From: Alphaproteobacteria bacterium
GTDB lineage: Bacteria > Pseudomonadota > Alphaproteobacteria > Micropepsales > Micropepsaceae
Reading direction: 5' to 3'
DNA: 40,052 bases
Assembly (NCBI GenBank): GCA_016792565.1
Contig: JAEUMK010000028.1
Location: forward strand, 1-40,052
In this document: positions 1 through 40,052 of the stretch, piece by piece
Position numbering within the stretch: the stretch's first letter is position 1
Layout of the letters: the number at the start of each line of letters is the position of its first letter
Translations under genes and position numbers: made by a program
Notes under the pieces: generated by a model
Told to the model about the DNA's origin: nothing
Database searches by the model: none
The model's input: the letters and a program-made list of their open reading frames with translations, nothing else

Positions 1-194
1 AATCGAACGTCCGCTCGGCGGCGGTGCTCGGCATCGTGGGCGCGGGCGGCATCGGCTACTACCTCTCCGATCTCAGCCGCAACAATCACTGGGACATGGT
101 CTCGTTCATCCTGATCGTGTTTCTGGTGCTGGTCGCGCTCATCGACATGCTGTCCAAGCGGCTGCGGTCGCTCATCACCGGGGAGCGCAAGTGA
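1..194 (+). CDS. phnE: Phosphonate-type ABC transporter permease, C-terminal end (partial)
   Basis: The gene is cut by the left window edge; the readable codons begin at base 3 and end at TGA 192-194. The 63 visible residues contain NVRSAAVLGIVGAGGIG, which resembles the cytoplasmic coupling-loop end of PhnE-family permeases, followed by a hydrophobic helix (FILIVFLVLVALIDML) and a short basic tail. PhnE is the inner-membrane channel of phosphonate or phosphite importers. The upstream genes that would confirm this (phnC, phnD) are outside the window. The stop overlaps the GTG start of the sirtuin gene (GTGA), so the two are probably co-transcribed and translationally coupled. The assignment rests on a short tail, so another BPD-type permease is possible. 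Confidence 0.7.
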   Translation, partial: SNVRSAAVLGIVGAGGIGYYLSDLSRNNHWDMVSFILIVFLVLVALIDMLSKRLRSLITGERK

Positions 195-958
195 TCCGTG
201 TCGGCCAGGAGGAGGGCATTGCCCGACTTTCGGATCTGGTCGATGCATGCGAACGCGCCGTGGTGTTCACCGGGGCCGGCATCTCGACCGAAAGCGGCAT
301 TCCCGACTTCCGCTCGCCGGGCGGCCTGTGGACACGCATGAAGCCGATCCAGTTTCAGGACTTCGTGCGTTCGCGCGAGGTGCGGCGCGAGGCCTGGGCG
401 CGGCGCTTCGAGGGCGAGGACACGATTGCCGCGGCCCAGCCCAATGCCGGGCACCGGGCGGTCGCCCGCCTGGTCGGGATGGGAATCGTCTCGGCGGTCG
501 TCACGCAGAATATCGACGGCCTGCACCAGCTCGCCGGCGTGCCCGACGACAGGGTGATCGAGGTTCACGGCACGGCGCGCTACTGCAAGTGCCTCGCCTG
601 CGGCAGCCGCTACGACAACGCCGAGGTCCGCCAGATGTGGGCCGACAGCGGCGGCGAGGCGCCCGATTGCACGGTCTGCGGCGGCATCATCAAGTCGGCC
701 ACCATCTCGTTCGGCCAGCCGATGCCGGAAGCCGAGATGGAGCGCGCCGCCGCCGAGGCGCTGAGCTGCGATCTGATGCTGGCCATCGGCTCGTCGCTGG
801 TCGTCTATCCGGCTGCGGGGGTGCCCCTGACGGCCAAGCGGAACGGCGCCAGGCTGGTGATCCTCAACCGCGAGGAGACTGAACTCGATCATCTCGCCGA
901 CCTGGTGATCAACGCCGAGATCGGCCCGGTCCTCAGCGCGGTCGCCAAAGTCAACTGA
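191..958 (+). CDS. cobB: NAD-dependent protein deacylase, Sir2 family
   Basis: This 255-residue protein is a complete bacterial sirtuin. It removes acyl groups from protein lysines using NAD and releases nicotinamide and O-acyl-ADP-ribose in the cytoplasm. The NAD-binding motif GAGISTESGIPDFRSPGGLW begins near residue 28. TQNIDGLH follows, then the catalytic histidine H126 in VHGT. Two Cys-x2-Cys pairs (CLAC and CTVC) form the structural zinc site. GSSLVVYPAAGVP closes the Rossmann domain. Length is normal for the CobB class. The GTG start at 191 overlaps the preceding permease stop. I do not see the Tyr/Arg pair of desuccinylases clearly enough to predict acyl preference. The link to phosphonate uptake is positional only. 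Confidence 0.93.
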   Translation: MIRVGQEEGIARLSDLVDACERAVVFTGAGISTESGIPDFRSPGGLWTRMKPIQFQDFVRSREVRREAWARRFEGEDTIAAAQPNAGHRAVARLVGMGIVSAVVTQNIDGLHQLAGVPDDRVIEVHGTARYCKCLACGSRYDNAEVRQMWADSGGEAPDCTVCGGIIKSATISFGQPMPEAEMERAAAEALSCDLMLAIGSSLVVYPAAGVPLTAKRNGARLVILNREETELDHLADLVINAEIGPVLSAVAKVN

Positions 959-1001
959 CGCCCCCTCGCTCTCGCCGTCATGACAGGCCCCTCCCATCCT
1001 C

Positions 1002-1024
1002 ATGGCCGGGCTTGACCCGGCCAT
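1002..1024. repeat. Extragenic inverted repeat (REP-like)
   Basis: ATGGCCGGG (1002-1010) and CCCGGCCAT (1016-1024) are perfect 9-base arms around the loop CTTGA. It lies 44 bases after the sirtuin stop. Sequences of this form are widespread between genes in alphaproteobacteria. It may also slow or stop transcription from the permease-sirtuin operon, although no T-run follows. Confidence 0.6.
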
Positions 1025-1047
1025 CCAGCCCTCACGCGCGCGGACAA

Positions 1048-1076
1048 TTGACAGACAAGGACAACAGTCCTACTAT
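1048..1076 (+). promoter_or_regulatory. Candidate sigma-70 promoter for the ClpP-like gene
   Basis: TTGACA (1048-1053) is separated by exactly 17 bases from TACTAT (1071-1076), a perfect -35 and a fair -10. Transcription would start near 1083, leaving a leader of about 214 bases. The spacer and first -10 base contain the dyad AGGAC-aaca-GTCCT (1058-1071), which could be an operator. The leader can fold into GC-rich hairpins at 1096-1122 and about 1129-1156. Prediction is from sequence only. Confidence 0.5.
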
Positions 1077-1095
1077 CCCTCAACCAGCCGCCCAC

Positions 1096-1156
1096 GCGAG
1101 GCCCCGAAAACCGGGCCTTCGCGCGGGGCCCTCCCCCTCCCCGGGGGGCGGGTGAG
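1096..1156 (+). other. GC-rich hairpins in the predicted leader of the ClpP-like gene
   Basis: GCGAGGCCC (1096-1104) pairs with GGGCCTTCGC (1113-1122) with one bulged base. Just downstream, a C-rich run and a G-rich run (about 1129-1156) form a second near-palindrome ending in GGTGAGG. No T-run follows, so a terminator is unlikely. They may be part of a repeat element or a structured leader. Confidence 0.35.
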
Positions 1157-1296
1157 GAACGAAGATGCTTTTCGCCGCGGTCGTGAAATAAAATGTCCCG
1201 GCGCAACGGCGCCGCCGCCCTTTCCCGAGTCGGCGGAACGCCCTATCTACGGACATCGAATTTGCGGCCTCAGCCGCGGCCAAACCGGAGAACCCC

Positions 1297-1896
1297 GTGA
1301 CCTGGATGCTGGACGAAGGCGACAAGAAGGACGAGAAGGCCGAGACCCCGGCGATGCCGCCCGTGGCCGCGGCGCTCTATAAGGCGCGCACGATCCTGAT
1401 TTTCGGCGAGATCAACGACAAGGTGGCCGAGCGCGTCACGGCCCAGCTTCTGGCCTATGCGGCCGAGGGCGACGGCGACATCAAGATCGTCATCAACTCG
1501 CCCGGCGGCCATGTCGAGAGCGGCGACACGATCCATGACATGATCGCCTTCGTGAAGCCGCGCGTGGTGGTGATCGGCACCGGCTGGGTCGCCAGCGCCG
1601 GCGCCCATATCTATCTCGGGGCCGACAAGGAAAACCGCTACTGCCTGCCCAACACCCGCTTCATGCTGCATCAGCCGCTCGGCGGCGTGCGCGGCCAGGC
1701 GTCGGACATCCAGATCGAGGCGGAAGAGATCATCAAGATGCGTAAGCGCATCAACGCGATCATCGCCCGCGAGACCGGCCAGCCGATCGAGAAGGTCGAC
1801 ATCGATACCGACCGCAACTACTGGATGGGTCCTGACGAGGCCAAGGCCTACGGCATCGTCGCGCACATCGTCTCCAGCATGTCCGAGATCGGCTGA
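1297..1896 (+). CDS. ClpP-like serine protease subunit with an apparent Ser-His-Asn triad
   Basis: This 199-residue protein has the ClpP fold: GEIND near residue 37, INSPGGHVESG (66-76), the nucleophile S100 in GWVASAGAH, and H125 in MLHQPLGG. Where B. subtilis ClpP reads DTDRDNFMSAEEA with the catalytic aspartate at the second DRD position, this protein reads DTDRNYWMGPDEA, so N174 occupies the catalytic Asp position. Typical ClpP forms a 14-subunit barrel that degrades proteins delivered by ClpX or ClpA. No Clp ATPase is nearby and the housekeeping clpP must be elsewhere, so this is probably a paralogue. GTG 1297 follows CGGAG; ATG 1306 is an alternative start. The GH13 gene begins 8 bases after the stop. 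Confidence 0.85.
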   Translation: MTWMLDEGDKKDEKAETPAMPPVAAALYKARTILIFGEINDKVAERVTAQLLAYAAEGDGDIKIVINSPGGHVESGDTIHDMIAFVKPRVVVIGTGWVASAGAHIYLGADKENRYCLPNTRFMLHQPLGGVRGQASDIQIEAEEIIKMRKRINAIIARETGQPIEKVDIDTDRNYWMGPDEAKAYGIVAHIVSSMSEIG

Positions 1897-1904
1897 GACC
1901 CGCG

Positions 1905-3509
1905 ATGGCCGCGCCGTGGTGGAAAGGGGCGGTCGTCTATCAGGTCTATCCGCGCAGCTTCTGCGACAGCGATGGCGACGGGGTGGGCGACCTGCCGGGC
2001 GTTCTCTCGCGGCTCGACTACATCCGTGCGCTTGGCGCCGATGCCGTCTGGCTGTCGCCGATCCATCCCAGCCCCAACAGGGATTTCGGCTACGACGTCA
2101 GCGCCTTCGACGACGTAGCCGCCCCGATGGGCGGCATGGCGGCCTTCGACGCCCTGTCGGGCGAGATGCGCCGGGTTGGCCTGAAGCTCATCCTCGACGA
2201 GGTGCTGGCCCACACCTCCGACCGCCATCCCTGGTTCGCCGAGAGCCTTCTGGGTGAGAAGGGCGCGAAGTCCGACTGGTATGTCTGGGCCGACGCGAAG
2301 GACGATGGCGGCCCGCCCAACAACTGGCTCAGCGTCTTCGGCGGCCCCGCCTGGTCGTATCATCCGGCGCGGCGGAAATACTTCTTCCACAAGTTCCTGA
2401 AGAGCCAGCCCAAGCTCAACTGGCGCGAACCGGCGGCCAGGGCTGCGGCGCTCGAGGTGCTGCGCTTCTGGCTGCGCAAGGGCGTCGACGGCTTCCGCCT
2501 CGACGTCGCCAACTCGTTTCTGCACGACGACAAGCTGCGCGACAATCCGCCGATACCGCCGAACCTGCGCGGCAGTGCGCATTGGGCCCACGCGCCCAAC
2601 ATGCAGAAGCGCATCCACGATTCGAACCTGCCCGAGAACCGCAAGGTCCTGGACGAAGTGCGCGCCGTCGTCGAAGGCTTCGAGGACCGCTTCGTCTTCG
2701 GTGAGTTCTCCGAAGAGCCTGGTCTCATCGGCGAGTTTGTCGGCGCGGCCCACGGACTGCAGTCCGGCTACACCTTCACCTTCCTGGACGACCGCTCCTT
2801 CTCGCCGTCGATTTTCGCAGCCTACTATCGCTTCCTGAACGAGCGGCCGCATGTCTGGCCCTGCGTCACCTTCTCCAACCATGACGTGTCGCGCACCGTC
2901 AGCCGCTACGGCGGCGGCAAGCGCGACGACGCGCTGGCGAAACTCGCGCTGACGCTGCTTTTCTCGCTCAAGGGCACGGTGTTGCTCTATCAGGGCGAGG
3001 AGCTTGGCCTCGGCGACGGCGCGATCGAGGTCGATCAGGTACGCGATCCGGTGGGCGATCTCTACTTCCCCTACAGCAAGGGCCGCGATCCCGAGCGCAC
3101 GCCGATGCCGTGGATCGCGGAGGCGCCGCAGGCCGGTTTCACGTCGGGCACGCCCTGGCTCCCGGTCGATCCGGCGCACGCTGCGATGGCCGCCAATGTC
3201 CAGGAACGCGACCCGGGTTCGGTACTCAACTTCACCCGCACCACGATCGCTGCGCGTCGCGGCATCCCCGCGCTGGTCACCGGCGACATCGAGATCCTTG
3301 AGGCCAGCGACCAGATCCTGGCCTTCCGGCGCTCGACGCCGGAGCAGAGCGTGCTCTGCGTCTTCAACCTGTCGCGCGAACCGGCGACCTATCGCCTCGG
3401 CGGCCAGACCTCGATCTCGCCGTTCGAGTTCGGCCCCGGCGGCTGGGGCTTCGGCGGCGGCGGCCTGTCGCTGAAACCGCTCTCTGCCTTTATCGGTGAA
3501 CTCGCATGA
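1905..3509 (+). CDS. GH13 family alpha-glucosidase / oligo-1,6-glucosidase-like enzyme
   Basis: A 534-residue glycoside hydrolase of family 13 (alpha-amylase clan) hydrolysing alpha-glucosidic bonds of short oligosaccharides or trehalose-like sugars. The N-terminal WWKGAVVYQVYPRSF and DSDGDGVGDLPG are signatures of the oligo-1,6-glucosidase/alpha-glucosidase group. The nucleophile is D200 in GFRLDVAN, the acid/base E267 in VFGEFSEE, and the transition-state stabiliser D327 in FSNHD. A C-terminal beta domain follows from about residue 440. No signal peptide is visible, so it is probably cytoplasmic. It sits 8 bases after the ClpP-like gene and overlaps the next gene by ATGA, so the three are likely one operon. 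The exact substrate cannot be read from the sequence. Confidence 0.9.
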   Translation: MAAPWWKGAVVYQVYPRSFCDSDGDGVGDLPGVLSRLDYIRALGADAVWLSPIHPSPNRDFGYDVSAFDDVAAPMGGMAAFDALSGEMRRVGLKLILDEVLAHTSDRHPWFAESLLGEKGAKSDWYVWADAKDDGGPPNNWLSVFGGPAWSYHPARRKYFFHKFLKSQPKLNWREPAARAAALEVLRFWLRKGVDGFRLDVANSFLHDDKLRDNPPIPPNLRGSAHWAHAPNMQKRIHDSNLPENRKVLDEVRAVVEGFEDRFVFGEFSEEPGLIGEFVGAAHGLQSGYTFTFLDDRSFSPSIFAAYYRFLNERPHVWPCVTFSNHDVSRTVSRYGGGKRDDALAKLALTLLFSLKGTVLLYQGEELGLGDGAIEVDQVRDPVGDLYFPYSKGRDPERTPMPWIAEAPQAGFTSGTPWLPVDPAHAAMAANVQERDPGSVLNFTRTTIAARRGIPALVTGDIEILEASDQILAFRRSTPEQSVLCVFNLSREPATYRLGGQTSISPFEFGPGGWGFGGGGLSLKPLSAFIGELA

Positions 3510-4279
3510 CCGCACCGCCCATCGTCGTGGATCGCCCGTCGGCGCGGATCGTCCGCATCGCGCTCAACCGGCCGGAGAAGCGCAATCCCCTGGAGACCGA
3601 TATCCGAGAGGCCGTCTATGCGGCGCTTGGCGAGGCACTGGAGGATGCGTCGGTCCGGGCGATCATCCTCACCGGCACGGGCGGCACGTTCTGCGCCGGC
3701 GGCGATATCTCTGCGATGGGCAAGAGCGACGAGCGCAGCGGCGCCGACCGCATGGCCCGCAACCATCTGCTGGTGCGCCGCCTGATGCGCGCCGAAAAGC
3801 CCGTCGTCGCCGCCGTCGAGGGTTATGCCTTTGGGGCGGGGGCGGGCCTCGCGCTGCTTTGCGACGCCATCGTGGCGGGCGAGGGGGCCTCCATCGGCTT
3901 CTCGTTCTTCCGCATGGGCCTTGTCCCCGACTACGGCATCGTCCACACGCTGACCCAGCGCATCGGCTTTGGCCGCGCCCGGCTCATCCTTCTGAAAGCC
4001 TCGACGCTGAAGGCCGAGGCGGCTCTGGGCGCCGGCATCTTCGACAGCGTCGTCCCTGATGCCGAAGTGCAAGCCTCGGCCCTCGGGCTCGCCGAGGAAC
4101 TGGCCGCCCAGCCCGCCAACGCCGTGGCGCTCACCAAGCGCATGCTGCTGGCCGAGCCGCAGGGCTTCGACGCCGCGCTCGACCTGGAACGCACCTCGCA
4201 GGTGATGAGCTTCCTGACCGCCGACCACAAGGAAGGCGTCGCCGCCTTCCGCGAGAAGCGGCCGCCGAAATTCAGCTAG
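3506..4279 (+). CDS. Enoyl-CoA hydratase/isomerase family protein (PaaG-like active site)
   Basis: This 257-residue crotonase-fold protein has both oxyanion-hole segments, FCAGGDI (62-68) and GYAFGAGAGLAL (107-118). The two glutamates that hydrate enoyl-CoA in rat crotonase are absent: the first position is G114 and the second is F134. An aspartate, D142 in LVPDYG, is present where PaaG and related isomerases carry a catalytic Asp (PDSG). It is therefore more likely an isomerase, or a member with another activity, than a hydratase. The substrate is some acyl-CoA in the cytoplasm. It overlaps the GH13 gene by four bases; no metabolic link to a glucosidase is obvious. Its 3' end overlaps the convergent scaffold gene by 8 bases. 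Confidence 0.87.
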   Translation: MTAPPIVVDRPSARIVRIALNRPEKRNPLETDIREAVYAALGEALEDASVRAIILTGTGGTFCAGGDISAMGKSDERSGADRMARNHLLVRRLMRAEKPVVAAVEGYAFGAGAGLALLCDAIVAGEGASIGFSFFRMGLVPDYGIVHTLTQRIGFGRARLILLKASTLKAEAALGAGIFDSVVPDAEVQASALGLAEELAAQPANAVALTKRMLLAEPQGFDAALDLERTSQVMSFLTADHKEGVAAFREKRPPKFS

Positions 4280-4700
4280 GGGGGCAGTCGGTCAGCGCCT
4301 TGGCCAGCGCGTCGATCGGCAGCAGCACGCAGGAATGGCGGCTGCGATAGGCGGCGGCGGGTCTGAACACCTCATAGGCCGCCCATTCCCCGTCCGGCGC
4401 CGGGCCGCCATCCAGCATTGCCGCCACCCCGGCCCTCAGCGCTTCGATCTCGCTTTTCGAACGACCGGCCGCATGCTCGGCCAGCAGCGCGGCCGACGCC
4501 TGCACCAGCACGCAGCCTTTCAGATCGTTGGCCGTTTCGGTGACGCGGCCGGCCGGGTCGACGCGAACGTCGAACGTCACCACGTCGCCGCACATCGCAT
4601 TGGCCTCGCGTCCGGTGCAGCAGCCGCCTTGCAGCCGGCCCGCGCCATGCGCCGACCCTGCAAGGCGCAGGATCGCCTTCTGGTAGAGGTCGTCGCTCAC
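4272..4700 (-). CDS. IscU/NifU-like iron-sulfur cluster scaffold protein
   Basis: The 142-residue product matches the IscU/NifU N-terminal fold, on which [2Fe-2S] clusters are assembled before transfer. The three cluster cysteines are present: C37 in AMCGDVV (with the usual D39), C63 in LKGCVLVQAS and C124 in SCVLLP. The LPPVK chaperone motif of IscU is absent, as in the short alphaproteobacterial relatives. An additional vicinal pair C27-C28 (QGGCCTG) lies just ahead of the first ligand. It is the last gene of the molybdenum-hydroxylase locus and overlaps the MocA-like gene by four bases. The inference is that it serves the two [2Fe-2S] centres of the small subunit or cofactor sulfuration. 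It has no cysteine desulfurase beside it. Confidence 0.8.
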   Translation of the reverse strand: MSDDLYQKAILRLAGSAHGAGRLQGGCCTGREANAMCGDVVTFDVRVDPAGRVTETANDLKGCVLVQASAALLAEHAAGRSKSEIEALRAGVAAMLDGGPAPDGEWAAYEVFRPAAAYRSRHSCVLLPIDALAKALTDCPPS

Positions 4701-6316
4701 GCTGCGCCGCCCTCGTTCACCGCCCTGAGGTCCGCCGGCGTGTCGACATCGGTCAGGACGCCAGGCCCGCGCTCGACCTCGAAGACGGCCTCCGCATTGG
4801 CGGCGATGATCGCCTTCGCGCCCGTATCGCCGCTCAGCGCCTTGATCTCAGGGAAGAAGGCCTGCGCCCACAGAACCGGATTACCGCGCTTGCCTGCATG
4901 GACCGGCACGACGATGGCGCGCCCTTCGGCCGGGTCGAACGCCGCCGCCAGCGCCGCAATATCCTCGGCCGTCACGCGCGGCATATCGCCAAGGGCGATC
5001 AGCGCCCCGTCGAGATCATCCGGCAAGGCCTCAAGACCGGCCTTGAGGGACGTGCTGAGCCCCCGCGCATAGTCCGGGTTGCGCACGAGGGTGACGCTCA
5101 GGCCCTTCAGCGCCGCCCCGACATGCTCGGCCTCATGGCCCGTGACGACCACGACCGGCGTGAGCCCGCTGCCGATCACCGCCTCCACCGTTCGCCGCAG
5201 CATCGGTTCCCCATCGATCAGCGCCAGCTGCTTGGCCGCACCCATCCGGCTCGACCGGCCGGCCGCGAGCACGATGGCGCCGATGCTCATGGACGGTCTC
5301 GGTAAAGGCAGGGGCCGCTCGCGCGGCTGCGGCCGCGTCGGGATTTCCTTCAGCAACCCGCCGACGCCCATGCGGGCGATGTCATCCGACGTGACGTCGA
5401 GACTGGCCAGCAGGCGTTGAAGGACCCAGTCGAAGCCATTGAGCTTGGGTGAGCGCGCGCAGCCGGGCAGGCCGATGACCGGAACGTTGCCATGCCGCGC
5501 GAGCAGCAGCAGGTTGCCGGGATCAACCGGCATACCGAATCGTAGTACTTCGCCGCCTGCCGCAATGATGCCGGAGGGAATGACATCGTGCCGGTCGGCG
5601 ATGGCGGTGGCGGCATAGATGAGGACAAGGTCGGGGCGCTCGGCTGCCGCGTCGCGCACAGCCTCCGACAGGGTTGCTGGCTGGTGCGCAACGATCCGCT
5701 CTGAGCCGATGATCGCTCTGGAGTCCGCCAGTCGCATCTCCAGCGTCGCGCGATTCTTGGCATGAAGCGTCCGCTTGGTGCCGGGCAGCTCGGTCGAGAT
5801 CAGCGCGACGATCGCCGGACGGTAAGGTGCGACCTCGGCGACGGGGCCGAGAGCCTTGGCGAGCGAGAGCGCGGCGTTCAGCGAGGCCTGCTTCACGCCG
5901 TAGGGAATGACCTTGATCGTCGCCAGCATGGCGCCGGAAGCGACGGGTTCGAAGGCGGGCAAAGTGGCAACGGTCAGCGCCTCGTCGATCGCGTTGATCG
6001 CGTCGATCGCGTGCGCCTTGACGCTGAAAACGCCGGCGACCGTCGCATGAAGATTGGCCCGTCCGGTGAAGGCTCTTGCCACGCGGACGCCATCGCCGCA
6101 CAAGGCCTCGGCGAGAACTGCGGCAGCTTCGTTCTCGGACACTTCGTCCGCATCCAGCCGCGCGACGATGACTGCATCAATGCCGTCCCCTGACAGGGCA
6201 GCGACATCGGCGGCGGTCAGGACATGGCCCTTGTGGAAGCTGCGGTCGCCATGCCGGATCGCATGCGCGAGCACGGCTCCCTCAGCGCTCAGTGTGGCGA
6301 CCGGCCCGAACTTCAT
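4697..6316 (-). CDS. Molybdopterin-binding domain fused to MocA-like cytidylyltransferase
   Basis: This 539-residue fusion has two parts. Residues 1-335 form a MoaB/MoeA-like molybdopterin-binding region (GNLLLLARHGNVPVIGLPGC at 267-286). Residues 343-539 form a nucleotidyltransferase of the MobA/MocA type, with the NTP-binding signature VLAAGRSSRMGAAKQ from 349. MocA attaches CMP to molybdopterin to make the dinucleotide (MCD) that CO-dehydrogenase-like and xanthine-oxidase-like enzymes use. The fusion could couple metal insertion and nucleotide transfer. It overlaps both neighbours by four bases, which ties it to the cox-like operon. GMP transfer cannot be excluded, but the hydroxylase context favours CMP. 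Confidence 0.87.
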   Translation of the reverse strand: MKFGPVATLSAEGAVLAHAIRHGDRSFHKGHVLTAADVAALSGDGIDAVIVARLDADEVSENEAAAVLAEALCGDGVRVARAFTGRANLHATVAGVFSVKAHAIDAINAIDEALTVATLPAFEPVASGAMLATIKVIPYGVKQASLNAALSLAKALGPVAEVAPYRPAIVALISTELPGTKRTLHAKNRATLEMRLADSRAIIGSERIVAHQPATLSEAVRDAAAERPDLVLIYAATAIADRHDVIPSGIIAAGGEVLRFGMPVDPGNLLLLARHGNVPVIGLPGCARSPKLNGFDWVLQRLLASLDVTSDDIARMGVGGLLKEIPTRPQPRERPLPLPRPSMSIGAIVLAAGRSSRMGAAKQLALIDGEPMLRRTVEAVIGSGLTPVVVVTGHEAEHVGAALKGLSVTLVRNPDYARGLSTSLKAGLEALPDDLDGALIALGDMPRVTAEDIAALAAAFDPAEGRAIVVPVHAGKRGNPVLWAQAFFPEIKALSGDTGAKAIIAANAEAVFEVERGPGVLTDVDTPADLRAVNEGGAA

Positions 6317-6996
6317 CTCGCGGCCGCCCGCAGCGCCCGGACAATGTCGGCGAGGATCGAAACAGCGATCTCGGCGGGCGTGCGTGCCCCGATGGCAAGC
6401 CCGACCGGCCCGTGAATGGCCATAAGGCGCGCCGGCGTGAACCCTGCGGCCTCCAGCCGTTCGAGGCGCGCCGCATGGGTCTTCTTCGAGCCGAGCGCGC
6501 CGATATAGAACGCGCGGCTTTCCAGCGCCGTGCGCAGCGCCGGATCGTCAAGCTTGGGATCGTGGGTCAGTGTCACTACCGCCGTGCGCGAGGTGACGGC
6601 GATGCCCTGCAGCGCCTCGTCTGGCCATTCTGTGGACAGCGCTACGCCCGGAAAGCGCGCCTCGCTGGCGAAGGCGGTGCGCGGGTCGATCACCGTGACC
6701 GTCCAGCCCATCGTCGCGGCCATCCGGCTGAGAGGCTGGGCGATGTGGACCGCCCCGACGATGACGAGGCCGACCGGCGGATTGAAGATGTTGAGGAACC
6801 AGGTCTCGCCCTGAAGCTCGACCGGGCCGCTTTCGTCTCGCACGGCGGCGCCCACCGCCTTAGCGCCCAGTTCGTCGCTGGGCGGCACCGTCAGGTCGAT
6901 GAGCCGCTCCGCGCCGTCGGCGAGCCGCGTCGCCAGCGCGATTTCCCGTCCCTCGGCGCGGGCCGCGACCAAGGCCTTCAGCGTCTCGGGCCTCAT
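6313..6996 (-). CDS. XdhC-family cofactor maturation protein, Rossmann (C-terminal) half
   Basis: The 227-residue protein corresponds to the C-terminal half of XdhC/CoxI. It has a Rossmann-like domain (PVGLVIVGAVHIAQPL, then VIDPR) and the family signature ALGSKKTHAARLERL with IHGPVGLAIGARTPAEIA near the end. XdhC proteins bind the molybdenum cofactor, promote its sulfuration and insert it into xanthine-dehydrogenase-family apoenzymes. The N-terminal XdhC domain is encoded by the separate gene just upstream, with a four-base overlap, so the two probably act as a complex. It corresponds to coxF or coxI of CO-oxidising bacteria. Confidence 0.88.
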   Translation of the reverse strand: MRPETLKALVAARAEGREIALATRLADGAERLIDLTVPPSDELGAKAVGAAVRDESGPVELQGETWFLNIFNPPVGLVIVGAVHIAQPLSRMAATMGWTVTVIDPRTAFASEARFPGVALSTEWPDEALQGIAVTSRTAVVTLTHDPKLDDPALRTALESRAFYIGALGSKKTHAARLERLEAAGFTPARLMAIHGPVGLAIGARTPAEIAVSILADIVRALRAAAR

Positions 6997-7310
6997 CCGA
7001 TCCTCTCGACGAAGACGTCGATCTGTCCGCCGCAGGCGAGCCCGACCTCCCAGGCGCGCTCGTTGGAGACGCCGAACGACAGCGTGCGCACCTTGCCGTC
7101 CCTGATCGCCTCGCGCGCCTCGGCGGCGACCACGCCCTCGATGCAGCCCCCCGAAACCGATCCGACGAATGCGCCTTCATCGTTGATGGCGAGTTGGCTG
7201 CCGGCGGGGCGGGGGGCGGAGCCCCAGGTCTTCACCACCGTCGCCAGCGCGACGCCACGCCCTTCCGCGAGCCATGCGGCGGCCTGTTCCAGTGCCCGGT
7301 CGTCGTTCAT
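6993..7310 (-). CDS. XdhC/CoxI N-terminal domain protein
   Basis: A 105-residue protein matching the N-terminal XdhC/CoxI domain: GRGVALATVVKTWGSAPRP, then GSQLAINDEGAFVGSVSGGC with the conserved cysteine at the end of GSVSGGC, then a GLACGG motif. These cysteines are implicated in cofactor handling in the family. I chose ATG 7310 because GAGAGG lies upstream and because earlier codons run into coxE. The stop overlaps the XdhC Rossmann gene (ATGA). The split of XdhC into two coupled genes is the usual arrangement in many cox-like loci. Confidence 0.88.
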   Translation of the reverse strand: MNDDRALEQAAAWLAEGRGVALATVVKTWGSAPRPAGSQLAINDEGAFVGSVSGGCIEGVVAAEAREAIRDGKVRTLSFGVSNERAWEVGLACGGQIDVFVERIG

Positions 7311-7320
7311 GCCCAACCTC

Positions 7321-8514
7321 TCACGCCGCTCTCCGACCCGACACATGGGTGCGCCGTCCGGCCGAGGCAAGCGCCTGAGACAGCTCGGCGAGCGTGTTCA
7401 CATTGTAGAGCGGCAGAAAGCGGTCCACATGCGGCAGCAGAGCCCTGATCCCGGCCGCCTTGGGCTGGAACTGGGCATAGCGCAGCAACGGATTCAGCCA
7501 GATCAACGAACGGGACGAGCGGGCCAGCCGGGCTGCCTCGTCCGTCAGAACGCCTGCATCGTCGCGATCCAGCCCGTCGGTGATGAGCAGCACCACGGCA
7601 CCCTGGCCGAGCACTCGCCGCGACCAGCGGAAGTTGAACTCTCTGAGCGCCGCGCCGATCCGCGTGCCGCCGCCCCAATCGCCCGCCTCGCGGCCTACGA
7701 GGTCGAGCGCCTCGTCCACGTCGCGATGCTTCAGCGCGCGCGTGGCGTTGGTCAGCCGTGTGCCAAAGACGAAGGTCGAGACCCGCTGACCCTGCCGGCG
7801 CCGCGCTTCGGTGAGGGCGTGCAGGAAGTGCAGGAAGACGCGGGCATATCGGCTCATCGAGCCGGAGATGTCACACAGCGCGACGATGGGCGGCGGTGCG
7901 GTACGGCGGCGCGCCTCGGCCAGAGAGATGATGTCGCCACCCATGCGCAGCGAAGCGCGTAACGTACGCCGCAGGTCGATACGCGCGCCTTGCGCCGCGC
8001 CGCGCCAGCGCCGCGTCGCGACGTCCTCGATGCGCAGCGGCAAGCGTTCGACCATGCGCCGCGCCTCGGCGAGTTCGGCGGCGCTCATCTGTTCGAAGTC
8101 CTTGGCCCGCAGCACCTCGTCCGGCGATGTCGTGAGCGTCATATCGATCTCGACGCCGTCTCGTTCCTCGACGCGCGGCGTCCGGCCGGCATTGAGCGCG
8201 TCGGCGAGGCGACGTGCCCCGGCGGTCTTGGCCGGTTCGCTCTCGGGGCGCTGGATCGGCATCAGCATCGCCATTGCCCGGTCGGCGAAGCGCGGATCGC
8301 GCCAGAACAACTCGAATGCCTGGTCGAACAACGGCATCTGCTCGCGCCTTGTGACCAGCGTGGCGAACAGCGCCTGACGCAGCGCTGTGCGCTCGTCGAT
8401 CCCGGCGAGCGCGGCGGCTTCCACGGCGGCGAGCGCCTGGCCGCTGCCGACCGGCATCCCCGCGGCGCGCAGCAGCCGTGCGAAGTGGATTACATTGGCG
8501 GCAATTGCGCTCAC
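7321..8514 (-). CDS. coxE: CoxE-like von Willebrand factor A domain protein
   Basis: This 397-residue protein belongs to the CoxE/VWA family. An N-terminal alpha-helical region of about 205 residues precedes a VWA domain with the MIDAS metal motif DISGS (215-219) and the later LLITDGLDRDD. In Oligotropha (Afipia) carboxidovorans CoxE acts with the AAA+ protein CoxD to mature the metal centre of CO dehydrogenase. Its start overlaps the coxD stop by four bases and a 10-base gap follows to the XdhC gene, so it sits mid-operon. No signal peptide is present; it is cytoplasmic. Confidence 0.9.
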   Translation of the reverse strand: MSAIAANVIHFARLLRAAGMPVGSGQALAAVEAAALAGIDERTALRQALFATLVTRREQMPLFDQAFELFWRDPRFADRAMAMLMPIQRPESEPAKTAGARRLADALNAGRTPRVEERDGVEIDMTLTTSPDEVLRAKDFEQMSAAELAEARRMVERLPLRIEDVATRRWRGAAQGARIDLRRTLRASLRMGGDIISLAEARRRTAPPPIVALCDISGSMSRYARVFLHFLHALTEARRRQGQRVSTFVFGTRLTNATRALKHRDVDEALDLVGREAGDWGGGTRIGAALREFNFRWSRRVLGQGAVVLLITDGLDRDDAGVLTDEAARLARSSRSLIWLNPLLRYAQFQPKAAGIRALLPHVDRFLPLYNVNTLAELSQALASAGRRTHVSGRRAA

Positions 8515-9416
8515 GCGGCTGCCTTCGCCCGCGCCTCGTCGATCAGGCGCGCGGTCTCGCCCGTGGTCAGGCGGGCGATGTCGTCCTGGTATTTCAGCAG
8601 GACGCCGATGGTATCGCGCACCGTCTCGGGCGTCAGTTCGACGGTATCGAGCGCTGCGAGCGCCGCCGCCCAGTCGATCGTCTCGGCGACGCCCGGCCTC
8701 TTGAAAAGATCTTCGCCGCGAAGCGCCTGCACGAAGGCGGCGACCTGTCGCGTCAGTTCGGGCGCGAGCGCGGGGGCCTTGGCTTTCAGAATCTCAAGTT
8801 CGCGCTCGAGGCCGGGATAGTCCACCCAGTGATAGAGGCAGCGCCGCTTCACCGCGTCGTGGATTTCGCGGGTCCGGTTCGAGGTGATGATGACGATGGG
8901 CGGGCGCTCGGCGCGGATCGTGCCGATCTCCGGCACCGTCACCTGGTAGTCGGAGAGGATTTCCAAGAGGAAGGCCTCGAACGGCTCGTCCGCGCGGTCG
9001 AGTTCATCGATCAGCAGTACCGGCGGTCCGCCGGCCTGGGGCTCCAGAGCCTCCAGCAGAGGCCGCTTGATCAGGAAGCGGGGCGCGAAGATGTCGGCGG
9101 CGAGATCGGCCTTTGCGCCCGTCGCATCGGCGAGACGGATCTCGATCATCTGCGCGGCGTAGTTCCACTCATAGACTGCGGCGGCCGTATCGAGACCTTC
9201 GTAGCATTGCAGGCGGAGCAGGCGCCGACCCAGGGCATGTGCGAGGACCTTGGCAATCTCGGTCTTGCCGGTGCCCGGCTCGCCCTCCAGGAAGAGCGGT
9301 TTCCCCATGGTCAATGCAAGGAAGACGGATACGGCCAGCGACCTGTCCGCCACATATCCTTCGGTGGACAGAAGCGCGGAAGTCTGGTCGATGGACCGGG
9401 GCAGGACAGGGTTCAT
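8511..9416 (-). CDS. coxD: CoxD/MoxR-type AAA+ ATPase
   Basis: A 301-residue MoxR-family ATPase. Walker A is GEPGTGKT (45-52), Walker B is VLLIDELDRAD, and a sensor-1 stretch IVIITSNRTREIHDA follows. CoxD is the chaperone-like ATPase that partners CoxE in maturing the Mo-containing active site. I chose ATG 9416 (MNPVLPRSID...) because the MoxR fold starts there; the open frame upstream is antisense to the EamA gene and has no homology. This start shares bases with the ATG of the divergent EamA gene (9415), leaving no intergenic promoter, so the promoter must lie inside eamA or transcription must come from coxM. Confidence 0.9.
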   Translation of the reverse strand: MNPVLPRSIDQTSALLSTEGYVADRSLAVSVFLALTMGKPLFLEGEPGTGKTEIAKVLAHALGRRLLRLQCYEGLDTAAAVYEWNYAAQMIEIRLADATGAKADLAADIFAPRFLIKRPLLEALEPQAGGPPVLLIDELDRADEPFEAFLLEILSDYQVTVPEIGTIRAERPPIVIITSNRTREIHDAVKRRCLYHWVDYPGLERELEILKAKAPALAPELTRQVAAFVQALRGEDLFKRPGVAETIDWAAALAALDTVELTPETVRDTIGVLLKYQDDIARLTTGETARLIDEARAKAAA

Positions 9417-10353
9417 GGATCGGGACGTTAGTGCAGTGGACGCCGCGGCGGAAGCGCGGGCGCGGGCGGGACGCAACACCCTGCTCGGCATGGCCTGCAT
9501 GGCCGGTTCGGCGCTGCTGTTCATGTCGGGGAACGCCGTCATCAAGCATCTGGCCGAGACCGGCATACCGCCGGTCGAGACGGTCTTCTTCCGCAGCGCA
9601 GTCTCGCTGGTCGTCCTCGCCCCCTTCGCGCTGCGCACCCCCGGGGTGCTCAAGACGGGACAGCTGAGCCTGCACGGTCTGCGCGGGGTGATCCAGGCTG
9701 CCTCGATGATCTGCTTCTTCTATGGCATCGTCGAGATCTCGCTGGTCGAGGCGAACGCGCTGGAGTTCACCTCGCCGATCTTCGCGACGATCTTCGCCAT
9801 GATGTTTTTCGGCGAGCCCGTGCGTTCGCGCCGCCTCGTCGCCATGGGCATCGGCTTTGCCGGCGCCCTGATCGCGCTGCGCCCCGGCTTCCAGGAGCTC
9901 AACCAGGGCCACGGCCTGATCGGGCTCGCCTCGGTCCTCTGGGCGGCCGTCCTTCTGATGATCCGGCGGCTCTCCGTCACGGAAAGCGCGCTGACCCAAT
10001 CGGTTTACATCGGTCTCATCCTGACCCCGATCTCGGCCCTGCTGGCGGCTTTTGTCTGGGTGACGCCGGACTGGGTCCAGCTCGGCTTCCTCTGCATGGT
10101 GGGCGTCACGGCGACCCTGGGCCAGTACCTGTTCGCGCAATCCTTCCGCTATGCCGAGATGTCGGCGGTCCTGCCGCTCGACTTCTCCAAGCTGATCTGG
10201 TCGTCGCTGATCGGCTACTTCGTCTTCGCGTCCACGCCCGACGCCCTCACGCTGCTCGGCGCGGCGATCATCTTCGCCGCCGGCGCCTATATCACGTTGC
10301 GCGAGGCCCAGTTGCAGCGCCGCGCGGTGCGCGCCAGCCTCGACGGCTCGTAG
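9415..10353 (+). CDS. EamA (DMT superfamily) transporter
   Basis: A 312-residue integral membrane protein with two EamA repeats of about five helices each, starting near residues 25 and 165. It resembles drug/metabolite exporters of the YdcZ/RarD group (typical stretch VEANALEFTSPIFATIFA). The substrate cannot be predicted. ATG 9415 is chosen over in-frame codons at 9391 and 9250, which would run further into coxD; ATG 9487 is a shorter alternative. It is the only plus-strand gene inside the cox-like locus, placed between coxM and coxD. Its stop is four bases from the coxM stop. It may be an insertion into the locus or an exporter for the pathway. Confidence 0.85.
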   Translation: MDRDVSAVDAAAEARARAGRNTLLGMACMAGSALLFMSGNAVIKHLAETGIPPVETVFFRSAVSLVVLAPFALRTPGVLKTGQLSLHGLRGVIQAASMICFFYGIVEISLVEANALEFTSPIFATIFAMMFFGEPVRSRRLVAMGIGFAGALIALRPGFQELNQGHGLIGLASVLWAAVLLMIRRLSVTESALTQSVYIGLILTPISALLAAFVWVTPDWVQLGFLCMVGVTATLGQYLFAQSFRYAEMSAVLPLDFSKLIWSSLIGYFVFASTPDALTLLGAAIIFAAGAYITLREAQLQRRAVRASLDGS

Positions 10354-10357
10354 CGGC

Positions 10358-11155
10358 TCAGCCGTTGGCCCGCGCCACCGCGCGCTTCGCCATCACCGTC
10401 ACGAGATGGGCGCGGTACTCGGCGCTGGCGTGGAGATCGGCGTTGAGTCCGTCCGGCGAGACCTTGATCCCGGCGACCGCGTCGGGCGTGAAGCTCTTGC
10501 CGAGCGCCGCTTCCATCGCCTCCTGGCGGAAGACGCTGGGCGCCGCGCCGGTCACGGCGACGCGGACCCCGCCCGCCGTTCTCGCGACGAAGACGCCGAC
10601 CATGGCGTAGCGCGAGGCCGGGTTGCGGAACTTCTCGTACGCCGCCTGTGCGGCGACCGGGAAGGCGATCTTCGTGACGATCTCGCCGGTATGCAGCGCC
10701 GTCTCGAACATGCCGGTGAAGAAGTCGTCGGCGGCGATGGTGCGTCGCGTCGTGTGGACAGTGGCATTCAGGGCGACGACCGCGGCCGGGTAGTCGGCCG
10801 ACGGGTCGGCATTGGCGATCGAGCCGCCGATCGTGCCGCGGTGGCGAACCAGCGGATCGCCGATCCAGCCCGCCAGATCGGCGAGGGCGGGGATCGCCTT
10901 GCGCACCTCGGCCGAGGATGCGACGTCGGCATGGCGGGTCGCTGCGCCGATGGTGACGACGCCGTCCGCGACGGAGATGCCGGCGAGGTCCTTCAGGCCG
11001 CCCAGATCGATGATGTCCGAGGGACTGGCCAGGCGCTGCTTCAGCGTCGGGATCAGCGTCTGTCCGCCGCTCATGAATTTGGGGTCCTCTGCGGCGGAGA
11101 ACAGCTTCTCGGCCTCGGCGAGCGAGCCGGGGCGATGATAGGCGAATTGATACAT
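10358..11155 (-). CDS. coxM: CO-dehydrogenase-like medium subunit, FAD-binding
   Basis: The 265-residue protein is the FAD subunit of a molybdenum hydroxylase, which passes electrons from the Fe-S subunit to the quinone or other acceptor. The FAD-binding signatures are GGQTLIPTLKQRL near residue 38 and HRGTIGGSIANADPSADYPA around 105-125. The CO_deh_flav C-terminal domain follows. ATG 11155 is preceded by AGGAGAACCGGCC, a good ribosome site. The gene lies 11 bases after coxL, so the order is S-L-M as in form II loci; form I CODH loci are M-S-L. Confidence 0.93.
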   Translation of the reverse strand: MYQFAYHRPGSLAEAEKLFSAAEDPKFMSGGQTLIPTLKQRLASPSDIIDLGGLKDLAGISVADGVVTIGAATRHADVASSAEVRKAIPALADLAGWIGDPLVRHRGTIGGSIANADPSADYPAAVVALNATVHTTRRTIAADDFFTGMFETALHTGEIVTKIAFPVAAQAAYEKFRNPASRYAMVGVFVARTAGGVRVAVTGAAPSVFRQEAMEAALGKSFTPDAVAGIKVSPDGLNADLHASAEYRAHLVTVMAKRAVARANG

Positions 11156-11166
11156 GGCCGGTTCTC

Positions 11167-13527
11167 CTATTCCGCTGCGAGGGCGACAGCGTTCGCCGCC
11201 CGCCAGACGCGCTCGGGCGTGGCGGGCATGGCGAAGTCGCGGATCTGCAGCGCATCGGTGATCGCGTTGATGACGGCGGGCGGGGCGGCGATGGCGCCGG
11301 CCTCGCCGCAGCCTTTCATGCCCAGCGGGTTTGAAGGGCAGCGTGTCGTGGTCAGGCCGAGCTGGAAGCTGGGCAGATCGCCCGCCCGCGGCATCGTGTA
11401 GTCCATGAACGAGCCGGTCAGAAGCTGGCCGTCCTCGCTGTAGATACCGTGCTCCAGCAGCGCCTGGCCGATCCCCTGGGCGATGCCGCCATGGACCTGG
11501 CCCTCGACGATCATCGGATTGATGATGACGCCGAAATCGTCGACCGCGACGAAGCGCTCGATCCGCACGACGCCCGTATCCGGGTCGATCTCGACCTCGC
11601 AGATATGGCAGCCGGCGGGGAAGGTGAAGTTCAGCGGGTCGTAGAAGGCGCTCTCCTTCAGCCCGGGCTCGATTTCCGAAGTCGGGAATTTGTGCCCGAC
11701 ATAGGCGGCGAGCGAGACTTCGGGGAAGGTCAGCGACTTGTCGGTTCCGGCAACGGTGAAGCGGCCGTCCTTGAACTCGATGTCGCCGGGCGCCGCCTCC
11801 ATCAGGTGGGCGGCGATCTTCTTCGCCTTGGCCTCGACCTTGTCCAGCGCCTTGGCGATGGCGCTCATGCCGACCGCGCCGGAGCGCGAGCCGTAGGTGC
11901 CCATGCCGAACTGGACCTTGTCGGTATCGCCATGGACGATCTCGACGTTCTCCAGCGGCACGCCGAGGCGTTCGCTGACCAGCTGCGCGAAGGTCGTCTC
12001 GTGGCCCTGGCCGTGGCTGTGGCTGCCGGTCAGCACCTCGACCGAGCCGGTCGGGTTGACGCGCACTTCGGCGCTCTCCCACAGGCCAACGCCGGCGCCG
12101 AGCGAGCCGACCGCCGCCGACGGCGCGATGCCGCAGGCCTCGATATAGGTGGAAAGTCCGATGCCGCGCCGCTTGCCCGCGGCCTCGGAGGCGCGGCGGC
12201 GCCCCGGGAAGCCGTCATAGTCGATGAGCTGCATCGCCTTGTCGAGCGAGGCTTCGTAGTCGCCGATATCGTAGGCCATGATGACCGGCGTCTGGTGCGG
12301 GAAGCTGCGGATGAAGTTGCGCCGCCGGAACTCGGCCGGGTCCTCGCCCAGTTGCCGCGCCGCTTCCTCGACGATGCGTTCGACCACGAAGGTCGCCTCC
12401 GGGCGTCCGGCACCGCGATAGGCATCGACCGGCGCGGTGTGGGTGTAGACGCCCTGCACCTCGGCATAGATCGCCGGAATGTCGTACTGGCCCGACAGCA
12501 GCGTCGCATAGAGATAAGTCGGCACCGACGAGGCGAAGGTCGAAAGGTAGGCGCCCAGATTGGCGATCGTCTTGACGCGCAGGCCGGTGATCCTGCCGCC
12601 CGCATCCAGCGCCAGCGCCGCATGGGTGTGATGGTCGCGGCCGTGCGCGTCCGACAGGAAGGACTCGCTGCGCTCCCCGGTCCATTTGACCGGCCGTCCG
12701 ACCCGCCGCGCCGCCCAGACGCAGACCGTCTCCTCGGCGTAGATGAAGATCTTCGAGCCGAAGCCGCCGCCGACGTCGGGCGCGATCACCCGCAGCTTGT
12801 GCTCGGGCGCGATGCCGATGAAGGCGGAAAGGACGAGCCGCGCCACATGCGGGTTCTGGCTGGTCGTGTAGAGCGTGTGAATGCCGGTGCCGGAATCGTA
12901 GTCGCCGATCGCCGCCCGGGGCTCCATCGCGTTGGGGATCAGCCGGTTGTTGACGATGTCGAGCGACACGACCTTGGCGGCGGCCGTGAAGGCATCGACG
13001 GTCTCCTTGTAGTTGCCCAGTTCCCAGTCGAAGACCATGTTGTGCGCGATCTCGTCGTGCACGAGCGGCGCGTCGGGACCGAGCGCCGCCTTGGCATCGA
13101 CGACGGCGGCGAGGGGATGGTAGTCGACCGCGACCGCCTCGGCGGCGTCCTTGGCCTGCGCGTAGGACTCGGCGATCACCACCGCGACGCAATCGCCGCA
13201 ATAGCGGACCTTGCCCTGGGCGAGCGCGGGATGCGGCCCCGCCTTCATCGGCGAGCCGTCCTTCGAATGCACCATCCAGCCGCAGATCAGCCCGCCGATC
13301 CCGTCATCGGCCATGTCCTGCCCGGTCAGCACCGCGACCACGCCCGGCATCGCCAGCGCCGCGGCGGCGTCGATCCGGCCGATCGTCGCGTGGGCGTGGG
13401 GGCTGCGCACGAAGCAGGCAAAAGTCTGGCCCGCGCGGTTGATGTCGTCGGTGTAGTTCCCCTTCCCCGTGATGAAGCGGAAATCCTCCTTGCGCCGGGG
13501 CGAGGCGCCGATCCCCGTGGCGGTCAT
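11167..13527 (-). CDS. coxL: Form II CO-dehydrogenase-like molybdenum hydroxylase large subunit
   Basis: This 786-residue protein is the molybdopterin-cytosine-dinucleotide catalytic subunit of the xanthine oxidase family. Visible are GGGFGSKI for the cofactor site, AYRGAGR (369-375), [17 protein letters not shown] with the Q-loop, and the active-site glutamate E742 in KGCGEAG. Genuine CO dehydrogenases (form I) carry AYxCSFR, whose cysteine binds copper. Here the cysteine position is a glycine, the form II signature, so CO oxidation is doubtful and the true substrate (an aldehyde or N-heterocycle is typical) is unknown. The ATG overlaps the coxS stop by four bases. Confidence 0.93.
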
Positions 13528-14009
13528 GCGGCGGCCTCCTTGGCGCCCATGGCGGCGCTGGCCGCCTCGATCGCCCGGACGATGTTGTGGTAGCCCGTAC
13601 AGCGGCAGATATTGCCTTCCAGCTCCGCCCGGATGGTCGCTTCGTCGAGACCCTCGGGATGGCGGCGGATCATGTCCACCGCCGTCATGATCATGCCCGG
13701 CGTGCAGAAGCCGCATTGCAGGCCGTGATGTTCGCGGAAGGCTTCCTGCACGGGATGCAGCTTGCCGTCCTTGGCGAGGCCCTCGATGGTGACGACGCTC
13801 GCTCCCTCGGCCTGGACGGCAAGAACGGTGCAGGACTTCACCGCCACGCCGTCGACATGGACGACGCAGGCGCCGCACTGGCTGGTATCGCAGCCGACAT
13901 GGGTGCCGGTCAGCCGCTGGTTCTCGCGCAGATACTCCACCAGCAGCGTGCGCGGCTCGACATCGGCGGAAACGGACTTGCCGTTCACCGTCATGGATAC
14001 GGCGGTCAT
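13524..14009 (-). CDS. coxS: CO-dehydrogenase-like small subunit, two [2Fe-2S] clusters
   Basis: The 161-residue protein carries the ferredoxin-like cluster motif [16 protein letters not shown] plus a further Cys (KSC), and the helical-domain cluster motif [10 protein letters not shown]...GNICRCTGY. It relays electrons between the molybdenum centre in the large subunit and FAD in the medium subunit. ATG 14009 is chosen because a perfect AGGAGG lies seven bases upstream; the longer open frame has no homology ahead of it. It is the first gene after the 314-base gap, which holds direct repeats and a candidate promoter, and it overlaps coxL by four bases. Confidence 0.95.
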
Positions 14010-14074
14010 CGAAGCCTCCTGGGCGTCTCTCAAGCGATAAGCGGCGGGTTCGGCGCCCGTCGTCGTGGATGGCA

Positions 14075-14103
14075 AGTCTTGGCCGGTAATCCGGCCGCGT
14101 CAA
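14075..14103 (-). promoter_or_regulatory. Candidate coxS promoter with palindromic spacer
   Basis: On the minus strand TTGACG (14103-14098) is followed after 17 bases by AAGACT (14080-14075). The spacer is almost filled by the perfect palindrome GGCCGG-atta-CCGGCC (14081-14096), a plausible operator. The -10 is weak, so this may need an activator, or the palindrome may be unrelated to a promoter. Confidence 0.3.
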
Positions 14104-14182
14104 CGTGCGCCCGGTCGCAGGCCTCAAGCTTACGGGGACGGAAACGTCGCCCCTGCGTTTTCAGGCCTTTGAACCGATCCAT

Positions 14183-14226
14183 CGAATTGAACGTCGCATT
14201 TCCGGCCCTTTGCGAATTGAACGTCG
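14183..14226. repeat. Two 14-base direct repeats, 30-base period, upstream of coxS
   Basis: CGAATTGAACGTCG occurs at 14183-14196 and again at 14213-14226. The flanks are also partly alike (CAT-TT and TGCTTT follow). The 30-base period is close to three helical turns, so a regulator could bind both copies on the same DNA face. They lie 174-217 bases upstream of the coxS start. No regulator gene is in the window to pair with them. Confidence 0.6.
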
Positions 14227-14255
14227 TGCTTTCTTACCCAGTCCGCCGCACGTGG

Positions 14256-14280
14256 CGGCACCCCGACAGATGGGGTGCCG
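14256..14280. terminator. Strong hairpin downstream of coxG
   Basis: CGGCACCCC (14256-14264) and GGGGTGCCG (14272-14280) form a perfect 9-base stem with a 7-base loop, 44 bases past the coxG stop. No T-run follows on either strand, so it may act as an RNA-end stabiliser or pausing site and not as a classical intrinsic terminator. The neighbouring CCGCC-gcacgt-GGCGG overlaps it by three bases, so the two stems are mutually exclusive. Confidence 0.4.
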
Positions 14281-14323
14281 GGACGCTCCCGTCAAGGACC
14301 ATAATCCTATAGACGCCATGCGC

Positions 14324-14890
14324 TCAAAGCGACAGCGCGAGCCAGATCAGCCCGGCCACAACCATGACAAGACCGGCCGCCCAGACGAGGGGCGGCAATC
14401 CGCCGCGGGGGCGTTCGACCTTCTCGCCGGTCGCGGCATCGACCGTCTGGACCTCGCCGAAGCCGGCCGAGAACTTCTCGAAGAACTCGTCGGCGAGCTT
14501 GCGGGCGACCCCGTCGATCAGGCGCTGGCCGATCTGGGCGATCTTGCCGCCGACCGTCGCCTTGACGGTATAGACCAGCCGCGTGCCGCCCTGGTCCGGG
14601 ATCAGCTCGACCTTGGCCTCGCCCTTGGCGAAGCCCGCGGCGCCGCCGGAACCCTCGCCTTTGATGGTGTACGAGCGCGGCGGGTTGAGGTCGTGCAGGG
14701 CGACCTTGCCCTTGAAGCGCGCCTTGACCGGCCCGATGGACTGGGTCGCAACGGCCTCGAATTCATTGTCGGAGGTCTTGGTCAGGCTTTCGCAACCCGG
14801 CAGAGCCGCCTTCAGCTTTTCCGGGTCGTTCAGTGCGGCCCAAACTGCTTCAGGAGAGGCCTGGACTAGATAGGCTCCATTTAAATCCAT
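14324..14890 (-). CDS. coxG: CoxG-like SRPBCC protein, membrane recruitment subunit
   Basis: A 188-residue protein with an SRPBCC (START-like) domain over residues 1-145, opening with MDLNGAYLVQASPEAVWAAL and containing LPGCESL. A proline-rich linker and a single C-terminal helix follow (LVWAAGLVMVVAGLIWLALS). CoxG of carboxydotrophs anchors CO dehydrogenase to the cytoplasmic face of the membrane, and some relatives bind menaquinone to carry electrons to the respiratory chain. It is oriented with the rest of the locus but separated from coxS by 314 bases, so it may be transcribed separately. The divergent cold-shock gene starts about 100 bases away. Confidence 0.92.
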   Translation of the reverse strand: MDLNGAYLVQASPEAVWAALNDPEKLKAALPGCESLTKTSDNEFEAVATQSIGPVKARFKGKVALHDLNPPRSYTIKGEGSGGAAGFAKGEAKVELIPDQGGTRLVYTVKATVGGKIAQIGQRLIDGVARKLADEFFEKFSAGFGEVQTVDAATGEKVERPRGGLPPLVWAAGLVMVVAGLIWLALSL

Positions 14891-14991
14891 GACTTTGCGT
14901 TTCCTGTAACGGCGCTTCGGGCCGCCTTCCCATTCCGAAACAATCTGTTAATTTGTGCAAGAGAGAGGCTGCTTGCGTTTGGGGGATCTGG

Positions 14992-15888
14992 GTGTCTGAT
15001 CGTGGTTTTGGTGGTCGCGGCGGAGGCGGCGCACCGGAAGAGATTTTCACGTCCGAAGGGACGTTGAAGTGGTTTGATCCCGGCAAGGGGTTCGGCTTCG
15101 TGACGCTCGCCGACAATCAGGGCGATGCGCTGATTCACCAGACATGTCTACGCAATTCCGGCGTCGAGAATCCGCCTCAGAACGCCCGGATGCTTCTTGA
15201 AATCGCCAAGCGGCCGAAGGGGCTGCAGGCGGTCCGGCTGATCAACCTGGCCGACGCGGACGGCAATCCGGTGGCCATCACCGAAGCGCCGAAATACCAG
15301 CCGCGCGAACCCCGCGCCGATCGCTTCGGCGGCGGCGGCGGCGGTTACGGCGAGCGCAGCGGCGGCGACCGGTTCGGTGGCGGTGGCGACCGCGGTGGCT
15401 ACGGCGAGCGCGGCGGCGGCGACCGGTTCGGTGGCGGCGGCGATCGCGGCGGCTACGGCGAGCGGCGTCCGCGCCGCGACTTCGGCGGCGCCGGCGGCGG
15501 CGAACGCAGCTTTGGCGGCGGCGGCGACCGGTTCGGCGGGGGCGGCGACCGTGGCGGATTCGGCGGCGGGGATCGTTTCGGCGGCGGCGGTGGCGGCTAT
15601 CAGGATCGCCCGCGCCGCGACTTCGGCGATCGCGGTCCGCGCGGCGGTTCCTCGATGCCCGAAGTGGTGCCGACCGGCGATCCCGAGCCCGCGACGGTGA
15701 AGTGGTTCAATCGCGCCAAGGGCTACGGCTTTGTTACCCGCAGCGACAATTCGCCGGACATCTTCGTTCACATGGAGACCCTGCGCCGCGCCAATCTGCG
15801 CGAGCTGGAGCCGGGCCAGAAGGTGACCGTGCGCCTCGGCAACGGGCCGAAGGGCGTGATGGTCGCCGAGATCAAGGTCGACGAATAG
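14992..15888 (+). CDS. Double cold-shock-domain protein with long RG/G-rich linker
   Basis: The 298-residue protein has a cold-shock domain at about 21-88 (GTLKWFDPGKGFGFV) and another at 233-298 (ATVKWFNRAKGYGFV, DIFVH). They are joined by a linker of roughly 120 residues made of repeated DRFGGGG and DRGGYGER units. The second domain keeps both RNA-binding motifs. In the first, the RNP2 motif is DALIH, with leucine where phenylalanine normally stacks on bases. Such proteins bind single-stranded RNA; RG-rich linkers often add non-specific binding and self-association. I chose GTG 14992; an in-frame TTG 14953 would add 13 residues that do not look like the family. A clear terminator follows the gene. 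Confidence 0.88.
   Translation: MSDRGFGGRGGGGAPEEIFTSEGTLKWFDPGKGFGFVTLADNQGDALIHQTCLRNSGVENPPQNARMLLEIAKRPKGLQAVRLINLADADGNPVAITEAPKYQPREPRADRFGGGGGGYGERSGGDRFGGGGDRGGYGERGGGDRFGGGGDRGGYGERRPRRDFGGAGGGERSFGGGGDRFGGGGDRGGFGGGDRFGGGGGGYQDRPRRDFGDRGPRGGSSMPEVVPTGDPEPATVKWFNRAKGYGFVTRSDNSPDIFVHMETLRRANLRELEPGQKVTVRLGNGPKGVMVAEIKVDE
15358..15465 (+). repeat. 54-base tandem coding repeat in the RG-rich linker
   Basis: Two adjacent 54-base units (15358-15411 and 15412-15465) differ at only a few bases and encode GGDRFGGGGDRGGYGER, with Ser or Gly in front. Shorter DRFGGGG units continue to about 15600. The arrangement suggests expansion by slipped replication or unequal recombination, so the length may vary between strains. 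Confidence 0.75.
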
Positions 15889-15915
15889 CGGTTGCGCCTT
15901 GCGGCGGTCGCGACG

Positions 15916-15943
15916 AGGGCTCTCCGGACGGAGGGCCCTTTTT
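15916..15943 (+). terminator. Rho-independent terminator of the cold-shock gene
   Basis: AGGGCTCTCC (15916-15925) pairs with GGAGGGCCCT (15930-15939), including one G-U pair, around the loop GGAC, and a T-run ends at 15943. It lies 27 bases after the stop. It also separates the gene from the convergent transporter gene that ends at 15952. Confidence 0.85.
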
Positions 15944-15951
15944 CGTCGGCC

Positions 15952-16932
15952 TCAGCCGCCCGGGCGCACGAGATAGTCGCCGCCGGGCCGCGCCGTGCCG
16001 ATCAGCCCCTGGGCATGGAGATAGGCCGAGAAGGCGGTGTAGCGCGTCGTGTCGGCCGCCGCCGTCGCGTGGGCGAAACGGTTCATCGTGTCGGCCCACG
16101 CCCGCAGGTTGAGCTCGTCGGCGAGTTGGGGACGATCGGCGACGAAATGGCCCCACGCCTCGGCGGGCTTGTTGATCGTGAACGCGACGCCTTCCTGCAC
16201 GGCGTCGAGAAAGAGCGCGAGACGAGGGTCGGCGGCCACGTCGCGCCGGGCGACGAAGATCAGCTCGTCATAGAGCGGCACGCCGTACTCCTCGACGAAG
16301 AACGGCATCGCCGACTTGCCCTCGATCGCCAGGATGTTCAGCTCGTAATTGCGGTAGGCGCCGATCACGGCATCGGCCGTGCCCGCAAGCAGCGATTGCG
16401 AGAGGGCGAAATTGACGTTGACCAGTTCGACGTCGCCCAGCGCCAGCCCCGCCGTCGCCAGCATGGTTTTCAGCAGCGCGTCCTCGAAACCGCCGACCGA
16501 ATAGCCGATCTTGCGGCCCTTGAGATCGGCGATGGCGGCGATTCCGTTGTCCTTCAGCGCCAGCAGCATGTTGAGCGGCGTGTCGATCAGCACGCCGATG
16601 CGGGCGAGCGGCAGGCCCTGGTCGACCTGCATGGTCAGCTGCGGCTGGTAGGAGAGGGCGATGTCGCCCTGTCCGGCGGCGACCAGCTTGGGCGGATCGT
16701 TGGGATCGGCCGGCTCGACGATCTCCACCGAGAGGCCGCGGCGGGCGAAGGCGCCGATCTTCTCGGCGACGAGGATGGGGCCGTGATTGGGATTGATGTA
16801 CCAGTCGAGCAGCAGGCGCAGCGGCGCGGGGCCGCCTGCGGCGCGGGCCGGCAGCGCGAGGGCCGCCGCGGCGGCGCCCGCACCGGCCAGAAGGGCGCGG
16901 CGGCTGAAGGTCAGGGCGTTTCCGCGATCCAT
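15952..16932 (-). CDS. thiY: ABC transporter substrate-binding protein for thiamine pyrimidine precursor (ThiY/NMT1-like)
   Basis: A 326-residue periplasmic binding protein with a twin-arginine-like signal (SRRALLAG at 10-17, then an alanine-rich core ending near ARA). The mature part begins APLRLLLDWYINPNHGPIL, typical of the NMT1/THI5-like fold that binds pyrimidine precursors of thiamine. In the ThiXYZ system it delivers N-formyl-aminopyrimidine for salvage. The TPP riboswitch at the head of the operon supports this role. The start overlaps thiX by 22 bases. It ends 8 bases from the cold-shock gene's terminator. Binding of HMP itself is also possible. Confidence 0.88.
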   Translation of the reverse strand: MDRGNALTFSRRALLAGAGAAAAALALPARAAGGPAPLRLLLDWYINPNHGPILVAEKIGAFARRGLSVEIVEPADPNDPPKLVAAGQGDIALSYQPQLTMQVDQGLPLARIGVLIDTPLNMLLALKDNGIAAIADLKGRKIGYSVGGFEDALLKTMLATAGLALGDVELVNVNFALSQSLLAGTADAVIGAYRNYELNILAIEGKSAMPFFVEEYGVPLYDELIFVARRDVAADPRLALFLDAVQEGVAFTINKPAEAWGHFVADRPQLADELNLRAWADTMNRFAHATAAADTTRYTAFSAYLHAQGLIGTARPGGDYLVRPGG

Positions 16933-17669
16933 GGGGTCATCCTTCTCGTCAGAACGTCGATCAGCGCGGCGAAGGCGATCGCCAGCGCAAAGAGGGTGAT
17001 CAGCGCGGCGAACATCAGCGCGATCTGCGAGCGGCCGTTGGCCCACAGCATCACATAGCCGAGCCCGGCGCTCGATCCCGCCCACTCGCCGATCACCGCC
17101 GCGATGGCGGCGACGCCGGCGCCGACCCGCAGGCCGGTGCCGAGGGCGGGCAGGGCGGCCGGAACGGTGACATGGCGCAGGACTCGCCAGCGCGCCGCAA
17201 GGCCGGTTCCGGCCATCACCCGCGCCGCCTCGGCGAGGGCGGGGGGCGTGCGGCGCAGCCCGTCGGCGAAGGCGGCGGCGACGGGGAAGAAGATCACCAG
17301 CGTCGCGATGGCGATCTTGGGGGCCATGCCATAGCCCATCCAGACGACGAAGATCGGCGCGAGGGCGAAGACGGGGATCGCCTGGCTGGCGACCAGGACG
17401 GGACGCAGGACCATTCGCACCGGCAGGGCCGCGGCCATGGCGAGCGCGCAGAGGATGCCGAGGATGGCGCCGCAGGCGAAGCCGAGCGCCATCTCCAGCG
17501 CCGTCACGGCCGCGTTCTCCAGGATGAAGGCGGGCCGCGCGGCGAAGGCGGCGGCGGTCTGGAGCGGCGAGGGCAGGATATAGGCAGGCAGGCCGAGGCT
17601 CGCGCTCAAGGCCCACCAGGCGCCCAGCAGCACGACGAAAACGGCGAGAGCGGAGAGCGCCAGCCTCAT
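16911..17669 (-). CDS. thiX: ABC transporter permease, thiamine-precursor uptake
   Basis: The 252-residue protein has about six membrane helices and the cytoplasmic coupling motif EAARVMAGTGLAARWRVLRH followed by VTVPAALPAL, as in permeases of the SsuC/TauC/ThiX family. It forms the membrane channel with the ATPase encoded just upstream (ATGA overlap at 17666-17669) and takes substrate from the binding protein encoded downstream. Membership of the TPP-riboswitch operon points to thiamine precursors over sulfonates or taurine, which share this family. Confidence 0.88.
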   Translation of the reverse strand: MRLALSALAVFVVLLGAWWALSASLGLPAYILPSPLQTAAAFAARPAFILENAAVTALEMALGFACGAILGILCALAMAAALPVRMVLRPVLVASQAIPVFALAPIFVVWMGYGMAPKIAIATLVIFFPVAAAFADGLRRTPPALAEAARVMAGTGLAARWRVLRHVTVPAALPALGTGLRVGAGVAAIAAVIGEWAGSSAGLGYVMLWANGRSQIALMFAALITLFALAIAFAALIDVLTRRMTPWIAETP

Positions 17670-18391
17670 GCCGCGCCCTCCAGCGCCGCCAGCACGGCGA
17701 GGTAGAGCGGCCTGAGCGCCGGATCGGCGGGATCGCGCAACGCGCCGGACCGGGGCGGCGCGGCGTCGAGCGCGATGCGCACCGGCGATCCGGCCAGCAC
17801 GACGATGCGGTCGGCCATCGCCAGCGCCTCGAACGGATCGTGCGTGACCAGCATCGCCGTGCGCCCGGCGAGCAGCCGCCGGGTCAGCGCCTGGACGCTG
17901 CGCCGCGTGATGGCGTCGAGCGCCGAGAACGGTTCGTCGAGCAGCGCGACCGGACGGTCCTCGTAGAGCAGGCGGGCGAGCGCCACGCGCTTGCGCATGC
18001 CGCCGGAAAGCGTCGCGGGCCGTCCGGCCGCCGCATCGACGCCGGCCGCCCGGAGCAGCGCCGCCGCCCGCTGGACGTCCGGCCGATCGCCGCGCAGCCG
18101 GGCGCCGAGCACGACGTTGTCGATGGCCTTCGCCCAGGGCAGCAGCGCATCGTCCTGAGTCATCAGCGCGACGCCGCAGCCGCCGTCGAAGCGGACGCCG
18201 CCGCGTTCGGCGCGGGCGAGGCCGGCGACGGCGCGCAGCAGCGTCGACTTGCCGGCGCCGCTCGGCCCCAGCAGGCAGAGGAGTTCGCCCGGCTCCACCG
18301 TCAGGTCGAAGCCGTCGAACAGGGCCGTCCCGTCATACGAGAGGCCGAGGCCGGAAATGTCGATCCGCGTCGCCGCGGGAGAGGCCGCCAA
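17666..18391 (-). CDS. thiZ: ABC transporter ATPase, thiamine-precursor uptake, TTG start
   Basis: A 241-residue ATPase with Walker A GPSGAGKST (42-50), Q-loop TQDD, signature LSGGMRKRVALARL, Walker B VALLDEPFSALD and H-loop VTHD. The open frame could be read from TTG 18430, but that codon and the next twelve lie inside the TPP aptamer. The only sensible start is TTG 18391, because the conserved 3' end of the riboswitch (GGAGGGA) sits at the right distance to serve as the Shine-Dalgarno site. No ATG occurs near the N-terminus. It is the first gene of the operon, and its TTG and embedded ribosome site suggest translational control. Confidence 0.88.
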   Translation of the reverse strand: MAASPAATRIDISGLGLSYDGTALFDGFDLTVEPGELLCLLGPSGAGKSTLLRAVAGLARAERGGVRFDGGCGVALMTQDDALLPWAKAIDNVVLGARLRGDRPDVQRAAALLRAAGVDAAAGRPATLSGGMRKRVALARLLYEDRPVALLDEPFSALDAITRRSVQALTRRLLAGRTAMLVTHDPFEALAMADRIVVLAGSPVRIALDAAPPRSGALRDPADPALRPLYLAVLAALEGAA

Positions 18392-18395
18392 GGTC

Positions 18396-18485
18396 CGTCC
18401 CTCCGCCGGTGCTAACCGGTTCAGGTTCAAGGAGTCGTTCCCTGTCGGAACCTCTCAGCCGCGCATCGGCGGCTCCCCCCGGATG
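18396..18485 (-). ncRNA. TPP riboswitch (THI element)
   Basis: On the minus strand the conserved pyrimidine-sensing stretch GGCTGAGAGG and the pyrophosphate-sensing stretch CTTGAACCTGAACCGGTTAG are followed by GCACCGGCGGAGGGA. GGGGAG near the 5' end pairs with CTCC before TTGAACC to form the inner stem. These match the known thiamine pyrophosphate aptamer. The 3' GGAGGGA doubles as the ribosome site of thiZ, so ligand binding should hide it and shut off translation. A weak TTATAC (18500-18495) lies where the -10 should be, putting the transcript start a few bases before the aptamer. Confidence 0.93.
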
Positions 18486-18531
18486 AGGAGGCCTGTATAA
18501 CGGCAAGGCCCGTCCCGGATCGAGTCGAAAC

Positions 18532-19017
18532 ATGCCGCGCGCCGTCTCCCTGCTTGCCGCTCTCCTGCTCGGGGCGACGGCTGCCTGCAGCGCCGAGACG
18601 CCGGCGAACCTGCCGCCGCCGCTCGCCTGGGAGACATCGAGCCTCGTGGTGGAAACCGCCAGCGGGGCCTATCGCTTCGACGTGGAGATCGCCGACGACG
18701 CCGCCGAACGCGAACGCGGGTTGATGTACCGCACCGAGATGGCGGCCGACGCGGGGATGCTGTTCCTCTACGACGCCGTCGTGCCCCTGGTCATGTGGAT
18801 GGAGAACACGGTGCTGCCGCTCGACATCGTGTTCATCGGGCCGGACGGCGTGGTGGTGAGCGTCGCCGAGGGCGCGGTGCCCTATAGCCGCGACTTCATC
18901 CGCTCGGTCGTTCCGGCGAAGGCCGTGCTGGAGGTGAACGCCGGTGTCGCGGTCCGGCTCGGCATCGCGCCGGGATCGCTGGTGCGCCACGCCGCCTTCG
19001 GGAACCAAGCGCCATGA
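18532..19017 (+). CDS. DUF192 family secreted or lipid-anchored protein
   Basis: A 161-residue protein with an N-terminal signal (LLAALLLGATAAC) that could end in a lipidated cysteine, although the -3 threonine is not ideal for a lipobox. The rest is the DUF192 domain: the signatures are ERERGLMYRTEM, GMLFLY, MWMENTVLPLDIVFI and KAVLEVNAG. The family's molecular function is unknown; it forms a small beta-barrel in bacteria and archaea. It is divergent from the riboswitch operon and overlaps the thioesterase gene by ATGA. The start lacks a strong Shine-Dalgarno site. Confidence 0.88.
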   Translation: MPRAVSLLAALLLGATAACSAETPANLPPPLAWETSSLVVETASGAYRFDVEIADDAAERERGLMYRTEMAADAGMLFLYDAVVPLVMWMENTVLPLDIVFIGPDGVVVSVAEGAVPYSRDFIRSVVPAKAVLEVNAGVAVRLGIAPGSLVRHAAFGNQAP

Positions 19018-19475
19018 CCCACGACGAGGACGCCCCGCCGCCGGACGGCTTCACCCTCGCCGAGGGACGCGGGCCGTTCACCACCCATAACGGGCCGATC
19101 TACCGGCGCGACGGCGACGATGGCTGGAAGCGCGGTTTTCGCGTCCTGAAGCGCCACTGCAACAGCTTCGGCCTGGTCCATGGCGGCTGGTACATGGCCT
19201 TCGCCGACGGGCTTCTGGCCGAGGCGGTGTTCCGCGCCTCGGGCGCGCCGATGCTGACGGTGCGCATGACCAGCGACTTCCTCGCCGCCGCGCGGATCGG
19301 CGACTGGGTCGAAGGCACGGCGAGGACGACCCGCGTCACCCGCACCATGGCCTTCGCCGAGGCCGAGATCCGCTGCGGGGCGCGGCTGCTGTTCACCGCG
19401 TCGGGCGTCTTCAAGCTGATGGAGGGGCACGCCGCCCGGGCCAGGCGCCGCTTGAGCGGACAGGCCCCCGCATGA
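19014..19475 (+). CDS. PaaI-type hotdog-fold thioesterase
   Basis: A 153-residue hotdog protein. The motif LVHGGWYMAFADGLLAEAVF matches the HGG...D active-site helix of PaaI/YdiI-type thioesterases, and TVRMTSDFLAAARIGDWVEG matches the following beta strands. It probably hydrolyses an acyl- or aryl-CoA in the cytoplasm; the substrate cannot be told. It is translationally coupled to the DUF192 gene and followed at a distance of 38 bases by tRNA-Pro. Confidence 0.85.
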   Translation: MTHDEDAPPPDGFTLAEGRGPFTTHNGPIYRRDGDDGWKRGFRVLKRHCNSFGLVHGGWYMAFADGLLAEAVFRASGAPMLTVRMTSDFLAAARIGDWVEGTARTTRVTRTMAFAEAEIRCGARLLFTASGVFKLMEGHAARARRRLSGQAPA

Positions 19476-19513
19476 TACGCCCCCGCCACGGCGAAAGTTC
19501 GGGCCCGCGATGC

Positions 19514-19590
19514 CGGGGCGTAGCGCAGCCTGGTAGCGCATCTGCTTTGGGAGCAGAGGGTCGCGTGTTCGAATCACGCCGCCCCGACCA
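19514..19590 (+). tRNA. tRNA-Pro (anticodon TGG)
   Basis: A full cloverleaf can be folded: acceptor CGGGGCG/CGCCCCG, D stem GCGC/GCGC, anticodon stem TCTGC/GCAGA with loop TTTGGGA (anticodon TGG), T stem GCGTG/CACGC with TTCGAAT, discriminator A and an encoded CCA. Confidence 0.96.
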
Positions 19591-19625
19591 TCGCGGCCCG
19601 AGGGTCCGGATTTGAGGAGCTGAGC

Positions 19626-19931
19626 ATGCTTGCCCGCATCTATCGTCCCGCGAAGACCGCCATGCAGTCCGGCACCGGCCGCAGCCGCGACTGGCTGCTG
19701 GAGTTCGAGGCGTCCGAGAAGCGCGAGGTCGAACCGCTGATGGGCTGGACCTCGTCCGGCGACACCCGCACCCAGCTTCGCCTCTCGTTCGAGACGAAGG
19801 AGGAGGCGGTCGCCTATGCCGAGGCGCACGCCATCCCCTATCAGGTGTTCGAACCGCGCGAGCGCAAGCCCAACCTCAGGGCCTATGCCGACAATTTCAG
19901 ATACGACCGCAAGGGCCTGTGGACCCACTGA
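19626..19931 (+). CDS. NDUFS4-like complex I accessory subunit
   Basis: The 101-residue protein matches the ETC complex I subunit conserved region (NDUFS4, the 18-kDa subunit of mitochondria): DWLLEFE, PLMGWTSSGDTRTQLRLSF, AVAYAEAHAIPYQVFEP and YADNFRYDR...WTH. In mitochondria NDUFS4 stabilises the NADH-oxidising arm of complex I. In bacteria it is known from Alphaproteobacteria, including as a subunit of the Paracoccus enzyme. It lacks a targeting sequence. It is a single gene between two tRNAs, away from any nuo cluster. Confidence 0.94.
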   Translation: MLARIYRPAKTAMQSGTGRSRDWLLEFEASEKREVEPLMGWTSSGDTRTQLRLSFETKEEAVAYAEAHAIPYQVFEPRERKPNLRAYADNFRYDRKGLWTH

Positions 19932-19984
19932 GCGGCGAAGGCCACTTGCGCCCGGCCGCGCCGCTGGCGACAACACGCTTCAGC

Positions 19985-20061
19985 GACCCCGTAGCTCAAC
20001 CGGATAGAGCACCCGCCTTCTAAGCGGGATGTTGCGTGTTCGAGTCACGCCGGGGTCGCCA
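19985..20061 (+). tRNA. tRNA-Arg (anticodon TCT)
   Basis: The cloverleaf is complete: acceptor GACCCCG/CGGGGTC, D stem GCTC/GAGC, anticodon stem CCCGC/GCGGG with loop CTTCTAA (anticodon TCT), T stem GCGTG/CACGC with TTCGAGT, discriminator G and encoded CCA. It reads AGA/AGG, which are rare codons in such a GC-rich genome. Confidence 0.96.
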
Positions 20062-20066
20062 GCGTT

Positions 20067-20609
20067 CTAGACCGGCTCGAGCGCGCGGCGCGGACCGTCC
20101 GGCAGGGTGACGGCGATGGCGTCGCCGGGGCGCACCGTGCCGCCGGTCAGGACGATGGCCATGATGCCTGCCTTGCGGACGAGGCCGCCGTCCGGGGCGC
20201 GGCCCAGCACCGCTTTCATCAGCCCGGGTTGCAGGCCGTCGAGCTGGGCGCAGGGGTTGCGCAGGCCGGTCACCTCGACGACGGCATCCGCGCCGATGCC
20301 GAGCCGCGCGCCCACCGGCAGGGCGAGCAGGTCGATGCCGCGCGTCGTGATGTTCTCGCCCATCGCGCCGGGGGCGACGACGAATCCGGCGGCGCCGAGT
20401 TCGTCGTGCAGCTCGGCATGGATGAGATGGACCTGGCGCAGATTGGGTTGCGAAGGATCGCGCGCCACGCGCGAGCGGTGCTTCACCGTCGCCCCGGCAT
20501 GGGCGTCGCCCGCGACGCCAAGTCCGGCGATCAGGTTAACCGCATCCACACGCGGTTTGCTCATGCTATGAGCCGGACTGAGGCTGACCGAGACGACCCT
20601 GCCCATCAT
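20067..20609 (-). CDS. MOSC domain protein
   Basis: A 180-residue MOSC-domain protein, the fold shared with the C-terminus of molybdenum cofactor sulfurase and with YiiM/mARC enzymes. The conserved cysteine is C120 in TGLRNPCAQLD, and GAMGENITT is a typical family stretch. MOSC proteins bind the molybdenum cofactor and act in sulfur transfer or N-hydroxylated compound reduction. ATG 20609 (or the adjacent 20606) is chosen because the domain begins GRVVSVSLSP immediately after; an earlier in-frame codon would run into the divergent gene's promoter. The cox-like locus is about 5 kb away, so a link to its cofactor is possible but not shown. Confidence 0.85.
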   Translation of the reverse strand: MMGRVVSVSLSPAHSMSKPRVDAVNLIAGLGVAGDAHAGATVKHRSRVARDPSQPNLRQVHLIHAELHDELGAAGFVVAPGAMGENITTRGIDLLALPVGARLGIGADAVVEVTGLRNPCAQLDGLQPGLMKAVLGRAPDGGLVRKAGIMAIVLTGGTVRPGDAIAVTLPDGPRRALEPV

Positions 20610-20695
20610 GGTTCCACCCCCGCTCCGCCGCGCCCGCGCCGCCGTCTTGCCATAGTCGTCGGCCAAGTTCAGTGTGACTGAAATCACGGTATGAC

Positions 20696-21640
20696 ATGTC
20701 CGTCGCGATGAAAGATCCGTCCCGCACGCTGCTGCTCGCCGGCGTCGCCGTCGCCGCCCTTCTGGCGGGGGCGGGCGGGTTTTTGTTCTTCGCGAACGTG
20801 CCCGAGCCGGGCGCGGCGCGCGAAGAGCAGGTCGCCGCCGCCCCGCCGCCCCAGATGCAGCGCGCGGACATCGACAAGATCATCGCCGAGCGCAACGCCT
20901 TCGCGCCCAAGCCCAGCGGCATCACCCGCGCCGAATCGGCGTTCAGCAAGGCGGCGGATGAAGGCCTGATCGGAAATCTCTCAGGCGAGGCGGGCGCCGA
21001 TGCCCCGGCGGAGACGCGCGATTCGCGCGCCCGTCTGGCCGCCACGCCCGCCGCACCGGCCGCCGCCGCCGCCGCGGAGGAAGCCCTGCCGGCCGGCGAC
21101 GATCTGTTCCGGCGCGGCCTCTACCCCGAGGCGCTGTCGACCTGGCGGGCCGCCGCCGAGCAGGGCGATCGCTGGGCCGCCTATCGCCTCGGCGTCGAGT
21201 ATCTCGACGGCAAGCCGAACGTCGTGAAGCGCGACGTGGCCGAGGCGGTGAAGTGGATCCGCCAGGCCGCCGAGGCCAACGAGCCGCGCGCCCAGTTCGA
21301 GATGGGCAGCCTCTACGAATACGGCACCGGCGTGCCGGCCGATCTTGAAGCGGCGGCGCAATGGTACCTGAAGGCCGCCGAGCGCGGCCATGTCCAGGGC
21401 CAGTACAACATCGCGACCATGCTGGAGACCGGCGAGGGCATCGCCGCGGACCGGATCGAGGCGCTCAAGTACTTCACGCTTGCCGCCGAGCAGGGATTTG
21501 CCTCCATCCCGCTCGACGATCGGGGCCAGGTCGACCAGAGCGCGCCCGACGCCCGCGAGCGCCTGCGGGCGGCGATGCCGGTCGATGAAGTGGCCGAAGC
21601 CGAGCGCCGCGCCTCCGAATTCGCGCCCATCCGGGATTGA
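20696..21640 (+). CDS. Sel1-repeat protein with N-terminal membrane anchor
   Basis: A 314-residue protein with one N-terminal hydrophobic helix (LLLAGVAVAALLAGAGGFLFF), an alanine/proline-rich linker, and Sel1-like (TPR-type) repeats from about 135 to 270, such as AEAVKWIRQAAEANEPRAQF, LEAAAQWYLKAAERGHVQGQ and IEALKYFTLAAEQGF. Sel1 repeats mediate protein contacts, and such proteins are often periplasmic with the anchor in the inner membrane. The partner is unknown. ATG 20696 has a weak ribosome site; ATG 20708 is the alternative. Similar proteins are common in alphaproteobacterial envelopes. Confidence 0.85.
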   Translation: MSVAMKDPSRTLLLAGVAVAALLAGAGGFLFFANVPEPGAAREEQVAAAPPPQMQRADIDKIIAERNAFAPKPSGITRAESAFSKAADEGLIGNLSGEAGADAPAETRDSRARLAATPAAPAAAAAAEEALPAGDDLFRRGLYPEALSTWRAAAEQGDRWAAYRLGVEYLDGKPNVVKRDVAEAVKWIRQAAEANEPRAQFEMGSLYEYGTGVPADLEAAAQWYLKAAERGHVQGQYNIATMLETGEGIAADRIEALKYFTLAAEQGFASIPLDDRGQVDQSAPDARERLRAAMPVDEVAEAERRASEFAPIRD

Positions 21641-21671
21641 TCGCCCGGCGGGGTGCGTTAGCGTCCTGCCC

Positions 21672-23006
21672 ATGAACACACCGACTCCCGTCTGGACGAA
21701 CTGGTCCGGCGCCGTCACCGCGCGGCCCGAGGCGATCTGGCGCCCCCGCGACGAGGCCGAACTGGCCGGACTGATCCGCGCCCATGCGGGCGGGCCGATC
21801 CGCCCGGCCGGCTCGGGGCACTCCTTCACGCCGCTCTGCGCCAGCGACGGCGTCATCGTCAGCCTGGAGCACATGGCCGGCCTGATCTCGGCCTCGCCGG
21901 AAACCGGGGAAGCGGAACTGTGGGCCGGAACCCCGGTCTACATGGTCGGCCCCTTGCTCCATGCGCACGGCCTCGGGCTCGCCAACCAGGGCGACGTCGA
22001 CCGCCAGACCCTGGGCGGGGCGATCGGCACCGGCACCCATGGCACCGGGGTCGATCTCGGCTCGCTCTCGACCATGGTCTGCGGCGTGACGCTGGTGACC
22101 GGGGCGGGCGACATTCTCACAGTCGATGCGAAGAACGATCGTGAACTATTTGAAGCAGCGAGACTTTCGATCGGTTCGCTGGGCGTCGTCACACGCTTCC
22201 GCCTGAAGCTCAGACCGTCCTATGCGCTGAACGAGGCGAGCTGGGCGGCGGACGCCGAGGAGACCCTGAACCGGCTAGAGGAATACGCCGTAAAGCACCG
22301 TCATTTCGAGTTTTTCTGGTTTCCCTATGCCGACCGGGTCGTCGCCAAGTCGCTCGACATCGCCGAGGGTGTCCGGCCCGAGCGGGTGCTCGACATCGCC
22401 GGCATGAAGGCGCGGGGCGAGCGCGTGTCGGCCGAGGAAAAGGCCTTCCAGCACATCGGCCGGATGGTGCGGTACGTGCCGTGGACCAGCGCCTGGTTCC
22501 ACCGCTTCCTCACCCGCCAGATGGCGGCCGGCGAGGCCAAGCCCGGCCGGGTGCGCTGGAGCTGGGAGACCTTTCCCTCGGCCCGCACGACCCGCTTCAA
22601 CGAGATGGAATATGCCGTGCCGCGCGAGTCGGCGGCCGCCGCGACCCGGGCGCTGGTCGCCCGTATCCGGGCCGAGCGCATCCCGACCGCGTTCCCGATC
22701 GAGTTCCGCTTCGTGAAGGCCGACGATATCTGGATCAGCCCGTTCCATGGCCGCGAGAGCGTCACGCTGTCGGTCCACCAGGACCCGAAGATGGACCAGT
22801 GGCGGCTGTTCGGGGCGGCGGAGGAGATCTGCCGCTCGTTCGGCGGCCGGCCGCACTGGGGCAAGCAGCACCGGTTGAAGGCCGCCGACTTCGAAGGGAT
22901 GTACCCCAGATGGGCGGATTTCCAGGCCGCCCGCCGCCGCGCCGACCCCGAGGACAAGTTCCTCTCGCCCTATCTGAAGGAACTGTTCGAAACCGGCATC
23001 GCCTGA
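21672..23006 (+). CDS. FAD-linked aldonolactone oxidase (ALO/gulonolactone oxidase family)
   Basis: A 444-residue flavoprotein. The N-terminal FAD-binding domain (PCMH type) has RPAGSGHSFTPL, with H50 at the position that carries covalent flavin in many relatives, and LGGAIGTGTHGTG. The C-terminal D-arabinono-1,4-lactone oxidase domain ends with HWGKQH and the acidic helix before DKFLSPYL. Family members oxidise L-gulono-, L-galactono- or D-arabinono-lactone, or alditols, releasing H2O2 or reducing cytochrome. There is no signal peptide. The start is 31 bases after the Sel1-repeat gene stop. The product could be an ascorbate analogue, but the substrate is not inferable. Confidence 0.87.
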   Translation: MNTPTPVWTNWSGAVTARPEAIWRPRDEAELAGLIRAHAGGPIRPAGSGHSFTPLCASDGVIVSLEHMAGLISASPETGEAELWAGTPVYMVGPLLHAHGLGLANQGDVDRQTLGGAIGTGTHGTGVDLGSLSTMVCGVTLVTGAGDILTVDAKNDRELFEAARLSIGSLGVVTRFRLKLRPSYALNEASWAADAEETLNRLEEYAVKHRHFEFFWFPYADRVVAKSLDIAEGVRPERVLDIAGMKARGERVSAEEKAFQHIGRMVRYVPWTSAWFHRFLTRQMAAGEAKPGRVRWSWETFPSARTTRFNEMEYAVPRESAAAATRALVARIRAERIPTAFPIEFRFVKADDIWISPFHGRESVTLSVHQDPKMDQWRLFGAAEEICRSFGGRPHWGKQHRLKAADFEGMYPRWADFQAARRRADPEDKFLSPYLKELFETGIA

Positions 23007-23033
23007 GTGTCCGGCTTGCGCTAGGTTAACGCC

Positions 23034-23213
23034 ATGAAAGCGTGGCTTCTCTTCGGCTCGGTTTCCGGCGTGTCGTTCGGCGGCTGGCTGGCGCAGGTCG
23101 CCAAGGGGCTCGACACCGTGGACGGCGTCGTCATCGGGCTCGGCGCCGGGCTGGTCGTCGCCCTGGCGCTCGCCTCGATCCCCTGGAATGCGATGGCCCG
23201 CCGCGAGTGGTAG
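23034..23213 (+). CDS. Small (59-residue) membrane protein
   Basis: ATG 23034 opens a 59-codon frame ending at TAG 23211-23213. The peptide has a hydrophobic N-terminal stretch (AWLLFGSVSGVSFGGWLAQV) and a stronger second one (GVVIGLGAGLVVALALASI) separated by a short charged loop, and ends NAMARREW. It could be a two-helix hairpin in the inner membrane. I see no family. It lies 27 bases after the lactone oxidase stop and may be co-transcribed with it; no strong Shine-Dalgarno site precedes it. Its gene tail ends 4 bases from the convergent biotinyl gene. Confidence 0.6.
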   Translation: MKAWLLFGSVSGVSFGGWLAQVAKGLDTVDGVVIGLGAGLVVALALASIPWNAMARREW

Positions 23214-23217
23214 GGCC

Positions 23218-23439
23218 TCAGCCCTCGATCACCGCGACCGCCTGACCCTCGGCCACCGTGTCGCCCTCGGCGACCAGGATCTCGACGACCGTGCAGTCGA
23301 TCGGGGCGGAGACCGGGATCTCCATCTTCATGCTCTCCAGGATGACGATGGGATCGTCCTCGGCCAGCTTCGAGCCGGCCGCGGCCTCGATCTTCCAGAC
23401 CTTGCCGGTGATCTCGCTGGCGATGGTGGTGCGTTTCAT
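23218..23439 (-). CDS. Free-standing biotinyl (biotin/lipoyl attachment) domain protein
   Basis: The 73-residue protein is a single biotinyl domain with ESMKMEIPV around the acceptor lysine K38. It carries the CO2-loaded biotin between a biotin carboxylase and a carboxyltransferase in acyl-CoA carboxylases, or between decarboxylase parts. GAGGAA lies just upstream of ATG 23439. It is 27 bases downstream of the carboxyltransferase gene, so the two form a unit. No biotin carboxylase is in this operon, so the protein must be loaded by one encoded elsewhere or use another partner. Confidence 0.9.
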   Translation of the reverse strand: MKRTTIASEITGKVWKIEAAAGSKLAEDDPIVILESMKMEIPVSAPIDCTVVEILVAEGDTVAEGQAVAVIEG

Positions 23440-23466
23440 CAGGCGTTCCTCGGATGTGCAGTCTTC

Positions 23467-24990
23467 TTAGAAGGCGGGCGGCCAGTCGGCCAGACGGTGG
23501 TCGCCGATGGCGCCGGTGAGGCGTCGGCTGAAGATGTCGAGATGGCGGGCGAGGTAGTCGCGCGTCTCGCGCGGGTCGATCACCGCGTGCGCCATGAAGG
23601 GCGCGGCAAGGTCGTAGGCCGAGGTGCCCTTGGCGACCTCCTTCGCCAGATCCTCGAAGCGCGCCGGATCGTCCTCGCGCTTCACCGCATAGACGATGTT
23701 CACCGCGACGGCCGGGTCCATGAAGCTGATCTCGGCCCCGGCCCAGGCGGCGGTCGTGTCGGAACGGCCCGCGCCCATATTCAGATAGGCCTGTCCGAAG
23801 CTCTTGCGCAGCACGAGCGCGATCTTGGGAACGCTCGCAAGCTCCAGCGCCGCCATGAAATTCATGATCTTGCCCGGCAGCCGCCGCCGCTCGCTCTCCA
23901 GCCCGACGAGGAAGCCGGGCGTGTCGGCGAGGAAGACGAGGGGCAGGTTGAAGCTGTCGCAGAGCACGATGAAGCTGGCGATCTTGTCGCAGGCATCGGG
24001 GTCGAGCGCGCCGCCCTTGAACATCGGGTTGGTGGCGACGATCCCGACGGCCCGGCCCTTGATGCGGGCGAACGCCGTGACGGCGGCCTTGGCGAAGCGA
24101 TCCTTGATCGCCAGCACCGAGCCGGCGTCGGCGATGGCGGCGATCGCCTTGCGGATGTCGTAGGTCTTGGCCCGCGTCTCGGGAACGAGGTCCAGCAGCG
24201 CCGCCGCGTCGCCGTCGGCGTGGTCCGCCTGCACCGGCGTCGCCGCGTTGGCGTGATCGGGCAGATAGGAGAGGGCGCGCTTGATCCAGGCGATCGCTTC
24301 GGCGTCGGTATCGACCACCGCATCGACGAAGCCGGTCGTCTCGCTGTGCAGCCGCCAGCCGCCGAGGTCCTGCGGGTCGGCCTCCTCGCCGATGGCGACG
24401 GAGGTGGTCATCTGGCTGGAAACCGCCAGCACCGAGCCTTTGCGCATGACGACGAGGTCGGCGTTGATGCAGGCGAAGGCGCCGCCGCCATAGGTGAGGC
24501 CGAGCACGGCGGCCAGCACGGGCGACGAGCGGCGGCGGGTGTAGCGGCCGCCTTCGCCCGCCCGGCCGATCCCGGCCGCGCCCATGATGTCGGGAATGCG
24601 CCCGCCGGCGCACTCGTTGAGATAGACGAGCGGCAGGCCGTTCTTCTCGCAGGCGGCGCGCACGAAGCCCTGCTTCTTGCCGTGCGTCTCGGCGGACGAA
24701 GAGCCGTAGGTCGTGAAGTCGGCGGCGTTCGCGCCGGCCAGCCGCCCGTCGATCCGGCCGAAGCCCGAGACGACGCCGTCGGCCGGGGTGCGCCCGGCCA
24801 TCTCCGGCCGCACCGACTGGGCGAGCAGGCCCGCCTCCTCGAAGCTGCCCGGATCGAACAGCAGCGCCAGGCGCTCGCGGGCGTTGAGGATGCCGGCCTC
24901 GCGCCGCTCGGCCAGGCGCTTGGGCGATCCCATCGCCAACGCGGCCGCGCGCCGCGCCGCCAGTTCCTCCAGCGTCTTCTCGTAGGGCAT
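23467..24990 (-). CDS. Acyl-CoA carboxylase carboxyltransferase (beta) subunit
   Basis: A 507-residue protein with the two-half crotonase-like carboxyltransferase fold of propionyl/methylmalonyl-type beta subunits. The family signatures are ARERLALLFDPGSFEE, HGKKQGFV, LNECAGGRIPD, and LADTPGFLVG in the second half. It transfers carboxyl from biotin to an acyl-CoA such as acetyl-, propionyl- or methylcrotonyl-CoA; the residue deciding this cannot be read with certainty. ATG 24990 is 8 bases from the PLP enzyme stop and the biotinyl gene follows by 27 bases. The operon has no carboxylase subunit, which distinguishes it from pcc and mcc loci. Confidence 0.88.
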   Translation of the reverse strand: MPYEKTLEELAARRAAALAMGSPKRLAERREAGILNARERLALLFDPGSFEEAGLLAQSVRPEMAGRTPADGVVSGFGRIDGRLAGANAADFTTYGSSSAETHGKKQGFVRAACEKNGLPLVYLNECAGGRIPDIMGAAGIGRAGEGGRYTRRRSSPVLAAVLGLTYGGGAFACINADLVVMRKGSVLAVSSQMTTSVAIGEEADPQDLGGWRLHSETTGFVDAVVDTDAEAIAWIKRALSYLPDHANAATPVQADHADGDAAALLDLVPETRAKTYDIRKAIAAIADAGSVLAIKDRFAKAAVTAFARIKGRAVGIVATNPMFKGGALDPDACDKIASFIVLCDSFNLPLVFLADTPGFLVGLESERRRLPGKIMNFMAALELASVPKIALVLRKSFGQAYLNMGAGRSDTTAAWAGAEISFMDPAVAVNIVYAVKREDDPARFEDLAKEVAKGTSAYDLAAPFMAHAVIDPRETRDYLARHLDIFSRRLTGAIGDHRLADWPPAF

Positions 24991-24997
24991 CAAGGGC

Positions 24998-26149
24998 TCA
25001 CAGCTTTGCGTTGAATCGCTCGAATCCGGCGGCGAGGTCGGCGATCAGGTCGTCCGCGTCCTCAAGCCCGGCGTGATAGCGCAGCAGGGGCCCGGCAGGG
25101 CGGTAGCCGCCTTCCGTGCGCTCGATCTTGGTCGGCACGCAAAGGCTTTCATAGCCGCCCCACGACCAGCCCATGCCGAACAGCTCGTAGCCGTCGAGCA
25201 TCGCCGCCACCGCCGCCTTGGGCGCGGGGTTCAGTTCGACGCCGAAGAGGCCCGAGGCGCCCGTGAAGTCGCGCTTCCACAGGCTGTGGCCGGGATCGTC
25301 GTCGAGCGCCGGATAGAGCACGCGCGCGACTTCCGGGCGCGCCTTCAGCCAGCCCGCCATCTTCAGCGCGGTTTCCTGATGCCGGGCCAGCCGGACGTCC
25401 ATGGTGCGCATGCCGCGCTGGGTGAGGTAGGCATCGTCGCCCGAAACGTAGAGGCCCATGGCGCCGTGCAAGGCCAGCAGGCGCTTGGCGTAGGCCTCGT
25501 TCGCGGTGATCGTGCCGATCAGCACGTCGGCATGGCCGACGAAATACTTGGTGGCGGCGGCGATCGAGATGTCGGCGCCCAGCGCCAGCGGCTTGCAGTA
25601 GAGCGGCGTCGCCCAGGTGTTGTCCATCAGCACGGCGAGGCCGCGCGCCCTGGCGGCGGCGGCGAGAGCGGGGACGTCCTGCACCTCGAACGTTCCCGAG
25701 CCGGGCGATTCCAGATAGAGCGCCCGCGTGTTGGGGCGGATCAGCGCCTCCAGCTCGGCGGCGGTCGCGGTCGCCGGGTAGCAGGAGGTCTCGATCCCGA
25801 AGCGGGCGAGCGGACCGCGACAAAATGCCCTCGTCGGACCGTAGACCGTGTCGGTCATCAGCAGATGGTCGCCCGCGTCCAGCACCGCGAGCAGGGCGGC
25901 GGTGCAGGCCGAGAGGCCGGACGGCGTCAGCACGGTGCGCGAGCCGCCCTCCAGCGCGCAGACCAGTTCCTCCAGGCCGCGCGTGGTCGGCGTGCCGCGG
26001 CGGCCATAGCCGTAGCGCAGCGTCGCGCCCTCCAGGTCGGCCATCGTCGGGTGCAGGATGGTCGAGGCGCGATAGACCGGCACGTTCACCGCGCCGATAT
26101 GCTCCCTGGGATGGCGGCCTGCGTGGATGAGGCGGGTCTTGTCCTTCAT
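24998..26149 (-). CDS. Cys/Met-metabolism PLP-dependent enzyme (cystathionine beta-lyase-like)
   Basis: A 383-residue fold-type I PLP enzyme. The cofactor-binding lysine is K201 in SIAAATKYFVGHADVLIG; SGLSACTAALLA and LLMTDTVYGPTR match the family. The closest group appears to be bacterial cystathionine beta-lyase, which makes homocysteine, but methionine gamma-lyase and cystathionine gamma-synthase are close relatives. ATG 26149 is preceded by AGGACCCC; the earlier in-frame codon 26197 adds 16 residues without homology. It heads the operon with the carboxyltransferase (7-base gap) and the biotinyl protein, an unusual partnership. Confidence 0.85.
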   Translation of the reverse strand: MKDKTRLIHAGRHPREHIGAVNVPVYRASTILHPTMADLEGATLRYGYGRRGTPTTRGLEELVCALEGGSRTVLTPSGLSACTAALLAVLDAGDHLLMTDTVYGPTRAFCRGPLARFGIETSCYPATATAAELEALIRPNTRALYLESPGSGTFEVQDVPALAAAARARGLAVLMDNTWATPLYCKPLALGADISIAAATKYFVGHADVLIGTITANEAYAKRLLALHGAMGLYVSGDDAYLTQRGMRTMDVRLARHQETALKMAGWLKARPEVARVLYPALDDDPGHSLWKRDFTGASGLFGVELNPAPKAAVAAMLDGYELFGMGWSWGGYESLCVPTKIERTEGGYRPAGPLLRYHAGLEDADDLIADLAAGFERFNAKL

Positions 26150-26272
26150 GGGGTCCTGTCCGCTGCCTCTTGCGCCGCGCGTCGTTTCGGTGAGCATAAG
26201 GGTGTGCAGCGCGGCATGTCAGGGGGTATTCCTCGCTGACCGGGGCCGGGCAAATCTGGACAGGACGCGGAC

Positions 26273-27301
26273 ATGAAACACGTTCACACGGCATTGACGT
26301 TTGCCGCCGCCGCGGCGGCCCTTCTGGCGGTCCAGCCGGCCGAAGCGGCCAGCAAGACGCTCGCCGAGGTCAAGGCGCGCGGCTATCTGAAGTGCGGCGT
26401 CAGCGACGGCCTCGCCGGGTTCTCCAACCCGGACGGGCAGGGCAACTGGAGCGGCATCGACGTCGATGTCTGTCGCGCCGTCGCCGCGGCCATCTTCGAC
26501 GATCCGAACGCCGTCCGCTACACCTCGACCACGGCCAAGGAGCGCTTCACGGCGCTGACCAAAGGCGAGTTCGACCTGCTGTCGCGCAATACCACCGTGA
26601 CGATGCAGCGCGACGCCGGGCTCGGCATGGAGTTCACCGGCGTCACCTACTATGACGGCCAGGGCTTCATCGTGAAGACCGACAGCGGCGTGACCAGCGT
26701 CGAAGGCCTCGGCGGCGCGACCGTCTGCACCCAGACCGGCACGACGACCGAACTGAACGTCGCCGACTATTTCGGGGCGCGCGGCATGCAGTACCAGATC
26801 CTCGCCTTCGAGAAGGAATCGGAGGCGCTGACTGCCTATGACGGCGGTCGCTGCGACACCTACACGACCGACCAGTCCGGTCTCTTCGCCGCCCGTCTCG
26901 AACTCGCCGACGCCAGCGCCCATCTCATCCTGCCCGAGATCATCTCCAAGGAGCCGCTCGGCCCGGCCGTGCGCCAGGGCGACGACGAGTGGGAGGACCT
27001 CGTGCGCTGGACCTTCTACGCGATGCTCAATGCCGAGGAGCTGGGCGTCAGCTCGCAGAACATCGACGAGCAGCTCCAGAGCCAGAACCCCGAGGTCCGC
27101 CGTCTGCTGGGCGTCGAGGGCGATTTCGGCACCCAGATCGGCCTCACCAACGACTGGGCCGTGCGCGTGATCCGCAAGGTCGGCAATTACGGCGAGATCT
27201 TCGACCGCAATGTCGGGGCCGGCTCGCCGCTGGGCATCCCGCGCGGCAAGAACGCGCTCTGGACCCAGGGCGGTCTGCAATACGCGCCGCCGATCCGCTG
27301 A
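26273..27301 (+). CDS. aapJ: General L-amino acid ABC transporter substrate-binding protein
   Basis: The 342-residue protein has a signal peptide (to about A25-A26) and the AapJ periplasmic binding fold: TLAEVKARGYLKCGVSDGLA, DVDVCRAVAAAIF, LSRNTTVTMQRD and RCDTYTTDQSGL. AapJ of Rhizobium binds a broad range of L-amino acids and hands them to AapQMP. It is the first gene of a complete aapJQMP operon. AGGACGCGGAC before ATG 26273 is a workable ribosome site. The 123-base divergent region shared with the PLP enzyme holds the promoter; I see no clear hexamers. Confidence 0.93.
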   Translation: MKHVHTALTFAAAAAALLAVQPAEAASKTLAEVKARGYLKCGVSDGLAGFSNPDGQGNWSGIDVDVCRAVAAAIFDDPNAVRYTSTTAKERFTALTKGEFDLLSRNTTVTMQRDAGLGMEFTGVTYYDGQGFIVKTDSGVTSVEGLGGATVCTQTGTTTELNVADYFGARGMQYQILAFEKESEALTAYDGGRCDTYTTDQSGLFAARLELADASAHLILPEIISKEPLGPAVRQGDDEWEDLVRWTFYAMLNAEELGVSSQNIDEQLQSQNPEVRRLLGVEGDFGTQIGLTNDWAVRVIRKVGNYGEIFDRNVGAGSPLGIPRGKNALWTQGGLQYAPPIR

Positions 27302-27335
27302 TCCGCGCCGTCTTGGGGATGGGGGATATCCTGAG

Positions 27336-28529
27336 GTGAGCGCGCAGGACGATACGGCGGGCGTTCTGCCGCCGGAGCGCCCGCCGCGTCCCTGGCCGTG
27401 GGAGCATGGCCGCTGGCGCGGCCTGCTGCTCCAGGCCGTGGTGCTGGCGGCCGTCGTCGGCCTGCTCGCCTGGTTCGCGGCCAACGCCTGGAGCGAGCTG
27501 CGCACTTTCGGCTACGGCTTCATGGACAATACCGCGGGGTTCGAGATCAGCTTCAAGCTGACCGACTACACGCGCGAGAGCTCGTACTGGGACGTCCTGA
27601 GGATCGGCCTGCTGAACACGCTGCTGGTAGCGGGGCTCGGCATCGTGCTGGCGACGATCCTCGGCTTCGTCGTCGGCATCGCGCGGCTGTCGCCGAACTG
27701 GATCGTCTCGCGGCTGGCCGCCTCCTATGTCGAGTTCGTCCGCAACGTGCCGCTGCTCTTGTGGATCCTCTTCTTCTACCTCGCCTTGCTGCCGACCCTG
27801 CCGCCGACCAAGCAGGCGATCTCGCTGGGCGACGCCCTCTTCCTGTCGAACCGCGGCCTCTTCGTGCCCAAGCTGCACTGGGGCGACGGCGCCTGGACGA
27901 TCCTCGCAGGCCTCGCCGCCGGCCTTGCCGCCGCGATGCTGCTCACGCGCTGGGCGCGAGCCCGCCAGCAGGCGACCGGCAAGCGTCCGCCCGATCTTCT
28001 GATGGGTGCGGCGGCGGCGGTCGGCCTGCCGGTGCTCGCCTTCGTCGCGGCCGGCATGCCGGTGACGCTGGAGTTCCCCGAACTCAAGGGCTTCAATTTC
28101 CGCGGCGGCCTCGCCATCCAGCCCGAACTGGTCGCGCTGGTGCTGGCGCTGACCATCTACACCGCGACCTACATCGCCGAGATCGTCCGCTCGGGCATCG
28201 AGGGCGTCTCCAAGGGCCAGTCCGAGGCCGCCTCGGCGCTCGGCCTCTCGCGGGGGCAGCGCCTGCGGCTCGTCGTCATTCCGCAGGCGATGCGGATCAT
28301 CATCCCGCCGCTGACCAGCCAGTATCTCAATCTCACCAAGAACTCCTCGCTCGCCACCGCCATCGCCTATCCGGACATCGTCGCCGTCTTCGCCGGGACG
28401 GCGCTGGCGCAGGCCGGGCGCGAGATCGAGATTCTCGGCCTGACGGCGGCGATCTACCTGACCCTCAGCCTGCTGACCTCGCTGGTCATGAATCTCTACA
28501 ACCGCCGAACCCAGATCAGGGAGCGCTGA
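27336..28529 (+). CDS. aapQ: General L-amino acid ABC transporter permease
   Basis: A 397-residue membrane permease of the HisM/AapQ type, longer than simple HisM because of an extended loop between helices. The C-terminal EAA loop is EAASALGLSRGQRLRLVVIP with TKNSSLATAIAYPDI following. GTG 27336 is chosen because it directly follows the aapJ stop region (34 bases); the in-frame codon at 27210 would lie inside aapJ. It pairs with AapM as the two channel subunits. It is one base before the aapM start. Confidence 0.92.
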   Translation: MSAQDDTAGVLPPERPPRPWPWEHGRWRGLLLQAVVLAAVVGLLAWFAANAWSELRTFGYGFMDNTAGFEISFKLTDYTRESSYWDVLRIGLLNTLLVAGLGIVLATILGFVVGIARLSPNWIVSRLAASYVEFVRNVPLLLWILFFYLALLPTLPPTKQAISLGDALFLSNRGLFVPKLHWGDGAWTILAGLAAGLAAAMLLTRWARARQQATGKRPPDLLMGAAAAVGLPVLAFVAAGMPVTLEFPELKGFNFRGGLAIQPELVALVLALTIYTATYIAEIVRSGIEGVSKGQSEAASALGLSRGQRLRLVVIPQAMRIIIPPLTSQYLNLTKNSSLATAIAYPDIVAVFAGTALAQAGREIEILGLTAAIYLTLSLLTSLVMNLYNRRTQIRER

Positions 28530-28530
28530 G

Positions 28531-29652
28531 ATGAGCGACGCCTCCCTGCAGCGCGAGCCTCCCGACCGCCCGTGGTCGGCTCTGGCCGTGGAATGGCTGC
28601 GCGAGCATCTGTTCTCGTCGTGGACGAACATCCTGCTCACGATCCTCTCCATCGCCTTCATCGCCGCCGTCGTGCCGCCGGCTCTGGACTGGGCGGTCTT
28701 CAGCGCGGTGTGGAGCGGCGAGACCCGCGAGGCCTGCCTCGGCGAGGGCAAGGGCGCCTGCTGGCCCTACATCGCCGGCCGCGGCGGGCAGCTCATCTAC
28801 GGCTTCTACGACGCGGTCGAGCGCTGGCGCGTCGACATCGTCTACGTCGTCGGCGCGATCGGCATCGCCTGGCTGATGATCCCGCGCCTGCCGGGCAAGC
28901 TCTGGGTCGGCCTGGCGATGGTCTTCGCCTTCCCGCTGCTCGTCTATGTGCTTCTGTCGGGCGGCCTGTTCGGCCTGCCCATCGTGCCGTCGAGCAAGTG
29001 GGGCGGCCTGTTGCTGACCCTGATCATCTCGCTCACCGGGATCGTCGTCTCGCTGCCGCTCGGCATTCTCCTGGCGCTCGGCCGCCAGTCGGAGCTGCCG
29101 GTGATCCGCTGGCTGTCGATCGGCTTCATCGAGTTCGTGCGCGGCGTGCCGCTGATCATGATCCTCTTCATGGCCTCGAACCTGATGCCGCTGTTCCTGC
29201 CCTCGGGCTGGAACCCGGACAAGCTGCTGCGCGCGCTGGTCGCGATCTCGCTGTTCAGCTCGGCCTATATGGCCGAGATCGTGCGCGGCGGCCTCGCGGC
29301 GATCCCCAAGGGACAGCGCGAGGCGGCGGCGGCGCTGGGCCTCGGCTACTGGCGCACGACGCTGCTGATCACCATGCCGCAGGCCCTGAAGATCTCGCTG
29401 CCTTCGATCGTCTCGTCCTGCATCAGCCTCTTCAAGGACACCTCGCTCATCTCGATCATGGGCTTTTTCGACTTCCTGCAGGTCATCAAGGCCGGCAATT
29501 CGGACCCCGCCTGGTCGACGCCCAACACGGCGTTCACCGGCTATCTCTTCGCGGCGCTCGTCTATTTCGCGTTCTGCTTCGGCATGTCGCGCTACAGCGC
29601 CTATCTGGAACGCACCGTGGGCGGCGGCAAAGTCGGAACCGGCAAGGCATGA
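28531..29652 (+). CDS. aapM: General L-amino acid ABC transporter permease
   Basis: A 373-residue permease homologous to AapM, with a long cytoplasmic N-terminus followed by membrane helices and the coupling motif [20 protein letters not shown] and [15 protein letters not shown]. With AapQ it forms the transmembrane pore. ATG 28531 follows GGGAGCG. The stop overlaps the aapP start (ATGA at 29649-29652), so the ratio of permease to ATPase is translationally coupled. Confidence 0.93.
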
Positions 29653-30395
29653 GCGACACCTGGGCCATCGAGATGGAGCGCGTGAACAAGTGGTACGGCC
29701 GCTTTCACGTGCTGAAGGACGCCTCGCTGAAAGTGGCGAAGGGCGAGCGCATCGTGATCTGCGGGCCATCGGGCTCCGGCAAGTCGACGCTGATCCGCTG
29801 CATCAACCACCTGGAGGAGCACCAGTCGGGCCGTATCCTGGTCGAGGGGCACGAGCTGACCAGCAATCTGCGCGCCATCGACGAAGTGCGGCGCGAGGTC
29901 GGCATGGTGTTCCAGCAGTTCAACCTCTTCCCGCATCTCACGGTGCTGGAGAACTGCACGCTGGCGCAGATCTGGGTGCGCAAGCGTCCCAAGGCCGAGG
30001 CCGAGAAGACGGCGCTGGAACTTCTGGAACGCGTGCGCATCGTCGAGCAGGCGAAGAAATATCCCGGCCAGCTTTCCGGCGGCCAGCAGCAGCGCGTGGC
30101 GATCGCCCGGGCGCTGGCCATGGATCCCAAGATCATGCTGTTCGACGAGCCGACCTCGGCGCTCGATCCGGAAATGATCGGCGAGGTTCTGGAAGTCATG
30201 GTCGAGCTGGCGGAGGAGGGGATGACGATGCTGGTCGTCACCCACGAGATGGGTTTTGCCCGCAAGGTCGCCGACCGCGTGGTCTTCATGGACTACGGCC
30301 GCATCGTCGAGGAAGCCCCGCCCGCCGAGTTTTTCGAGAACCCGAAGCACGAGCGCACGAAGCAGTTCCTCAGCCAGATTCTCGTGGGGCACTGA
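29649..30395 (+). CDS. aapP: General L-amino acid ABC transporter ATPase
   Basis: A 248-residue ATPase with Walker [10 protein letters not shown] (39-47), Q-loop [10 protein letters not shown], signature [15 protein letters not shown], Walker [15 protein letters not shown] and H-loop VTHEM. This is the polar amino-acid subfamily, consistent with AapP. It powers AapQM. It closes the operon and is followed by a hairpin with an 8-base perfect stem. Confidence 0.95.
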
Positions 30396-30406
30396 GGCGA
30401 GGCGGT

Positions 30407-30435
30407 CTGTCGCACATGACGCTGCGACAGGTTTA
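30407..30435 (+). terminator. Candidate terminator of aapJQMP
   Basis: CTGTCGCA (30407-30414) and TGCGACAG (30423-30430) are perfect arms around an 8-base loop, followed by GTTTAATT. The stem begins 12 bases after the aapP stop. The T-run is short, so termination may be partial. Confidence 0.55.
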
Positions 30436-30525
30436 ATTCCGCTCCGGGCACCCCATGTCCTCAGACGCCGGGGCCGGAGCGGGCGATCCGAACCGCCCGC
30501 CGCGCCCGGTCCTGAAGGAGAACAT

Positions 30526-31140
30526 ATGAAACTCTACTATTCCCCCGGCGCCTGTTCGCTCGCGCCGCACATCGTCCTGCGCGAGGCCGGCTATGCCTTC
30601 GATCTCGACAAGATCGACATGAAGGCCAAGAAGACGGCGGACGGGTCCGACTATCTGGCCGTCAATCCCAAGGGCGCCGTGCCGGCGTTGCAGCTGGGCG
30701 GCGGCGAGGTCCTGACCGAAGGGCCGGCGATCACGCAGTATCTCGCCGACCAGAAGCCCGAGAGCGGCCTGGCGCCGAAGCCCGGCACGCTGGAGCGCGC
30801 ACGGCTTCAGGAAGTGCTGAACTACCTCTCGTCCGAACTGCACAAGGCATTCGGACCGATCTTCCAGGGCGGCAGCGACGAGGCCAAGAAGGCGGCGATC
30901 GAAACCGTTTCCAAGCGCCTCGGCTATCTGGAGACGCTGTTCGCGGACGGCCGCGACTTCGTCTGCGGCGCGACCTTCAGCGTCGCCGATGCCTATCTCT
31001 TCGTCCTGCAGAGCTGGGCCGGCTTCGTCGGCATCGACCTCAAGACCTGGCCGAAGCTCGCGGCCTACCAGGCGCGCATCGCGGCGCGTCCCAAGGTCCA
31101 GGAAGCCCTCGTCGCCGAAGGCCTGGCGAAGGCCGCCTGA
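30526..31140 (+). CDS. Glutathione S-transferase, beta class
   Basis: A 204-residue GST. The N-terminus MKLYYSPGACSLAPHIVLRE is diagnostic of bacterial beta-class enzymes, with C10 able to form the mixed disulfide with glutathione. NPKGAVPAL and LTEGPAITQYLAD complete the thioredoxin-like domain, and an all-helical domain follows. It conjugates or reduces electrophiles and peroxides with glutathione in the cytoplasm. AAGGAG sits 7 bases before ATG 30526, the strongest ribosome site in the region. It is monocistronic, closed by the hairpin at 31157-31183. Confidence 0.93.
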   Translation: MKLYYSPGACSLAPHIVLREAGYAFDLDKIDMKAKKTADGSDYLAVNPKGAVPALQLGGGEVLTEGPAITQYLADQKPESGLAPKPGTLERARLQEVLNYLSSELHKAFGPIFQGGSDEAKKAAIETVSKRLGYLETLFADGRDFVCGATFSVADAYLFVLQSWAGFVGIDLKTWPKLAAYQARIAARPKVQEALVAEGLAKAA

Positions 31141-31156
31141 CGCCGGATGCGCAATA

Positions 31157-31183
31157 CCCCCGGAGCGCCAGGCGTTCCGGGGG
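31157..31183. terminator. Hairpin terminator between convergent genes
   Basis: CCCCCGGAGCGC (31157-31168) pairs with GCGTTCCGGGGG (31172-31183), including one G-U pair, around a three-base loop. It sits between the GST stop (31140) and the end of the minus-strand repeat-protein gene (31198) and could end both transcripts. The T-run is poor. Confidence 0.55.
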
Positions 31184-31197
31184 CTTGTAGCGCGGTG

Positions 31198-31608
31198 TCA
31201 GTTCGGCGTGTAGCCGCCGCCGACGCCGGGGCCGTCTTCGCCAGCCGCCGGCGGCTTGTCCTCGCAGCCGGGCGCGGCCGCCTTGCCGTCCTCGCCATAG
31301 CCGCCGCCGACGCCCGGGCCGTCTTCGCACTTGGTCGTGTCGGCGGCAGGCTCGCCGGCCGCGGGTTCCGCGGCGGTTTCGCTGTAGCCGCCGCCGGCGC
31401 CGGGACCGTCGTCGTCGGTCTTGGCTGCGTCCGTGCAGCCGGGCGCCTTGCCCGGTTCCGCGTAGCCGCCGCCGGCGCCGGGGCCGTCCTCGCATCCGGC
31501 GTCGGTCGCCGGTTCGCCGGCCGGGGCCGGCGTCGGCTCCGCCGTCTGGGCCGCTGCGCTGGCTACGCCGAGCGCGACGCTCAGCAACAGTGTCGAACAG
31601 ATCTTCAT
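31198..31608 (-). CDS. Secreted protein with four DGPGxGGGY repeats, unknown function
   Basis: A 136-residue protein with a signal peptide (KICSTLLLSVALGVASAAA, cleavage near residue 20) and a mature part that is acidic and rich in Pro, Gly and Ala. The nonamer DGPGAGGGY or DGPGVGGGY occurs four times, at 41-49, 67-75, 96-104 and 125-133, usually preceded by Glu or Asp. The last three are 29 residues apart. Mature cysteines C39, C58, C94 and C115 lie between the repeats. I recognise no family. The repeats could be metal-binding or structural loops, and the protein is probably intrinsically disordered. ATG 31608 follows GGGAG. It ends near the hairpin shared with the GST gene. Confidence 0.75.
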   Translation of the reverse strand: MKICSTLLLSVALGVASAAAQTAEPTPAPAGEPATDAGCEDGPGAGGGYAEPGKAPGCTDAAKTDDDGPGAGGGYSETAAEPAAGEPAADTTKCEDGPGVGGGYGEDGKAAAPGCEDKPPAAGEDGPGVGGGYTPN

Positions 31609-31683
31609 GGGCCACTCCCTCGCTTTGGGTCCCGCTGCGATCATCCTAGCGGTTGACGGCGGGATTGCGGCTGCGGCGATGCG

Positions 31684-32250
31684 TCATGGCGACGCGGGGG
31701 CGGCTCTCTGGGCGGCGACCAGCGGGTGCGGCTCGTCGCCGATCGGCTCGACCATCGCCTGGACCTGGCCGAAGGGCTGGAAACCGAAGCGCTGATAGAG
31801 CGGCAGGGCGCGCGGGTGATCCAGGGTGCAGGTCTGGACGTGCAGCCGCCGGGGGGCCTTGTCCCAGGCGATGGCGATCGCTTCGCCGAGGAAGAAGGCG
31901 CCCAGGCCCAGCCCGGTGTAATCCGGCGCGAGGCCGAAATAGGCGAGCTCGATGTTCTGCGGATTGCGGGCGTCCAGCTCGGCATAGCCGGCCGGGCAGC
32001 CATCGACGTAGAGGACGTAGATCTCGATCCCGTCCTGGTGGATCGCGGCGGCGAGATCGGCGTCGCTCATCCGCCGCCGGTTGACCCAGACCCAGGGCTT
32101 GCCGACGCTCTCGTAGAGAAAGCGGTAGAAGCCGACCGGCGGCCGCTCGGCCCGGGTCAGCAGAAGACGGCGGCCCGTCGGCGCCGTCGCGCGGCGCTCG
32201 CTGCGGGCATACATCTGCAGGAAGGTGACCGTCGTCGGCAGCGGGATCAT
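31684..32250 (-). CDS. GNAT family N-acetyltransferase
   Basis: A 188-residue GNAT protein. The acetyl-CoA pyrophosphate loop region is YTGLGLGAFFLGEAIAIAW, preceded by IYVLYVDGCPAGYAELDA, and HPRALPLYQRFGFQPFG marks the C-terminal strand. It transfers an acetyl group to an unknown amine. Its ATG 32250 is 2 bases after the stop of the sulfurtransferase gene, so the two are co-transcribed. The C-terminal tail (VAAQRAAPASP) is not conserved in the family. Confidence 0.87.
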   Translation of the reverse strand: MIPLPTTVTFLQMYARSERRATAPTGRRLLLTRAERPPVGFYRFLYESVGKPWVWVNRRRMSDADLAAAIHQDGIEIYVLYVDGCPAGYAELDARNPQNIELAYFGLAPDYTGLGLGAFFLGEAIAIAWDKAPRRLHVQTCTLDHPRALPLYQRFGFQPFGQVQAMVEPIGDEPHPLVAAQRAAPASP

Positions 32251-32252
32251 CG

Positions 32253-33107
32253 TCAGGGGCCGGTGGCGACCGGCGCGTCGGCACGGCCGCCCCAATCCGC
32301 CCAGGAGCCGTCGTAGAGCGCGCCGTCGCGATGGCCGATCGCGGCAAGCGCCAGGAGCGGCAGGCAGGCCGAGACGCCCGAGCCGCAGGTCGCGATGACC
32401 GGCCGCTTCGGGTCGATCCCCGCCTCGGCGAAAACCCGCAGCAGGTCGTCCTTGCGCTTCAGCGTGCCGTCCGGGCGCAGCAGCGTGGCGAAGGGCAGGT
32501 TGACGGCGCCCGGCATGTGGCCGCTGCGCAGTCCCGGCCGGGGCTCCGGCTCCGCGCCCGAGAAGCGCGCCGCCGAGCGGGCGTCGATGACCTGGGCGGT
32601 CCCGTTCTCCAGAGCGGACTTCACGTCCTGGAACGTACGCACCAGCGACCAGTTGGGACGCGTCGTGAAATGGCGCTGGAAGGGGGAGATGGTGGCGTCG
32701 GTGACCGGCAGCCCCTCGGCCCGCCATTTCAGGAAGCCCCCGTCCAGCACCACGACGTTCTCGTGGCCCATGGCCCGGAACATCCACCACGCCCGCGCCG
32801 CCGAAAACATGCCGTAGGCATCGTAGACGACGACCGTGGTGCCGTCCCCGATGCCCAGCCTGCGCACCCGGCTCGAGAACTTCTCCGCCGGCGGCAGCAT
32901 GTGCGGCAGGGGCGAGGCGGCATCGGCGATTTCGTCGATGTCGAAGAACAGGGCGCCCGGAATGTGCTCGTCCTCGAACTCGCGCCGGCCCGACCGGTTG
33001 GCGGCCGGAAGGTGCCAGGAGGCGTCGAGAATGCGGATGTCCGGCGTTCCCAGCCGGTCCTTGAGCCAATCGCAGGAAACGAGCACGGAGGGATCGCTGA
33101 GGGGCAT
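32253..33107 (-). CDS. sseA: 3-mercaptopyruvate sulfurtransferase
   Basis: A 284-residue two-domain rhodanese. Only the second domain has the catalytic loop, with C241 in ATCGSGVSA, the mercaptopyruvate-type motif (CGSGVTA in E. coli SseA), not the CRKGVT of thiosulfate rhodaneses. The first domain begins VLVSCDWLKDRL and includes HIPGALFFDIDEI. It moves sulfur from 3-mercaptopyruvate to thiol or cyanide acceptors. A candidate promoter lies upstream (33137-33165). It could feed sulfur to tRNA or molybdenum-cofactor pathways, but that is not shown. Confidence 0.93.
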   Translation of the reverse strand: MPLSDPSVLVSCDWLKDRLGTPDIRILDASWHLPAANRSGRREFEDEHIPGALFFDIDEIADAASPLPHMLPPAEKFSSRVRRLGIGDGTTVVVYDAYGMFSAARAWWMFRAMGHENVVVLDGGFLKWRAEGLPVTDATISPFQRHFTTRPNWSLVRTFQDVKSALENGTAQVIDARSAARFSGAEPEPRPGLRSGHMPGAVNLPFATLLRPDGTLKRKDDLLRVFAEAGIDPKRPVIATCGSGVSACLPLLALAAIGHRDGALYDGSWADWGGRADAPVATGP

Positions 33108-33136
33108 GGGCGTTTCTGTTGTTGCGGTCCCGAGCC

Positions 33137-33165
33137 TTTTAGCGTCGCTTGTGCCGCCCCGTCCA
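33137..33165 (-). promoter_or_regulatory. Candidate promoter of sseA
   Basis: On the minus strand TGGACG (33165-33160) is followed after 17 bases by CTAAAA (33142-33137). Transcription would begin near 33130, some 22 bases before the start codon. The match to consensus is moderate and unverified. Confidence 0.3.
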
Positions 33166-33263
33166 CGGCGGGACGTCGAGGCTGTCTTTGCATCCGTACC
33201 GCACCCGGCGGCGTAGATGGGCTATCCGCAAGACTTGGCTGGCCGATCAAAGGGAGCGCAACC

Positions 33264-33926
33264 ATGGTTCGCAGCATTGCCGTCGTTCTACTGGCGTTCC
33301 TCGGGCTGGCGGCAGCCCGCGCCGAGGCCAGCCAGCCCTCCGACATCGACTTCCGCGTCTTCCGGGACGGCGAGGAGATCGGGCACCACCGCGTGACCTT
33401 CTCGCGCGAGGGCGACGACCTGATCGCCGAGACCTCCATCGAACTGGCCGTGACGTTCGCCTCGATCCGGGTCTTCTACTACAATCACAGCTCGCGCGAA
33501 GTCTGGCGGGACGGGGCGCTGCAGGCCCTCAGCTCGACCACCTACGACGACGGCGACGACCATACGCTCTCGCTCCAGCGCCAGGGCGACGGCTTCGTCG
33601 TCCAGGGCACGCGCTTCAGCGGGCCGGTCTCGGCCGATGCCGTGCCGACCTCGTACTGGTTTCCCCAGATGATCAGCGCCGGGCGCTTCATCGACACCCA
33701 GAACGGACGCGTCTTCGACGGCCGGATCGACCGGATCGGCGCGGAAACCATCGAGGTCGGCGGCGTCCAGGTCCCGGCGACGCGCTACACGCTGACCGAG
33801 GCGCTTGAGATGAACCTCTGGTACGACGCCGCGGGCCGCTGGGTGCGCACCTCGTTCGAGGCCCGCGGATCGCAGATCGAGTACGTTCTGGCCGCGCCTC
33901 TGCCGCCGGTGACGGCGTCGAACTAG
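33264..33926 (+). CDS. Secreted DUF6134-like protein
   Basis: A 220-residue protein with a signal peptide (VRSIAVVLLAFLGLAAARAEA). The mature part is beta-rich: FRVFRDGEEIGHHRVTFSREGD, then repeated strands, and NLWYDAAGRWVRTSFEARGS at the end. This resembles the family annotated DUF6134, related to DUF3108 outer-membrane-associated proteins; the function is unknown. AGGGAG precedes ATG 33264. It is divergent from sseA and monocistronic, closed by the terminator at 33937-33964. Confidence 0.7.
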   Translation: MVRSIAVVLLAFLGLAAARAEASQPSDIDFRVFRDGEEIGHHRVTFSREGDDLIAETSIELAVTFASIRVFYYNHSSREVWRDGALQALSSTTYDDGDDHTLSLQRQGDGFVVQGTRFSGPVSADAVPTSYWFPQMISAGRFIDTQNGRVFDGRIDRIGAETIEVGGVQVPATRYTLTEALEMNLWYDAAGRWVRTSFEARGSQIEYVLAAPLPPVTASN

Positions 33927-33936
33927 GCTGGCGAAG

Positions 33937-33964
33937 GGCCCGCCGCCTGCCGGCGGGCCTCTTG
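33937..33964. terminator. Rho-independent terminator after the DUF6134-like gene
   Basis: GGCCCGCCG (33937-33945) and CGGCGGGCC (33951-33959) form a perfect 9-base stem with a 5-base loop, followed by TCTT. It sits between the stop at 33926 and the convergent gene end at 33978, so it could serve both strands. Confidence 0.7.
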
Positions 33965-33977
33965 CGGGCACTGCCTG

Positions 33978-35216
33978 TCAGGGTTTTGTCAGGCGCGCCT
34001 GGATCACGTCGATCGAGCCGCCCGAGAACCCGGCCTCGCAATAGCAGAAGTAATAGGTCCACAGCCGCTTGAAGCGCTCGTCGAAGCCGAGCGCCTCGAT
34101 GTCGCTCCAGCGGGCGAGAAAGCGCCGCCGCCACTCCGCCAGCGTCCGCGCATAGTCGGCGCCGAAGGCGTGGTGCCCGGACCAGCCGAGGCCGGCCCGG
34201 CCCACCTGGCTGCGCAGCGCCGAGAGGGTCGGCAGCATGCCGCCCGGAAAGACGTACTTCTGGATGAAGTCGACCGAGCGGCGATAGGTCTCGAAGCTGG
34301 CGTCGGAGATGGTGATGATCTGCAGCGCCGCCGCGCCGCCCGGCTTCAGGACTTCGGCGACCTTGCCGAAATAGGCCGGCCAGTAGCGCTCGCCGACCGC
34401 CTCGAACATCTCGATCGAGATGACCTTGTCATAGGTCTCGGCGACGTCGCGATAGTCCTGGAAACGCAGCGCGACGCGGTCCGACAGGCCGGCCCGCTGC
34501 ATGCGGGCCCTGGCGTAGTCGAGCTGCGCCTGGCTGATCGTGATGCCGGTGACTTCGGCGCCCCGGCGGGCGGCGGCGTACTCGGCGAAGCCGCCCCAGC
34601 CGCACCCGATCTCCAGCACGCGTTCGCCGGGCCTGAGGTCGATGGCGTCGGCGAGCGCGGCGTATTTCGCCGTCTGGGCGTCCGCGAGGCTTTCGGCGCC
34701 GCTGTCGTAGCGGGCCGCCGAATAGGTCATCGTCTCGTCGAGGAAGGACTCGTAGAACGCATTTCCAAGATCGTAGTGCGCGTGGATGTTGCGCCGCGCG
34801 CCGCGCCGCGTGTTGGCCCGCAGCGCGTGCACCAGCCGGTCGAACAGCCGCCGCATCCGGCTGGGCCGTCCGCCGCTTTCGTAGGCCGTGTTGAGGAGCC
34901 CGCAGGTCAGCAGGCCGGTGACGTCGGGGCTGTCCCAGAGGCCGTCGAGATAGGCCTCGGCGAAGCCCAGCGAGCCGCCCATGGCCAGACGGGTGAACAT
35001 CGCGTTGTCGTGGACCTGCAGGAAGGCGGACGGGCCAGGCTCCGCGCCGCGGAATTCGAAACGCCGGCCGTCCGGCAGAGCGAGGGTCATGGACCCGAAG
35101 CGGATCCGCTCCAGCGCCGTGAGGACCATCCGGGCGGCGAAGGGCAGGCCGCGATAGGCGGCCGCCGGCTTCTGCGCGCTGCGCCGTTGCGGGTAGGCGG
35201 TGCTGTCCATGGTCAT
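33978..35216 (-). CDS. Cyclopropane-fatty-acyl-phospholipid synthase-like SAM methyltransferase
   Basis: A 412-residue methyltransferase of the CFA synthase family. The SAM site is VLEIGCGWGGFAEYA (200-214); MFEAVG keeps the catalytic-site glutamate (E272). Two positions of the bicarbonate site seen in E. coli Cfa differ: A167 (YSAARY) aligns with Cys139, and Q299 (LQIITIS) aligns with His266. The enzyme methylates double bonds of membrane-lipid acyl chains with SAM. The product may be a cyclopropane or, given those changes and the flavoprotein neighbour, a methyl- or methylene-branched chain. ATG 35216 overlaps the DUF1365 gene stop, and this is the last gene of a four-gene operon. Confidence 0.88.
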   Translation of the reverse strand: MTMDSTAYPQRRSAQKPAAAYRGLPFAARMVLTALERIRFGSMTLALPDGRRFEFRGAEPGPSAFLQVHDNAMFTRLAMGGSLGFAEAYLDGLWDSPDVTGLLTCGLLNTAYESGGRPSRMRRLFDRLVHALRANTRRGARRNIHAHYDLGNAFYESFLDETMTYSAARYDSGAESLADAQTAKYAALADAIDLRPGERVLEIGCGWGGFAEYAAARRGAEVTGITISQAQLDYARARMQRAGLSDRVALRFQDYRDVAETYDKVISIEMFEAVGERYWPAYFGKVAEVLKPGGAAALQIITISDASFETYRRSVDFIQKYVFPGGMLPTLSALRSQVGRAGLGWSGHHAFGADYARTLAEWRRRFLARWSDIEALGFDERFKRLWTYYFCYCEAGFSGGSIDVIQARLTKP

Positions 35217-36010
35217 GCGACGGCGCTCCGTCCGGTCGGCTCGAGCGCCGCGCTGACCCCGCCGGGCGGGCTGAGCGGGCGCTCCACCGGACGGCCGCCG
35301 CGCAGCCAGGCGAGCAGCGCCTCGGCGTGGATCGCCGCGACGACCTTCAGCGTCATCAGCGGATGGCGCAGTACGGCGGCCAGCGCGGTCCATGTCGTGA
35401 GAGGGCGGTAGGCGCCGGTCTGGGCCGCGGTCAGCAGCCAGCCCTCCTCGCCGAATTCCTTGATGCCGAAGGACAGCGTCGCGCCCGGCGCGCGCGCCGC
35501 GAAGTCGTAGCGGGCGCGCATCGGCAGCAGCGGCGAGACATAAAGGACCTTGTCGGCGCTGTAGCGGGCGACCCCGCCGGCGTCGGCCGCCGCAGGCGCG
35601 ACATAGGCATGGCTGTCGCCGAACGTGTTGTTCACCTCGTGCACCACGGCGAACAGGACTCCGTTGCTGTAGCAGTAGAAGAGGGAAATGGGGTTGAAGA
35701 CGAGGCCCCACAAGCGCGGGAAGCAAAGCAGCATGATCTGGTCCGGGCGGGTCGCGATCCCGGCGCGGTTGAGGCACGCCTCCACCCAGGGGCGCAGGGC
35801 CGAGCCGTCGCGGGGGCCATGGTCCTTGTCGTGGAACGACAGGACATTGAAGCGATTGCGGCTCAGGAGCGCGCAGCGCTGCGGCGCCGCATCGATGGCG
35901 TCGATGTCGAGGAACAGCGAGAACACGCGATAGACGAAGCGCCGTGCCGGCTTGGCGCGGGCATGCATGACGCGTCCGGTATAGAGGCCGTGGCCGGGAA
36001 TGCCGCTCAT
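35213..36010 (-). CDS. DUF1365 family protein
   Basis: A 265-residue DUF1365 protein. Family marks are LYTGRVMHARAKPARRFVYR, LLCFPRLWGLVFNPISLFYC and EVNNTFGDSHAYV. The biochemical role is not established, but it recurs between an FAD oxidoreductase and a CFA-synthase-like gene in many proteobacteria, which suggests work on lipid acyl chains. It overlaps both neighbours by four bases. No signal peptide is visible; the C-terminal half has amphipathic or hydrophobic segments that could associate with membrane. Confidence 0.9.
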   Translation of the reverse strand: MSGIPGHGLYTGRVMHARAKPARRFVYRVFSLFLDIDAIDAAPQRCALLSRNRFNVLSFHDKDHGPRDGSALRPWVEACLNRAGIATRPDQIMLLCFPRLWGLVFNPISLFYCYSNGVLFAVVHEVNNTFGDSHAYVAPAAADAGGVARYSADKVLYVSPLLPMRARYDFAARAPGATLSFGIKEFGEEGWLLTAAQTGAYRPLTTWTALAAVLRHPLMTLKVVAAIHAEALLAWLRGGRPVERPLSPPGGVSAALEPTGRSAVA

Positions 36011-37326
36011 TCGGCCGCCAGCGCAGTCGTGAAGCCGCGGGCCGGACCGAGCGCCCCCCAGGGCGCCGGCGCCCCCAGACGCGCCGCGACTTCCAGTCCC
36101 GAGGCCAGGCCGTCCTCGTGGAAGCCATAGCCGCGCCAGGCGCCGCAATACCAGGTGCGGCGGGTTCCCTGCACCGCCTGGAGCGCCTGCTGCGAGGCCT
36201 GGGCGGTGAGGTCGAAGCGCGGATGCTCGTAGGTGAAGCGCGCGAACACCTTGTCGGCCGCCGGCTCGTCGGCCGGGTTCAGCGTGACGAAGAGCGGAAA
36301 CCGATGGTCGATCCCCTGCAGGCGGTTCATCCAGTAGCTCAGCGAGACCGCCGCCACGTCCGGCCCCCGCGTATCGCCCAGATAGTTCCAGCTCGACCAG
36401 ACCTTTTGCCGCCGCGGCATGAAGGCGGTGTCCCGGTGCAGCACGGCGACGTTCGGCGTGTAGCGGATGGCGCCCAGAAGCTCGGCCTCCATCGAGTCGG
36501 GATCCTCGAGCGCCGCCAGCGCCTCGTCGGCATGCGCGGCGAAGACCACATGGTCGAAGCGTTCGCTCGACCCGTCGCTGCCGGTCACCTCGACATGCGT
36601 CTCGTGCCGCCGGACCCGCGCGGCGCCGCACCCGAGACGGAGCTCGCCGCCGAAATCGGCCAGCAGCCGCTCGACATAGGAGCGCGAGCCGCCCGTTACG
36701 GTGCGCCAGGTCAGCGTGTCGAAGCCCGCGAGCAGGCGGTGGTTGTCGAAGAAGGCGATGAACGCGTTGGCTGGAAAGTCCAGCATGCCGGCGTTCGGCG
36801 TCGACCAGATCGCCGCCGCCATCGGCAGCAGATAGCGATCGCGGAACGCGCTGCCGAGGCGGCGGCGGTCGAGATAGGCGCCGAGAGAGAGGCCTTCCAG
36901 CGATCCGTTCAGCAGGTCGGCCGGCGCCATGCGGTTGAAGCGCAGGATGTCCATCCACATCGCATGGTGCGAGGGGCGGAAGATGTTGCGCTTCTGCGCG
37001 AACAGCGTCCCGACGCGGTCGCCCGACCATTCCAGGCGGCCGCCGTCGAGGCTGACGCCGAAGCTCATGTCGCTCGTCTGGGTCTCGACGCCCAGCGCCG
37101 CAAACAGCCTGACGAGGTTGGGATAGTTCGTCTCGTTGTAGACGATGAAGCCGGTATCGACGGCGATCCGCGTGCCGTCATAGTCGATGTCCGAGGTGTG
37201 GGCGTGACCGCCCGCCCGCTGAGCCTTCTCGTAGAGCACGACCTGATGCCGCTTCGACAGCGCCCAGGCTGCGCCGAGGCCCGAGATGCCGGAACCGATA
37301 ACTGCGATACGCATGGAGTCTTGCAT
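36007..37326 (-). CDS. FAD-dependent oxidoreductase, amine-oxidase-like
   Basis: A 439-residue flavoprotein with the dinucleotide-binding motif AVIGSGISGLGAAWAL near the N-terminus, followed by GGHAHT and TGFIVYNETNYPNLVRLF, typical of COG2907 (predicted NAD/FAD-binding protein). The substrate is unknown. Related domains are found fused to CFA synthase in plants and encoded beside methyltransferases in bacterial fatty-acid pathways, so it may oxidise or reduce the methylated acyl chain. ATG 37326 shares its A with the photolyase stop (TGATG); ATG 37314 is an alternative start that lies nearer to the FAD motif. Confidence 0.87.
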   Translation of the reverse strand: MQDSMRIAVIGSGISGLGAAWALSKRHQVVLYEKAQRAGGHAHTSDIDYDGTRIAVDTGFIVYNETNYPNLVRLFAALGVETQTSDMSFGVSLDGGRLEWSGDRVGTLFAQKRNIFRPSHHAMWMDILRFNRMAPADLLNGSLEGLSLGAYLDRRRLGSAFRDRYLLPMAAAIWSTPNAGMLDFPANAFIAFFDNHRLLAGFDTLTWRTVTGGSRSYVERLLADFGGELRLGCGAARVRRHETHVEVTGSDGSSERFDHVVFAAHADEALAALEDPDSMEAELLGAIRYTPNVAVLHRDTAFMPRRQKVWSSWNYLGDTRGPDVAAVSLSYWMNRLQGIDHRFPLFVTLNPADEPAADKVFARFTYEHPRFDLTAQASQQALQAVQGTRRTWYCGAWRGYGFHEDGLASGLEVAARLGAPAPWGALGPARGFTTALAAE

Positions 37327-38765
37327 CAGGCCCTCAAGGCTGAGAATGCCGCGAGGGCGCGTGCGCGCCCCGCCTGCAGATTGATGATCGGGTGGGGATA
37401 GGTTCGGCCCAGGGCGACGCCGGCTCCGGCGAGGACCGCCTCGGGCGTTTCCCAGGGTTTGTGAATCCAGGGAGCCGGCAGGCCCGCCAGTTCGGGCACA
37501 TGGGCGCGCACATAGTCGCCGTTCGGGTCGAACTTCTCGCCCTGCAGCACGGGATTGAAGACGCGGAAATAGGGAGCGGCGTCGGCGCCGCATCCGGCGA
37601 CCCACTGCCAGCTCGCCGCGTTGCTGGCGAGATCGGCATCGACCAGCGTGTCCCAGAACCAGGCCTCGCCGTCCTGCCAGGGGATCAGCAGGTGCTTGAC
37701 GAGGAAGGAGGCCGCGACCATGCGCACGCGGTTGTGCATCCAGCCATAGGTCCAGAGCTGGCGCATGCCGGCATCGACGATCGGCACGCCGGTCTGTCCG
37801 GCCTGCCAGCGCGACAGCGCCGTGCGGTCGTCCGCCCACGGAAAATGCGCGAACTCCGGACGGAAGGCGGTCTCCGGCAGATGGGGCGCCTGGTGGAGCA
37901 GGTGGTACGAGAACTCGCGCCAGCCGATCTCCGCCAGGAACTTGGCGGCAGGCGCTTCCAGCGCGCCGGTCCGTCCGGCGGCGAAGCGCACGGCCTGCCA
38001 GACCTGCCGCGGTCCGATCTCGCCGAAATGGAGATGCGGCGACAGCATCGAGGTACCGTCCGTGTCCGGACGATCCCGGTCGCTCGCATAGGCGATGATC
38101 GCGCCGTCGAGGAAGGCCGTCAGCTTCCTGAGCGCGCCCGCCTCGCCGGGTTGCCACATCTCGCCGAACGACCGCGCCCAGTCCGGCCGGCCGGGCAGAA
38201 GACCCCAGTCCTCAAGCGCCTCGCCGGCGACCGGGGCGGCGGGGGCGGCGAGCGCCCGGGGCGCGGGCAAGGGCGCGGCGATCGGGCCGCTTGCCTGGGC
38301 GGCGCGCCAGAACGGAGTGAAGACCTTGAAGGGCTCGCCGGCCTGGGTCCTGACGGTCCAGGGTTCGAACAGCAGGGCGGCGTTGAACGAGCGCGCATCG
38401 AGCCCGCGGCCGGCGAGCTGCGCCTTGATCGCCGTGTCCTGGGCGACGGCGAGAGGCTCGTAGCGGCGGTTCCAGTAGACCGCCCCGGCCCCGGTCTCGG
38501 CGATCAGGCGGTCGAGCGTCTCGCCGGCGTCGCCGCGTCTGAGGACGAGGGGGGCGCCAAGGTCCGCCAGGGCGGCCGACAGGGCCGACAGCGAGTGATG
38601 CAGCCACCAGCGGCTGGCGCCGCCCATCGCCCACGCCCCGGCCGCGGCGTCGTCCAGGATGTAGACGGGGATGACGGGACGGCCGGAGGCCGCGGCCTCT
38701 GCCAGCGCCGGATTGTCCTGCAGGCGCAAATCCTGCCTGAGCCAGACGATGGCCGGCGCGCTCAT
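37326..38765 (-). CDS. phr: Deoxyribodipyrimidine photolyase
   Basis: A 479-residue photolyase of the class I type, which uses light and FADH- to split cyclobutane pyrimidine dimers. The N-terminal alpha/beta domain starts AIVWLRQDLRLQDNPAL. The FAD-binding domain has GWREFSYHLL, TGVPIVDAGMRQLWTYGWMH, NRVRMVAASFLVKHLL and ASNAASWQWVAG. ATG 38765 is preceded by GGGGAG; the longer open frame adds 43 residues without homology. It heads the operon with the flavoprotein, DUF1365 and CFA-like genes. A perfect inverted repeat lies 20-40 bases upstream. Confidence 0.95.
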   Translation of the reverse strand: MSAPAIVWLRQDLRLQDNPALAEAAASGRPVIPVYILDDAAAGAWAMGGASRWWLHHSLSALSAALADLGAPLVLRRGDAGETLDRLIAETGAGAVYWNRRYEPLAVAQDTAIKAQLAGRGLDARSFNAALLFEPWTVRTQAGEPFKVFTPFWRAAQASGPIAAPLPAPRALAAPAAPVAGEALEDWGLLPGRPDWARSFGEMWQPGEAGALRKLTAFLDGAIIAYASDRDRPDTDGTSMLSPHLHFGEIGPRQVWQAVRFAAGRTGALEAPAAKFLAEIGWREFSYHLLHQAPHLPETAFRPEFAHFPWADDRTALSRWQAGQTGVPIVDAGMRQLWTYGWMHNRVRMVAASFLVKHLLIPWQDGEAWFWDTLVDADLASNAASWQWVAGCGADAAPYFRVFNPVLQGEKFDPNGDYVRAHVPELAGLPAPWIHKPWETPEAVLAGAGVALGRTYPHPIINLQAGRARALAAFSALRA

Positions 38766-38784
38766 ACCCACTCCCCGCTCTCCG

Positions 38785-38805
38785 ACAGGGGGAGTGCCCC
38801 CCTGT
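38785..38805. promoter_or_regulatory. Inverted repeat just upstream of phr
   Basis: ACAGGGGG (38785-38792) and CCCCCTGT (38798-38805) are perfect 8-base arms with a 5-base loop. It ends 20 bases before the phr start on the minus strand and 38 bases after the phosphatase stop. It may be an operator, a leader hairpin or a terminator of the upstream gene; no T-run follows. Confidence 0.45.
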
Positions 38806-38842
38806 TCTGTCAGGGTAACTACGCGGGAGACGGGGCGGTGGA

Positions 38843-39574
38843 TTAGCCCTCGGAGCCTCTTTTCTTTGCTTTTTCGTGTCTTTCGGCCAGCCATTCCATC
38901 GACAGGTGGCGCGAGCCGGTCTTGGCGGTATCGAGCGCCGTCATGTTGAGCGCCCGCACGATGCGCCGGGCGATGATCCCGGTCCCGTCCATCTGGTCGA
39001 AGTCGAGGATGTTGAGGCAGCAGGAATCCTGCTCGAACTGGCCGAACGTGTCGAGGCCGAGGCCGAGGAACCAGGTCAGGATCGCCCGGTTGGTGCCGCC
39101 ATGGCAGACGAGCAGGAGATTGGTCCAGGCCGCGTCTTCGAGGATGGCGGTGAAGGCGGGCAGCACGCGGGCCCGGAAATCGGCGAATTTCTCGCCCGCC
39201 GCGAAGCGCGCCTCGGGCGCGCCGGCCCTGAACATGGCGTAGGCATACTCGGCCGGTTCGAGCCTTGAGCGGGTCTCCATGTCGCCGCCCTGGATCTCCT
39301 TCAACGCCGGGGCGTGTTCCAGAGGCAGGTCGCGCCCGCCGAGCACCAGCGTCGCGGTCTCAACCGTGCGGGGGAGGCCGGAGCAGATCGCCCGGTCGAA
39401 CGGCACCGGCGACAGCCAGTCGGCCATGGCGAGCGCTTCCTGCCGGCCCTGCGGCGTCAGCGGGACGGCGTTCGGCTCGGGCCGCCGGGCGCCGTCGGGG
39501 GCGAAATAGTCGGCCTGGGCGTGGCGCATCAGATAGATGCGGCGTCGGCGGCCGTCCTCGAAGGGCAGGCGCAT
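38843..39574 (-). CDS. Histidine phosphatase family protein
   Basis: A 243-residue protein of the phosphoglycerate-mutase-like branch. The RHA motif in YLMRHAQ gives the phosphoacceptor H18. SGLPRTVETA and the later LLLVCHGGTNR supply the second catalytic arginine and histidine. Family members include broad-specificity phosphatases, and the substrate is unknown. GAGGAGACC precedes ATG 39574. It ends 77 bases before phr and starts 13 bases after the thioesterase gene, so it is probably in the same transcript as the latter. Confidence 0.88.
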   Translation of the reverse strand: MRLPFEDGRRRRIYLMRHAQADYFAPDGARRPEPNAVPLTPQGRQEALAMADWLSPVPFDRAICSGLPRTVETATLVLGGRDLPLEHAPALKEIQGGDMETRSRLEPAEYAYAMFRAGAPEARFAAGEKFADFRARVLPAFTAILEDAAWTNLLLVCHGGTNRAILTWFLGLGLDTFGQFEQDSCCLNILDFDQMDGTGIIARRIVRALNMTALDTAKTGSRHLSMEWLAERHEKAKKRGSEG

Positions 39575-39587
39575 GGGCGGTCTCCTC

Positions 39588-40052
39588 TCAGGCGAGCGGT
39601 GTCTTGCGCTTCTCGAAGATGACGCTCTGCGCCGCCCGGCCGAACCAGCCCAGTGAATCGCCGAGCCGGGCGAAGGCGACGCCGCCGCCGTCCGGGCCGG
39701 GATAGGTCTCGGCGTCGAGCAGGATCCATTCGCCGACGGGGTCGCGCGCGAAGGAAAGCTGGAGGTCGGCGTTGATGAAGGTCCACAGGCGGAAGTCGAG
39801 CCAGGCCGAGGTGCCGTTGCAATAGTCGCCGGCGATCGCGGCGCGCATCACCGGCAGGATGGGCTCGCCCTCGATGATGTCCCAGTTGACCTTGTGCCAG
39901 ACGGCGGCCGGGCCGGGCTGGCGGAAAGTGCCTTTGACGAAGCGGCTTTCGAGGCCGGCGTTGAACGGGCACCCGGCGGGGAGGCCGGGCGCCGTGCCCT
40001 GGTCGGGCGGCGGCAGGTCGATGGGCGGCGCGGCCGCCGCGTCGGGCAGCGC
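39588..40052 (-). CDS. TesB-like acyl-CoA thioesterase family protein (partial)
   Basis: The 154 visible residues are the C-terminal part; the gene continues past the right window edge. The frame is open to base 40052 and ends near RKTPLA at 39588. The stretch FRLWTFINADLQLSF, then VGEWILLDAETYPGPDGGG and GDSLGWFGRAAQSV, is typical of the C-terminal hotdog domain of acyl-CoA thioesterase II/TesB-like proteins, where SxG and Q residues recur. The substrate is unknown. The phosphatase gene follows 13 bases downstream. Confidence 0.8.
   Translation of the reverse strand, partial: ALPDAAAAPPIDLPPPDQGTAPGLPAGCPFNAGLESRFVKGTFRQPGPAAVWHKVNWDIIEGEPILPVMRAAIAGDYCNGTSAWLDFRLWTFINADLQLSFARDPVGEWILLDAETYPGPDGGGVAFARLGDSLGWFGRAAQSVIFEKRKTPLA

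Follow-up and report, generated by a model that had tools for sequence, protein, structure and literature searches.

Gene and Protein Organization

The window, i.e. the whole stretch of 40,052 nucleotides that was analyzed, contains an open reading frame (P0001) at positions 31198..31608 of the minus strand, which encodes a predicted secreted protein of 136 residues with repeats of the form [DE]DGPGxGGGY. A syntenic ortholog, P0002, is present in Alphaproteobacteria bacterium SO-S41 (AP024629.1), which belongs to the same genus as the genome that holds the window. SO-S41 is a slow-growing forest-soil isolate that is highly sensitive to H2O2 and, according to its authors, possibly novel at the order level (PMC8297455). 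The frame, its strand and length, and its four copies of DGPG(A/V)GGGY are as given in the preliminary description of this DNA. Blocks 1 (31462..31488) and 2 (31384..31410) read DGPGAGGGY, and blocks 3 (31297..31323) and 4 (31210..31236) read DGPGVGGGY, all on the minus strand. The first Asp of each block falls at residues 41, 67, 96, and 125, respectively, giving spacings of 26, 29, and 29 residues.

The N terminus of P0001, MKICSTLLLSVALGVASAAA, resembles a Sec-type signal sequence spanning residues 1–21 (31546..31608, minus strand), with cleavage expected after an Ala-rich AxA stretch. The N terminus of the ortholog is also hydrophobic and ends in VPAMA. A positive charge, a hydrophobic stretch, and an AxA-type site could be read by eye in both proteins, and the earlier view that the protein is secreted therefore appears sound. 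A bacterial lipoprotein was considered and rejected, since Cys-4 is near the beginning of the signal rather than at its end, and the ortholog has no cysteine there. The remaining cysteines of P0001 are at positions 39, 58, 94, and 115; in agreement with the single cysteines first reported between the repeats, one lies between each pair of neighboring blocks (58 between blocks 1 and 2, 94 between 2 and 3, and 115 between 3 and 4), and Cys-39 lies ahead of block 1. Two putative disulfide loops can be drawn from the cysteine positions in both orthologs: C39-C58 around block 1 (31435..31494, minus strand) and C94-C115 around block 3 (31264..31329, minus strand).

The mature part of both orthologs is devoid of Ile, Leu, Met, Phe, Trp, and Arg, and its only tyrosines are those of the four blocks. 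The calculated pI values are 4.05 and 4.27. In P0001, the 115 mature residues include 22 acidic residues and four cysteines but no histidine, as compared with one histidine in the mature ortholog. Shuffling of the mature P0001 sequence 20,000 times gave one copy of a 9-residue template with eight fixed residues in 19,981 cases and two copies in 19, as compared with the four copies observed. Given that none of the 20,000 shuffles produced even three copies of one such 8-of-9 template, the repeats go beyond what composition would yield. An AlphaFold2 model built from a two-row alignment had a mean pLDDT of 39 and a pTM of 0.14, with a short helix in the signal as its sole structure; the low pLDDT would fit a disordered chain, for which two rows are weak evidence.

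Locus and Conservation in SO-S41

From ∼19 kb onward, the window aligns in large part with SO-S41, in inverted order and up to the window's end, and P0001 lies in full synteny. The neighboring genes encode an amino-acid ABC transporter (SBP_bac_3, two BPD_transp_1, and ABC_tran), a glutathione S-transferase convergent with P0001, and a DUF6134 protein; a GNAT acetyltransferase and a rhodanese protein are encoded upstream on the same strand as P0001. Alignment of the upstream DNA with that of SO-S41 revealed a conserved purine-rich ribosome-binding site ahead of the ATG (31616..31625, minus strand). A GC-rich hairpin that is terminator-like but without a T run lies between P0001 and the glutathione S-transferase gene (31157..31183), where it follows the P0001 stop codon in both genomes. 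A consensus scan around P0001 detected no σ70-type promoter and no T-run terminator, and Rfam gave no match at gathering scores within positions 29000–34000. Because the syntenic ortholog keeps the frame, the start, the ribosome-binding site, and the blocks, P0001 is evidently a real conserved gene and not a spurious frame.

P0001 and P0002 share 59% identity over the matched part and 57% over the full alignment. The block spacings in the ortholog are 27, 25, and 27 residues; thus, the 29-residue period originally noted for the last three repeats holds in P0001 but is not kept between the orthologs. What is common to both is a plan that occurs in two copies, Cys-acidic-DGPGxGGGY-linker-Cys-spacer-DGPGxGGGY; blocks 1 and 3 each lie inside a cysteine bracket, and blocks 2 and 4 fall outside. 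The four mature cysteines are kept in place (C45-C65 and C97-C117 in SO-S41), and an acidic residue precedes every block ([DE]DGPG) in both proteins, as had been noted for P0001. Within the SO-S41 protein, one double unit matches the other at 33 of 38 residues and, in the DNA, at 98 of 114 bases.

Between the orthologs, 33 of the 36 block residues are identical, with all three changes at position x, as compared with 32 of 72 aligned mature residues outside the blocks (Fisher p = 1e-6), a comparison that comes from one ortholog pair, with an alignment anchored by the blocks and a block/linker split chosen after the blocks had been seen. Ten of the 14 nucleotide changes within the blocks are at third positions. 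For the pair overall, dN is 0.33 and dS is 0.68 (dN/dS ∼0.5).

Distribution and Family Searches

At E ≤ 0.001, the protein was found in two of 61 genomes (that of the window and 60 relatives), namely the window's own genome and SO-S41. P0001 was the sole full match in its own genome, accompanied by three weak matches with E values of 0.015–0.72. The other three genomes of the genus yielded neither the protein nor a match at E ≤ 1e-30 to the neighboring glutathione S-transferase, and the stretch may therefore be absent from them or lie in assembly gaps.

Pfam returned for P0001 only DUF6234 at E = 3.4, far from the cut-off; no match passed the cut-off in NCBIfam for either ortholog or in PHROGs, and no PDB sequence matched at E ≤ 10. 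As far as tested, P0001 thus appears to belong to no named family, as the preliminary description had proposed. That description would have been abandoned upon a match to a known family or the lack of a homolog in any relative; no family was matched, and SO-S41 carries a homolog. Literature searches did not find the strings DGPGAGGGY and GPGAGGGY, and nothing retrieved for DGPG with GGGY appeared to be related.

A peptide-pattern search of a genome-contig collection found no close relative of P0001, which is a weak negative because the collection includes SO-S41, whose known ortholog was missed. Within the same order, the looser pattern GPGxGGGY occurred in nine of 96 genomes, two of which are those of the orthologs. 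The other seven were rejected as sources of homologs, the matches being out of frame or isolated linkers in proteins labeled by eye as ricin-B-like, Gly-rich, or glycosyltransferase-like. Among 385 alphaproteobacterial genomes, a sample without SO-S41, DGPGxGGGY was present in two, the window's genome and one in which it was out of frame as judged by eye; such exact-residue patterns miss diverged blocks, which applies equally to the 294-genome scan described below. A tblastn search with the tandem blocks against plasmids and phages gave no match, with a low-complexity filter that may have masked the query.

The Nonamer in Unrelated Proteins

The genome contigs were scanned for two DGPGxGGGY blocks 45–75 bases apart, with the first Asp codon fixed as GAC and x free. 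Five stretches were obtained: SO-S41 and four termed L007 to L010, in which every x is Ala. L007 (2925-3542, bacterium BWSM_10) encodes a 206-residue protein with five DGPGAGGGY blocks, and its gene sits between two HD-GYP-like genes (by eye). L008 (390-650, Pirellulaceae) encodes 87 residues with a signal-like start, four DGPGAGGGY blocks, and the C terminus SPC. Neither protein matched a family in Pfam, PHROGs, or NCBIfam, and among 294 genomes of the L008 phylum DGPGAGGGY occurred only in that of L008 itself. L009 and L010 are Hyphomonadaceae peptidases with four and five C-terminal blocks, respectively; L010 contains a papain-family domain (PF00112), and L009 is a close homolog (72% identity).

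Pairwise comparison of the repeats revealed 46 third-position differences over 10 pairs within L007 and 33 over six pairs within L008, in each case with no amino-acid change. Such silent divergence implies that the nonamer peptide itself can be under selection. In L009 and L010, amino-acid differences between repeats are confined to the residue preceding GPG, and blocks in unrelated proteins can have Arg or Lys in place of the first Asp. The simplest explanation for the tandem block in unrelated proteins is that a tyrosine-bearing Gly/Pro turn has been adopted convergently.

Homologs of the L010 peptidase were found in 18 of 61 Hyphomonadaceae genomes. When 12 of the 18 were scanned for GPGAGGGY, eight had it and four lacked it; judged by position, every occurrence in the eight lies in one of these peptidase genes. 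From the remaining six genomes, three peptidase C termini were read, all without the octamer; some entries among the C termini collected are one protein repeated, as neighboring loci overlap. Several of the tails end exactly in RLRGPGAGGGY. In five of the 18 genomes (L140 to L144; e.g. L142:714-8774), a recurring neighborhood comprises genes for an ECF sigma factor, a zinc-ribbon protein, an FHA protein, a zinc-ribbon kinase, and one or two GPGAGGGY-tailed papain-family peptidases, with labels from Pfam for the L142 set and by eye for the others, and not all genes seen in all regions. The zinc-ribbon protein is coiled-coil-like and has no other Pfam match. This neighborhood looks like an undescribed signaling or conflict system. 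A homolog of the zinc-ribbon protein is encoded in the L008 genome, on a contig other than that of L008, but neither the window's genome nor SO-S41 yielded one at E ≤ 0.001; therefore, nothing ties that gene set to P0001. P0001 itself is not a Peptidase_C1 protein with a GPGAGGGY tail, given that it has no PF00112 match. A search for peptidase homologs in seven genomes, including those of the window and SO-S41, gave no match in a run without a positive control.

Single copies of GPGAGGGY were counted in 40 viral contigs, as compared with 17 and 35 for two scrambled octamers. Plausible in-frame occurrences, defined as an open frame of at least 100 residues with R + A + P below 0.25, numbered 19 for the true octamer and 7 and 20 for the scrambles. 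Those of the true octamer were mainly in Gly-rich proteins, together with one repeated family and linkers in acidic proteins. The latter (L017:3851-4981, also L090, L096, and L111) share a (D/K)(D/E)GPGAGGGY linker that joins an acidic region to a Lys/Glu-rich, helix-like region; the L017 protein has what we take to be a prohead-core look. Given that the viral-contig counts of the true octamer do not clearly exceed those of the scrambles, single copies are regarded as ordinary, no universal motif is claimed, and a phage link was rejected. By the same token, the block may amount to hardly anything beyond a convenient Gly/Pro turn.

Interpretation

We tentatively favor, at somewhat less than an even chance, the reading that P0001 is a lineage-restricted, exported, disordered repeat protein that would make multivalent contacts with the envelope or with itself through tyrosine-bearing turns and two disulfide loops. 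The putative sequence of events is as follows. P0001 would be exported and its signal cleaved, after which the periplasmic oxidation machinery would close C39-C58 and C94-C115 (C45-C65 and C97-C117 in SO-S41). Two loops of ∼20 residues would result, each presenting one [DE]DGPGxGGGY turn, with the remaining two blocks staying in flexible linkers. Within an acidic soluble chain, all four turns, each with a tyrosine, might then engage in weak multivalent contacts with the protein itself or with a partner in the envelope or matrix. The disulfide-linked assembly raised in the preliminary description is compatible with the four cysteines conserved in place.

That description had also raised metal binding. 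A secreted acidic protein that coordinates a metal ion, possibly calcium, through its [DE]DGPG turns and cysteines would suit the 22 acidic residues and four cysteines of mature P0001 and the acidic residue ahead of every block, but the mature protein has no histidine (one in the ortholog) and matches no metal-binder family, none of the scanned neighbors is metal-related, and Arg or Lys can replace the first Asp of the block in unrelated proteins. We consider the proposal unlikely. A comparably low likelihood is assigned to a low-complexity orphan gene whose protein product is under little functional selection: open frames arise readily from high-GC repeats, the gene was found in only two of the 61 genomes, and the overall dN/dS is ∼0.5, whereas block residues are far more conserved than the linkers, and the ribosome-binding site and hairpin are conserved. 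More doubtful still is the idea that bacteria of different phyla have repeatedly acquired [x]GPGAGGGY as a short, hitherto undescribed peptide module, both in secreted repeat proteins and in the C-terminal tails of papain-family peptidases encoded next to genes for sigma factors, FHA proteins, kinases, and zinc-ribbon proteins, because partners or structures of one common type recognize it.

MNIO enzymes (PF05114) mature copper-binding Cys peptides such as bufferins and methanobactins. P0001 could by analogy be the precursor of a ribosomally synthesized, modified peptide (RiPP) with DGPGxGGGY as its repeated core, given its short repeats, cysteines, and signal-like N terminus; one PF05114 gene lies elsewhere in the window's genome, on a different contig (G000:C7:9231-10010, L146). 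No maturase was evident among the scanned neighbors (ABC transporter, glutathione S-transferase, GNAT, rhodanese, and DUF6134), and the complete genome of SO-S41, which has the ortholog, contains no PF05114 match; an MNIO can therefore not be a general requirement, and this origin is very improbable. Similarly remote, and if anything slightly more so, is a periplasmic thiol or redox sink tied by location to sulfur genes. Rhodanese and glutathione S-transferase are indeed neighbors, and high H2O2 sensitivity has been described for SO-S41 (PMC8297455), but the neighbors are ordinary genes on both strands, and the neighborhood is uninformative because the whole region is syntenic.

The analysis thus documents an undescribed, probably exported repeat protein from an alphaproteobacterial lineage about which little is known; its anatomy is clear, with two Cys-bracketed turns and two free ones. 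The recurrence of its nonamer in unrelated tandem-repeat proteins, where the DNA has diverged silently and the peptide is almost unchanged, poses a small puzzle of convergent sequence.

Comparison with Known Systems

MNIO-matured copper peptides resemble P0001 in being short, Cys-containing, and in some cases exported, but differ in that the complete genome of the ortholog has no MNIO gene. RTX calcium-binding repeats have the consensus GGxGxDxUx in contiguous nonapeptides. The P0001 blocks are likewise Gly- and Asp-rich nonapeptides, but their consensus differs, they lie 25–29 residues apart in the two orthologs, and they have no Pfam match. The Hyphomonadaceae papain-family (PF00112) peptidases carry one to five copies of the block, with Asp, Arg, Asn-Arg, or Lys before GPGAGGGY, on a large enzyme domain with no evident signal and no Cys-bracketed plan, and are like P0001 only in the block. 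The Pirellulaceae L008 protein has, like P0001, a signal-like N terminus followed by four DGPGAGGGY blocks, whereas its spacers are short, its repeat part has a single cysteine (the C-terminal residue), and it comes from another phylum; here too, the likeness resides in the block.
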